Assembly (NCBI GenBank): GCA_003149565.1
Contig: QCWH01000031.1
Coordinates: 1 to 39,616, forward strand
Direction of reading: 5' to 3'
DNA: 39,616 nt
Source of the DNA: Marivita sp. XM-24bin2
Lineage (GTDB): Bacteria; Pseudomonadota; Alphaproteobacteria; Rhodobacterales; Rhodobacteraceae
This document shows, piece by piece, positions 1-39,616 of the stretch. The first letter of the stretch is position 1. Each line of letters begins with the position of its first letter. The notes beneath the pieces were generated by a model. It had not been told where the DNA came from, did not search any database, and saw only the letters and a list, made by a program, of their open reading frames with translations. Made by a program: the position numbers and the translations under genes.

Positions 1-1353
1 GCTAGCCTTGGTGGTCGCGCGCACCGCGCCGAGATCGGTCGCACCGCCTGCGATGGCGTCCACGATAGTGCCTTTGCAAATGCCGTTGCAGCCGCAAATC
101 TCCGCATCACGCGGCAATGCTGCAACGGCTGAGAGAGGGTCCACAGCGGTCCCCCCTTGGTAGGCAGGGCCAAAGATCAGCGTTTCCCGCATTTCTTCGA
201 TGCTTTCGCCTGATTTGATCAGGTCAAAGAACCAGTTTCCATCTGCTGTATCGCCGTACATGACGCAACCGACGAGCCTGTCGCCTTCGATCACGAGGCG
301 CTTGTAGACACCCCGGCTTGGGTCGCGGAACACGATGTCTTCGCGGCCGTCGCCTTCGGCAAAATCGCCCGCGCTGAAAAGGTCACAACCCGTGACCTTG
401 AGCTTGGTCGAGAGCGATTTCTGCTTGAAGGCTGCTTGCTTGCCCAAAAGCGTCTGCGCCAGAACCTTTGCCTGATCGTATAGCGGCGCGACGAGGCCGA
501 AGAGCGCTCCATCATGTTCGACGCATTCCCCGACGGCATAGACGTTTTCATCCGAGGTGAGCATCTGATCGTCCACATGGATGCCGCGTCCGACAGCGAG
601 ACCTGCCTCTTTGGCCAAGGCAACGCAGGGTCGGATACCCACGGCCATGACCAGCAGATCGCAGGGCAGCTCCATGCCATCGTCGAGCAACAGCGCTTTG
701 ACCTTGCCGTTTTCGCCCAGGATTTCTTTCGAATTTGCCGTCAGGCGGATCGCGATGCCTTTGCTTTCGAGCGATTTCTTCAGCAGGTATCCCGCCGCTT
801 CGTCCAGTTGGCGTTCCATCAGGTGGCCCATAATATGAACCACCGTGACATCAACGCCGCGCGCGGCCATGCCTGCAGCTGCCTCCAAGCCCAACAAGCC
901 ACCACCGATGACAACACATTTGTTATCGGGACCGAGAGCCATCATTCGTTTGGTGTCTTCAAGATCGCGATAGGCAATCACACCGTTGAGATCATGGCCG
1001 GGTAGGGGGATCATGAAGGGATCGGACCCAGTGCCGAGGATAAGCTTGTCGTATGCGACAGGACCCTTTTCCCCCTCGACCACTTTCAAGTCGCGGTCGA
1101 TCTTCAGGACGCGTTCGCCAAAGCGGCACGTTACGTTGTGATCCGCATAAAAGGCGTCGTCATGGGTGATGATATCGTCATACGTCTTTTCGCCCGAAAG
1201 CACTGGAGACAGCATGATCCGATTGTAATTGCCGCGAGGCTCGGCGTTGAAAAGGGTGATGTCGTAGGCATCGGGGGCCGTTTCGACCAGATGTTCAATC
1301 ACCCGACCAGAGGCCATGCCCGCGCCAATGATTACTAATTTCTGTCTGCTCAT
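1..1353 (-). CDS. nirB: assimilatory NAD(P)H nitrite reductase large subunit (3' part outside window)
   Basis: This gene reduces nitrite to ammonium with NAD(P)H in the cytoplasm; 451 codons are visible and the reading frame is open to the window edge. The N-terminus has the FAD-binding fold (VIIGAGMASGRVIEHL, residues 8-23) and a second Rossmann glycine motif for NAD(P)H (VVIGGGLLGLEAA). Near the edge comes the BFD-like [2Fe-2S] segment with Cys420, Cys422 and Cys426 (ICGCNGICKG). The siroheme/[4Fe-4S] half expected of NirB should lie beyond position 1. The ATG at 1353 follows the stop of the transporter ATPase gene by 5 bases, so it is the fourth gene of the nrt operon. Co-transcription with a nitrate importer and the NasTS pair indicates an assimilatory role; in Paracoccus the homologue is called nasB. 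The family call is firm; the electron donor (NADH or NADPH) is not decided here. Confidence 0.93.
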   Translation of the reverse strand, partial: MSRQKLVIIGAGMASGRVIEHLVETAPDAYDITLFNAEPRGNYNRIMLSPVLSGEKTYDDIITHDDAFYADHNVTCRFGERVLKIDRDLKVVEGEKGPVAYDKLILGTGSDPFMIPLPGHDLNGVIAYRDLEDTKRMMALGPDNKCVVIGGGLLGLEAAAGMAARGVDVTVVHIMGHLMERQLDEAAGYLLKKSLESKGIAIRLTANSKEILGENGKVKALLLDDGMELPCDLLVMAVGIRPCVALAKEAGLAVGRGIHVDDQMLTSDENVYAVGECVEHDGALFGLVAPLYDQAKVLAQTLLGKQAAFKQKSLSTKLKVTGCDLFSAGDFAEGDGREDIVFRDPSRGVYKRLVIEGDRLVGCVMYGDTADGNWFFDLIKSGESIEEMRETLIFGPAYQGGTAVDPLSAVAALPRDAEICGCNGICKGTIVDAIAGGATDLGAVRATTKAS

Positions 1354-1358
1354 TTCTT

Positions 1359-3071
1359 TCACTCCGCTGCCATCGGCGCAGGGGCCGGGGCTTTGGGTTT
1401 GGGTGCTCCACCAGCGGTGGGCGACTTAGGGGCGTTGCCGTGTTCGTATTCCTCGAGGAAATCGAGCACTTCCTGCCGGTAGGCGTAGTAGTCGGCGTGT
1501 TCGAGAAGCGCCTTGCGCGTGCGGGGACGGGGGAGATCGACCTTTGTGATCTTGCCGATCGTCGCCTGCGGGCCGTTGGTCATCATCACGACGCGGTCGG
1601 CCAGCAGGATCGCCTCGTCCACGTCATGCGTGACGCATATCGCGGTGACCTTGGTGCGGGACCAGACCTCCATCAGCACTTCCTGCAATTCCCAGCGGGT
1701 GAGGCTGTCCAGCATGCCGAAAGGCTCGTCGAGAAGCAGCAGTTTGGGCGAGAGAGCGAAAGCGCGTGCGATGCCAACGCGCTGCTTCATGCCGTTGGAA
1801 AGGTCGTTGGCGGATTTGTCCATCGCATCAGACAGACCGACGCGTTCGAGGTAGTATTCGACCACGTCCTGCCGCTCGGCCTGGCTGGCATTCGGATAGA
1901 CCTTGCCGACGCCGATGGCGACGTTCTCTTTTGCGGTCAGCCATGGGAACAGGTTCGGCGACTGGAACACAACGGCGCGTTCTGGATCGGCCCCTTCAAC
2001 ATGGCGACCGTCCAGCTTGATTGCGCCTTTGCTGATCTCGTTCAGACCGGCGGCCATCGTGAGAACGGTGGACTTGCCGCAGCCCGAGTGGCCGATCAGC
2101 GAGATGAATTCGCCCTTGTCGATCTTCAGATCGAAATCCTCGACCACTGTCAGCGGACCTTTCGGCGTCGGATAGACCTTGTGCAACTGGCTGAAGTCGA
2201 GGAAGCGGTTTTCGATCAGCCCTTTCTGAGCGTCCGCAACGGCCGCGGGCACGCCGTGGATTGGCGTCACGTTCGGGAGCAGCTTGGTGCCTTCGACACG
2301 CGCCTCGATGCCGACATCCATGAGGTACTTGGTGACGTCCTTGCGCAAAGCCTTGAACGTCTCGTCGGTGTTCATGGCAATCCGGTCGCGGGGGCGCGGG
2401 ATGGTGACCTTGAATTCCGCGCCCAGCGTCCCGTCCGGGTTCAGCGCGATGATCCGGTCTGCAAGAATGATCGCCTCATCCACATCGTTGGTGATCAGGA
2501 CGCAGGTCTTCTTGTCAGATTCCCAGATATGCTCGATCTCATCGGCGAGGTTTGCGCGGGTCAGAGCATCGAGCGCAGACAGCGGTTCATCAAGAAGCAA
2601 GACCTCGGGGTTCATTGCCAGGGCTCGTGCCACGTTGACCCGCTGGCGCATCCCGCCGGACAGTTCTGCAGGACGACGCGAGGTGGCATGGCTGAGACCC
2701 ACCATTTTGACATAATGGTCAATCTTGTCCTGGCGTTCTGCGGCGGACAGTTTCGGGAAGATCGCGTCAACGGCGAGGCCAACGTTTCCGTTCACCGTCA
2801 ACCACGGCATAAGGGAGTAGCTTTGGAAGATCACGCCACGCTCGGGTCCCGGTTCGGTGACCGGTGCGCCTTTGAACGTGACGCTGCCGGTTGTCGGTGT
2901 GTCGAGACCCGCCATCAGGTTGATCAGCGTCGTCTTGCCGGTGCCCGAGAACCCCAAGAGAACAAGAAACTCACCCTCTTGGACATCAAGATCAATCCCT
3001 TTCAGGACATCCGTCTTGCCAGTGCCGACGCCATAGCTTTTCGAGACATTTTTGAAGGACAGAATGCTCAT
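1359..3071 (-). CDS. nrtCD: nitrate ABC transporter, fused dual ATP-binding protein (NrtC/NrtD type)
   Basis: The 570-residue protein carries two complete ABC ATPase domains in one chain and should energise nitrate import through the NrtB permease. Domain 1 has Walker A at 40-48 (GFSGTGKTT), signature LSGGM at 137-141 and Walker B ending in DEP at 161-163. Domain 2 has Walker A at 327-335 (GHSGCGKST), signature LSNGM at 424-428 and DEP at 448-450. The switch histidine is present in domain 2 (THDVDEA, His482), but the matching position in domain 1 is Asn195 (TNDVDEA), so the two ATP sites are not equivalent. The last about 25 residues are Ala/Pro rich. Cyanobacterial NrtC is instead an ATPase fused to a substrate-binding domain; here two ATPases are fused. 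The start is 6 bases after the nrtB stop. Taurine and other oxyanion importers share the fold, but the neighbours favour nitrate. Confidence 0.9.
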   Translation of the reverse strand: MSILSFKNVSKSYGVGTGKTDVLKGIDLDVQEGEFLVLLGFSGTGKTTLINLMAGLDTPTTGSVTFKGAPVTEPGPERGVIFQSYSLMPWLTVNGNVGLAVDAIFPKLSAAERQDKIDHYVKMVGLSHATSRRPAELSGGMRQRVNVARALAMNPEVLLLDEPLSALDALTRANLADEIEHIWESDKKTCVLITNDVDEAIILADRIIALNPDGTLGAEFKVTIPRPRDRIAMNTDETFKALRKDVTKYLMDVGIEARVEGTKLLPNVTPIHGVPAAVADAQKGLIENRFLDFSQLHKVYPTPKGPLTVVEDFDLKIDKGEFISLIGHSGCGKSTVLTMAAGLNEISKGAIKLDGRHVEGADPERAVVFQSPNLFPWLTAKENVAIGVGKVYPNASQAERQDVVEYYLERVGLSDAMDKSANDLSNGMKQRVGIARAFALSPKLLLLDEPFGMLDSLTRWELQEVLMEVWSRTKVTAICVTHDVDEAILLADRVVMMTNGPQATIGKITKVDLPRPRTRKALLEHADYYAYRQEVLDFLEEYEHGNAPKSPTAGGAPKPKAPAPAPMAAE

Positions 3072-3077
3072 CTTCGA

Positions 3078-4154
3078 TCACCGATTGTTCGAGAAAGTGA
3101 AGAGCGATTGCAGGGCGTACATCACGCGATCCAGCAAAAAGCCGATGATGCCGATGGTCAGAACCGCAACCATGATCCGGGCGAGGCTGGACGAGGAGCC
3201 GTTCTGGAATTCGTCCCAGACGAACTTGCCGAGGCCCGGGTTCTGCGCCAGCATTTCTGCCGCGATGAGCACCATCCAACCCACACCGAGCGACAACCGC
3301 AGACCGGTGAAGATGAGAGGCAACGCCGAAGGCAAGACCAGCTTGGTAATTTTGGTCCAGGTGTTCATCTTGAGCACTTTGGAGACGTTGATCAGATCTT
3401 TGTCGATCGACGCCACACCCAGCGCCGTGTTGATCAGAGTGGGCCAGAGCGAACAGAGCGTCACCGTCACGGCTGAGATGACAAAGCTCTTTGGCAGCAA
3501 TTCGTTGTCTGCCGCTGCAAGCGCGGAAACAACCATCGTCACGATGGGCAACCACGCCAGAGGAGAGACCGGTTTGAAGATCTGAATCAGCGGATTCAGC
3601 GCCGCATTGGCGGTGGGGGAAAGTCCCGCTGCAATGCCTAGCGGGACGGCAACCACTGTGGCGATAAGGAAGCCGAAGAACACGGTCTGGATAGAGGTCC
3701 AGATCTGCTGATAATAGGTCGGAGCACCTGTATAGGCGCGTTCGCGTGGTTCTTGCCCGTTGGCGATCCGGCGTTCGTTCAACTCCGCGACCTTGGCGTC
3801 GAATTCGGCCTTCTTGGTCGCTTTGTCCAGCGCGTCTTCGTGAAGATTGACCGCCTCGGACCAGACTTGAGCAGGGCCGGGGACCGCGCCAAGTGACGTT
3901 TGAACTTTGGGGGCCAGCGTGGCCCAAAGCATCAGGAAGGCACAGATTGCGAGGATGGGGACAACGAGCAGGCGCCAGATCTCTTTGAACTGGACGGCTG
4001 GATTGTCGCCTGCAGCGGCCTTGAGTACGGGCGTCAGCCAACTTAGACCCAGTACCTGGAACCATTTGTCGGCAGCGTTGATGCGGGTGAACAGACGGGC
4101 GCGCCGGGCTTCACGGTCGGCGGTGTCTGAGAAATTCGGATCGACGGTTGTCAT
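3078..4154 (-). CDS. nrtB: nitrate ABC transporter permease
   Basis: The 358-residue inner-membrane permease forms the channel of the nitrate importer. A cytoplasmic N-terminus of about 60 residues is followed by a first membrane segment (about 61-80), then a charged, probably helical loop of about 60 residues (NLHEDALDKATKKAEFDAKV and on). Five further hydrophobic segments make up the BPD_transp_1 core. The ATPase-docking loop is visible as EMLAQNPGLGKFV. Residues 1-60 plus the long first periplasmic loop make it longer than a minimal NrtB/SsuC permease. The ATG at 4154 has AAAGGA upstream. It lies 99 bases after nrtA, with a small GC hairpin between them, and 6 bases before the ATPase gene. 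The transporter class is secure; nitrate specificity is inferred from nrtA, nasTS and nirB beside it. Confidence 0.92.
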   Translation of the reverse strand: MTTVDPNFSDTADREARRARLFTRINAADKWFQVLGLSWLTPVLKAAAGDNPAVQFKEIWRLLVVPILAICAFLMLWATLAPKVQTSLGAVPGPAQVWSEAVNLHEDALDKATKKAEFDAKVAELNERRIANGQEPRERAYTGAPTYYQQIWTSIQTVFFGFLIATVVAVPLGIAAGLSPTANAALNPLIQIFKPVSPLAWLPIVTMVVSALAAADNELLPKSFVISAVTVTLCSLWPTLINTALGVASIDKDLINVSKVLKMNTWTKITKLVLPSALPLIFTGLRLSLGVGWMVLIAAEMLAQNPGLGKFVWDEFQNGSSSSLARIMVAVLTIGIIGFLLDRVMYALQSLFTFSNNR

Positions 4155-4194
4155 CGGATCGGGTCCTTTGTCGGAGGGGCTGTGCGTGCTCCTC

Positions 4195-4208
4195 GCCCCA
4201 ATCGGGGC
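4195..4208 (-). promoter_or_regulatory. intercistronic GC hairpin between nrtA and nrtB
   Basis: GCCCC-GATT-GGGGC forms a perfect 5-bp stem with a 4-base loop in the 99-base gap between nrtA and nrtB. No T-run follows, so it is not a classic terminator. Such hairpins after a binding-protein gene often stabilise the upstream message or reduce expression of the permease; that role is inference here. Confidence 0.4.
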
Positions 4209-4253
4209 TCCTTGGTTGGACAGCCGTCAGGCCGGAGGAGCGCGTGTTGTGCG

Positions 4254-5621
4254 TTAGCCTTGGATTTCGTTTCCAACGACGACCTGCTCGCCTTTCAGAC
4301 CAATCGGCAGGCTTTCGAGGTATGCGTTCGGGAAACGGCCGTCGTAAGGGATACCGTCGATGATGTCCTCAGCCGGGGTAGCGGCTTTGTAACCATCGCT
4401 GTCCCAGGGGAAATCAGCGGCGTCGGCAAGACCTTCATCCACCAAAGCGCGGGCGGCTTCGAGATAGATTTCCGGCTTGTAGACTGACTTCGCGACCTCA
4501 TCGTACCAGCTGTCCGGCTTCGGCTCGGCAATCTGGCCCCAGCGGCGCATTTGGGTCAGATACCAGACCGCATCCGAATAGTAGGGGTATGTCGCGTTGT
4601 GGCGGAAGAAGACGTTAAAGTCGGGAATGTCGCGTTTGTCGCCTTTTTCGAATTCGAAGAACCCGGTCATCGAGTTGGCGATCACGTCATAGTCTGCGCC
4701 GACATATTCTGGACGGCTCAGGGTCTCGACCGCTTCAGGGCGGTTGGCATTGTCATTTTCATCCAGCCACATTGCCGCGCGTATAAGTGCTTTGACGACG
4801 GCTTGGGTCGTGTTCGGATTCTCCTCGGCAAATTCAGCCGTGATGCCGAACACCTTTTCCGGGTTGTTCTTCCAGAGCTGATAATCGGTGATCACTGGCA
4901 CGCCGATTCCCTTGAAGACGGCCTGTTGGTTCCAGGGTTCGCCTACGCAATAGCCGTGGATTGTTCCCGCTTCGAGCGTTGCCGGCATTTGTGGTGGTGG
5001 AGTGACGGACAGAAAGACATCGGCGCCGATCTGGCCCGAAATGTTTTCGGGGCTGTAGTACCCCGGCTCCAGGCCACCTGCGGCCAGCCAGTAGCGGAGT
5101 TCGTAATTGTGTGTGGAAACCGGGAAGACCATCCCCATGTTGAAGGGCTCGCCGCGGGCCTGAAAGTCTTCAACCACGGGCTTGAGGGCCGACGCGCTGA
5201 TCGGATGCTGTGGGCGTCCGTCTTCTAACGACGGAATGTGTGGGCGCATCTGCTCCCAGACTTCGTTTGACACGGTGATGCCATTGCCGTTCAGATCCAT
5301 CGAGAACGGCGTGACGATGTGCGCCTCGGTGCCGTAACCAATTGTTGCCGCCAACGGCTGACCAGCCAGCATATGCGCGCCATCTAGCTGCCCGCCGATG
5401 ACACCGTCCAGAAGCACTTTCCAGTTTGCCTGCGCTTCGAGCGTGACGAAGAGGCCTTCGTCCAGGAAATAGCCTTGCTCGTAGGCCACCGCCAAGGGGG
5501 CCATGTCGGTCAGCTTGATAAAGCCAAATGTCAGTTCGTCTTTTTCCAGTTCAAGCATTTCGGCAAAAGCCGGGCTGACCAGGGCGGTCGACGCGGCGAG
5601 GCTCAGGAGGAGGTTTTTCAT
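4254..5621 (-). CDS. nrtA: nitrate ABC transporter periplasmic substrate-binding protein
   Basis: The 455-residue protein begins with a clear Sec signal peptide ([20 protein letters not shown], cleavage after residue 20) and then the NrtA/SsuA-like binding fold ([40 protein letters not shown]). It should capture nitrate, and perhaps nitrite, in the periplasm for NrtB. The frame is open 60 codons further upstream, but the ATG at 5621 is chosen because the signal peptide starts there, AAAGGA precedes it, and the upstream stretch contains the leader terminator. It is the first gene after the NasT-type leader and should be the most strongly expressed. It resembles nasS next door, which lacks a signal peptide; the pair shows the familiar split of one fold into transporter and sensor versions. 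Confidence 0.94.
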
Positions 5622-5670
5622 TGCTTTTCCTTTCGGTGCGCCTGCGAGGGAGGACCGCAGGGCAAAACGC

Positions 5671-5721
5671 AAAAAAGGCCGTTCACTGCCCGTCGGATTA
5701 ACCGACGGAGAGCGAGCGACC
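5671..5721 (-). terminator. intrinsic terminator in the nrtA leader (attenuator)
   Basis: On the minus strand the 5' arm GGTCGCTCGCT (5721-5711) pairs with AGTGAACGGCC (5687-5677), with one C/A mismatch and G-U pairs. Inside it a perfect 7-bp stem CCGTCGG/CCGACGG (5708-5702 / 5696-5690) closes a TTAAT loop. Six T residues (5676-5671) follow directly. It sits 50 bases before the nrtA ATG, so unrelieved it should stop transcription before the operon. Its 5' arm is shared with the ANTAR-type hairpin at 5714-5727, making the two structures mutually exclusive. Confidence 0.85.
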
Positions 5722-5748
5722 TTGCTCAAAATTTCCCTGTCATTGGGA
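5714..5748 (-). promoter_or_regulatory. candidate NasT (ANTAR) antiterminator RNA: two stem-loops
   Basis: ANTAR proteins bind tandem hairpins whose hexaloops have A at position 1 and G at position 4. The second hairpin fits exactly: GAGC (5727-5724), loop AAGGTC (5723-5718), GCTC (5717-5714). Upstream, TCCC (5748-5745) pairs with GGGA (5737-5734) around AATGACA, which also has A1 and G4 but counts 7 bases unless a C/A pair closes it. The 3' arm of hairpin 2 is part of the terminator's 5' arm, the arrangement expected for antitermination. The nasT gene ends about 1.3 kb upstream. Direct binding is inferred. Confidence 0.78.
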
Positions 5749-5879
5749 GGAATTCGTTTCGGTCCGCCCCGTTGCAGACCGATGAGATGATCATGCCGCA
5801 ATGCAGCGAACGGGCAAAGAATTTTTGTGAAAACCTGAATGTGGTCAGTCTAGCGTGACAAATTTTGCCTAAAAAAAGG

Positions 5880-7043
5880 TCAGTCTTTCAGGGAAGGATC
5901 AAAAATACGTCCGTCGAAAAACGTGTCCCGCAAAAGTGTGAGGCGACCGCGTGCCGACGCAACCGGGGTTTCCAATCGAATCGATCCCTCGACCTTTTCC
6001 GATGCGCCCGGGAAATCGCTGCCTGTCGGTGTGATGTGTCTGCGATGCAGATCGGCGCGAAAGACATGCGCCACGGAGCTGTGATCTACATCATGGGATT
6101 TCCCCAATCTGTGCGCGATCCATTTCGCCTGACTGCGCCAAGGGAACGTCGCGGCTCCGGCGTGAAATTCTACAAAATGGTCAACGTGGCGCTGATCTCC
6201 GCGGGCTGAGACAGTCATATTGCCGGATAGAGACCGGTCAATGAGCTCGGGCGATACATCGAGATAGTCTTGCCGTGAGAGAAGTTCCGCCGCGGTGGTG
6301 CGGCTTTCGTCGCGGCTCAGCCATCGGCCTGCATGCCAGACTGCGCGCATGAGACGTCCCAAGAGGTTTGGTTCCGTTTCCGCCCATTCCGTCCGCACAG
6401 CCAGAACCTTTTCCGGGGCAAATTGCCAAATCGCCTTGCCCGGCAACAGCAAGGCGCCTGCACCCTGATCCACCGCGACCGAGCCCCACGGTTCACCAAC
6501 GCAAAAGGCATCGACGTCACCGGCAGCCAGCGCGTCAGCCATCAACGGGGGCGGCACTGTCTTAATTTCGATCCCATCTGCGCCGAGTGCCGTATGAGCG
6601 CACCAATAGCGCAGCAGTTCCACATGCATCGAGAACGGAAACGGCACGCCGAATGTCACAGGCTTCGACCGGACTTTCGCCAGAGCATCGGCCGCGGCGA
6701 CGGCGTCTGCGAAGTCAAAGCCAAACCCGACATCCCGCAGCGCCTCTTCTATGTCGCGCGAGACACCAATGACGTTGCCGTTTACCGACAGGACCGAAAC
6801 CGCAGAGAGCGGGGTCGTGACACCCCCCAATCCCATCGCCATGGCGACCGGTATGGGAGACAGCATATGTGCCGCATCCACCCGGCCAAAAGCGAGCATA
6901 TCGCGTACCGAGGACCAGGATGGTGCTGCGATGAGATCGAGCGAAATCCCTTCGGTTTCGGCAAAGCCCATCTCATGTGCAACAATCAGCGGCGCTGCAT
7001 CGACGAGCGGGACATAGGCTATGGGGAGGGTGACCGTCTTCAT
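5880..7043 (-). CDS. nasS: nitrate/nitrite sensor NasS (NrtA-like, no signal peptide)
   Basis: The 387-residue protein has the NrtA-type binding fold (VTLPIAYVPLVDAAPLIVAHE, VRDMLAFGRVDAAHMLSPIP, VGEPWGSVAV) but begins directly at the first beta strand with no signal peptide, so it should be cytoplasmic. In characterised NasST systems NasS holds NasT in an inactive complex and releases it when nitrate or nitrite binds. The start codon overlaps the nasT stop by 4 bases (ATGA), giving fixed coupling of sensor and regulator. The gene ends 258 bases before nrtA, just upstream of the leader. It is shorter than nrtA (387 against about 435 mature residues). Confusion with a taurine- or sulfonate-binding protein is unlikely given nasT. 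Confidence 0.93.
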   Translation of the reverse strand: MKTVTLPIAYVPLVDAAPLIVAHEMGFAETEGISLDLIAAPSWSSVRDMLAFGRVDAAHMLSPIPVAMAMGLGGVTTPLSAVSVLSVNGNVIGVSRDIEEALRDVGFGFDFADAVAAADALAKVRSKPVTFGVPFPFSMHVELLRYWCAHTALGADGIEIKTVPPPLMADALAAGDVDAFCVGEPWGSVAVDQGAGALLLPGKAIWQFAPEKVLAVRTEWAETEPNLLGRLMRAVWHAGRWLSRDESRTTAAELLSRQDYLDVSPELIDRSLSGNMTVSARGDQRHVDHFVEFHAGAATFPWRSQAKWIAHRLGKSHDVDHSSVAHVFRADLHRRHITPTGSDFPGASEKVEGSIRLETPVASARGRLTLLRDTFFDGRIFDPSLKD

Positions 7044-7624
7044 CCCAGAAGTCCCGACGCCGTGACAAGCGCTTCGGCCACATCTGCCACCCGTCGTCCC
7101 TGATCCATCGCGGTCTTGCGCAGCAGGGCATAGGCCGCGTCTTCGTCAATGCCCTTGGCTTTCATGACGAGACCCTTGGCACGATCGATCACTTTGCGCT
7201 CTTCCAGCGCCCGCCGGGTCTCGGCCAATTCGTTGCGCATCTGGCGCACCATTCTAAAGCGCGCGATGGCCGTATCCATGACAGGTTTGATGCGTTCTGC
7301 CGACAAACCGTCAACCACATAGGCAGAGACCCCAGCTTCAATGGCAGTTTGGGCCAAACCACCGGCAGCGCCGGAAACGAACATGGCCACCGGACGCTCC
7401 AAAGGACCGGATGCCAAGGTCAGTTCCTCAAGCATGTCGCGTGTCGGGTGGTCTATATCGATCAGGACAATGTCAGGAGCATGCTCTGCGATCTTGCGGG
7501 CCAGACCGCTGGTGTTGCCGATCACATGCACATTGCAATCCGCTCCGTCTTTCAACGCGTCAACAATCGCGATGGCCCGATCGCGATCCTCTTCCACAAC
7601 GACAACAGTGAGTTGGTTAGCCAT
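7040..7624 (-). CDS. nasT: NasT, ANTAR-domain transcription antiterminator
   Basis: The 194-residue protein has an N-terminal receiver-like domain (MANQLTVVVVEEDRDRAIAI; DIVLIDIDHPTRD) and a C-terminal ANTAR RNA-binding domain of about 60 residues (ERKVIDRAKGLVMKAKGIDE followed by AYALLRKTAMDQGRRVADVAEAL). In the family it binds paired hexaloop hairpins in nas leaders and prevents termination, with NasS as nitrate-responsive partner rather than phosphorylation. The frame is open 27 codons further upstream; the ATG at 7624 is chosen because the receiver beta strand starts there. Its likely target is the nrtA leader at 5671-5748. Transcription probably starts within 7625-7760; I found no convincing promoter. 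Confidence 0.94.
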   Translation of the reverse strand: MANQLTVVVVEEDRDRAIAIVDALKDGADCNVHVIGNTSGLARKIAEHAPDIVLIDIDHPTRDMLEELTLASGPLERPVAMFVSGAAGGLAQTAIEAGVSAYVVDGLSAERIKPVMDTAIARFRMVRQMRNELAETRRALEERKVIDRAKGLVMKAKGIDEDAAYALLRKTAMDQGRRVADVAEALVTASGLLG

Positions 7625-8155
7625 GGGTTCCGTTTGTATCGCAGGTAAACGGATCACAACCTGTAAGATGGTCTGACCGCTGCAATGCCGCGTTTGGCAG
7701 GCCAAGGCTGGGGTGCTGTGCTCAAATCTTAGGCATCAAGTCAGGGAGGCTGTGATTTTTGCTCCGCGTCCAGTCACGGGGGCGTATGCCTGTGGTGCCC
7801 AAGACACTGGAGGGCTTTCGCAGGTGAGCCTTTCTCCGAGCGCGATTTTGCGCCAACTCCCAAGACCCACAGCCAGGCCAATGTCGGCGTCTGCGTTGCG
7901 CGGGGCCAGGCGCTGGGCGGTCAGGTCCGTTCCGGCCAAGAGAAATGAAGAGGTACTGCGGTTGTATCACCCCCGCGCGCGTCGGCATGTTGACAGCATG
8001 CGTCCGGCATGACGCGCGGCGTGCGGTTTGGTTTGGGGGGTGGTGCGTGCGAGCATGCACCCTACAGCACGGCCCTCTGCAATTGACCCGACCCAAGACC
8101 TCTGCCACACAAGAGACTGCGTGACAGCCAAGGGGCCCGACTGCGGGCGCGGGAT
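7625..8155. other. 531-base intergenic region without a recognisable gene
   Basis: The region separates divergently read nasT and trkA and must hold both promoters. Open frames on either strand (for example 7713-8012 plus and 7722-8108 minus) give Arg/Pro-rich translations matching no family I know, so I leave them out. Visible structure: GCATG-N7-CATGC near 7984-8000, and inverted GCGCGCGTC (7976-7984) / GACGCGCGG (8011-8019) around it. No clear sigma-70 or sigma-54 element was found. It is long for this otherwise compact window. Confidence 0.6.
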
Positions 8156-9532
8156 ATGAAAGTTATCATCTGCGGAGCGGGTCAGGTCGGGTGGCAGATT
8201 GCGCGGCATCTGTCGGGCGAGCGCAATGACGTGACCGTTGTCGACAACAATGCCGATCTGGTGCGGCGAGCAACGGACAGCCTTGATGTACAAGGCATTG
8301 CTGGCTTTGCCTCATATCCGGATGTGCTGGATCAGGCGGGTGCGCGGGACGCGGATATGATCATCGCGGCGACCCATTCGGACGAGGTCAATATGGTGAC
8401 CTGTCAGGTCGCGCATTCGGTGTTCGAGGTGCCCCGCAAGATCGCGCGACTGCGGTCGAAAAGCTATCTGACGGCGATTTATTCGGACCTCTACCGCCGC
8501 GATCACATGCCGATCGATGTGGTGATCAGCCCCGAGATGGAGGTGGCGGAGGCCGCGCTGCAGCGTCTCAACGCGCCTGCGGCTTTTGATACGGAAAAGT
8601 TCCTGGATGGCGATGCGGCGCTGATGGGCCTGACGATTGACGAGGACTGTCCGATCATCAACACGCCGCTCAAGCAGCTGACGGATCTGTTCTCGACCCT
8701 GCGCAGCATCGTTGTGGGAATCCGGCGCGAGGGCACTCTGTTCGCACCGGAGTCCGGGGACCAGATCTTTGCGGGCGATTCTTGTTATGTCATGGCGCAT
8801 AATGAAGACGTGCGGCGCACGCTCGAGATTTTCGGCAAGACCCATCGCAAGCAGGAGCGTGTGGTGATTGTGGGCGGCGGCAATGTCGGTCTGATGGTCG
8901 CCAAAACGCTGGAGAAGCGCGCCGACCGGGTGCGGGTCAAGGTGATCGAACGCAACCGAAAGATCGCGGAACGGGCGGCCGAGGCGCTGGAGCGGACCAT
9001 TGTGCTCAATGGAGACGGGCTGGATGTGAGCCTGCTGGCGGAGGCCAATATCGAACGCGCGGATGCGGTGCTGTGCGTCACGGATGACGACAAGACCAAC
9101 ATGCTGGCGGCGGTGCGGGCCAAGTCCGAGGGCTGCAGGATGGCGATTGCGCTGATCAATGACCCGACGCTTGAGCCGCTGATGGAGCCGCTGGGGATCG
9201 ACGCCTATATCAACCCGCGCTCAGTCACGGTGAGTTCGATCCTGCGCCATTTCCGCCACGGCCGGGTGCGCTCGGTGTATTCGATTGGCGATGCCGAGGC
9301 GGAGGTGATCGAGGCAGAAGTGCTGTCGACCTCGCCGATGGCGGGCCAGAAGCTGCGAGATATCGACTTTCCGGAAGGTGTGATCGTTGGGGCTGTGCGC
9401 AAAGATGGCAAGGTCAAGCGCCCGATCGGCACAATGATCATCGAGGAGGGCGATCAGGTGGTGCTCTTTGCCCTGGCCAAAGATGTGCCGGAGGTCGAAC
9501 GCCTGCTTCAGGTGTCGATCGACTTCTTCTGA
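8156..9532 (+). CDS. trkA: Trk system potassium uptake protein TrkA
   Basis: The 458-residue cytoplasmic protein regulates the K+ channel TrkH through nucleotide binding. Two tandem RCK modules are visible: the first begins MKVIICGAGQVGWQIARHLS (NAD-binding GxGxxG at 7-12) and the second RVVIVGGGNVGLMVAKTLEK around residue 240, each followed by a TrkA-C ligand domain. The length is normal for two-module TrkA. The ATG at 8156 is chosen because the Rossmann strand starts immediately; no good ribosome binding site precedes it. trkH begins 4 bases after its stop. In Rhodobacterales and relatives trkA usually follows the nitrogen regulator genes ntrY-ntrX; here the nas cluster and a gene-free gap lie upstream instead. 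Confidence 0.95.
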   Translation: MKVIICGAGQVGWQIARHLSGERNDVTVVDNNADLVRRATDSLDVQGIAGFASYPDVLDQAGARDADMIIAATHSDEVNMVTCQVAHSVFEVPRKIARLRSKSYLTAIYSDLYRRDHMPIDVVISPEMEVAEAALQRLNAPAAFDTEKFLDGDAALMGLTIDEDCPIINTPLKQLTDLFSTLRSIVVGIRREGTLFAPESGDQIFAGDSCYVMAHNEDVRRTLEIFGKTHRKQERVVIVGGGNVGLMVAKTLEKRADRVRVKVIERNRKIAERAAEALERTIVLNGDGLDVSLLAEANIERADAVLCVTDDDKTNMLAAVRAKSEGCRMAIALINDPTLEPLMEPLGIDAYINPRSVTVSSILRHFRHGRVRSVYSIGDAEAEVIEAEVLSTSPMAGQKLRDIDFPEGVIVGAVRKDGKVKRPIGTMIIEEGDQVVLFALAKDVPEVERLLQVSIDFF

Positions 9533-9536
9533 TCCG

Positions 9537-11051
9537 ATGGAGTTGCTTTACCGCCTGCCACTGATGTTGCTGCTGACGGGGATCGCGTCGGCGTCGATGA
9601 TCCTGCCCGCCAGCGTTGCGCTATGGGCTGATGCCCATCAGGATGCGCGGTCGTTCTTCTATTCCGGTCTGGTGGGGCTGATCGTCTGTGCCCTGATCGG
9701 ATTTGCCTTGGGAAACAGGCCCCACAATCGCAACGCCATCCGGCAACTGCTGTCGCTTCTGGCGAGTTTTATCCTGTTGCCTGCAGTTCTGGCGGTGCCG
9801 TTCTACGAATCGGTGCAGACCACATCCTTTCTGAACGCCTATCTCGAAATGGTGTCGAGCCTTTCCACTACCGGACTTCCATTGTTTGAGCCGGAACGCC
9901 TGTCGATGGCGGAACATCTGTGGCGGGCGCAGGTGGCGTGGATGGGCGGTTTGCTGATGTGGGTGGCGGCGGCTGCGATTCTGGCGCCGCTGAATCTGGG
10001 TGGCTTCGAGGTGACATCGCTGGGTGAGCCCGGTCAGGACGTGATCGCCGGTGCCGCGCGGCGCGACACGGCCAATCCCGCAAGCCGCTTGACGCGCAGT
10101 GCCAGTGTTCTGGTGCCAGCCTACATGCTGCTGACATTGGCGCTCTGGGTCTTGCTGCTGGTCACCGGGGACAGGCCCTTTGTGGCGGCGACGCATGCAA
10201 TGAGTGTCATGTCGACCTCGGGGATCTCTCCGGTTGGCGGCCCCGATGGGGCGACCAGCGGCATCGCGGGCGAAGCGATCATGGCAGTCTTCCTGTTATT
10301 CGCCCTGTCCCGAGTGACGTTCTCGCAAGACACAAGCAGCGCGCACAAGGCCGGTCTTTTCTACGATCCAGAGTTTCGACTTGGACTGCTGATCGTGGTG
10401 ACCGTGCCGACCTTACTTGTTTTGCGCCATTTTGTGGCCGCGCTGGATATTGGCGATCAGAACAATGTGGTGGCAGCCCTGCGCGCCTTTTGGGGTGCGG
10501 CTTTTACCGTCTTGTCGTTCCTTACCACCCACGGGTTTGCAAGCGTCGACTGGATTGACGCTCAGGCCTGGTCGGGGCTTGAAACTCCGGGCCTGATCCT
10601 GATGGGACTTGCCCTGATCGGCGGCGGCGTGGCCACCACAGCGGGCGGGGTCAAACTTCTGCGTGTTTTTGCCCTGCTGACCAACGGCATGCGTGAGGTG
10701 GACCGGCTGGTGCACCCATCCTCGATTGGTCGGTCGGGTCTTGTCTCGCGCCGCACGCGACGGGAGGGCGCGTTCATCGCCTGGGTCTTTTTCATGATCT
10801 TTGCGATCACTTTGGCAGCAACCACAGTGGCTTTGGCCGCCTTCAGTATTCCGTTCGAGCAAGCATTGGTGCTGGCAGTGGCCAGCCTGTCAAATTGCGG
10901 GCCGCTGGTCGAGGTTGTTGAGGCGGGCCGGTTGACGCTGATCGAGCTTGGTCCGGGGCCGAAGGCCGTTGCGGCTATGGCCATGATTATGGGGCGGCTG
11001 GAAATGCTGGCCCTTGTGGTCATTTTGATACCAGATCTCTGGCGAGACTGA
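9537..11051 (+). CDS. trkH: Trk/Ktr-type potassium channel subunit TrkH
   Basis: The 504-residue polytopic membrane protein forms the K+ path controlled by TrkA. It consists of four membrane-pore-membrane repeats, and four pore loops with their conserved glycine can be read in order: LSTTGLPLF, MSTSGISPV, LTTHGFASV and LSNCGPLVE. The first two membrane helices begin close to the N-terminus (MELLYRLPLMLLLTGIASAS). The frame is open 23 codons upstream inside trkA, but the ATG at 9537 just after the trkA stop fits the usual start. Only the 4-base gap separates it from trkA, so the two are surely one transcript. Products of this family may carry K+ with H+ or Na+; the sequence does not decide this. 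Confidence 0.95.
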   Translation: MELLYRLPLMLLLTGIASASMILPASVALWADAHQDARSFFYSGLVGLIVCALIGFALGNRPHNRNAIRQLLSLLASFILLPAVLAVPFYESVQTTSFLNAYLEMVSSLSTTGLPLFEPERLSMAEHLWRAQVAWMGGLLMWVAAAAILAPLNLGGFEVTSLGEPGQDVIAGAARRDTANPASRLTRSASVLVPAYMLLTLALWVLLLVTGDRPFVAATHAMSVMSTSGISPVGGPDGATSGIAGEAIMAVFLLFALSRVTFSQDTSSAHKAGLFYDPEFRLGLLIVVTVPTLLVLRHFVAALDIGDQNNVVAALRAFWGAAFTVLSFLTTHGFASVDWIDAQAWSGLETPGLILMGLALIGGGVATTAGGVKLLRVFALLTNGMREVDRLVHPSSIGRSGLVSRRTRREGAFIAWVFFMIFAITLAATTVALAAFSIPFEQALVLAVASLSNCGPLVEVVEAGRLTLIELGPGPKAVAAMAMIMGRLEMLALVVILIPDLWRD

Positions 11052-11065
11052 GCCATACCCACGCA

Positions 11066-11113
11066 CTTGGCGAAATTCCTTGTTTTTCCACTGGAATTTA
11101 ACAGAGTGCCAAG
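11066..11113 (+). promoter_or_regulatory. nested inverted repeats upstream of hfq
   Basis: CTTGGC (11066-11071) pairs with GCCAAG (11108-11113), and inside it AAATTCC (11073-11079) pairs with GGAATTT (11093-11099). The structure lies between the trkH stop and the hfq ATG, 60 bases before hfq. There is no terminal T-run. It may be an operator or an hfq 5' leader structure; Hfq is known to regulate its own message in other bacteria. Confidence 0.35.
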
Positions 11114-11173
11114 ACATAGTGACCGCAAATCACGAATGTCGGCGCGACAAAAGCAAGAACAAAGGCAAATTTT

Positions 11174-11413
11174 ATGGCATCTGACAAGCAGAACCTTCAG
11201 GACGCATTTTTGAATCACGTCCGCAAGACGAAGGTGCCGGTGACTGTTTTCTTGATCAATGGCGTCAAATTGCAGGGCGTGATCACCTGGTTTGACAACT
11301 TCTGTGTGCTCCTGCGCCGGGATGGGCAATCGCAGCTTGTTTACAAGCACGCCATCTCGACGATTATGCCGGCGCAGCCGATCAATCTCTATGACGGCGA
11401 AGGCGAAAATTGA
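11174..11413 (+). CDS. hfq: RNA chaperone Hfq
   Basis: The 79-residue protein is a bacterial Sm protein that forms a hexameric ring and helps small RNAs pair with messages. The Sm1 motif is clear ([20 protein letters not shown], residues 22-41, then DNFCVLLRR) and Sm2 is [10 protein letters not shown]. It has the short C-terminus typical of Alphaproteobacteria, ending NLYDGEGEN. The ATG at 11174 has AAAGGC about 8 bases upstream and the reading frame matches the family N-terminus ([16 protein letters not shown]). It overlaps the hflX TTG start by 4 bases, the widespread hfq-hflX pairing. Transcription may start in the 122-base gap after trkH, where nested inverted repeats lie. Confidence 0.98.
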
Positions 11414-12684
11414 AAGAACATAACCCGCATGTGACCCGTGCGTGGGTCCTGCACCCGGACATCACAAGCGACCGACAGCGCCGGGCGGCCGAGCCTGCTT
11501 TGGCCGAAGCTGTTGCCTTGGCGGCTGCTTTGCCGGGGCTGGATGTGATCGGCAGCGACGTTGTGCGCCTGCCCAAACCTCAGCCGGGCGCGTTGTTCGG
11601 CAGCGGCAAGATCGATGAGCTGGCAGCGCTGTTCAAAGCGCAGGAGGTCGAACTGGTTCTTGTCGATGGACCTGTGACACCGGTTCAGCAGCGTAATCTC
11701 GAAAAAGCCTGGGGTGTCAAACTTCTTGATCGAACAGGTTTGATCCTTGAGATCTTCAGCGACCGCGCAGCCACCCGTGAGGGTGTGCTGCAGGTCGAAA
11801 TGGCCGCGCTCAGCTATCAGAGAACGCGTCTGGTGCGCGCTTGGACCCACCTGGAACGCCAACGCGGCGGGCTGGGATTTGTCGGTGGGCCGGGGGAAAC
11901 CCAGATCGAGGCCGACCGCCGCGCCATTGACGATCAACTTGTCCGTCTGCGTCGCCAGCTTGACAAGGTGGTCAAGACCCGAGGGTTGCACCGCGCCGCG
12001 CGCGCCAAGGTACCGTACCCGATTGTCGCGCTCGTGGGCTATACAAACGCCGGGAAATCCACGCTTTTCAATCGGTTGACCGGGGCCGAAGTGATGGCCA
12101 AGGACATGCTCTTTGCCACACTTGATCCCACCATGCGGGCCGTGCGTCTTCCGGAGGGGCCAGAGGTCATCCTGTCAGATACGGTGGGCTTTATCAGTGA
12201 TCTGCCGACCGAACTGGTCGCGGCCTTCCGCGCCACGCTGGAAGAGGTGCTTGCGGCGGATCTGATCCTGCATGTGCGCGATATCAGTCATTCCGCGACG
12301 GAAGAACAGGCGCAGGATGTGCGCGACATTCTGAACTCGCTTGGCGTGACCGACACCACGCCACTGCTGGAGGTCTGGAACAAGATCGACTCGATGGATG
12401 CTGACGAGCGCGACGCGGCTCAGGCCCGGGCAGACCGGGATGATGCCGTGTTCGCGACATCGGCTCTGACCGGTGACGGGCTTGATCCATTGCTTGAGGC
12501 GGTCAATCGTCTTCTTGAAGGTGAACGACGCACAGAAACGCTGCATCTGGGGTTTGACGAGGGCCGCAAGCGCGCCTGGCTCTTTGACAAAGCACTGGTC
12601 GAAAACGAGACGCAGAACGAGACAGGCTATACGCTTCATGTCCGTTGGTCCGCTAAAGATGCACGTCAATTCAAGACACTCTGA
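11410..12684 (+). CDS. hflX: GTPase HflX
   Basis: The 424-residue ribosome-associated GTPase rescues or splits stalled ribosomes in characterised species. The N-terminal HflX domain includes [13 protein letters not shown] and the glycine-rich linker [15 protein letters not shown] (153-167). The G domain has G1 GYTNAGKS (210-217), G3 DTVG (257-260) and G4 NKID (near 331). The start is a TTG at 11410 whose last two bases are the first two of the hfq stop (TTGA). This is the only start that keeps the N-terminus family-like, so translation is probably coupled to hfq. A two-hairpin repeat follows the stop by about 30 bases and may end the transcript. Confidence 0.95.
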
Positions 12685-12715
12685 CGTTTCGACAGCTATG
12701 ATCTTCTTTGTTTGA

Positions 12716-12764
12716 CAAATATCCCGGGGGAGTCGCCCGCAAGGGCGACGGGGGCAGAGCCCCC
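12716..12764 (+). repeat. two-hairpin intergenic repeat, copy 1
   Basis: After CAAATATCCCGGGGGA come two adjoining perfect hairpins: GTCGCCC-GCAA-GGGCGAC (12732-12749, a GNRA loop) and GGGGGC-AGA-GCCCCC (12750-12764). It lies downstream of hflX in the hflX sense, in the gap where hflX and the acylase gene converge. A second copy with a covarying first stem lies at 37355-37402 on the other strand. It may act as terminator or message stabiliser; no long T-run follows. Confidence 0.75.
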
Positions 12765-12813
12765 ATGGTGCACCGTGCCAAATCGGCGCTGATCCTATCG
12801 GCCTTGCGACGTC

Positions 12814-15279
12814 CTACTCGCGTACCAGCCGCGTCACACCCACGGAGGCTGCACGCGCCAGATCTGCGTCGAGTGACATAGGAATATATTCCCCACGCCG
12901 CCAAAGGGTGCCAAGGTCATCGTAATGCCGCGACAGGAAATGCCCGGATTGTCCGGTTGATAGAATGAACACCGAACTGTCGGGATCGGCAAAGTCGTAG
13001 ACCCCGCGATACGCGGCACCGTGGACGTTGAGGAACGGGTTTGCGCCTTCTCCCGGCCCACGCCCCCGCATAAGAGTGTGATCGCCCCCGGACGTGCTTT
13101 GCCGGATATTCACGAAATACCTCAGGATCGGCACCTCACCCAGAACCGGGTGATCGTGGGTGGCCTGATGTGCATCGCCCCAGCGGAGCGACTCCAGCGA
13201 TGTGCCCCAGGTCTCGGAAATCCAGACCAGCGCATCGTCAAGCGCAAGGCGCGCGATGTCGGTGCAGCTTTCCTCGATCGCTGACCGGATAACGTCACAC
13301 CAGGCGCTGGCACCGTCCACATCGCGATAGACACGTTCGATGAAGAGCGGCTCTACACGTTTGAACTCTGACGCGAGCGGGCCCAGGTCATCGCGGATCA
13401 GGCGTTCCTGCAATGCGCGCAGCCAGGCTGAATAGATCAGCGGTTCTGGCAAATGCTCGTTCATTTCGCCGTTCCAATTGGCGAGCAGGTCCAGTGCGCG
13501 CTGTCGCAGCCGTTCCGGCGTGCCTTCGGGCGCGGCTTCACCGGTAAACCAGAGGTCCGCGCCAATCAAAGGCAGCAAAGCCCGTGCGGTGATCGAGACA
13601 GTGTCTAGCTGGGCTTCGATGAAACTGTCGCGTGTGTGCACTTCGCGGCCTTGCATCAGGCCTTGCCAGCGCATCACCCTTTGGCTGTCTCCCCAGTCGA
13701 AACTGACATGCAGCGGAAACGGGCGGTCGACGATCTTGTTGTTGGTGTTGCCGACGATGCCGCCTGTCGGGTTGAGAAAGACCGGGTTTGATTCGTCGGG
13801 AAACACGCCCTGCCATCGGTTTTCAGGTCGCCATCCGAGGCTTGGCAGACGGCCCTGGCTTTGATGTGCGGCGTCGCGTCGGGGCATCGCACCGATCAGT
13901 TTCATTGCGATACTGTCACCGTCGATGACGGTCAGGTTTTGTGACGGGGCGACAAAGGCCTTGGAGGCTTCCAGAGCGTCCTCGACGGATTGGGCATACA
14001 TCAAGGCGATGGCGGCCGACATCGAGGTGTCGCGCGGGCTGAGCGCGGTCCAGCTGAGCGCGGTCACGTGGCCGGGCGGTGTGATCGCACCAAGGTCGAA
14101 CTGGGTGGCGGGCAGAACCGGACCATTGTCGGTCCAGCGTAGCGTCAGCGTGACGGGGGCCGTGTCCTTGATTTCGATGATCGAGCGACGGGTGATGAAA
14201 TCCTTGTATCCGTCCGGCGTGCGGTATTGTTCGCGATTGTCGGGATTCAGCTCCTCAATGAAGATATCCTGATCGTCGAGATAGGACGAGGTAAGCCCCC
14301 AGGCGATGGAATCGGAGCGGCCTGCCATGACAGCTGGAATGCCCGGAATGGTCGCGCCGATGACGCCTCCGGAAGACAGTTGTAGGCGCGCCAGATACCA
14401 AGTCGCAGGCGCTGTGAACTGAAGGTGCGGGTCATTGGCCATCAGTGTGGACCCGGTGGCCGAACGGGTTTCATCAGCGGCCCAGGCGTTCGAGGCTCCG
14501 GCCAAGCCGCGCGGGGCCACGGGCCAGAAGAGGGGATCGGGACCGCTTTGCGCAAACTGGGTGCCGGCGGACAGATCGGGCACCAGCTGCGCGTATTCGG
14601 GCAGAGCCGCCACTCCGGCCCCCGGGATGTCGGGCAGGATGTCGGCCAGCCGGTTTGCGTCTGGCAGCAGCAGCGATGTACGGGCGCGCAGAACCTCTTC
14701 GCGCAAGTGGCTGGAGAGTTGCAGCGCCATCAGTTTGATCAGCGCCAGCGAGTCTGCCGGTTGCCAAGGTGCCAAGGGGGCGTTGAAGACAAAGAACTCG
14801 GGCGCGCCCCGGCCAAGGCTGTCCCGGTTGATCTCATCGATCCGGGAATTCACTCCGGCCGCATAGGCATCCAGCGCGTCCCGGGTACGGGCGTCCTGAA
14901 CTTGTACGGATTGAACCGCACGCGGGTAAATATCGAGGCGCCGCAACAATTTGTCGGTTTCCACGGTACGCGGGCCGAAGAGTTCCGACAGTCTTCCTTG
15001 CGCTGTGCGCCGCATGAGCGTCATCTGCCAAAGCCGGTCCTGCGCATGGGCATATCCCAAGGCGTAGAAGGCATCGCGATCGGACATCGCAAAGATATGC
15101 GGCACACCGGAATTGTCGCGCAGAATCTCGACATCGGCAGTCAGGCCTGACACCGGCACGACATTGTCATAGTTGGGGAGTGATCTCGAGGCGAGGTAAT
15201 AGACGCTTATGACGCCGATGGTGGCCAGAACCAGACCGGCTGTCGTGAGCCAAACCAAAGCTCTGAAGATCAACACCAC
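12814..15279 (-). CDS. penicillin acylase family (Ntn-hydrolase) protein, membrane anchored
   Basis: The 821-residue protein is an S45-type N-terminal nucleophile hydrolase precursor. An uncleaved-looking hydrophobic N-terminus (about residues 5-30) should place it outside the cytoplasmic membrane. The alpha part shows VEILRDNSGVPHIFA and ALGYAHAQDRLWQM. The predicted autoprocessing site is GLAGA|SNAW, making Ser263 the nucleophile and new N-terminus of the beta chain; DPHLQFTAPATWYLARLQ follows. The length suits the family. Members cleave amide side chains of beta-lactams or N-acyl homoserine lactones; substrate cannot be told from sequence. The ATG at 15279 gives the membrane segment at once. 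It is divergent from the dehydrogenase gene at 15437, sharing a 157-base promoter region. Confidence 0.88.
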   Translation of the reverse strand: MVLIFRALVWLTTAGLVLATIGVISVYYLASRSLPNYDNVVPVSGLTADVEILRDNSGVPHIFAMSDRDAFYALGYAHAQDRLWQMTLMRRTAQGRLSELFGPRTVETDKLLRRLDIYPRAVQSVQVQDARTRDALDAYAAGVNSRIDEINRDSLGRGAPEFFVFNAPLAPWQPADSLALIKLMALQLSSHLREEVLRARTSLLLPDANRLADILPDIPGAGVAALPEYAQLVPDLSAGTQFAQSGPDPLFWPVAPRGLAGASNAWAADETRSATGSTLMANDPHLQFTAPATWYLARLQLSSGGVIGATIPGIPAVMAGRSDSIAWGLTSSYLDDQDIFIEELNPDNREQYRTPDGYKDFITRRSIIEIKDTAPVTLTLRWTDNGPVLPATQFDLGAITPPGHVTALSWTALSPRDTSMSAAIALMYAQSVEDALEASKAFVAPSQNLTVIDGDSIAMKLIGAMPRRDAAHQSQGRLPSLGWRPENRWQGVFPDESNPVFLNPTGGIVGNTNNKIVDRPFPLHVSFDWGDSQRVMRWQGLMQGREVHTRDSFIEAQLDTVSITARALLPLIGADLWFTGEAAPEGTPERLRQRALDLLANWNGEMNEHLPEPLIYSAWLRALQERLIRDDLGPLASEFKRVEPLFIERVYRDVDGASAWCDVIRSAIEESCTDIARLALDDALVWISETWGTSLESLRWGDAHQATHDHPVLGEVPILRYFVNIRQSTSGGDHTLMRGRGPGEGANPFLNVHGAAYRGVYDFADPDSSVFILSTGQSGHFLSRHYDDLGTLWRRGEYIPMSLDADLARAASVGVTRLVRE

Positions 15280-15436
15280 GCGTCAGTTACCTTTCAAAAG
15301 GGACCCGGGACCGCCATTTCAGCCGCACTTGGGTACGCCGGATGCCCTACCGAACACGCAAGCCCTTGCCAAGGGGGCGGTGCAGCGTCAGGTAAAGGCA
15401 GCAGAATTTTACCGCATAAGAGAGGGAGCACGCGGC

Positions 15437-16309
15437 ATGGCAAAAGTGGCATTCTTGGGATTGGGGGTCATGGGCTACCCGATGGCGGGGCATCTGGTCA
15501 AAGCCGGGCATGACGTGACCGTTTTTAACCGGACAGCCTCAAAAGCCGAGGCCTGGGTCAAGGAGCATGGTGGTGCCCATGCGGCAACCCCGCGCGAGGC
15601 TGCGGCGGGGTGTGACTTTGTGATGTCCTGCGTCGGCAACGACGATGATCTGCGCAGCGTGTGTCTTGGCGATGATGGTGCTTTTGCGGGCATGGTTGAA
15701 GGCAGCATCTTTGTCGATCACACCACGGTGTCTGCCAAGGTCACGCGCGAGCTTTACGAAACGGGCGCAGAACGTGGCATTTCGTTTGTCGACGCGCCCA
15801 TTTCGGGTGGGCAGGCCGGAGCCGAAAATGGTGTGCTGTCGGTGATGTGCGGCGGCGACGCGGCGACCTATGCCAAGGCCGAACCCGTGATCGACGCCTA
15901 TGCCCGCATTTGCCGTCGCATCGGCGAGAGCGGCGCCGGGCAGATGACCAAGATGTGCAATCAGATCGCCATTGCGGGTCTCGTACAGGGCCTGAGCGAG
16001 GCGCTGCATTTTGCCGAGAAAGCCGGGCTTGATGGTCGCGCGGTGGTCGAGGTTATCAGCCAGGGGGCCGCCGGGTCTTGGCAGATGTCGAACCGTTACG
16101 AGACCATGATCGACGATGAATTCAATCACGGTTTTGCCGTTGACTGGATGCGCAAGGATCTTGGGATTTGTCTCGACACGGCGAATGAGGTCGGCGCGTC
16201 CCTGCCGGTGACGGCGCTGGTCGATCAGTTCTACAAGGATGTTCAGAAGCTGGGCGGCGGGCGATGGGATACGTCGAGCCTGATCAAGCGCCTGCGCGCG
16301 ATGGGGTGA
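15437..16309 (+). CDS. NAD(P)-dependent beta-hydroxyacid dehydrogenase (3-hydroxyisobutyrate/tartronate-semialdehyde type)
   Basis: The 290-residue protein belongs to the 3-hydroxyisobutyrate dehydrogenase family. The N-terminus is the dinucleotide fold VAFLGLGVMGYPMAGHL (4-20), the substrate-binding motif is DAPISGGQAGAENG (119-132), and Lys172 in GAGQMTKMCNQ is the catalytic lysine. The frame is open 76 codons upstream, across the promoter of the divergent acylase gene, but the ATG at 15437 with GAGGGAG before it and the Rossmann strand right behind is the start. The neighbours give no valine-degradation genes, so mmsB is not assigned; tartronate semialdehyde, succinic semialdehyde or other small hydroxyacids are alternatives. 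A perfect palindrome begins 8 bases after the stop and may end the transcript. Confidence 0.87.
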   Translation: MAKVAFLGLGVMGYPMAGHLVKAGHDVTVFNRTASKAEAWVKEHGGAHAATPREAAAGCDFVMSCVGNDDDLRSVCLGDDGAFAGMVEGSIFVDHTTVSAKVTRELYETGAERGISFVDAPISGGQAGAENGVLSVMCGGDAATYAKAEPVIDAYARICRRIGESGAGQMTKMCNQIAIAGLVQGLSEALHFAEKAGLDGRAVVEVISQGAAGSWQMSNRYETMIDDEFNHGFAVDWMRKDLGICLDTANEVGASLPVTALVDQFYKDVQKLGGGRWDTSSLIKRLRAMG

Positions 16310-16316
16310 TCCGCGC

Positions 16317-16360
16317 CGGTGGATGCGTCGACGCATCCACCGTTTCCGTTGACGGAAACG
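16317..16360. repeat. paired palindromes between convergent genes (repeat family B, copy 1)
   Basis: A 26-bp perfect palindrome (16317-16342; half-site CGGTGGATGCGTC) is followed, sharing two bases, by CGTTTCCGT-TG-ACGGAAACG (16341-16360), a 9-bp stem around two bases. It lies 8 bases after the dehydrogenase stop, where two genes converge, so it could end transcription from both sides. A diverged version (GATGCG...CGCATC plus GCGTTGACGG inside GGCTTT/AAAGCC) follows the gene ending at 23549. Confidence 0.75.
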
Positions 16361-16522
16361 TTTCAGGGCGAGCTTGAGCCATTCGACGCGTGGGCTTAGC
16401 CAAAGGCCCAAGCTTTACGACACGAGGCTTATTTGCCCGGGTGCCATGTCAACGGTGACGGGAACTGTACGTTTCCGCTTTCTGGGTGCAATGCGCGCCA
16501 GCCTTGTGTCATGGCAATGGAC

Positions 16523-17224
16523 TTATTCGGTGTCCGTCGCCCGCAGGGACAGGATCGCGATGATGCCGATGACGCAAAGACCAACGACGGCGATATTCAG
16601 CGGTCCGGTGTTGGCCACAATCACGCCGATCAGCGCCCAGATCACGGTAATGCCGTATTCCGGCGCGCGATGTAGCCGGTATTGCGCGACCAGAGCCAGG
16701 ACCAATCCGAGCGACAGAGCGACAATCGCGGACCACGTGCTGCTCAACAGGCCGTATCCGCCCAAGAGCAATCCGATGGACACGGACGAGGCGGCGGTGA
16801 GCCATCCGGCATAGATTGCCACTGGCGCCTGTTGAAGCCAGCGGTCGGTGTCCCCAACGCGGAAGAGGCTGAGCAGTGCCGAAGCGAGCATGGCGAGGAT
16901 CAGCACGGTCGCAACGACGGGCGACAGGTTTGCCACCGGCAACCATGTGGCCCCGATGGCGAGGCTCACCACCAGAGGCGGGCGCATCGCTGCCCAATCC
17001 GGATCGTCGCTGCGTTTGAGCAATCCGAACGCCGCTCCTGCGATGAGCCACAGGTAGATCAGCCCCCAGATCGAGAAGGCATAACCTGCTGGTTGCACGG
17101 GCGGGTCGTTCTGTGGCACCGGGAATTGGTCCGGCTCAAATCCGTTGAAGCCTTGCGTGTATAGTGGCGAGGCCGCGAACACGACCGCTGCCAAAAGTAC
17201 CAGCGCTGCCCAGACCCGTGTCAT
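16523..17224 (-). CDS. TspO/MBR-like integral membrane protein
   Basis: The 233-residue, strongly hydrophobic protein appears to have about eight membrane segments, starting MTRVWAALVLLAAVVFAASP and continuing with QPAGYAFSIWGLIYLWLIAG, TWLPVANLSPVVATVLILAM and others. The Pro-Ala-Gly-Tyr-x-Phe-x-Ile-Trp block resembles the tryptophan-rich TspO/MBR family, whose classical members bind porphyrins or cholesterol, but those have about 160 residues and five helices. This is a longer relative or a distinct family with that motif. It begins 2 bases after the serS stop, so it should be co-transcribed with serS. An upstream in-frame extension of 41 codons runs inside serS and is not used. Function unknown. 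Confidence 0.62.
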   Translation of the reverse strand: MTRVWAALVLLAAVVFAASPLYTQGFNGFEPDQFPVPQNDPPVQPAGYAFSIWGLIYLWLIAGAAFGLLKRSDDPDWAAMRPPLVVSLAIGATWLPVANLSPVVATVLILAMLASALLSLFRVGDTDRWLQQAPVAIYAGWLTAASSVSIGLLLGGYGLLSSTWSAIVALSLGLVLALVAQYRLHRAPEYGITVIWALIGVIVANTGPLNIAVVGLCVIGIIAILSLRATDTE

Positions 17225-17226
17225 CA

Positions 17227-18519
17227 CTATGCCATTTCTCCATCTGCCGTGATGCGGGTCTTGCCGCCCAGCCACGGATGCAGCGCCTCGGGCAATGTGA
17301 CCGAACCATCCGCTTCCTGACCGTTTTCGAGCACGGCAATCAGGCAACGCCCTACAGCGAGCCCGGAGCCGTTCAACGTGTGGACAAACCCTGGTTTGCC
17401 ACCTTCAGACGGCTTGAACCGCGCGTTCATGCGGCGGGCCTGAAAATCACCGCAGACCGAGACTGAGCTGATCTCGCGGTAGGTGTTCTGGCCGGGCAGC
17501 CAAACCTCGATGTCATGGGTGCGGCGCGCACCAAAGCCCATATCGCCCGTACAGAGCACCACGGTCCGATACGGCAGACCAAGCTTTTCGAGGATACCCT
17601 GCGCGCAGCCAGTCATGCGGTCCAGCTCTTCGCGGCTTTTGTCAGGATGGGTGATCGACACCATTTCGACTTTTTCGAATTGGTGCTGACGCAGCATACC
17701 GGCGGTGTCGCGCCCGGCGCTGCCAGCCTCGGACCGGAAGCACTGGGTATGCGCAACATAGCGACGGGGCAGGTAGTCTTCGTCCACGGTCACGCCATTG
17801 ACGATATTGGTCAGGGTCACCTCGGCGGTCGGAACCAGCCACCACCCATTGGTGGTCTGGTAGCTGTCCTCGCCGAATTTCGGCAGCTGGCCGGTGCCGT
17901 ACATCATGTCGTCGCGGACAAGGACCGGGGTCCATGTCTCGGTCAGGCCGTTTTCTGAGATATGCGTGTCCAGCATGAATTGCGCCAAAGCCCGATGTAC
18001 CCGTGCCACGGCACCCGACATCACGACAAAGCGCGACCCCGACAGCTTGGCAGCGGTTTCAAAATCCATTCCGGGACCAACGCCGGTGATTTCGAAATGT
18101 TCCTTGGGCTGAAATTCAAAGCTGCGCGGCGTGCCCCAGCGATGGATTTCCACGTTGTCGGCCTCGTCCGCGCCCTCGGGAACATCGTCGAACGGCAGGT
18201 TCGGCAGGCCCATCAAAAGGGTCTGCAACGTGTCGTCCAGTTCTTTGGCCCGGGCCTGCATCTCGGCAACAGCGGCTTTCTTTGCGGACACCTCATCGCG
18301 CAGACGGGCGAATTCTGCCTCGTCGCCCGAAGCTTTGGCTTTGCCGATTTCCTTGGCGGCCTTGTTCTGATCCGCCTGAGCGGTTTCAGCTTCGAGGATG
18401 GCGGCGCGGCGGGCTTCGTCGATGCGCAACACTTCGGACGAGACCGGTTCCAATCCACGGCGCGACAGCGCGGCGTCGAACGCAGCGGGGTTCTCGCGGA
18501 TGGCTCGGATGTCATGCAT
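17227..18519 (-). CDS. serS: seryl-tRNA synthetase
   Basis: The 430-residue class II synthetase charges tRNA-Ser in the cytoplasm. The N-terminal tRNA-binding arm is an antiparallel coiled coil (about residues 28-105, rich in Ala, Glu and Lys). Motif 2 is [20 protein letters not shown] with FEKVEMV behind it, and motif 3 is [18 protein letters not shown]. The start [15 protein letters not shown] at 18519 matches the family; the frame extends 8 codons upstream without a better signal. A protease gene ends 72 bases upstream on the same strand, and the TspO-like gene follows after 2 bases. Length and motifs are ordinary. Confidence 0.98.
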
Positions 18520-18591
18520 GGGTCTTGTCCTTCTGACTCGCAACAGTGATGAGCGGCGTTATGCACCGGAATGCGGGGCTTTGGTAGGGGG

Positions 18592-19254
18592 TCAGCGCTG
18601 CGTCAGACGCGACACCGGAACCGCAAGTGCTCCGTCGCGCCCCATAGCGCTGATCACACCGGCGACAGCCCAGCCTTCACCGGTTCTTGCCACAACAGGC
18701 CCACCTGAGTTCCCGGCCGTAACAGGGCAGTTCAGACGCAGGATGGCAGAGCTGACATTGCCTGCACACTCAAAGGCCGCGCCCAGCATGTGCGGACGAC
18801 GGGTTGAATAGCCAAGAATGCCAAATACTGTCGCTGGATCGGATGACACAAGGGGCAGGGGCGCAATTTCGGACGGACGCTCCAGAGTGAGGAGCGCGAC
18901 ATCAAAGCGGATGTCCAATTGTCCCTCGTTATAGGCGCGAGGATGCACCCAAAGAGACTTGCCTGCGATGCTGTCCGCCGCTGTGCCGCGCAGCCATCCG
19001 GCGACAAAGGTAAAGTCTTCCGGCAAGGGGCCAAGCCCATCTGTCCCGGCCACGCAATGGGCTGCCGTCAGAACTTTGTCCGGCGCGATCAAGGTGCCTG
19101 AGCACATCTCGCGTTTGCGATATCCCGCTGCGTTGACGCGTCCGACCGCCTGCCACGCCGCGTGGTCCTTTGCCGGCAAGAGCGGGAGACCCTGAGCGGC
19201 TGCCGTGGTCGCAAGGCAAAGAAGAAGACCGAGTAGACTGCGCATGCCCTTCAT
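18592..19254 (-). CDS. secreted trypsin-like serine protease (S1 family)
   Basis: The 220-residue protein has a signal peptide (MKGMRSLLGLLLCLATTAAA, cleavage near residue 20) and a compact chymotrypsin fold. The full catalytic triad is visible: His66 in TAAHC, Asp118 in DVALL and Ser183 in GNSGGP. It lacks PDZ domains, so it is not a DegP type; a role as periplasmic or secreted protease follows from the family but no substrate is known. A second possible start (ATG at 19245, MRSLL) would also leave a signal peptide. It is read in the same direction as serS, 72 bases upstream of it, and divergently from yajC. Confidence 0.85.
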   Translation of the reverse strand: MKGMRSLLGLLLCLATTAAAQGLPLLPAKDHAAWQAVGRVNAAGYRKREMCSGTLIAPDKVLTAAHCVAGTDGLGPLPEDFTFVAGWLRGTAADSIAGKSLWVHPRAYNEGQLDIRFDVALLTLERPSEIAPLPLVSSDPATVFGILGYSTRRPHMLGAAFECAGNVSSAILRLNCPVTAGNSGGPVVARTGEGWAVAGVISAMGRDGALAVPVSRLTQR

Positions 19255-19374
19255 CTAACGCGAAAAACCTGCTCTACCACAAGTCGCTGGATGGACCGCG
19301 CGTGAATTCCTGCCAAAGATGGCCAAGGCTTTCGTCGCCTTACGTCGCATCTGTCACAGGGCTTCGAACCTGCC

Positions 19375-19403
19375 TTGCAAAGCAGGACATGGCAACATAG
19401 GTT
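19375..19403 (+). promoter_or_regulatory. candidate yajC-secDF promoter
   Basis: TTGCAA (19375-19380), a 17-base spacer and TAGGTT (19398-19403) fit the -35/-10 spacing of a housekeeping promoter 63 bases before the yajC ATG. The -10 match is weak (3 of 6), so this is only a candidate. The 211-base gap also carries the promoter of the divergent protease gene. Confidence 0.3.
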
Positions 19404-19428
19404 CCGCCCAAATTTGCGACCAGACAAC

Positions 19429-19445
19429 GCGGGGGTGTGCCCCGC
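19429..19445 (+). promoter_or_regulatory. GC hairpin in the yajC leader
   Basis: GCGGGG-GTGTG-CCCCGC forms a perfect 6-bp stem ending 8 bases before the AAGGAG ribosome binding site of yajC. It has no T-run and is not a terminator. It may shape translation or stability of the leader. Confidence 0.35.
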
Positions 19446-19465
19446 CATCTTCAAGGAGCACGCCC

Positions 19466-19753
19466 ATGGAAGGCAACGCCATTGCCCAGTTCGTCCCGCT
19501 TATCCTGATCTTTGCGATCATGTATTTCCTGCTGATCCGTCCGCAGCAGAAAAAGATGAAAGAGCATCAGAAAATGGTTGAAGGCCTGCGCCGCGGGGAC
19601 GTTGTCGTCACTCAGGGCGGCCTGATCGGAAAAGTCGTAAAGGTTAAGGAAAACAACGAACTGGACGTCGAAGTTGCCGATGGCGTCAAGGTGCGTGTGG
19701 TGCAGAACACCATCGCTCAGGTTGTGTCCAAGACCGAACCCGCCAACACCTGA
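19466..19753 (+). CDS. yajC: preprotein translocase subunit YajC
   Basis: The 95-residue protein is the small accessory subunit of the SecDF-YajC complex in the inner membrane. One membrane segment is plain (FVPLILIFAIMYFLLIRPQQ, about residues 9-28), followed by the conserved QQKKMKEHQKM and the soluble domain LRRGDVVVTQGGLIGKVVKV. The ATG at 19466 is preceded by AAGGAG; an upstream extension of 49 codons across the intergenic region is ignored. secD follows after 33 bases, the standard order. A GC hairpin and a weak promoter lie just upstream. Confidence 0.97.
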   Translation: MEGNAIAQFVPLILIFAIMYFLLIRPQQKKMKEHQKMVEGLRRGDVVVTQGGLIGKVVKVKENNELDVEVADGVKVRVVQNTIAQVVSKTEPANT

Positions 19754-19786
19754 TCCCGTTCCCCACCCGCATCGGACCGTTCTCTC

Positions 19787-21448
19787 ATGCTTCAGATCGA
19801 TCTCTGGAAGCGCCTTCTGATCTGGATCACCGTTGCGGTGGGACTGGTTCTTGCGCTGCCCAATCTGTTTTATCCCCGCGTCGAGCAGCACAATGATGCG
19901 GTTGCCGCAATCGAGCTGTCGGGAGAGTCTCCTGAGCTTCTGGATCAGGCATCCGGTTGGCCATCATTTCTGCCCTCGGGTCTGGTGAATCTTGGCCTCG
20001 ACCTGCGGGGAGGTGCGCATCTGCTGGCCGAAGTTCAGGTGCAAGACGTTTATGCGTCTCGTCTCGAAGCTTTGTGGCCCGAAGTCCGGGATGTGCTGCG
20101 GCAAGAGCGGGATACTGTTGGCACAATCCGCCTCCAGCCTTCAAATCCTGACGAATTGCGGGTCCGGATTTCGCAGCCCGAGGGCATGGAGCGCGCATTG
20201 GAGCTTGTACGCGGGCTGGCGCAACCTGTCGTGTCGTTGACAGGCGCAATGAGCGACGATCTGAACGTTGTTGCGGATGGGGCGGATGTCGTCGTGACCC
20301 TGTCAGAGGCGGAGCAGCTGGCCACCGATGAACGCACGATGCAGCAAAGTCTCGAAATCATCCGTCGTCGTATCGACGAAGTCGGCACGCGTGAGCCGAC
20401 GATCCAACGGCAGGGCACGGATCGGATTTTGATTCAAGTGCCGGGCATCGGGTCAGCAGCAGAATTGAAAGAGATCATCGGCACAACGGCGCAGCTGACA
20501 TTCCAACCCGTTGTTGGCCGCAGTGATGATGCCAATGCATCAGCCGGGGTCGGCAACGAAGTGCTGCCATCGCTTGATGAGAATGGCGTGTTCTACATCC
20601 TGGAACAGGCGCCGGTCGTCACTGGCGAAGAGCTTGTCGACGCTCAGCCCGCGTTCGACCAGAACGGGCGTCCGGCGGTCAATTTCCGCTTCAACCCGAC
20701 GGGCGCGCGGAAATTTGGTGACTACACCGCTGCCAATATCGGCAATCCATTCGCCATCGTGCTCGACGAAGAGGTGATCAGCGCACCGGTGATCCAGAGC
20801 CATATCCCTGGCGGATCGGGCATTATCACCGGCAATTTCAGCGTCGAGGAAAGTACACAATTGGCCGTTCTTCTGCGGGCCGGGGCGCTTCCGGCCGGGT
20901 TGGAATTTCTAGAAGAACGCACGATTGGTCCCGAGCTTGGACAGGACAGCATCGATGCGGGGCGCATTGCCACCCTGGTGGCATTCGCAGCCGTTCTGGT
21001 TTTCATGACGCTCAGCTACGGACTTTTCGGTGTTTTTGCCAATACCGCCCTGGTCATCAACATTGCTTTGATCTTCGGACTGTTGAGCGCGATTGGTGCG
21101 ACGCTGACGCTGCCCGGTATTGCGGGTATCGTTCTAACCGTTGGTATGGCGGTAGATGCCAATGTGCTGATCTTTGAGCGCATCCGCGAAGAACTGAAAA
21201 CGGCCAAAGGCCCGGCGCGCGCGATCGAACTGGGCTATGAAAAGGCTCTTTCGGCCATTCTGGACGCCAACATCACCACATTCATCACGGCTGTGATCCT
21301 GTTTGTCATGGGGTCGGGTCCGGTGCGCGGCTTTGCGATTACGCTGGGCCTCGGCATCCTGACTTCGGTGTTCACCGCCATTTTTGTCACCCGGCTTCTT
21401 ATCGTGATGTGGTTCGAACGCCGTCGCCCAAAGACGATTGAGGTCTGA
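19787..21448 (+). CDS. secD: protein translocase subunit SecD
   Basis: The 553-residue RND-type membrane protein uses the proton gradient to help pull secreted proteins across the inner membrane. One N-terminal membrane helix (about 10-28) is followed by a large periplasmic P1 domain beginning VNLGLDLRGGAHLL, and then five membrane helices including GMAVDANVLIFERIREEL with the functionally important Asp in the D1-D6 family blocks. The length is slightly below the E. coli protein, as usual for Alphaproteobacteria. secF starts 2 bases after its stop, so the two are translated together. Confidence 0.98.
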   Translation: MLQIDLWKRLLIWITVAVGLVLALPNLFYPRVEQHNDAVAAIELSGESPELLDQASGWPSFLPSGLVNLGLDLRGGAHLLAEVQVQDVYASRLEALWPEVRDVLRQERDTVGTIRLQPSNPDELRVRISQPEGMERALELVRGLAQPVVSLTGAMSDDLNVVADGADVVVTLSEAEQLATDERTMQQSLEIIRRRIDEVGTREPTIQRQGTDRILIQVPGIGSAAELKEIIGTTAQLTFQPVVGRSDDANASAGVGNEVLPSLDENGVFYILEQAPVVTGEELVDAQPAFDQNGRPAVNFRFNPTGARKFGDYTAANIGNPFAIVLDEEVISAPVIQSHIPGGSGIITGNFSVEESTQLAVLLRAGALPAGLEFLEERTIGPELGQDSIDAGRIATLVAFAAVLVFMTLSYGLFGVFANTALVINIALIFGLLSAIGATLTLPGIAGIVLTVGMAVDANVLIFERIREELKTAKGPARAIELGYEKALSAILDANITTFITAVILFVMGSGPVRGFAITLGLGILTSVFTAIFVTRLLIVMWFERRRPKTIEV

Positions 21449-21449
21449 T

Positions 21450-22418
21450 ATGCGCTTGCGACTGGTCAAAAAGAACACAAATTTCGACTTCTTTGGTAAG
21501 TGGAAGCTCTGGTTGGGCATCTCTGCCGTTTTGGTCGTGCTGGCCTTTGGGTCTTTCCTTCTTCAAGGCCTCAACTACGGCATCGACTTCCGCGGTGGCA
21601 CGACAATCCGGACGGAAAGCACACAGCCCGTAGATGTTGGAGAGTACCGCGATGCCATTGGCGCACTCGGGCTGGGCGACATCTCGATCTCGGAAGTCTT
21701 TGATCCAACATTTGGGCCCGAGCAGAACGTGGCAATGGTCCGCATTCAGGCGCAGGACGGCGAAGAGGCCGTCAGTGTCGCCGTGATTGAACAGGTCGAA
21801 TCCGCCTTGGCTGAAGTTGTGCCGGATATCAAATTCGTGTCGGTGGAATCGGTGGGGCCGAAAGTGTCCGGCGAATTGATCCAGACCGCTGCAATTGCGG
21901 TGGTCCTCGCCATCGGGGCGGTGCTTATCTACATCTCGCTGCGCTTTGAATGGCAATTCGCGCTTGGTGCGGTTGCAGCGCTGTTACACGACGTCATTTT
22001 GACAATTGGCATCTTCTCAGAACTTCAGATCAAGTTCGACCTCGCCATCATCGCTGCGCTTCTGACCATTGTGGGCTATTCCTTGAACGACACTGTGGTT
22101 GTCTTTGATCGGGTCAGAGAGAACCTGGTCAAATACAAGAAAAAGGACCTCAAGGAGGTTCTCAACCTGTCGATCAACGAAACTCTCAGCCGGACGTTTA
22201 TGACCTCGGCCACAACCTTGCTGGCGCTTATTGCCCTGTTTGTGCTGGGCGGCGATGTGATCCGTGGCTTTGTGTTTGCCATGATCTGGGGTGTGATTGT
22301 CGGTACGTATTCTTCGATCTTCGTGGCGTCTGCGATCCTGCTCTGGCTCGGTGTCAAACGTGACTGGACCAAACCAACGGACACCACAGGCAACCAGTTT
22401 GCCAATGTGGATGCTTGA
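21450..22418 (+). CDS. secF: protein translocase subunit SecF
   Basis: The 322-residue partner of SecD has one N-terminal helix, the periplasmic domain opening LNYGIDFRGGTTIRTES and a five-helix core with GYSLNDTVVVFDRVRENL. The ATG at 21450 is chosen (MRLRLVKKNTNFDFFGKWK is the typical start); a TTG four codons upstream lies inside secD. The stop overlaps the start of the TSUP gene, so at least four genes form this transcript. Length and motifs are normal. Confidence 0.98.
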   Translation: MRLRLVKKNTNFDFFGKWKLWLGISAVLVVLAFGSFLLQGLNYGIDFRGGTTIRTESTQPVDVGEYRDAIGALGLGDISISEVFDPTFGPEQNVAMVRIQAQDGEEAVSVAVIEQVESALAEVVPDIKFVSVESVGPKVSGELIQTAAIAVVLAIGAVLIYISLRFEWQFALGAVAALLHDVILTIGIFSELQIKFDLAIIAALLTIVGYSLNDTVVVFDRVRENLVKYKKKDLKEVLNLSINETLSRTFMTSATTLLALIALFVLGGDVIRGFVFAMIWGVIVGTYSSIFVASAILLWLGVKRDWTKPTDTTGNQFANVDA

Positions 22419-23169
22419 TGGGCTTCAGACCGCCCTGGCGACGCCGGGGCTGGTCTGGCTGATCCTGATCACAATCATCGCAGGTGTGGTGTACGGCTTT
22501 GCCGGATTTGGTGCCGCGCTGATCTACATGCCGGTTGCGGTCATCTTTCTGACACCGGTCATGGCGATTGCGTCGTTTTCTGTTTCGGCCATCTCGTCTG
22601 TGGTCACAGTTTTCCCCAAGGCGGTTCCATTGGTGAACCGCAAGGCCGTGACGATCCTGATTGTGTCGGCATCACTCGCGGCCTCTCTGGGTATCTGGGT
22701 TCTGCGGATCACGGATGTAACGATTATCCGCTGGGCGGTTGTTGTGTTCTGTGCTGTGACGCTCGCCGCGCTGGTTGCGGGTTGGCGTTATGCGGTTGAG
22801 CCCAGCACGCGGACGCGTGTTATCATCGGTGGCGCCGCAGGGTTCGTCGGCGGCTTGAGTGGGTTGATGGGGCCGATCATGGTGCTGTTTCAATTGGCTG
22901 GACGAGACAGCATCTCAACGACACGGGCCACAACGGTTGTCTTCCTTACCGTCACCAGCCTTCTGATGTTGCCCCTTATGGCGGCGCAGGGTGTGTTGAC
23001 GGCGCAGGCTGTGGCGTTAGGTGCCGTTCTGTTGGTGCCCTATGGCGTGGGTGCGCTGATTGGCCAGGCGATGTTTCTTCCCGACCGCGAGCGGTTTTAT
23101 CGCGTTGTGGCCTATGCAATTATCGGGCTTGCGACGCTGGCGGGCGTGCCGCTCTGGGACAGATTGTAA
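22405..23169 (+). CDS. TauE/SafE (TSUP) family membrane permease
   Basis: The 254-residue protein has about eight membrane segments and the family's two glycine-rich repeats: VVYGFAGFGAALIYMPVAVI near the N-terminus and AAGFVGGLSGLMGPIMVLFQ in the middle. TSUP proteins move sulfite, sulfonates, sulfoacetate or other organic anions. The ATG at 22405 and a second at 22411 are both possible; both lie inside the end of secF in another frame, so translation is probably coupled. Its place between secF and the Mth938-like gene says nothing about substrate. Family call firm, substrate unknown. Confidence 0.88.
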   Translation: MWMLDGLQTALATPGLVWLILITIIAGVVYGFAGFGAALIYMPVAVIFLTPVMAIASFSVSAISSVVTVFPKAVPLVNRKAVTILIVSASLAASLGIWVLRITDVTIIRWAVVVFCAVTLAALVAGWRYAVEPSTRTRVIIGGAAGFVGGLSGLMGPIMVLFQLAGRDSISTTRATTVVFLTVTSLLMLPLMAAQGVLTAQAVALGAVLLVPYGVGALIGQAMFLPDRERFYRVVAYAIIGLATLAGVPLWDRL

Positions 23170-23183
23170 CAGGAGGGTTTGAG

Positions 23184-23549
23184 ATGCGTTTGAACGAAGT
23201 TGTCTACACCGATGCCCAACCCGTTGAGGGATATGGACCGGATTTTTTCCGCATCGGTGGGACAAAACATGCGGCGCCTCTTGTCACTGGACAGGCCGGA
23301 ACGCGTTCTTGGGGCGGATATGAGGATGCCGACACGCTTTTGTCTTTCGTAGGTGAGGTGGATGTGTTGTTCGTCGGTACGGGCAAGGACATCACGCATC
23401 TTCCTGCTGCTTTGCAAAACAGACTTGAGGCCGAAGGGCTTGGGGTTGAGGTGATGAGCTCGCCTGCGGCCTGCCGCACCTACAACGTTCTTTTGTCCGA
23501 AGGACGCCGTGTGGCGTTGGCGTTGTTGCCTGTGGGCGCGGCCGATTGA
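23184..23549 (+). CDS. Mth938-like domain protein (DUF498 family)
   Basis: The 121-residue soluble protein has the single Mth938-like domain, seen in LFVGTGKDITHLPAALQNRL and the final AACRTYNVLLSEGRRVALALLPV. Mitochondrial homologues (NDUFAF3) help assemble respiratory complex I; a bacterial function is not established. An excellent AGGAGG lies 8 bases before the ATG, after a 14-base gap from the TSUP gene, so it belongs to the sec-TSUP transcript. Its position between secDF and the ccm genes hints at envelope or respiratory assembly, which is inference. Its stop codon lies within the stem of a family B palindrome. Confidence 0.87.
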   Translation: MRLNEVVYTDAQPVEGYGPDFFRIGGTKHAAPLVTGQAGTRSWGGYEDADTLLSFVGEVDVLFVGTGKDITHLPAALQNRLEAEGLGVEVMSSPAACRTYNVLLSEGRRVALALLPVGAAD

Positions 23550-23587
23550 TGCGTCGTCGCATCATGGCTTTGCGTTGACGGAAAGCC
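23547..23587. repeat. paired palindromes (repeat family B, copy 2)
   Basis: TGATGCG-TCGT-CGCATCA (23547-23564) includes the stop codon of the preceding gene. One base later GGCTTT-G-CGT-TG-ACG-G-AAAGCC (23566-23587) gives a second stem with one G/G mismatch. Core words GATGCGTCG, CGCATC and CGTTGACGGAAA are shared with 16317-16360, in the same order. It may end the sec-TSUP transcript before ccmA; the remaining 86 bases up to the ccmA ATG must hold any ccm promoter. Confidence 0.65.
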
Positions 23588-23673
23588 TTTCATCCAGAAT
23601 GTACTCTTTCCACACAGCAACTCGCGACACTTTCGCGCTTTTTCCCGGATCGGGCTTGGTCTAAGCCGGTGCC

Positions 23674-24288
23674 ATGATTTTGTCTGTGCGCGATCTTGCT
23701 GTTACACGTGGCGGCCTTGCGATCCTAGAAGGTGTGTCTTTTGACCTCGCTGCGGGCGAGGCGCTTGTACTGCGCGGGCCCAACGGCATCGGCAAGACAA
23801 CCCTGTTGCGCAGTGTGGCGGGGTTGCAGCCGCCCGAGCAGGGCACAGTGACCGGTGCCGAAGATCAGATCGCCTACGCTGGTCATTCCGACGGTCTGAA
23901 AGCCATGCTCAGCGTCACCGAAAACCTGCGCTTCTGGGCTTCGGTTTTCGGTCTGACCGACATAGAATCGGCACTGGTGGCATTTGACCTGACGGAACTG
24001 CGCAGCCGGATGGCTGGGGCGCTGTCAGCCGGCCAGAAACGTCGCCTCGGACTGGCGCGGCTCATGGTCACCGGACGCCCGATCTGGGTGTTGGATGAAC
24101 CCACCGTGTCGCTGGATGCAGCGTCCGTTGCCTTGTTCGCCGAAGCCGTCCGCACGCATCTCCAGCAAGGCGGCAGCGCGTTGATGGCCACCCATATTGA
24201 CCTCGGGCTGGAAGAGGCGCGGGTCCTAGACCTGACGCCATTCAAAGCCGCGCCTCGCGCACGACAGATGGATGAGGCGTTTCTGTGA
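23674..24288 (+). CDS. ccmA: heme exporter ATP-binding protein CcmA
   Basis: The 204-residue ABC ATPase works with CcmB (and CcmC/D) in system I cytochrome c maturation, releasing holo-CcmE. Walker A is [12 protein letters not shown] (34-45), the signature is [14 protein letters not shown] and Walker B runs into [11 protein letters not shown]. The H-loop is present ([12 protein letters not shown]). The length is typical for the short CcmA. The ATG at 23674 is the first in frame with [14 protein letters not shown]. The stop overlaps the GTG start of ccmB by 4 bases. This is the first of five ccm genes on the strand (A, B, C, D, G); ccmE, F and H are not in the window. Confidence 0.96.
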
Positions 24289-24941
24289 GAGCTTTGCTGA
24301 TCCGGGACCTTATGCTTGCGATCCGCGCGGGCGGGGGCTTTGGCCTGGGACTCGCGTTCTTTCTGATCGTGACCGTGCTGGTGCCCTTCGGTGTCGGGCC
24401 GCAGACCGAGCTTTTGTCACGCATCGCACCGGGCATCCTTTGGATCGGTGCGCTTCTGGCGTGCCTTTTGTCGCTCGACCGCATTCTTGCGCTCGACTGG
24501 GAGGATGGCTCGCTCGATCTGCTCGCCACCGCGCCGCTGCCGATGGAGGGGATTGTCACGATCAAGGCACTGGCGCATTGGATCACCACTGGTCTGCCGT
24601 TGGTGCTGGCGGCGCCTGTGCTTGGCGTTCTGCTCAGCCTGCCGATTCCCGCCTACCAATGGGTTGTCATTAGCCTTGCGGTCGGCACGCCCGCGCTCAG
24701 CGTGATCGGCACGTTCGGGGCTGCACTGACCGTCGGGATTAAGCGCGGTGGATTGCTCATGTCGCTATTGGTCTTGCCGCTTTATGTGCCAACTCTGATT
24801 TTTGGCGCAGAGGTGGCGCGGCGTGGGGCGGAGGGGCTTACAGTCCAGTCGCCTCTGCTGCTTTTGGCTGGGATCAGCTTTGGCGTCATGGCCCTTCTTC
24901 CCTTTGCCAGCGCAGCTGTCTTGCGGATCAACCTGCGATAA
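24285..24941 (+). CDS. ccmB: heme exporter permease CcmB
   Basis: The 218-residue inner-membrane protein has six hydrophobic segments and typical CcmB blocks ([60 protein letters not shown]). It pairs with CcmA. Translation begins at GTG 24285, inside the ccmA stop (GTGA), implying coupling. After its stop a 58-base gap with a strong inverted repeat separates it from ccmC, the only sizeable gap inside the ccm run. Confidence 0.95.
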
Positions 24942-24951
24942 CGCGTCCCAT

Positions 24952-24987
24952 GCGGTTTTTTGAATTGAAGGCGGCTCAAAAACCGCC
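24952..24987 (+). promoter_or_regulatory. alternative hairpins between ccmB and ccmC
   Basis: GCGGTTTTTTGA (24952-24963) pairs with TCAAAAACCGC (24976-24986) with one bulged T. Alternatively GGCGG (24970-24974) pairs with CCGCC (24983-24987). The two pairings compete for the same 3' bases and end 12 bases before the ccmC ATG, where no good ribosome binding site is seen. A regulatory effect on ccmC is possible but inferred. Confidence 0.4.
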
Positions 24988-24999
24988 TACCTGAGTTTC

Positions 25000-25728
25000 A
25001 TGTCTTTGTGGGAATACGCAAATCCGGTCAAATTCATCCGCACCACCGACAAGGTGTTGCCGTGGGTATGGACATTGGCTGGGCTGTGTTTGGTCTCGGG
25101 CCTCGTCTGGGGTTTTTTCTTCACGCCCAATGACTTCCGTCAAGGCTCGACCGTCAAGATTATTTATATTCATGTGCCGTCGGCCTTGATGGCGATCAAC
25201 GCATGGCTGATGATGCTGGTCGCCTCGCTGATCTGGATCGTTCGGCGTCACCATGTGTCTGCACTGGCCGCCCGTGCGGCGGCCCCGGTAGGGGCGGCGA
25301 TGACTGTGATCGCTTTGGCAACGGGTGCTTTTTGGGGCCAACCCATGTGGGGCACTTGGTGGGCCTGGGATCCGCGCCTGACTTCGTTCCTGATCCTGTT
25401 CCTTTTCTATCTCGGCTATATGGCTCTTTGGGAAGCGATCGAAGACGATGACACGGCGGCGGATCTGACATCTATCCTGTGCTTGGTCGGGTCGGTCTTT
25501 GCGATCCTCAGCCGATATGCGGTGAATTTCTGGAACCAAGGTCTGCATCAGGGCGCGACTCTCAGCCTCGACAAGGAAGAGAATATCTCGGACGTTTTCT
25601 GGTTTCCGTTGCTGGTCTGTATTGCTGGCTTCGTTCTGCTGTTCATCGCGCTGGTTTTCCTGCGCACCCAGACCGAAATCCGCGCCCGCCGCACACGAGC
25701 GCTTTTGGCGCGGGAGGGGCAAGCATGA
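25000..25728 (+). CDS. ccmC: heme transporter CcmC
   Basis: The 242-residue inner-membrane protein presents heme to CcmE. It has six membrane segments and the tryptophan-rich WWD domain in GQPMWGTWWAWDPRLTSFLI, flanked by conserved histidines (IYIHVPSALMAI and HQGATLSL). Length is normal. The start MSLWEYANPVKFIRTTDKVL fits the family. The stop overlaps the ccmD start by 4 bases (ATGA). Confidence 0.97.
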   Translation: MSLWEYANPVKFIRTTDKVLPWVWTLAGLCLVSGLVWGFFFTPNDFRQGSTVKIIYIHVPSALMAINAWLMMLVASLIWIVRRHHVSALAARAAAPVGAAMTVIALATGAFWGQPMWGTWWAWDPRLTSFLILFLFYLGYMALWEAIEDDDTAADLTSILCLVGSVFAILSRYAVNFWNQGLHQGATLSLDKEENISDVFWFPLLVCIAGFVLLFIALVFLRTQTEIRARRTRALLAREGQA

Positions 25729-25877
25729 TGCCCGATCTTGGAAAATACGCCTTTGCGGTGCTCAGTTCGTATGGCGTGACGATTGTGCTGCTGTCTGTCA
25801 TCGTACTGGCAAGCGTTCGGCGTGCGCGCAAGGTTCGCGCTGCCTTGGACGAGATTGAAAACAGGCGGGGCAAGTGA
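25725..25877 (+). CDS. ccmD: heme exporter protein CcmD
   Basis: The 50-residue single-span membrane protein stabilises the CcmABC complex and helps release CcmE. It begins MMPDLGKYAFAVLSSYGVTI, has one helix (about 10-31) and a basic cytoplasmic tail (VRRARKVRAALDEIENRRGK), the usual CcmD pattern. Two adjacent ATG codons at 25725 and 25728 are both possible starts. It overlaps both ccmC and ccmG, so identification by place and pattern is secure despite its size. Confidence 0.92.
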   Translation: MMPDLGKYAFAVLSSYGVTIVLLSVIVLASVRRARKVRAALDEIENRRGK

Positions 25878-26416
25878 TGGCAAAAATTTCTCCGTTGATG
25901 GTCCTGCCACCGGTGATTTTTGCGGCTTTCGCCGTTCTGGCCTATGTCGGCATGTTCCGAGAAGATCCACAGGGCCTGCCGTCGACACGTATTGGTCAAC
26001 CCGCACCGCCGATCACCGAAGTGCCGCTGACGGGCTATCCCGCGTTTACACCCGAAATGCTCACCTCTGGAGAGGTCACGCTTGTGAATTTCTGGGCCAG
26101 CTGGTGTCCGCCGTGCCGTGTGGAGCACCCGAAATTGCTCGAGATGCAAGCCGACGGTATGCAGATCATCGGTGTCAACATTCGCGATCAAGAGGCGAAT
26201 GCCAGCAGATATCTTGAAGAGGACGGCAACCCTTTTGTGGCGGTGCCCTTCGATCCGGCAGGACGCACGTCTATCGACTGGGGTGTGACAGCACCGCCCG
26301 AGACATTTATCGTCGATGGAGATGGAACTGTATTGTTCCGATTTGCAGGGCCGCTTGCAGGATCAGACTACGAACAGCGCTTTGTACCGGCGCTGGATGC
26401 AGCGCTGGCCGAGTAA
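25877..26416 (+). CDS. ccmG: periplasmic thiol:disulfide oxidoreductase CcmG (DsbE)
   Basis: The 179-residue membrane-anchored thioredoxin-fold protein reduces apocytochrome c or CcmH for heme attachment. An N-terminal anchor spans about residues 7-26, and the active site is WASWCPPC with Cys77 and Cys80. The family's APPITEVPLTGYPAF and the cis-proline region GVTAPPETFIVD are present. The ATG at 25877 shares one base with the ccmD stop. No terminator is seen directly behind it; the acnA terminator at 26740 could serve both strands. Confidence 0.96.
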   Translation: MAKISPLMVLPPVIFAAFAVLAYVGMFREDPQGLPSTRIGQPAPPITEVPLTGYPAFTPEMLTSGEVTLVNFWASWCPPCRVEHPKLLEMQADGMQIIGVNIRDQEANASRYLEEDGNPFVAVPFDPAGRTSIDWGVTAPPETFIVDGDGTVLFRFAGPLAGSDYEQRFVPALDAALAE

Positions 26417-26421
26417 TTTCT

Positions 26422-26523
26422 TTAAGGAACAAGGGCTGTCCCGGTGTCCGGGATTCCCGCAAACACGCTTGCTCCTGCGATCAACAGCAGGGCAGCGGTT
26501 TGAATGATCGTCAAAAGCTTCAT
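26422..26523 (-). CDS. possible small hydrophobic peptide (33 residues)
   Basis: MKLLTIIQTAALLLIAGASV begins a 33-residue frame with one hydrophobic stretch and a polar C-terminus ending GTALVP. It could be a small membrane protein or a signal-peptide-like fragment. No strong ribosome binding site precedes the ATG. A 32-bp near-perfect palindrome lies 66 to 97 bases upstream in its sense, where an operator would be expected. I do not recognise the sequence, so the call is tentative. It lies in the 392-base gap between ccmG and acnA. Confidence 0.35.
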   Translation of the reverse strand: MKLLTIIQTAALLLIAGASVFAGIPDTGTALVP

Positions 26524-26588
26524 GGTCCAACTCGCTCGTGTCTGTGCCTCTCTGTCCGGTAAGTGGGACATTCGTGTGCAATTTGTAG

Positions 26589-26620
26589 GGTGCAAGCTGT
26601 CGCATGCGACAACTTGCACC
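26589..26620. promoter_or_regulatory. 32-bp near-perfect palindrome (candidate operator)
   Basis: GGTGCAAG, then a 14-bp perfect core TGTCGCATGCGACA, then CTTGCACC, with only one C/A mismatch between arms and core. No T-run follows in the minus sense; a T-rich stretch begins 30 bases away on the plus strand. Length and symmetry suit a dimeric regulator site or a stable hairpin. It lies in the ccmG-acnA gap upstream of the small frame at 26422-26523. Confidence 0.5.
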
Positions 26621-26739
26621 AAATTTGAATATCTTTTTCATATTTTGGGCGGAATGTCGCGCTGAGCGCTGTCTTTCCGAGCAGATTAAGCAAATCTTTG
26701 ACGCGAACGACTCCGAGGTGTCGGCAGCCGTCTAAACGA

Positions 26740-26767
26740 AAACAGGCGAGCCGAGGCCCGCCTGTTT
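26740..26767 (-). terminator. acnA transcription terminator, possibly bidirectional
   Basis: On the minus strand AAACAGGCG pairs perfectly with CGCCTGTTT over 9 bp, with a further GCC/GGC inside, and the run TTTTCGTTT follows. It begins 41 bases after the acnA stop. The plus strand reads the same stem followed by TTTCTT, so it could also stop transcripts leaving ccmG. Confidence 0.8.
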
Positions 26768-26808
26768 CTTGTGTCCTGGTGTGTCTGTCGAAGGACAGAC
26801 CGGAGTGA

Positions 26809-29598
26809 TTACTCAGCCGCCACCGCATCGCGGCTTGCGAGGTTACGCAGCACGTAATGCAGGACGCCACCGTTTTCGATGTATTCGATCTCGATCCCGG
26901 TATCGATCCGGCACTTGAGCGTGATCTCTTTCTCGGTGCCGTCCGCATAGGTGATTGTGCAGGGCACTTCGGCCAGCGGCGTGATCGTGTCGAGACCGTG
27001 AATGGCGACGGTTTCCTCACCGGTCAGGTTCAGCGATTTGCGGGTGTCGCCACCGGTGAACTCGAACGGGATCACACCCATTCCAACGAGGTTGGAGCGG
27101 TGAATGCGCTCGAAGCTTTCCGCAATCACGGCCTTGACGCCCAACAGCGCCGTGCCTTTGGCCGCCCAATCACGGGACGAGCCTGCACCGTATTGTTCGC
27201 CGCCGAAGATCACCAGCGGTGTGCCCTCTTCCTGATAGGCCATCGCCGCGTCGAAGATCGACATCTGTTCACCGTTCGGACCCTTGGTGTAGCCACCCTC
27301 GACGCCATCGAGCATCTCGTTCTTGATGCGGATGTTGGCAAAGGTGCCACGCATCATGATCTCGTGGTTGCCACGGCGCGAGCCGTAGGAGTTGAACTCC
27401 CGCACCGGAACCTGCCGCTCGATCAGGTACTGACCTGCAGGCGTGCTTTCCTTGAACGAACCGGCGGGGCTGATGTGGTCGGTGGTGATCATGTCGCCCA
27501 GAAGCGCCAGAACCTTGGCGCCTTCGATGTTCTCGATCTTCTTCGTCTCCATCGTGATGCCCTGGAAATAGGGTGGGTTCTGTACGTAGGTCGACGTGGG
27601 CGGCCAATCATAGGTCTTGGCATCGGTGGTTTCCACGCCCTGCCATTTCTCGTCGCCCTTGAAGACGTCCGCGTATTTCGACTGGAACGCGTCGCGGGTC
27701 ACGGTCTGTTCGACCAGATCGGCAACCTCTTTCGCGGTCGGCCAGATATCCTTGAGATAGACATCATTGCCGTCCTGATCCTGACCCAGCGGTTCCTTGG
27801 CGATGTCCACGTTCATGTCACCGACCAACGCATAAGCCACCACGAGGGGCGGAGATGCGAGGTAGTTGGCGCGCACGTCCGGCGAAATCCGGCCTTCGAA
27901 GTTGCGGTTGCCGGACAAGACGGATGTCGCGATCAGATCATTGTCGTTGATGCACTTGCTGATCTCTTCCGCCAGCGGGCCCGAGTTGCCGATACAGGTG
28001 GTGCAGCCGTAGCCGACAAGGTTGAAGCCGATGGCGTCGAGGTCTTCCTGAAGGTTTGCAGCTTCAAGATACGCGGACACGACCTGTGAGCCGGGGGCGA
28101 GCGATGTCTTGACCCAAGGCTTGCGGGTCAGGCCCTTTTCGCGCGCTTTGCGGGCCACAAGGCCAGCGCCGATCATCACATACGGGTTCGAGGTGTTCGT
28201 GCAGGATGTGATCGACGCGATGACAACCGAGCCGTCATGGAGCTGGTAATGCCCGTCCTCTGTCGCGACATAGCCCCGCTTGTGGTGGCCTTCGTCGCCC
28301 GGAATGGCGGTCGGTTCGGGCGCACCGCCTTCACCTTCCCAGCGAATTTCCTCTTTCGCGCTGGCGTCTTTGCCCGAGCGGATGCCCTTGACATATTCGC
28401 CAAACGCTTTGCCCGCTTTGTCGAGCGCGATGTAGTCCTGCGGGCGCTTTGGGCCGGAGATTGCCGGAACAATAGTGCCCATGTCGAGATGCAGCGTGTC
28501 AGTGTAAACCGGCGCGTAGTCCGCATCCCGCCAGAAACCGTTTTCCTTGGCATAGGCTTCGACCAGAGCGATGCGATCCATGTCGCGGCCGGTGGTCTTG
28601 AGATAGCGCAGGGTTTCGTCGTCGATCGGGAAGAAGCCGCAAGTCGCGCCGTATTCCGGTGCCATATTGGCGATGGTCGCACGATCCGCCAGCGGCAGGT
28701 TGTCGAGACCTTTGCCATAGAACTCTACGAACTTGCCGACCACGCCTTTCTCGCGCAGCATTTCCACAACCTTGAGAACCAGGTCGGTGCCAGTGGTGCC
28801 CTCCACCATCTCGCCGGTCAGCTCGAACCCGACGACTTCGGGGATCAGCATGGAAATCGGCTGACCCAGCATCGCGGCCTCGGCTTCGATCCCACCGACA
28901 CCCCAGCCGAGAACGGCTGCGCCGTTGACCATTGTCGTATGCGAGTCGGTGCCGACCAATGTGTCGGGGTAGGCGACCTGTTCGCCATTCTGGTCCTCGT
29001 CGGTCCAGACGGTCTGCGCGAGGTATTCAAGGTTCACCTGGTGGCAGATACCGGTGCCCGGCGGGACGACGCGGAAGTTGTTGAACGCTTTCTGGCCCCA
29101 CTTGAGAAAGGTGTAGCGCTCCATGTTGCGCTCGTACTCGCGGTCAACATTCATCTGGAACGCACGCGGGTTGCCGAATTCGTCGATCATTACCGAGTGG
29201 TCGATGACAAGGTCCACCGGGTTCAGCGGGTTGATTTTCTCCGGATGGCCACCAAGCGCCACGATCCCGTCGCGCATTGCCGCAAGGTCCACAACGGCAG
29301 GAACACCGGTGAAGTCCTGCATCAGAACACGGGCCGGACGGTAGGCGATCTCGCGCGGGTTTTTACCGCCATTGGCACCCCATTCCGAGAACGCCTTGAT
29401 GTCATCAACACTGACGGTGCTGCCGTCTTCGAAACGGAGCATGTTCTCGAGCACCACCTTGAGACAGGCGGGCAGGTTGGAGAATTGACCCAGACCTGCA
29501 GCTTCGGCTGCAGGAATCGAGTAATAGGCGATGGACTGTCCGTTCACCGTAAGCGATTTACGGGTTTTCGCGGTGTCCTGACCAACTGTGATGGGCAT
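26809..29598 (-). CDS. acnA: aconitate hydratase A
   Basis: The 929-residue cytoplasmic enzyme interconverts citrate and isocitrate in the TCA cycle with a [4Fe-4S] cluster. The cluster cysteines are Cys466 (SCTNTSNP) and Cys532/Cys535 (GCTTCIGNSG). The swivel domain shows SYGSRRGNHEIMMRGTFANI and QYGAGSSRDWAAKGTALLGV. Length is right for AcnA/IRP-type aconitase. The ATG at 29598 has GAGGAG 8 bases before it; a longer frame of 24 codons is rejected. It has its own promoter candidate (29689-29718) with a palindrome in the spacer and a clear terminator, so it is a single-gene unit. Confidence 0.98.
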   Translation of the reverse strand: MPITVGQDTAKTRKSLTVNGQSIAYYSIPAAEAAGLGQFSNLPACLKVVLENMLRFEDGSTVSVDDIKAFSEWGANGGKNPREIAYRPARVLMQDFTGVPAVVDLAAMRDGIVALGGHPEKINPLNPVDLVIDHSVMIDEFGNPRAFQMNVDREYERNMERYTFLKWGQKAFNNFRVVPPGTGICHQVNLEYLAQTVWTDEDQNGEQVAYPDTLVGTDSHTTMVNGAAVLGWGVGGIEAEAAMLGQPISMLIPEVVGFELTGEMVEGTTGTDLVLKVVEMLREKGVVGKFVEFYGKGLDNLPLADRATIANMAPEYGATCGFFPIDDETLRYLKTTGRDMDRIALVEAYAKENGFWRDADYAPVYTDTLHLDMGTIVPAISGPKRPQDYIALDKAGKAFGEYVKGIRSGKDASAKEEIRWEGEGGAPEPTAIPGDEGHHKRGYVATEDGHYQLHDGSVVIASITSCTNTSNPYVMIGAGLVARKAREKGLTRKPWVKTSLAPGSQVVSAYLEAANLQEDLDAIGFNLVGYGCTTCIGNSGPLAEEISKCINDNDLIATSVLSGNRNFEGRISPDVRANYLASPPLVVAYALVGDMNVDIAKEPLGQDQDGNDVYLKDIWPTAKEVADLVEQTVTRDAFQSKYADVFKGDEKWQGVETTDAKTYDWPPTSTYVQNPPYFQGITMETKKIENIEGAKVLALLGDMITTDHISPAGSFKESTPAGQYLIERQVPVREFNSYGSRRGNHEIMMRGTFANIRIKNEMLDGVEGGYTKGPNGEQMSIFDAAMAYQEEGTPLVIFGGEQYGAGSSRDWAAKGTALLGVKAVIAESFERIHRSNLVGMGVIPFEFTGGDTRKSLNLTGEETVAIHGLDTITPLAEVPCTITYADGTEKEITLKCRIDTGIEIEYIENGGVLHYVLRNLASRDAVAAE

Positions 29599-29688
29599 GA
29601 CATGGCTCCTCAAAGCTAAAAAAGCGTGGAATTCTGCCCGCTGTTTGCCCGATGCCAAGGGTTCGATCAAGGGGGGTGCGACGATTTT

Positions 29689-29718
29689 GGTATACTATTG
29701 TGCACAATTAGGTGCCAA
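29689..29718 (-). promoter_or_regulatory. candidate acnA promoter with palindromic operator in the spacer
   Basis: On the minus strand TTGGCA (29718-29713), an 18-base spacer and TATACC (29694-29689) resemble a housekeeping promoter about 90 bases before the acnA ATG. The spacer holds the perfect 12-bp palindrome ATTGTGCACAAT (29697-29708). A dimeric regulator bound there would block RNA polymerase. The divergent DUF1223 gene starts 97 bases away on the other side. Confidence 0.5.
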
Positions 29719-29814
29719 GGAACTGATCGCGCGCTCTCGCAAAACCTTGATTGGTTATTTCAACGCGGGTTCATTAGGTGTGAACGGCACAAACAGCGAC
29801 GGGATATCTCTGGA

Positions 29815-30513
29815 ATGAACAGGCTTTTTGCTTTGGTGACAGCATTGGTCGTCAGTATGTCGGCGACAGGCTCTCAGGCTCAGGACACGCCTGTAGTGGT
29901 CGAACTGTTCACCTCTCAGGGCTGTTCGTCCTGTCCTCCGGCGGATGAACTGCTGGCGCATCTTGGAAAGCGCGACAATGTCATCGCTTTGGCGCTGCAT
30001 GTGGATTACTGGGACTATATCGGCTGGAAAGACAAGTTCGCCCACGCCGCCTTCACCAAACGGCAGAAGGGGTATGCCCGGTCCTTTGGCAATCGTGCGG
30101 TCTACACGCCCCAAATGGTGGTGAATGGTGTCGGGGATGTGGTGGGTAACCGGGCGATGGAGGTCACCGACATGGTTCAGGCCCATGCAAACAAAGGGCT
30201 TGCCGTGCCATTGACCCTGCACCGCTCCGGCGACCGGCTGACCATCACGGCACCGGCCGCGTCTGCTGTGTCCGAGGCGGATGTGATCCTGATCCGTTAC
30301 ACTCCGTCGGAGACGGTCAGTATCCCGCGCGGTGAGAATGCCGGAAAGAAACTGACCTACAGCCATATCGTCACGGAATGGTCCGATGTGGGAGACTGGA
30401 ATGGTCGCGCGCCGTTGTCGGCGTCTGTTCCGGTGTCAGGTAATGACCCCATTGTTGTTCTGGTGCAGGAAAAGGGCTACGGCCCCATCTTCGCCGCCGC
30501 CCGCTTGCGCTGA
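29815..30513 (+). CDS. DUF1223 family secreted thioredoxin-fold protein
   Basis: The 232-residue protein has a signal peptide (MNRLFALVTALVVSMSATGS, cleavage near 22) and the DUF1223 hallmark VELFTSQGCSSCPPADELL with Cys37 and Cys40 in a CxxC. HVDYWDYIGWKD and the YTPQMVVNG block are also typical. The fold is thioredoxin-like and a periplasmic redox role is likely, but no reaction is established for the family. The ATG at 29815 is chosen for the signal peptide; the frame is open 63 codons upstream across the acnA promoter. Its 3' end overlaps the convergent acyltransferase gene by 37 bases. Confidence 0.88.
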   Translation: MNRLFALVTALVVSMSATGSQAQDTPVVVELFTSQGCSSCPPADELLAHLGKRDNVIALALHVDYWDYIGWKDKFAHAAFTKRQKGYARSFGNRAVYTPQMVVNGVGDVVGNRAMEVTDMVQAHANKGLAVPLTLHRSGDRLTITAPAASAVSEADVILIRYTPSETVSIPRGENAGKKLTYSHIVTEWSDVGDWNGRAPLSASVPVSGNDPIVVLVQEKGYGPIFAAARLR

Positions 30514-31403
30514 CGCTTCGGTTTCCACCGGCGGTGGATCCAGAACCATTGATCGGGGTGTTCATGGATGCGTGCTTCGAGGCGCGCAGTGACCTCGCGC
30601 ATCATCTCGACCGGATCCCCATGCGCGACAGGAGTTTCGAACACAGCGTCAAAGCTCACGCCATCCCTCTTGCGAATACCAAAGAACGGCACCAGCAAAG
30701 CATTGGTCTTCAGCGCGATATCGGCGGCTGACGTAAGGGTCGGTGCGGGCTGGCCCATGAAGTCGATGGGCGCGCCCGCGCTGTCATAGACATCGAACAA
30801 AAGCACGCCCATTCCGCCTTCGCGGATGTGCTTGATCAAACCCATTGTGCCGCGCCGCCCTTGTTCGAAAACCGGGTCCGACAAGGCATGCATGTTGGCG
30901 GCGTAATGCGCATTGAAATAGGGATTGGACATCGGCCGGTATAGACCGCCGATGCGATACCCCCGCGCCACAAGCGCGGCGCGCGGCGCTTCGAAATTGC
31001 CGAAATGGCCTGTGACAAACAGCACCGGACGCCCTTCGGCTTGCGCCTTTTCGACCGCGGCCAAACCGTCACCGGTGATTTCGGCTTTGGCCATCCGGCG
31101 CATGAGGCCTTTGACATCGTAATTGTCGATCATCGTCCGCCCGGCATTGTCGGCCACGAGATCCGCCAGACGACGCCTGTCGGGCACAGTCATCTCGGGC
31201 CAGACATGCGCAAGGTTGTCCATCGCGCGAGCGCGGTAGCCCGCCAACGGGGCGACAATGTGCCGGATCAGCCGCCCCATCAGCCACAGGCGCGCCTGGA
31301 TCGGCAGGCGGAGCGCAGACCAGATCGCAGCCCGCAAGACGCGGTCTGTCGCCCAGTCCTGCCAACCACCGGGGGTGTGTTTGCGCTTCTTCGATTTGGC
31401 CAA
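30477..31403 (-). CDS. lysophospholipid/lipid A acyltransferase (LpxL/HtrB family)
   Basis: The 308-residue protein belongs to the LpxL/LpxM/HtrB family, which transfers acyl chains to lipid A precursors or related lipids at the inner face of the inner membrane. The catalytic HX4E motif is His133 to Glu138 (TGHFGNFE). The family blocks MDNLAHVWPEM and GLYRPMSNPYFNAHYAANM follow. The N-terminus is basic with a hydrophobic stretch (about 25-50) for membrane association; the C-terminus is strongly basic (RRWKPKRQRKRAAAK). It is transcribed away from the tandem palindromes at 31432 and overlaps the DUF1223 gene tail to tail. Which acyl chain or acceptor it uses is unknown. Confidence 0.88.
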   Translation of the reverse strand: MAKSKKRKHTPGGWQDWATDRVLRAAIWSALRLPIQARLWLMGRLIRHIVAPLAGYRARAMDNLAHVWPEMTVPDRRRLADLVADNAGRTMIDNYDVKGLMRRMAKAEITGDGLAAVEKAQAEGRPVLFVTGHFGNFEAPRAALVARGYRIGGLYRPMSNPYFNAHYAANMHALSDPVFEQGRRGTMGLIKHIREGGMGVLLFDVYDSAGAPIDFMGQPAPTLTSAADIALKTNALLVPFFGIRKRDGVSFDAVFETPVAHGDPVEMMREVTARLEARIHEHPDQWFWIHRRWKPKRQRKRAAAKMGP

Positions 31404-31431
31404 AAGGAAAACCTGTTCTGGTGTGGGCGGG

Positions 31432-31498
31432 AAGCGCCTTCGAAGGCGCTTGATACGCGATTTCGAAATCGCGTGTCAAAGCCCGTTGCAACGGGCTT
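31432..31498. repeat. three tandem perfect 20-bp palindromes
   Basis: AAGCGCCTTCGAAGGCGCTT (31432-31451), ACGCGATTTCGAAATCGCGT (31455-31474) and AAGCCCGTTGCAACGGGCTT (31479-31498) are each perfect palindromes of 20 bp, separated by 3 and 4 bases. The units differ in arm sequence but share length and centres TTCGAA or TTGCAA. They lie in the 200-base gap between two divergent genes, 28 bases from the acyltransferase start. A smaller 13-base palindrome (TCACCG-C-CGGTGA) lies at about 31564-31576. Confidence 0.9.
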
Positions 31499-31603
31499 GC
31501 ACCACGGTCCACGCGTGAACTTGTTTTTCCCTCTCGAAACACTTGTGTAAGGATCGCATTGCATCACCGCCGGTGACTGCCATGGCCAAGAGGGAGCGCG
31601 CAT

Positions 31604-32371
31604 ATGATCATCACGCAAGACACCGTCGCCATCATTTCGGGAGGCGCGTCAGGCCTGGGGGCAGCCGCCGCTTCTGCGCTGGCTGAGGCCGGGGCAAAGC
31701 TTGTGATCCTGGATATGAACGAGTCCGCAGGCGCTACGCAGGCCAACGCTCTTGGCGGGACCTTCATCAAAACCGATGTCAGCGACCCGTCCAGCGTCGC
31801 ATCCGCGATGGAGATCGTCAAAACCACCTACGGCACTGCCCATGTCGCGGTGAACTGTGCGGGCATTGCCCCGGCCGCCAAGACCGTTTCGAAAGGCGCA
31901 GCACACGACCCGAAACCGTTTATCGCCACGATCAACGTGAATCTGATCGGCACGTTCAACGTGGCCTCTCAGGCGGCTGCGCTGATGGCGGCGAATGATC
32001 CGCTGGACGCAGACGGTGCGCGTGGGGTGATCGTCAACACCGCCTCTGTCGCGGCCTATGAAGGGCAGGTGGGGCAGGTGGCCTATGCGGCCTCCAAAGG
32101 CGGTGTGGTCGGCATGACGCTGCCGATGGCGCGCGATCTGGCGCAACTGGGCATCCGCGTCTGCGCCATCGCGCCCGGTCTGTTCAAAACACCGATGCTT
32201 GAAGGCTTGCCGCAAGAGGTGCAGGACAGCCTTGGCGCGCAGGTGCCGTTCCCGTCCCGGCTCGGCAACGCGTCGGAATACGCGCAGCTTGTGTGCCACA
32301 TCGTCGAGAATCAGATGCTCAACGGCGAAGTCATCCGATTGGATGGTGCCATCCGCATGGCGCCGCGCTAA
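31604..32371 (+). CDS. short-chain dehydrogenase, 3-hydroxyacyl-CoA dehydrogenase type (HSD10-like)
   Basis: The 255-residue enzyme is a classical short-chain dehydrogenase. The cofactor motif is SGGASGLG (12-19), with Asp37 at the end of beta 2 (VILDMN) favouring NAD. NCAGIA (84-89), Asn113, Ser148 (NTAS), Tyr161 and Lys165 (YAASK) complete the active site. The sequence resembles HSD17B10-type 3-hydroxyacyl-CoA dehydrogenases of fatty acid and isoleucine breakdown ([37 protein letters not shown]). The ATG at 31604 has GAGGGAG about 11 bases upstream. The CbiX-like gene follows after 30 bases and may be co-transcribed; no functional link is obvious. Confidence 0.9.
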
Positions 32372-32401
32372 GTCTTCTCTGAAGAAACCCCGGAGACGTT
32401 C

Positions 32402-33121
32402 ATGTCCTTCGATGCCCTGATCGTCAGCCACGGCCAACCCTCAGACCCTGATGTGGGCGAGGCCGAAATCGCAGCCCTTGCGGCGGCCGTGGCCGCGCAT
32501 CTGCCCGAGGCGCGGGTCGAAGGCGTGACATTGGCCGCCGCAGGCCGGATCGAGACGCTTTCGGCAGAGCGGCCCGGTGCGCTCATCTATCCGATGTTCA
32601 TGGCCGATGGCTGGTTCACACAGGTGCAGCTGCCCAAACGGCTGGCCGCAGGGGTCGGGCCGCAACTGGTCAGCTTCGGTCTCGACTGCACCTTGCCGAT
32701 GCTCGCCGCCAACTGGCTGCGGCAGGTCTGTACGGATCACGGGTTCGAGTCGTCCGGAACCCACCTCATCATCGCCGGCCACGGTTCCGGCAAATCCCGC
32801 CGGGTATCGGAGGCCACCCGCGCCTTTGCCAACCGCGTGGCCGAGGATTTCGGCCCGCGCTCGGTCCGCTGCGGCTTTGTCGAGGAAGACCCTTCGCTGA
32901 CCGAGGCCCTGTCCGGTCTGGGGACGAACGCCATCTGCCTGCCATACTTCGCCGCCAAGCGCGGCCACGTACTCGACGATCTGCCCGAGGCGGTCGCGGC
33001 CTCTGGGTTCCGGGGCGTTGTCCTTGATCCCATCGGCCTGCACCCGGATGTGCCGAAAATGATCGCCGATGCCCTGCGCTGGCGGGCGACGACACCGGAT
33101 GTGTCGCAATGTGTGTTCTGA
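32402..33121 (+). CDS. CbiX/SirB-like chelatase family protein
   Basis: The 239-residue protein looks like a two-domain class II chelatase. The N-terminal half starts DALIVSHGQPSDPDVGEAEI with His10, and the C-terminal half repeats the pattern as HLIIAGHGSGKSRRVSEA. CbiX/SirB enzymes insert Co2+ or Fe2+ into sirohydrochlorin for cobalamin or siroheme. Siroheme is the cofactor of the nitrite reductase at 1-1353, an attractive but unproven link across 30 kb. No cobalamin genes adjoin. Ferrochelatase-like or CbiX-like proteins of unknown metal are the alternatives. The ATG at 32402 follows the dehydrogenase gene by 30 bases. Confidence 0.75.
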   Translation: MSFDALIVSHGQPSDPDVGEAEIAALAAAVAAHLPEARVEGVTLAAAGRIETLSAERPGALIYPMFMADGWFTQVQLPKRLAAGVGPQLVSFGLDCTLPMLAANWLRQVCTDHGFESSGTHLIIAGHGSGKSRRVSEATRAFANRVAEDFGPRSVRCGFVEEDPSLTEALSGLGTNAICLPYFAAKRGHVLDDLPEAVAASGFRGVVLDPIGLHPDVPKMIADALRWRATTPDVSQCVF

Positions 33122-33131
33122 AGATGGCGTT

Positions 33132-33149
33132 TTTTACCAAACGGTAAAA
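33132..33149. promoter_or_regulatory. 7-bp inverted repeat between cbiX-like gene and tRNA
   Basis: TTTTACC-AAAC-GGTAAAA is a perfect 7-bp stem 10 bases after the CbiX-like stop and just beyond the 3' end of the convergent tRNA gene. Neither strand has a T-run after the stem beyond the arm itself. It may still act as a weak bidirectional terminator or processing site. Confidence 0.4.
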
Positions 33150-33151
33150 TA

Positions 33152-33228
33152 TGGTAGGCCCGGCAGGACTTGAACCCGCAACCAAAGCGTTATGAGCGCT
33201 CTGCTCTAACCAATTGAGCTACAGGCCC
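33152..33228 (-). tRNA. tRNA with CAU anticodon (tRNA-Ile2 or elongator tRNA-Met)
   Basis: The 77-base gene includes an encoded CCA (33154-33152). The acceptor stem is GGGCCTG/CGGGCCT with a G-U first pair, the D arm GCTC/GAGC, the anticodon stem GAGCG/CGCTT with loop CTCATAA (anticodon CAT at 33194-33192), and the T arm GCGGG/CCTGC with TTCAAGT. It is not the initiator, which has a C1-A72 mismatch and GGG/CCC anticodon stem pairs. The variable region TGGTT resembles E. coli ileX more than metT, so an AUA-reading tRNA-Ile modified by TilS is more likely; the identity is not certain. Confidence 0.93.
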
Positions 33229-33342
33229 GCCATGTGTGTTTCACTACCAGAGAACCAAGTCGCGTCAAGAGGCGCGGCACAGGGATGATGGACTCGTGTT
33301 CGTCGCTGCGCTAAGGCACGCGCGACCTTCGGAGGGTGCAGA

Positions 33343-34389
33343 ATGACAGACGGCAAGAACGGCATCACCTATGCGGATGCAGGTGTGGATATCGACGCGG
33401 GCAATGCGCTGGTGGAGCGGATCAAACCGGCGGCCAAACGCACGGCGCGCCCGGGGGTAATGTCGGGGCTGGGCGGCTTTGGCGCTTTGTTCGACCTGAA
33501 GGGCGCGGGTTATTCGGATCCGGTGCTGGTGGCTGCGACCGATGGTGTCGGCACCAAACTGCGGATCGCGATTGATACCGGACATGTCGATGGTGTGGGC
33601 ATCGACCTTGTGGCGATGTGTGTGAACGATCTGGTGTGTCAGGGCGCTGAGCCCCTGTTTTTCCTGGATTATTTCGCGACCGGCAAGCTCGACACCGATA
33701 CCGCGGCGCGGGTGATCGAAGGCATCGCGGAAGGCTGTGCGCGGTCGGGTTGTGCGTTGATCGGCGGTGAAACGGCCGAGATGCCGGGCATGTATCCGTC
33801 TGGCGATTTCGACCTTGCAGGCTTTGCCGTGGGCGCGATGGAGCGTGGCACGGACCTGCCGTCGGGTGTGGCCGAAGGCGATGTGTTGCTGGGCCTTGCG
33901 TCGGATGGTGTGCATTCCAACGGCTACAGCCTTGTACGTAAGTTGGTGGAGGTTTCCGGGCTGGGCTGGGAGGCGGATTGCCCCTGGGCCGACGGATCGC
34001 TGGGCGAAGTGCTGCTTACGCCGACACGGCTTTACGTGACGCAGGCGCTGGCCACGGTGCGAGCGGGTGGCGTGCATGCACTGGCCCATATCACCGGCGG
34101 TGGCCTGACCGAGAATCTGCCGCGTGTGTTGCCCGAGGGCATGGGCGCGGAGATCGACCTTGCGGCGTGGGAGCTGCCGCCGGTGTTCAAATGGCTGGCG
34201 GCTACCGGCGGCATGGCCGAGGCGGAACTGCTCAAGACCTTCAACTGCGGCATCGGCATGATCGTCGTAGTGGCGTCCGACCGCGCCGAAGCGCTGACAG
34301 CGGTGCTGGAAGAGGCGGGTGAGACCGTTTCGCGGATCGGCTCCGTTACCGGCACGCCGGGTGTGTCCTATACGGGCAGCCTGCTTTGA
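33343..34389 (+). CDS. purM: phosphoribosylformylglycinamidine cyclo-ligase
   Basis: The 348-residue AIR synthetase performs the fifth step of purine synthesis in the cytoplasm, using ATP. Family blocks are clear: [65 protein letters not shown] and the C-terminal [22 protein letters not shown] lies 7 bases before the ATG at 33343. Its TGA overlaps the TTG start of purN by 4 bases, so the two purine genes are translationally coupled. The 114 bases before it, up to the divergent tRNA, should hold the promoter; no riboswitch-like structure was recognised there. Confidence 0.98.
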
Positions 34390-34979
34390 CAAAACGCGTG
34401 GCGATCCTGATTTCGGGTGGCGGCTCCAACATGGTGTCGCTGGCCGAGGACATGGCGGGCGATCATCCGGCGCGACCTGTGCTGGTTCTGTCCAACCGGG
34501 CTGATGCTGGTGGTTTAGAAAAGGCCAAGGCACGCGGCATCCCGACGGCAGTGGTGGATCACCGGCCCTTTGGATCGGACCGCCCGGCCTTTGAGAACGC
34601 GCTGAACCACGTTCTGGATCAGGCGCGGCCCGACATCATCTGTCTCGCCGGGTTCATGCGGGTGCTCACCGAAGGCTTCGTGACCCGCTGGCAGGGCAAG
34701 ATGCTCAACATCCACCCGTCGCTTCTGCCGAAATACAAAGGCCTGCACACCCATCAGCGCGCGATTGACGCGGGCGACACCGAGGCGGGCTGTTCCGTAC
34801 ACGAGGTTACGGCAGAGCTGGATGGCGGTCAGGTATTGGGACAGGCGCGCGTGCCGATCGACCCGGAGGATACCCCTGACAGTCTTGCCGCCAAGGTGCT
34901 GGTGCAGGAACATAAGCTCTACCCGCTCATTCTGCGCCGCTTTGCCGAGGGCAACCGCGCGCGGATCGACGTGCCCTGA
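34386..34979 (+). CDS. purN: phosphoribosylglycinamide formyltransferase
   Basis: The 197-residue enzyme transfers a formyl group from 10-formyl-THF to GAR in purine synthesis. Phosphate-binding ISGGGSNM (9-16) opens the fold; catalytic Asn108, His110 ([12 protein letters not shown]) and Asp146 ([10 protein letters not shown]) are all present. The start is TTG at 34386, overlapping the purM stop (TTGA), because no ATG or GTG gives the conserved [14 protein letters not shown]. This is the second TTG/TGA overlap in the window besides hfq-hflX. Confidence 0.97.
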
Positions 34980-34997
34980 CGGCAAAGGCGTGCCCGC

Positions 34998-35026
34998 TAG
35001 TCAACGCTGTGCTTTTCGGCTATAGG
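34998..35026 (+). promoter_or_regulatory. candidate rnd promoter
   Basis: TAGTCA (34998-35003), a 17-base spacer and TATAGG (35021-35026) match housekeeping consensus at 4 of 6 positions in each box. It lies in the 93-base gap between purN and rnd, 47 bases before the rnd ATG. Read-through from purMN is also possible. Confidence 0.4.
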
Positions 35027-35072
35027 CAGAGCAGGGGTGCCGCGAAAACAAGAATAAAGTACGACCCAATTT

Positions 35073-36230
35073 ATGCAGATCATCACCACAACGACCGAGC
35101 TTGCCGAGTTTTGCGCGCGGGCTTCAGAAACTTCCTACGTCACCGTCGATACCGAGTTTCTGCGCGAGCGGACCTATTATTCAAAGCTGTGTCTGATCCA
35201 GCTGGCCTATCGTGGAGATGGCCAGACAGACGCGGTGCTGATCGACCCACTGGTCGACGGTCTGTCGCTGGAACCTCTGCTGGACCTGTTCCGCAACCGG
35301 AATGTCGTCAAGGTGTTCCATGCCGCGCGGCAGGACCTCGAGATCTTTTACATCGATCATGGCGTGATTCCCGAACCGCTGTTCGACAGCCAGGTGGCGG
35401 CGATGGTCGCCGGATTTGGCGAGCAGGTGGGCTATGAGACGCTTGTGCGCAAGATCGCCAAGCAGTCGCTGGACAAGTCCTCGCGCTTTACCGACTGGTC
35501 GCGCAGACCTCTGTCGGACAATCAGACCGCTTATGCGCTCGCGGATGTGACCCACCTTCGGGTGATTTATGAGTACCTACGCAAAAAGCTGGCCGAGACT
35601 GGACGCGATCGCTGGGTTGAAGAAGAGATCGCCACGCTGCTTGACCCAGCGACCTATGTGACCAAGCCCGAAGATGCCTGGATGCGGGTCAAAACCCGCT
35701 CGAATGCGCCGCGCTTCCTTGCCCTTGTCAAAGAATTGGCGCGTTTTCGCGAAGCCTATGCGCAAGAGCGCAACATCCCCCGCAGCCGCGTGTTCAAGGA
35801 TGACGCATTGGTGGAATTGGCCTCGACCAAACCGAAAGATATGAACGACCTCGGGCGCTCGCGGTTACTGCTGCGCGAAGCCCGCAAGGGCGACATCGCA
35901 CAAGGTATTCTAGAGGCAGTGCACCGGGCGCAGAGCCTGCCCAAGGATCAACTGCCGAGCCAGGAAATGTCGCGCCAGTCGCCACAGGTCAACCCGGCTC
36001 TGGCGGATCTGTTGCGCGTGCTTTTGAAGGCCAAGACCGAAGCTTCGGGTGTGGCCTCCAAGCTGATCGCCACGTCAGCCGAGCTGGACGCGCTGGCGTC
36101 TGGTGCGCGCAATGTGCCCGCGCTGCAGGGCTGGCGGCGGGAAGTGTTTGGAGAAGACGCTCTGCGCCTGTGCGATGGTCGCGTCGGGCTGGCCGCGAAG
36201 GGCAAACAGGTTCAAATCGTCGAGCTGTAG
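35073..36230 (+). CDS. rnd: ribonuclease D
   Basis: The 385-residue 3'-5' exoribonuclease trims tRNA and other RNA ends. The DEDDy catalytic residues are all visible: Asp26 and Glu28 (VDTEFLRE), Asp88 (AARQDLEIF), Tyr154 and Asp158 (TAYALADVTHL). A C-terminal HRDC-type helical region covers about residues 205-290 (NAPRFLALVKELARFREAYA). The length is normal. The ATG at 35073 opens MQIITTTTELAEFCARASET. Its end lies 3 bases from the end of the convergent lipoprotein gene, with no room for a terminator between them. Confidence 0.96.
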   Translation: MQIITTTTELAEFCARASETSYVTVDTEFLRERTYYSKLCLIQLAYRGDGQTDAVLIDPLVDGLSLEPLLDLFRNRNVVKVFHAARQDLEIFYIDHGVIPEPLFDSQVAAMVAGFGEQVGYETLVRKIAKQSLDKSSRFTDWSRRPLSDNQTAYALADVTHLRVIYEYLRKKLAETGRDRWVEEEIATLLDPATYVTKPEDAWMRVKTRSNAPRFLALVKELARFREAYAQERNIPRSRVFKDDALVELASTKPKDMNDLGRSRLLLREARKGDIAQGILEAVHRAQSLPKDQLPSQEMSRQSPQVNPALADLLRVLLKAKTEASGVASKLIATSAELDALASGARNVPALQGWRREVFGEDALRLCDGRVGLAAKGKQVQIVEL

Positions 36231-36233
36231 CGC

Positions 36234-36740
36234 TTAGCGCCGCACGGTCCGGGCATTGTTTGCACCACGGACGGTGATTGTTCGGATGCCACGCAGATCC
36301 TGATCGGTGATCCAGCGGCCCACGGTGACCTGCCGTGCGCGGGGGTTGGTGCTGCGTGGCCCTGCCTGTTGCAGCGCCTTGAGGTCGAACACGAGAGTTC
36401 CATCGACGCTTGCGGCTTCGTCGGCGATCAGACGGACGTCAAACGGGCCCACGCGACTCGCTTGTCCAGTGGCACGAATGATTGCCCCGCCGGGGCGACG
36501 TTCGACCAGCAATTCGGTGATGTCAGCGATGGGGCGTCCGGCGAAGGCTTCGGGCTGGTTGTTCCTGAAAAACGACACCCGGCGCCGCGGGATCAGCGGG
36601 TTGATCTCGGCATTGGCGACATCCATCGCGGCGGGATCGGGTTGGCTTCGGCCAAACCAGTTGAGCGGGTTGAAACGCGACTCGTTTATCGCGGAGCAGC
36701 CTGTCAGCGCGACGGTTGCGAGGATCAGAAGCTTGCGCAT
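36234..36740 (-). CDS. predicted outer-envelope lipoprotein
   Basis: The 168-residue protein starts MRKLLILATVALTGCSAINE, a lipoprotein signal with lipobox ending at Cys15, so it should be lipidated in the envelope. After a linker with NWFGRSQPDP the rest is soluble (ADITELLVERRPGGAIIRAT; GTLVFDLKALQQAGPRSTNP) with a basic end. I do not recognise a named domain. The frame is open 45 codons upstream over the sufE promoter region; the ATG at 36740 is chosen for the signal. It is divergent from sufE and abuts rnd tail to tail. Function unknown. Confidence 0.78.
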   Translation of the reverse strand: MRKLLILATVALTGCSAINESRFNPLNWFGRSQPDPAAMDVANAEINPLIPRRRVSFFRNNQPEAFAGRPIADITELLVERRPGGAIIRATGQASRVGPFDVRLIADEAASVDGTLVFDLKALQQAGPRSTNPRARQVTVGRWITDQDLRGIRTITVRGANNARTVRR

Positions 36741-36876
36741 GGTCGGTTCCTTCGGCTCTGGTTCTTTCGACGTAACCGATTGCGAAGCCGTTGAAAAGCG
36801 CCAAGCCCGGGCTGGACCTTTGGGTCCTGTCTGCCTAGGTGTTCGGGAAACAACATCAGCAGCCCCGGAGACCACA

Positions 36877-37290
36877 ATGGCGAGCGCCGCTTTTGAAGAG
36901 ATTGTCGAGGATTTCGAGTTTCTGGACGATTGGGAAGACCGCTACCGTATGGTGATCGAGCTTGGAAAGGCGATGGAGCCGCTGCCCGACGCGTTGAAGG
37001 TGCCGGCAACCAAGGTTGACGGCTGTGCCAGCCAGGTCTGGCTGCATCCGCAGATCGAGGGCGGTGTGGTTCAGTTCGAAGGCGAATCGGACGCGATGAT
37101 CGTCAATGGTCTGATTGCGGTGCTACGCAAGCTCTACAATGGGTTGCCGCCTTCGGAGGTCGCGACCATCGACGCACGGGCCGAGTTGGGCCGGTTGGGA
37201 CTGAACGATCATCTGTCGGCGCAGCGATCGAATGGTCTGCGCGCGATGATCGAGCGTTTGCAAGGGTTTGCCAGCGTATCCTCAAGTTAA
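36877..37290 (+). CDS. sufE: SufE-family sulfur acceptor protein
   Basis: The 137-residue cytoplasmic protein accepts persulfide sulfur from the cysteine desulfurase SufS for Fe-S cluster assembly. The key cysteine is Cys50 in KVDGCASQVWL. The family N-terminus (EEIVEDFEFLDDWEDRYRMV) and the GLIAVLRKLYNGLPPSEV helix are present. GGAG lies 8 bases before the ATG at 36877. No suf genes adjoin, so it is a stand-alone sufE. Three successive hairpins follow its stop (37296-37308, 37319-37345 and the repeat at 37355). Confidence 0.94.
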   Translation: MASAAFEEIVEDFEFLDDWEDRYRMVIELGKAMEPLPDALKVPATKVDGCASQVWLHPQIEGGVVQFEGESDAMIVNGLIAVLRKLYNGLPPSEVATIDARAELGRLGLNDHLSAQRSNGLRAMIERLQGFASVSSS

Positions 37291-37318
37291 CCTGACCGCC
37301 TTCGGCGGACGGGTTCGA

Positions 37319-37345
37319 GCTTTCCGCCCCTATGGGACGGAAAGC
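37319..37345 (+). terminator. hairpin downstream of sufE
   Basis: GCTTTCCG (37319-37326) pairs perfectly with CGGAAAGC (37338-37345), and after one C/A mismatch CCC pairs with GGG around a TAT loop. It lies 28 bases after the sufE stop; a smaller hairpin CCGCC-TTC-GGCGG (37296-37308) precedes it. The T-run after the stem is short (CGTTTG), so termination is plausible but not certain. Confidence 0.5.
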
Positions 37346-37354
37346 CGTTTGAGG

Positions 37355-37402
37355 GGGGGCGCTGCCCCCGTCCGCCCAAGGCGGACTCCCCCGAAGTATT
37401 TG
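37355..37402 (-). repeat. two-hairpin intergenic repeat, copy 2
   Basis: On the minus strand CAAATACTTCGGGGGA is followed by GTCCGCC-TTG-GGCGGAC (37386-37370) and GGGGGC-AGC-GCCCCC (37369-37355). It matches copy 1 at 12716-12764 in order, flanks and second stem, while the first stem has different bases that still pair. It lies downstream of trpE in the trpE sense, between convergent sufE and trpE. Confidence 0.75.
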
Positions 37403-37469
37403 GAAACCAGAGAAGGCAGGATGTGGTCCTGATCTTCTTCTTTTTATAAATATGCAATCCGACCTGCGG

Positions 37470-38984
37470 TCAGGAATTGCCGTTGCCGGTAAAGCGCGCG
37501 GCGTCGGCCGCTGCGCGGCGGATCGCGTTCGATTTGTGAACGGTTTCCTGATACTCGGCTTCGGGGTCGCTGTCATAGACGACGCCGCCACCGGCCTGAA
37601 TGTAGAGCTTCTTGTCTTTCACCAGCGCAGTGCGCAGCGCGATGCACATATCCATATCGCCACCGGCGCTGAAATAGCCAACGCCGCCGCCATAGACGCC
37701 GCGTTTTTCCGGCTCCAATTCGTCGATGATCTCCATCGCGCGCACCTTCGGAGCGCCGGATACCGTGCCTGCGGGCAGGCCTGCAAGAAGGGCAGAGAGC
37801 GCATCATGTTCGGGGCTGAGTTCGCCGATCACATTCGAGACGATGTGCATCACATGGCTGTAGCGTTCAATGATGAATTTCTCGGTGGGACGCACCGTGC
37901 CGATCTTGGCCACGCGGCCGACATCGTTGCGACCAAGGTCAAGCAGCATCAAATGCTCTGCGCATTCCTTTGCATCGGCGAGCAGATCGGCTTCCAGCGC
38001 GTTGTCCTCCTCCGGCGTGGCGCCACGCGGGCGGGTGCCTGCGATGGGGCGGATGGTGACCTCGTTGCCGAACACGCGCACGAGGATTTCCGGGCTGGCA
38101 CCGATGACCTGGAAGCCGCCGAAATTGAAGTAGAACATGAAGGGCGACGGATTTGTGCGCCGCAGAGAGCGGTAGAGCGCGAAAGGCGGCAGCGGGAAAT
38201 CCTGCGTCCAGCGTTGTGCGGGAACCACCTGAAAGATGTCGCCCGCACGGATGTACTCTTTGGCCTTCTCCACCGCCTGTTTGTAGCCCTCATGGGTGAA
38301 GTTAGACACCGGTGCCGGAATATCGGCGGCGTCGCCCATTTCCCGGGCTTGCTGGGGCAGAGCGCGTTCGAGATCGCGCACGGCGTCCATCACCCGTTCA
38401 GCCGCCTGAGCATAGGCGGCGCGCGCCGTGAGGCCGTCATTGACCCATGCGGGCGATACCACTGTGACCTCGCCTTTGACGCCGTCCAGAACCGCCACGA
38501 CGGAGGGGCGCATCATCACGGCATCCGGCAGGCCAAGCGGATCCGGGTTGATGTCGGGCAGGTGTTCCACCAGCCGGATCATGTCATAGCCGAGATAGCC
38601 AAACAGCCCCGCCGCGGATTGCGGAAGGTCATCGGGCAGGTCGATTTTCGATTCGGCAATTAGGGCACGAAGCGTGGTCAGCGGATCGTCCTGCTGGGGC
38701 TCGAACGCGTCCGGGTCATAGCGGGCGGCACGGTTGATGCGGCTTTGAGTGCCGTGACACTGCCAGATCACGTCGGGCTTCATGCCGATGATCGAGTAAC
38801 GTCCTCTGACTTCGCCTCCGGTCACGCTTTCCAGCACAAAGGCGTCTTTGGCGGCCCCTGTCAGTTTCAGCATCAGGGATACAGGTGTGTCGAGATCGGC
38901 GGCGAGGCGGGCGTAGACAACCTGGTTCTGACCCGCTTCATAGGCGCGGGCAAAGCTGTCGAAATCGGGGGTCAGAGTGGCCAT
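37470..38984 (-). CDS. trpE: anthranilate synthase component I
   Basis: The 504-residue enzyme makes anthranilate from chorismate with ammonia supplied by TrpG, the first step of tryptophan synthesis. The chorismate-binding C-terminal domain is clear: IRPIAGTRPRG, LLDLGRNDVGRV, ERYSHVMHIVSNV, AGTVSGAPKVRAMEIIDELE. The N-terminal tryptophan-feedback region includes FVLESVTGGEVRGRYS. The ATG at 38984 follows the isomerase gene by 5 bases, so it is co-transcribed with that gene. No trpG follows within the window: a 179-base gap with hairpins and then sufE on the other strand come next. Confidence 0.97.
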   Translation of the reverse strand: MATLTPDFDSFARAYEAGQNQVVYARLAADLDTPVSLMLKLTGAAKDAFVLESVTGGEVRGRYSIIGMKPDVIWQCHGTQSRINRAARYDPDAFEPQQDDPLTTLRALIAESKIDLPDDLPQSAAGLFGYLGYDMIRLVEHLPDINPDPLGLPDAVMMRPSVVAVLDGVKGEVTVVSPAWVNDGLTARAAYAQAAERVMDAVRDLERALPQQAREMGDAADIPAPVSNFTHEGYKQAVEKAKEYIRAGDIFQVVPAQRWTQDFPLPPFALYRSLRRTNPSPFMFYFNFGGFQVIGASPEILVRVFGNEVTIRPIAGTRPRGATPEEDNALEADLLADAKECAEHLMLLDLGRNDVGRVAKIGTVRPTEKFIIERYSHVMHIVSNVIGELSPEHDALSALLAGLPAGTVSGAPKVRAMEIIDELEPEKRGVYGGGVGYFSAGGDMDMCIALRTALVKDKKLYIQAGGGVVYDSDPEAEYQETVHKSNAIRRAAADAARFTGNGNS

Positions 38985-38989
38985 GATCT

Positions 38990-39616
38990 TTACTGGATGA
39001 GGGCGTGAACCGCGTTGATCGCGGGCTGGTTGATCTCGACGCCGGCGCGACGCTGGACATCGGTGGCATAGGCGCGGAAGAGGTCTTCGGCGATGCTGTT
39101 GGACGCCTGATTGCGCAAGGCCTGCGCCAGCATTTCGATGTCACCGTCGTTGCGGTCAACCGGGTTGATCGCATCCAGTCGCAGAAGGATCACCTCGCCA
39201 ATGCCAGCAACGGCGCGTGTGTCGCCAACACCCATTTCGAATACAGCCGTCAGAAGCCCTGCAGGGAGGTCGGCGATCTGGGCATTGCGGCCAAGTCCGG
39301 TCTCGGTTTGCGAAGTAAGCCCGAGTGACTCAAAACTGCCTCCGTTTGCAATTCTGGCGGCGAGACCTTCGGCCTGAGCCATCAATTGTGCCGTCTGTTC
39401 GCGGGTATCCCAGCCCTGGCGCACCTGGTCGATGACGTCCTCAAGCGGTTGCGGGGCAGGCGGCTGGATGCGGTTGAGGCGCATTGCAAAGACGCCCCCA
39501 TCGCCAAGTTGGATCACCTCGGGGAAGTCTTCTGCGGTCAACGCTCCCGCAGCGTCACGGAACGCATCATAGGCGGCAATCTCGCCATCTGCACCGGGGA
39601 ACCAGTCGATTTGACC
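38990..39616 (-). CDS. SurA/PpiD-like peptidyl-prolyl isomerase (C-terminal part only)
   Basis: The visible 208 residues are the C-terminal end of a larger protein whose start lies beyond the right edge. They begin GQIDWFPGADGEIAAYDAFR, followed by FPEVIQLGDGGVFAMRLNRI and LEDVIDQVRQGWDTREQTAQ, which match the end of the parvulin-type isomerase domain and the C-terminal helical region of PpiD-like periplasmic folding factors. Residues further on are helical (AEGLAARIANGGSFESLGL). Placement directly before trpE is typical of Rhodobacterales, which supports the call. The N-terminal membrane anchor and isomerase core cannot be checked here. Confidence 0.75.
   Translation of the reverse strand, partial: GQIDWFPGADGEIAAYDAFRDAAGALTAEDFPEVIQLGDGGVFAMRLNRIQPPAPQPLEDVIDQVRQGWDTREQTAQLMAQAEGLAARIANGGSFESLGLTSQTETGLGRNAQIADLPAGLLTAVFEMGVGDTRAVAGIGEVILLRLDAINPVDRNDGDIEMLAQALRNQASNSIAEDLFRAYATDVQRRAGVEINQPAINAVHALIQ

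Follow-up and report, generated by a model that had tools for sequence, protein, structure and literature searches.

In Paracoccus denitrificans, the nasABGHC genes stand behind a NasS-NasT regulator in the order nasT, nasS, leader and structural genes (PMC3795266, PMC5424462). The NasS-NasT complex comes apart on nitrate, either nitrate or nitrite frees NasT from NasS, and the nasA leader is bound by NasT, whose free form broadly fits a hexamer (PMC3795266). The sections of these reports on which we draw name two hairpins. HI lies 137 bp before nasA; full expression depends on it, and its mutation leads to severe deficiency. HII, at 91, can be mutated with little effect in the presence of nitrate (PMC5424462). 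In Klebsiella oxytoca, an ANTAR protein, NasR, also acts on a nitrate-assimilation operon, nasF, in response to nitrate; as described in the material consulted, it is a one-protein sensor that uses two hairpins.

The spacing of such hairpins has been studied in EutV of Enterococcus faecalis, whose leaders carry A1/G4 loops with the last hairpin overlapping a terminator (PMC3369931, PMC8934654). In the portions of these papers considered here, the two hairpins of a eut leader are separated by linkers of 5-12 nt, linkers of 3 or 14 nt cut induction drastically, and 20 added linker nucleotides abolished antitermination by EutV. G4 is described as the only base-specific contact in the EutV complex, and the ANTAR dimer binds a single hexaloop at once yet requires two nearby (PMC8934654). 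A survey of actinobacteria admits linkers of 2-25 nt (PMC8164766), so the rule of 5-12 nt may be narrower than nature.

In this study, we examine the leader of nrtA in Marivita sp. XM-24bin2, using a stretch of 39,616 nucleotides (the window) together with related leaders. The comparison suggests that this leader is probably a transcription antitermination switch under NasT control that has three stem-loops in tandem in place of two. The mechanism is already known from NasS-NasT antitermination in P. denitrificans, of which the three-hairpin layout is a variant. The locus shares the gene order of the P. denitrificans system and differs from it, as far as the cited accounts go, in having three hairpins, nrtA as the target and a middle loop of 7 nt. 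As in the EutV leaders, the loops have A1 and G4 and the last hairpin overlaps the terminator; unlike the two-hairpin leaders in those accounts, there are three hairpins, and the true hexaloops lie 31 nt apart. A three-hairpin NasT leader was not found described in the literature searched (titles and abstracts), nor was a bound 7-nt loop in the compared parts of the ANTAR papers.

Results

Gene content of the nrtA locus

On the minus strand, nasT and nasS are followed by a gap of 258 nt, nrtA, nrtB, a gene for a fused NrtC/NrtD-type ATPase and a nirB-like frame:

7040..7624, minus strand: nasT, ANTAR regulator, predicted to bind RNA (PF03861, 1.8e-21, 76.1 bits)
5880..7043, minus strand: nasS, predicted nitrate/nitrite-binding partner (NMT1_2, PF13379, 1.1e-65)
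4254..5621, minus strand: nrtA, substrate-binding protein, first gene past the switch, ATG at 5621 (PF13379, 2.3e-93)
3078..4154, minus strand: nrtB, permease (TIGR01183, 7.1e-46, under its cut-off; PF00528)
1359..3071, minus strand: fused NrtC/NrtD-type ATPase with two ABC domains (TIGR01184, two stretches, 589 bits)
1..1362, minus strand: nirB-like frame, nitrite reductase large subunit, truncated by the window edge (TIGR02374, 455 bits, profile positions 1-451 of 794)

The nirB-like frame scores under the whole-protein cut-off of TIGR02374, as a fragment would. The likely start of nasT is the ATG at 7624, within an open frame that begins with TTG at 7705. An ANTAR gene and an NMT1_2 gene encoded together beside nitrate-assimilation genes define a NasS-NasT regulator, and this arrangement is the one found here; nasT is also the only ANTAR match found when the genome was searched. 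Sequence relatives of NasT with known structures are Rv1626 (1s8n), EutV (6wsh/6ww6) and NasR (4akk). Manual mapping of the seven RNA-contact residues of EutV onto NasT gave four identical residues, one R for K and two that differ.

The order nasT-nasS-nrtA recurs in 78 of 80 loci from named records (the best 80 of 587). The exceptions are L086 and L055. In L086, nasT precedes the leader with no nasS match between, which may reflect natural loss of nasS or a misassembled metagenome bin. In L055, nasT-nasS is oriented opposite to nrtA, and the leader retains P2 and a middle hairpin, along with a P0 of two pairs as judged by eye (hairpin names are given below).

Three stem-loops precede and overlap a terminator

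The elements read in the leader, in transcription order, are as follows:

5790..5817, minus strand: candidate promoter read by eye (TTGCCC, 16 nt, CATGAT), weak, 8/12 consensus matches
5759..5782, minus strand: P0, stem-loop TCGGTCTGC-AACGGG-GCGGACCGA, 9 pairs, hexaloop at 5773-5768 with A1 and G4 (-13.2 kcal/mol for the inner 8 pairs)
5734..5748, minus strand: M, the middle stem-loop, TCCC-AATGACA-GGGA, 7-nt loop with A1 and G4 (-4.0 kcal/mol)
5714..5727, minus strand: P2, antiterminator stem-loop GAGC-AAGGTC-GCTC, hexaloop with A1 and G4 (-4.0 kcal/mol)
5671..5723, minus strand: intrinsic terminator AAGGTCGCTC...ACGGCCTT, its 5' arm starting from the P2 loop and its 3' arm running into T6 (-30.9 kcal/mol for 5723-5675)

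The T run of the terminator lies at 5676-5671 and ends about 50 nt before the nrtA ATG. The loop and 3' arm of P2 (5723-5714) are also the 5' arm of the terminator, and the leader thus has the overlap of second hairpin and intrinsic terminator that marks ANTAR dual-hairpin leaders (PMC3369931). A simple terminator scan of the window did not list the nrtA-leader terminator, probably because of its stem mismatches.

An earlier note on this sequence had described a strong terminator some 50 bases before nrtA, a hairpin with A1 and G4 overlapping its 5' arm, a further A1/G4 stem-loop just upstream and adjacent nasT and nasS genes; each of these is borne out. Its interpretation, a complete NasT-type antitermination switch, is well supported as to type by the neighbouring ANTAR gene, the mutual exclusivity of P2 and terminator, and conservation. 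It does not stand as to completeness: P0, ten nucleotides upstream of M and just outside the range that the note covered, is a stronger, covarying hairpin with a canonical A1/G4 hexaloop and had been overlooked.

Growing prefixes in transcription order are predicted to fold P0, then M, then P2, and the lowest-energy fold of the prefix 5784-5714 is exactly P0, M and P2. By 5709, a second copy of GCTC (5713-5710) is predicted to pair with GAGC, displacing the P2 hexaloop, and by 5675 the terminator is the winning fold. Forcing P2 in the full leader costs 6.6 kcal/mol, so P2 would need protein or kinetics. The region as a whole (5660-5765) folds with z -3.16, and 2/200 shuffles were as good. The loops without the terminator (5706-5765) gave z 0.04, with 96/200 shuffles as good; because they fold no better than shuffles, the case for the loops rests on conservation. 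In the fold of the full leader, the TTCC before M (5752-5749) pairs with bases beside the nrtA ribosome-binding site.

The candidate promoter would place the RNA start near 5784, at the base of P0; a promoter scan reported no site there, the candidate falling under its threshold. Counting from the P0 loop in 99 leaders, T is modestly enriched near -45 and A/T near -21 to -17. A scan of the window for NtrC-type sites gave no evidence for them (67 matches vs 60.4 in shuffles).

Conservation of the hairpins among related leaders

Of 587 titled loci, the best 80 supplied leaders for the comparison, and family genomes supplied another 30, the window's own among them, for 110 in total and 105 distinct; these 105 are mutually related and were counted unweighted. 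A fixed P2 pattern matched in all 110 nrtA leaders, the window's own included. A1 is present in P2 of 100 of the 105 distinct leaders, G4 having been built into the search pattern, and 102 of the 105 can form at least 5 pairs between the P2 loop and 3' arm and the bases before the T run. In two leaders (L070, L080), G replaces A at position 1 of the P2 loop and, by eye, in P0 too; the base that is recognised may have changed in both together.

The search for P0 was confined to 40-64 nt upstream of P2, required A1, G4 and three pairs, and took the longest stem. An A1/G4 hexaloop with at least 3 pairs was found there in 99 of 105 leaders, whereas 100 dinucleotide shuffles averaged 7.4 and reached at most 15; two of the hairpins taken, in L082 and L090, proved spurious once read, leaving 97 of 105. 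With at least 6 pairs required, the count is 39 of 105 vs 0.3 in shuffles. The loop reads AANG, with A at position 2, in 93 of 99 leaders and is closed by a C-G pair in 97 of 99; since A1, G4 and three pairs were search requirements, these loop figures are no test of those features. Pairs 4-9 are formed in 52-72 of the 99 leaders, each above all 300 among-sequence shuffles, as expected of covariation. In an alignment of 76 leaders, the P0 helix exceeded each of 500 shuffles in all five measures, and pairing holds in 89.3% of cells vs 26-46% with the partner slid. Left out of this alignment were ten of the 105 leaders whose P0 was absent or at an unusual distance, and a further 19, for the most part near-duplicates or leaders with no CCC/GGG in the middle hairpin. 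This choice makes the alignment lean towards the M structure; the count of M itself used all 105.

M was searched for in all 105 leaders as a C-G-closed hairpin between P0 and P2, with a loop of 6-8 nt and loop bases ignored. Of the 105 leaders, 103 have such a hairpin, where shuffles average 46.7 and reach at most 62; the count takes in L082 and L090, whose AATGGC hexaloops were read as P0-like. The loop has 7 nt in 58 leaders, 8 in 23 and 6 in 22, and two leaders (L072, L079) have no such hairpin. G occupies loop position 4 in 82 of 103 vs 21% of shuffled hairpins, and A1 and G4 occur together in 50 of 103. In the strict frame CCC-N7-GGG, found in 64 of 105 leaders, G4 is present in 59 of 64, and the other loop positions are G in at most 15. 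The constant of the conserved 7-base middle loop, as these counts read, is G4. The inner pairs of M are nearly invariant and thus show little covariation. A true A1/G4 hexaloop stands at the middle site in several leaders (for example L014, L023, L027, L070, L102 and L103), and all three loops are A1/G4 hexaloops in Paracoccus versutus (L167) and Rhodobacter CZR27 (L163). A comparison of NasT residues at the EutV-contact positions with middle-loop length gave no clear link.

These counts bear on two points raised earlier. The two loops described in the earlier note recur in the relatives, with P2 in 105 of 105 leaders and the middle hairpin in 103. The 7-base loop, which had been taken as a departure from the hexaloop rule, does have 7 nt here, but it is not alone: being widespread among nrtA leaders, it is a family trait rather than an oddity of the Marivita genome. 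The three-hairpin build appears general in the family sample and common to most relatives examined.

Distribution of the array

At E 0.01, a covariance model of the array matched 36 of 120 family genomes, which all belong to the 42 with NrtA; the remaining 78 gave no match. For 26 of the 36, the model contains the genome's own leader or an identical one, so that they match by construction. Outside the model, 10 of 16 NrtA genomes matched independently. The six unmatched NrtA genomes include G105 and G063, whose leaders (L025, L027) are without the array. The search of Rfam 15 that the earlier note had recommended yielded no family at threshold in the leader; five sub-threshold matches appeared at E up to 10, the best being algC at 0.07. 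The array model is a model for a leader unmatched here by any Rfam 15 family.

Of the 39 family matches, 36 lie before nrtA; the other 3, in G071, G088 and G092, precede a siroheme synthase gene that is unlinked. In these 3 of 120 family genomes, siroheme synthase genes (cysG/cobA-type; L158, L159, L160) carry the same three-hairpin leader with a terminator of their own. Siroheme is the cofactor of NirB, so siroheme synthase is a plausible second target.

The class sample gave six array matches in 5 of 289 genomes, with three before nrtA (the window, G141 and G226), one false and two weak (L146, L147). A second match in the Marivita genome (C11, E 0.007) was rejected as lying inside a proline-dehydrogenase-like frame, as was a match in G226 (C18) inside an ankyrin-like frame, both frames being named by eye.

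The terminator hairpin contains the anti-Shine-Dalgarno-like motif CTCCTCC in 29 of 105 nrtA leaders (28 by another cut; shuffles: mean 1.6, max 5), the bearers being among L002-L111. The window's copy lies past the terminator, at 5654-5648. Other terminator-like sites of L032-L111 gave CTCCTCC in 0 of 70, and related motifs occur between P2 and the ATG in 57 of 105 leaders vs 10.4. The terminated nrtA leader might act as a small RNA. The sequence CUCCUCCC was not found in the literature searched.

Leaders of P. denitrificans and of the wider class

The leader of P. denitrificans HAMBI_2443 contains three G4 hexaloops, at -160 to -145, -134 to -121 and -111 to -98 from the presumed nasA ATG, with hexaloop starts 25 and 23 nt apart. 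By distance, HI maps to its middle hairpin, the equivalent of M; the strain differs and the start is assumed. The 37-bp replacement of HI probably also reached the third hexaloop. The Marivita leader has a clear T run, and none was found by script in the P. denitrificans leader (L156): positions 5928-6003 show no T run after the last hexaloop, so termination there may not be classical intrinsic.

In the wider class, two hexaloops 18-25 nt apart, with no third within 70 nt, were found in L123, L124, L139, Ensifer (L164) and Methylocella (L165), and three hexaloops in L113, L114 and Sulfitobacter (L157). Because some NasT-linked leaders of the class show only two close hexaloops, three are not generally needed. 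A scripted search for P2 plus a terminator after nasS came up empty at 14 of the 29 class loci and at 3 of the 8 plasmid loci, and some of its picks are doubtful. Upstream of the first hexaloop in leaders of other families (L115, L116, L118, L119, L123, L124, L128 and L139), a sequence resembling a sigma-54 promoter (TGGCAC-N5-YTGC) was noticed by eye.

Spacing of the hairpins

Counted by hand on the predicted structure, the linkers in the window are 31 nt between P0 and P2, 10 nt between P0 and M and 6 nt between M and P2. P0 and P2 have what is asked of an ANTAR dual hairpin (at least 3 bp and six-base loops with A1/G4; PMC3369931), and M, with its 7 bases, does not. Against the 5-12 nt of eut leaders, the true hexaloops are 31 nt apart, and the steps are 10 and 6 nt if M is counted. 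Among the leaders, the P0-M linker has a median of 12 nt (75 of 97 within 3-14 nt, 52 within 5-12 and 22 outside 3-14), and the M-P2 linker a median of 6 nt (97 of 97 within 3-14, 79 within 5-12). The P0-P2 linker has a median of 34 nt, with 0 of 99 at 14 nt or less, figures that are unable to show short spacing since P0 was sought only 40-64 nt upstream. When AANG was counted anywhere 20-75 nt upstream of P2, with no stem needed, occurrences peaked at 47-52 nt (89) and at 20-22 nt (25).

L082, which comes from the same genome as L025, and L090 were read as having lost M. By hand, each has a P0-like AATGGC hexaloop, 11 and 14 nt from P2, respectively (28 and 29 nt loop to loop), and no other middle hairpin is readable there. 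The 14 nt of L090 is the length that failed for EutV.

Discussion

The reading of the nrtA leader as a three-hairpin NasT switch rests mainly on the recurrence of P2, on that of P0 relative to shuffles, on the loop and covariation of P0 and on the counts of M. The hairpins, their conservation, the overlap of P2 with the terminator and the adjacency of nasT and nasS are visible in the sequences themselves, and a course of events can be proposed from them. Without nitrate, NasS would hold NasT, the terminator would form and transcription would halt some 50 nt short of nrtA. Once nitrate is present, NasS would release NasT, and the free protein would meet the emerging leader at P0 first, then M, then P2. 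NasT on P2 would keep the loop and 3' arm (5723-5714) from the terminator, allowing read-through into nrtA and the genes after it (nrtB, the ATPase gene and nirB). The nitrate response of the Marivita locus is inferred, as are binding of NasT to each of the three hairpins and a bridging role for M, which would link P0 to P2 by short steps.

P0 and P2 might instead be the NasT pair, with M merely a folded spacer that draws them close. The true A1/G4 hexaloops of P0 and P2, the 7-nt M loop of 58 of the 105 leaders and the closed gap in L082 and L090 would all suit such a spacer. A pure spacer, however, need not retain G4 as M does (82 of 103 vs 21% in shuffles), and HI, whose mutation is so damaging in P. 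denitrificans, maps by distance to M; we consider this reading unlikely. It is very unlikely that M and P2 form the dual motif, with the 7-base loop tolerated and P0 serving another role such as protection of the 5' end. The 6-nt M-P2 linker is within the range of EutV leaders, and L027 has a true hexaloop at the M site with no P0 by the search rule, but protection of an end needs no P2-like loop, and P0 keeps AANG in 93 of 99 leaders and its C-G closing pair in 97 of 99. That the terminator is constitutive or under another signal, with loops that only resemble ANTAR targets, is scarcely credible given the conservation of the hairpins across leaders, the array matches in 36 of 42 NrtA genomes vs 0 of 78 (with 26 of these 36 matching by construction) and the NasT system demonstrated in P. 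denitrificans.

The three-hairpin NasT switch thus remains the preferred reading, and it allows a tentative suggestion as to stoichiometry: one ANTAR dimer may sit on each hairpin of a three-site array, three dimers corresponding to the roughly hexameric free NasT described for P. denitrificans in the part of that report used here (PMC3795266). If this is true, the conserved 7-base middle loop would be a relay, and the two-hairpin rule would become one in which each neighbour lies within a short step. With a three-hairpin leader this widespread, and relatives in which M is apparently lost and the gap closed, spacing, hand-over and stoichiometry become directly testable.
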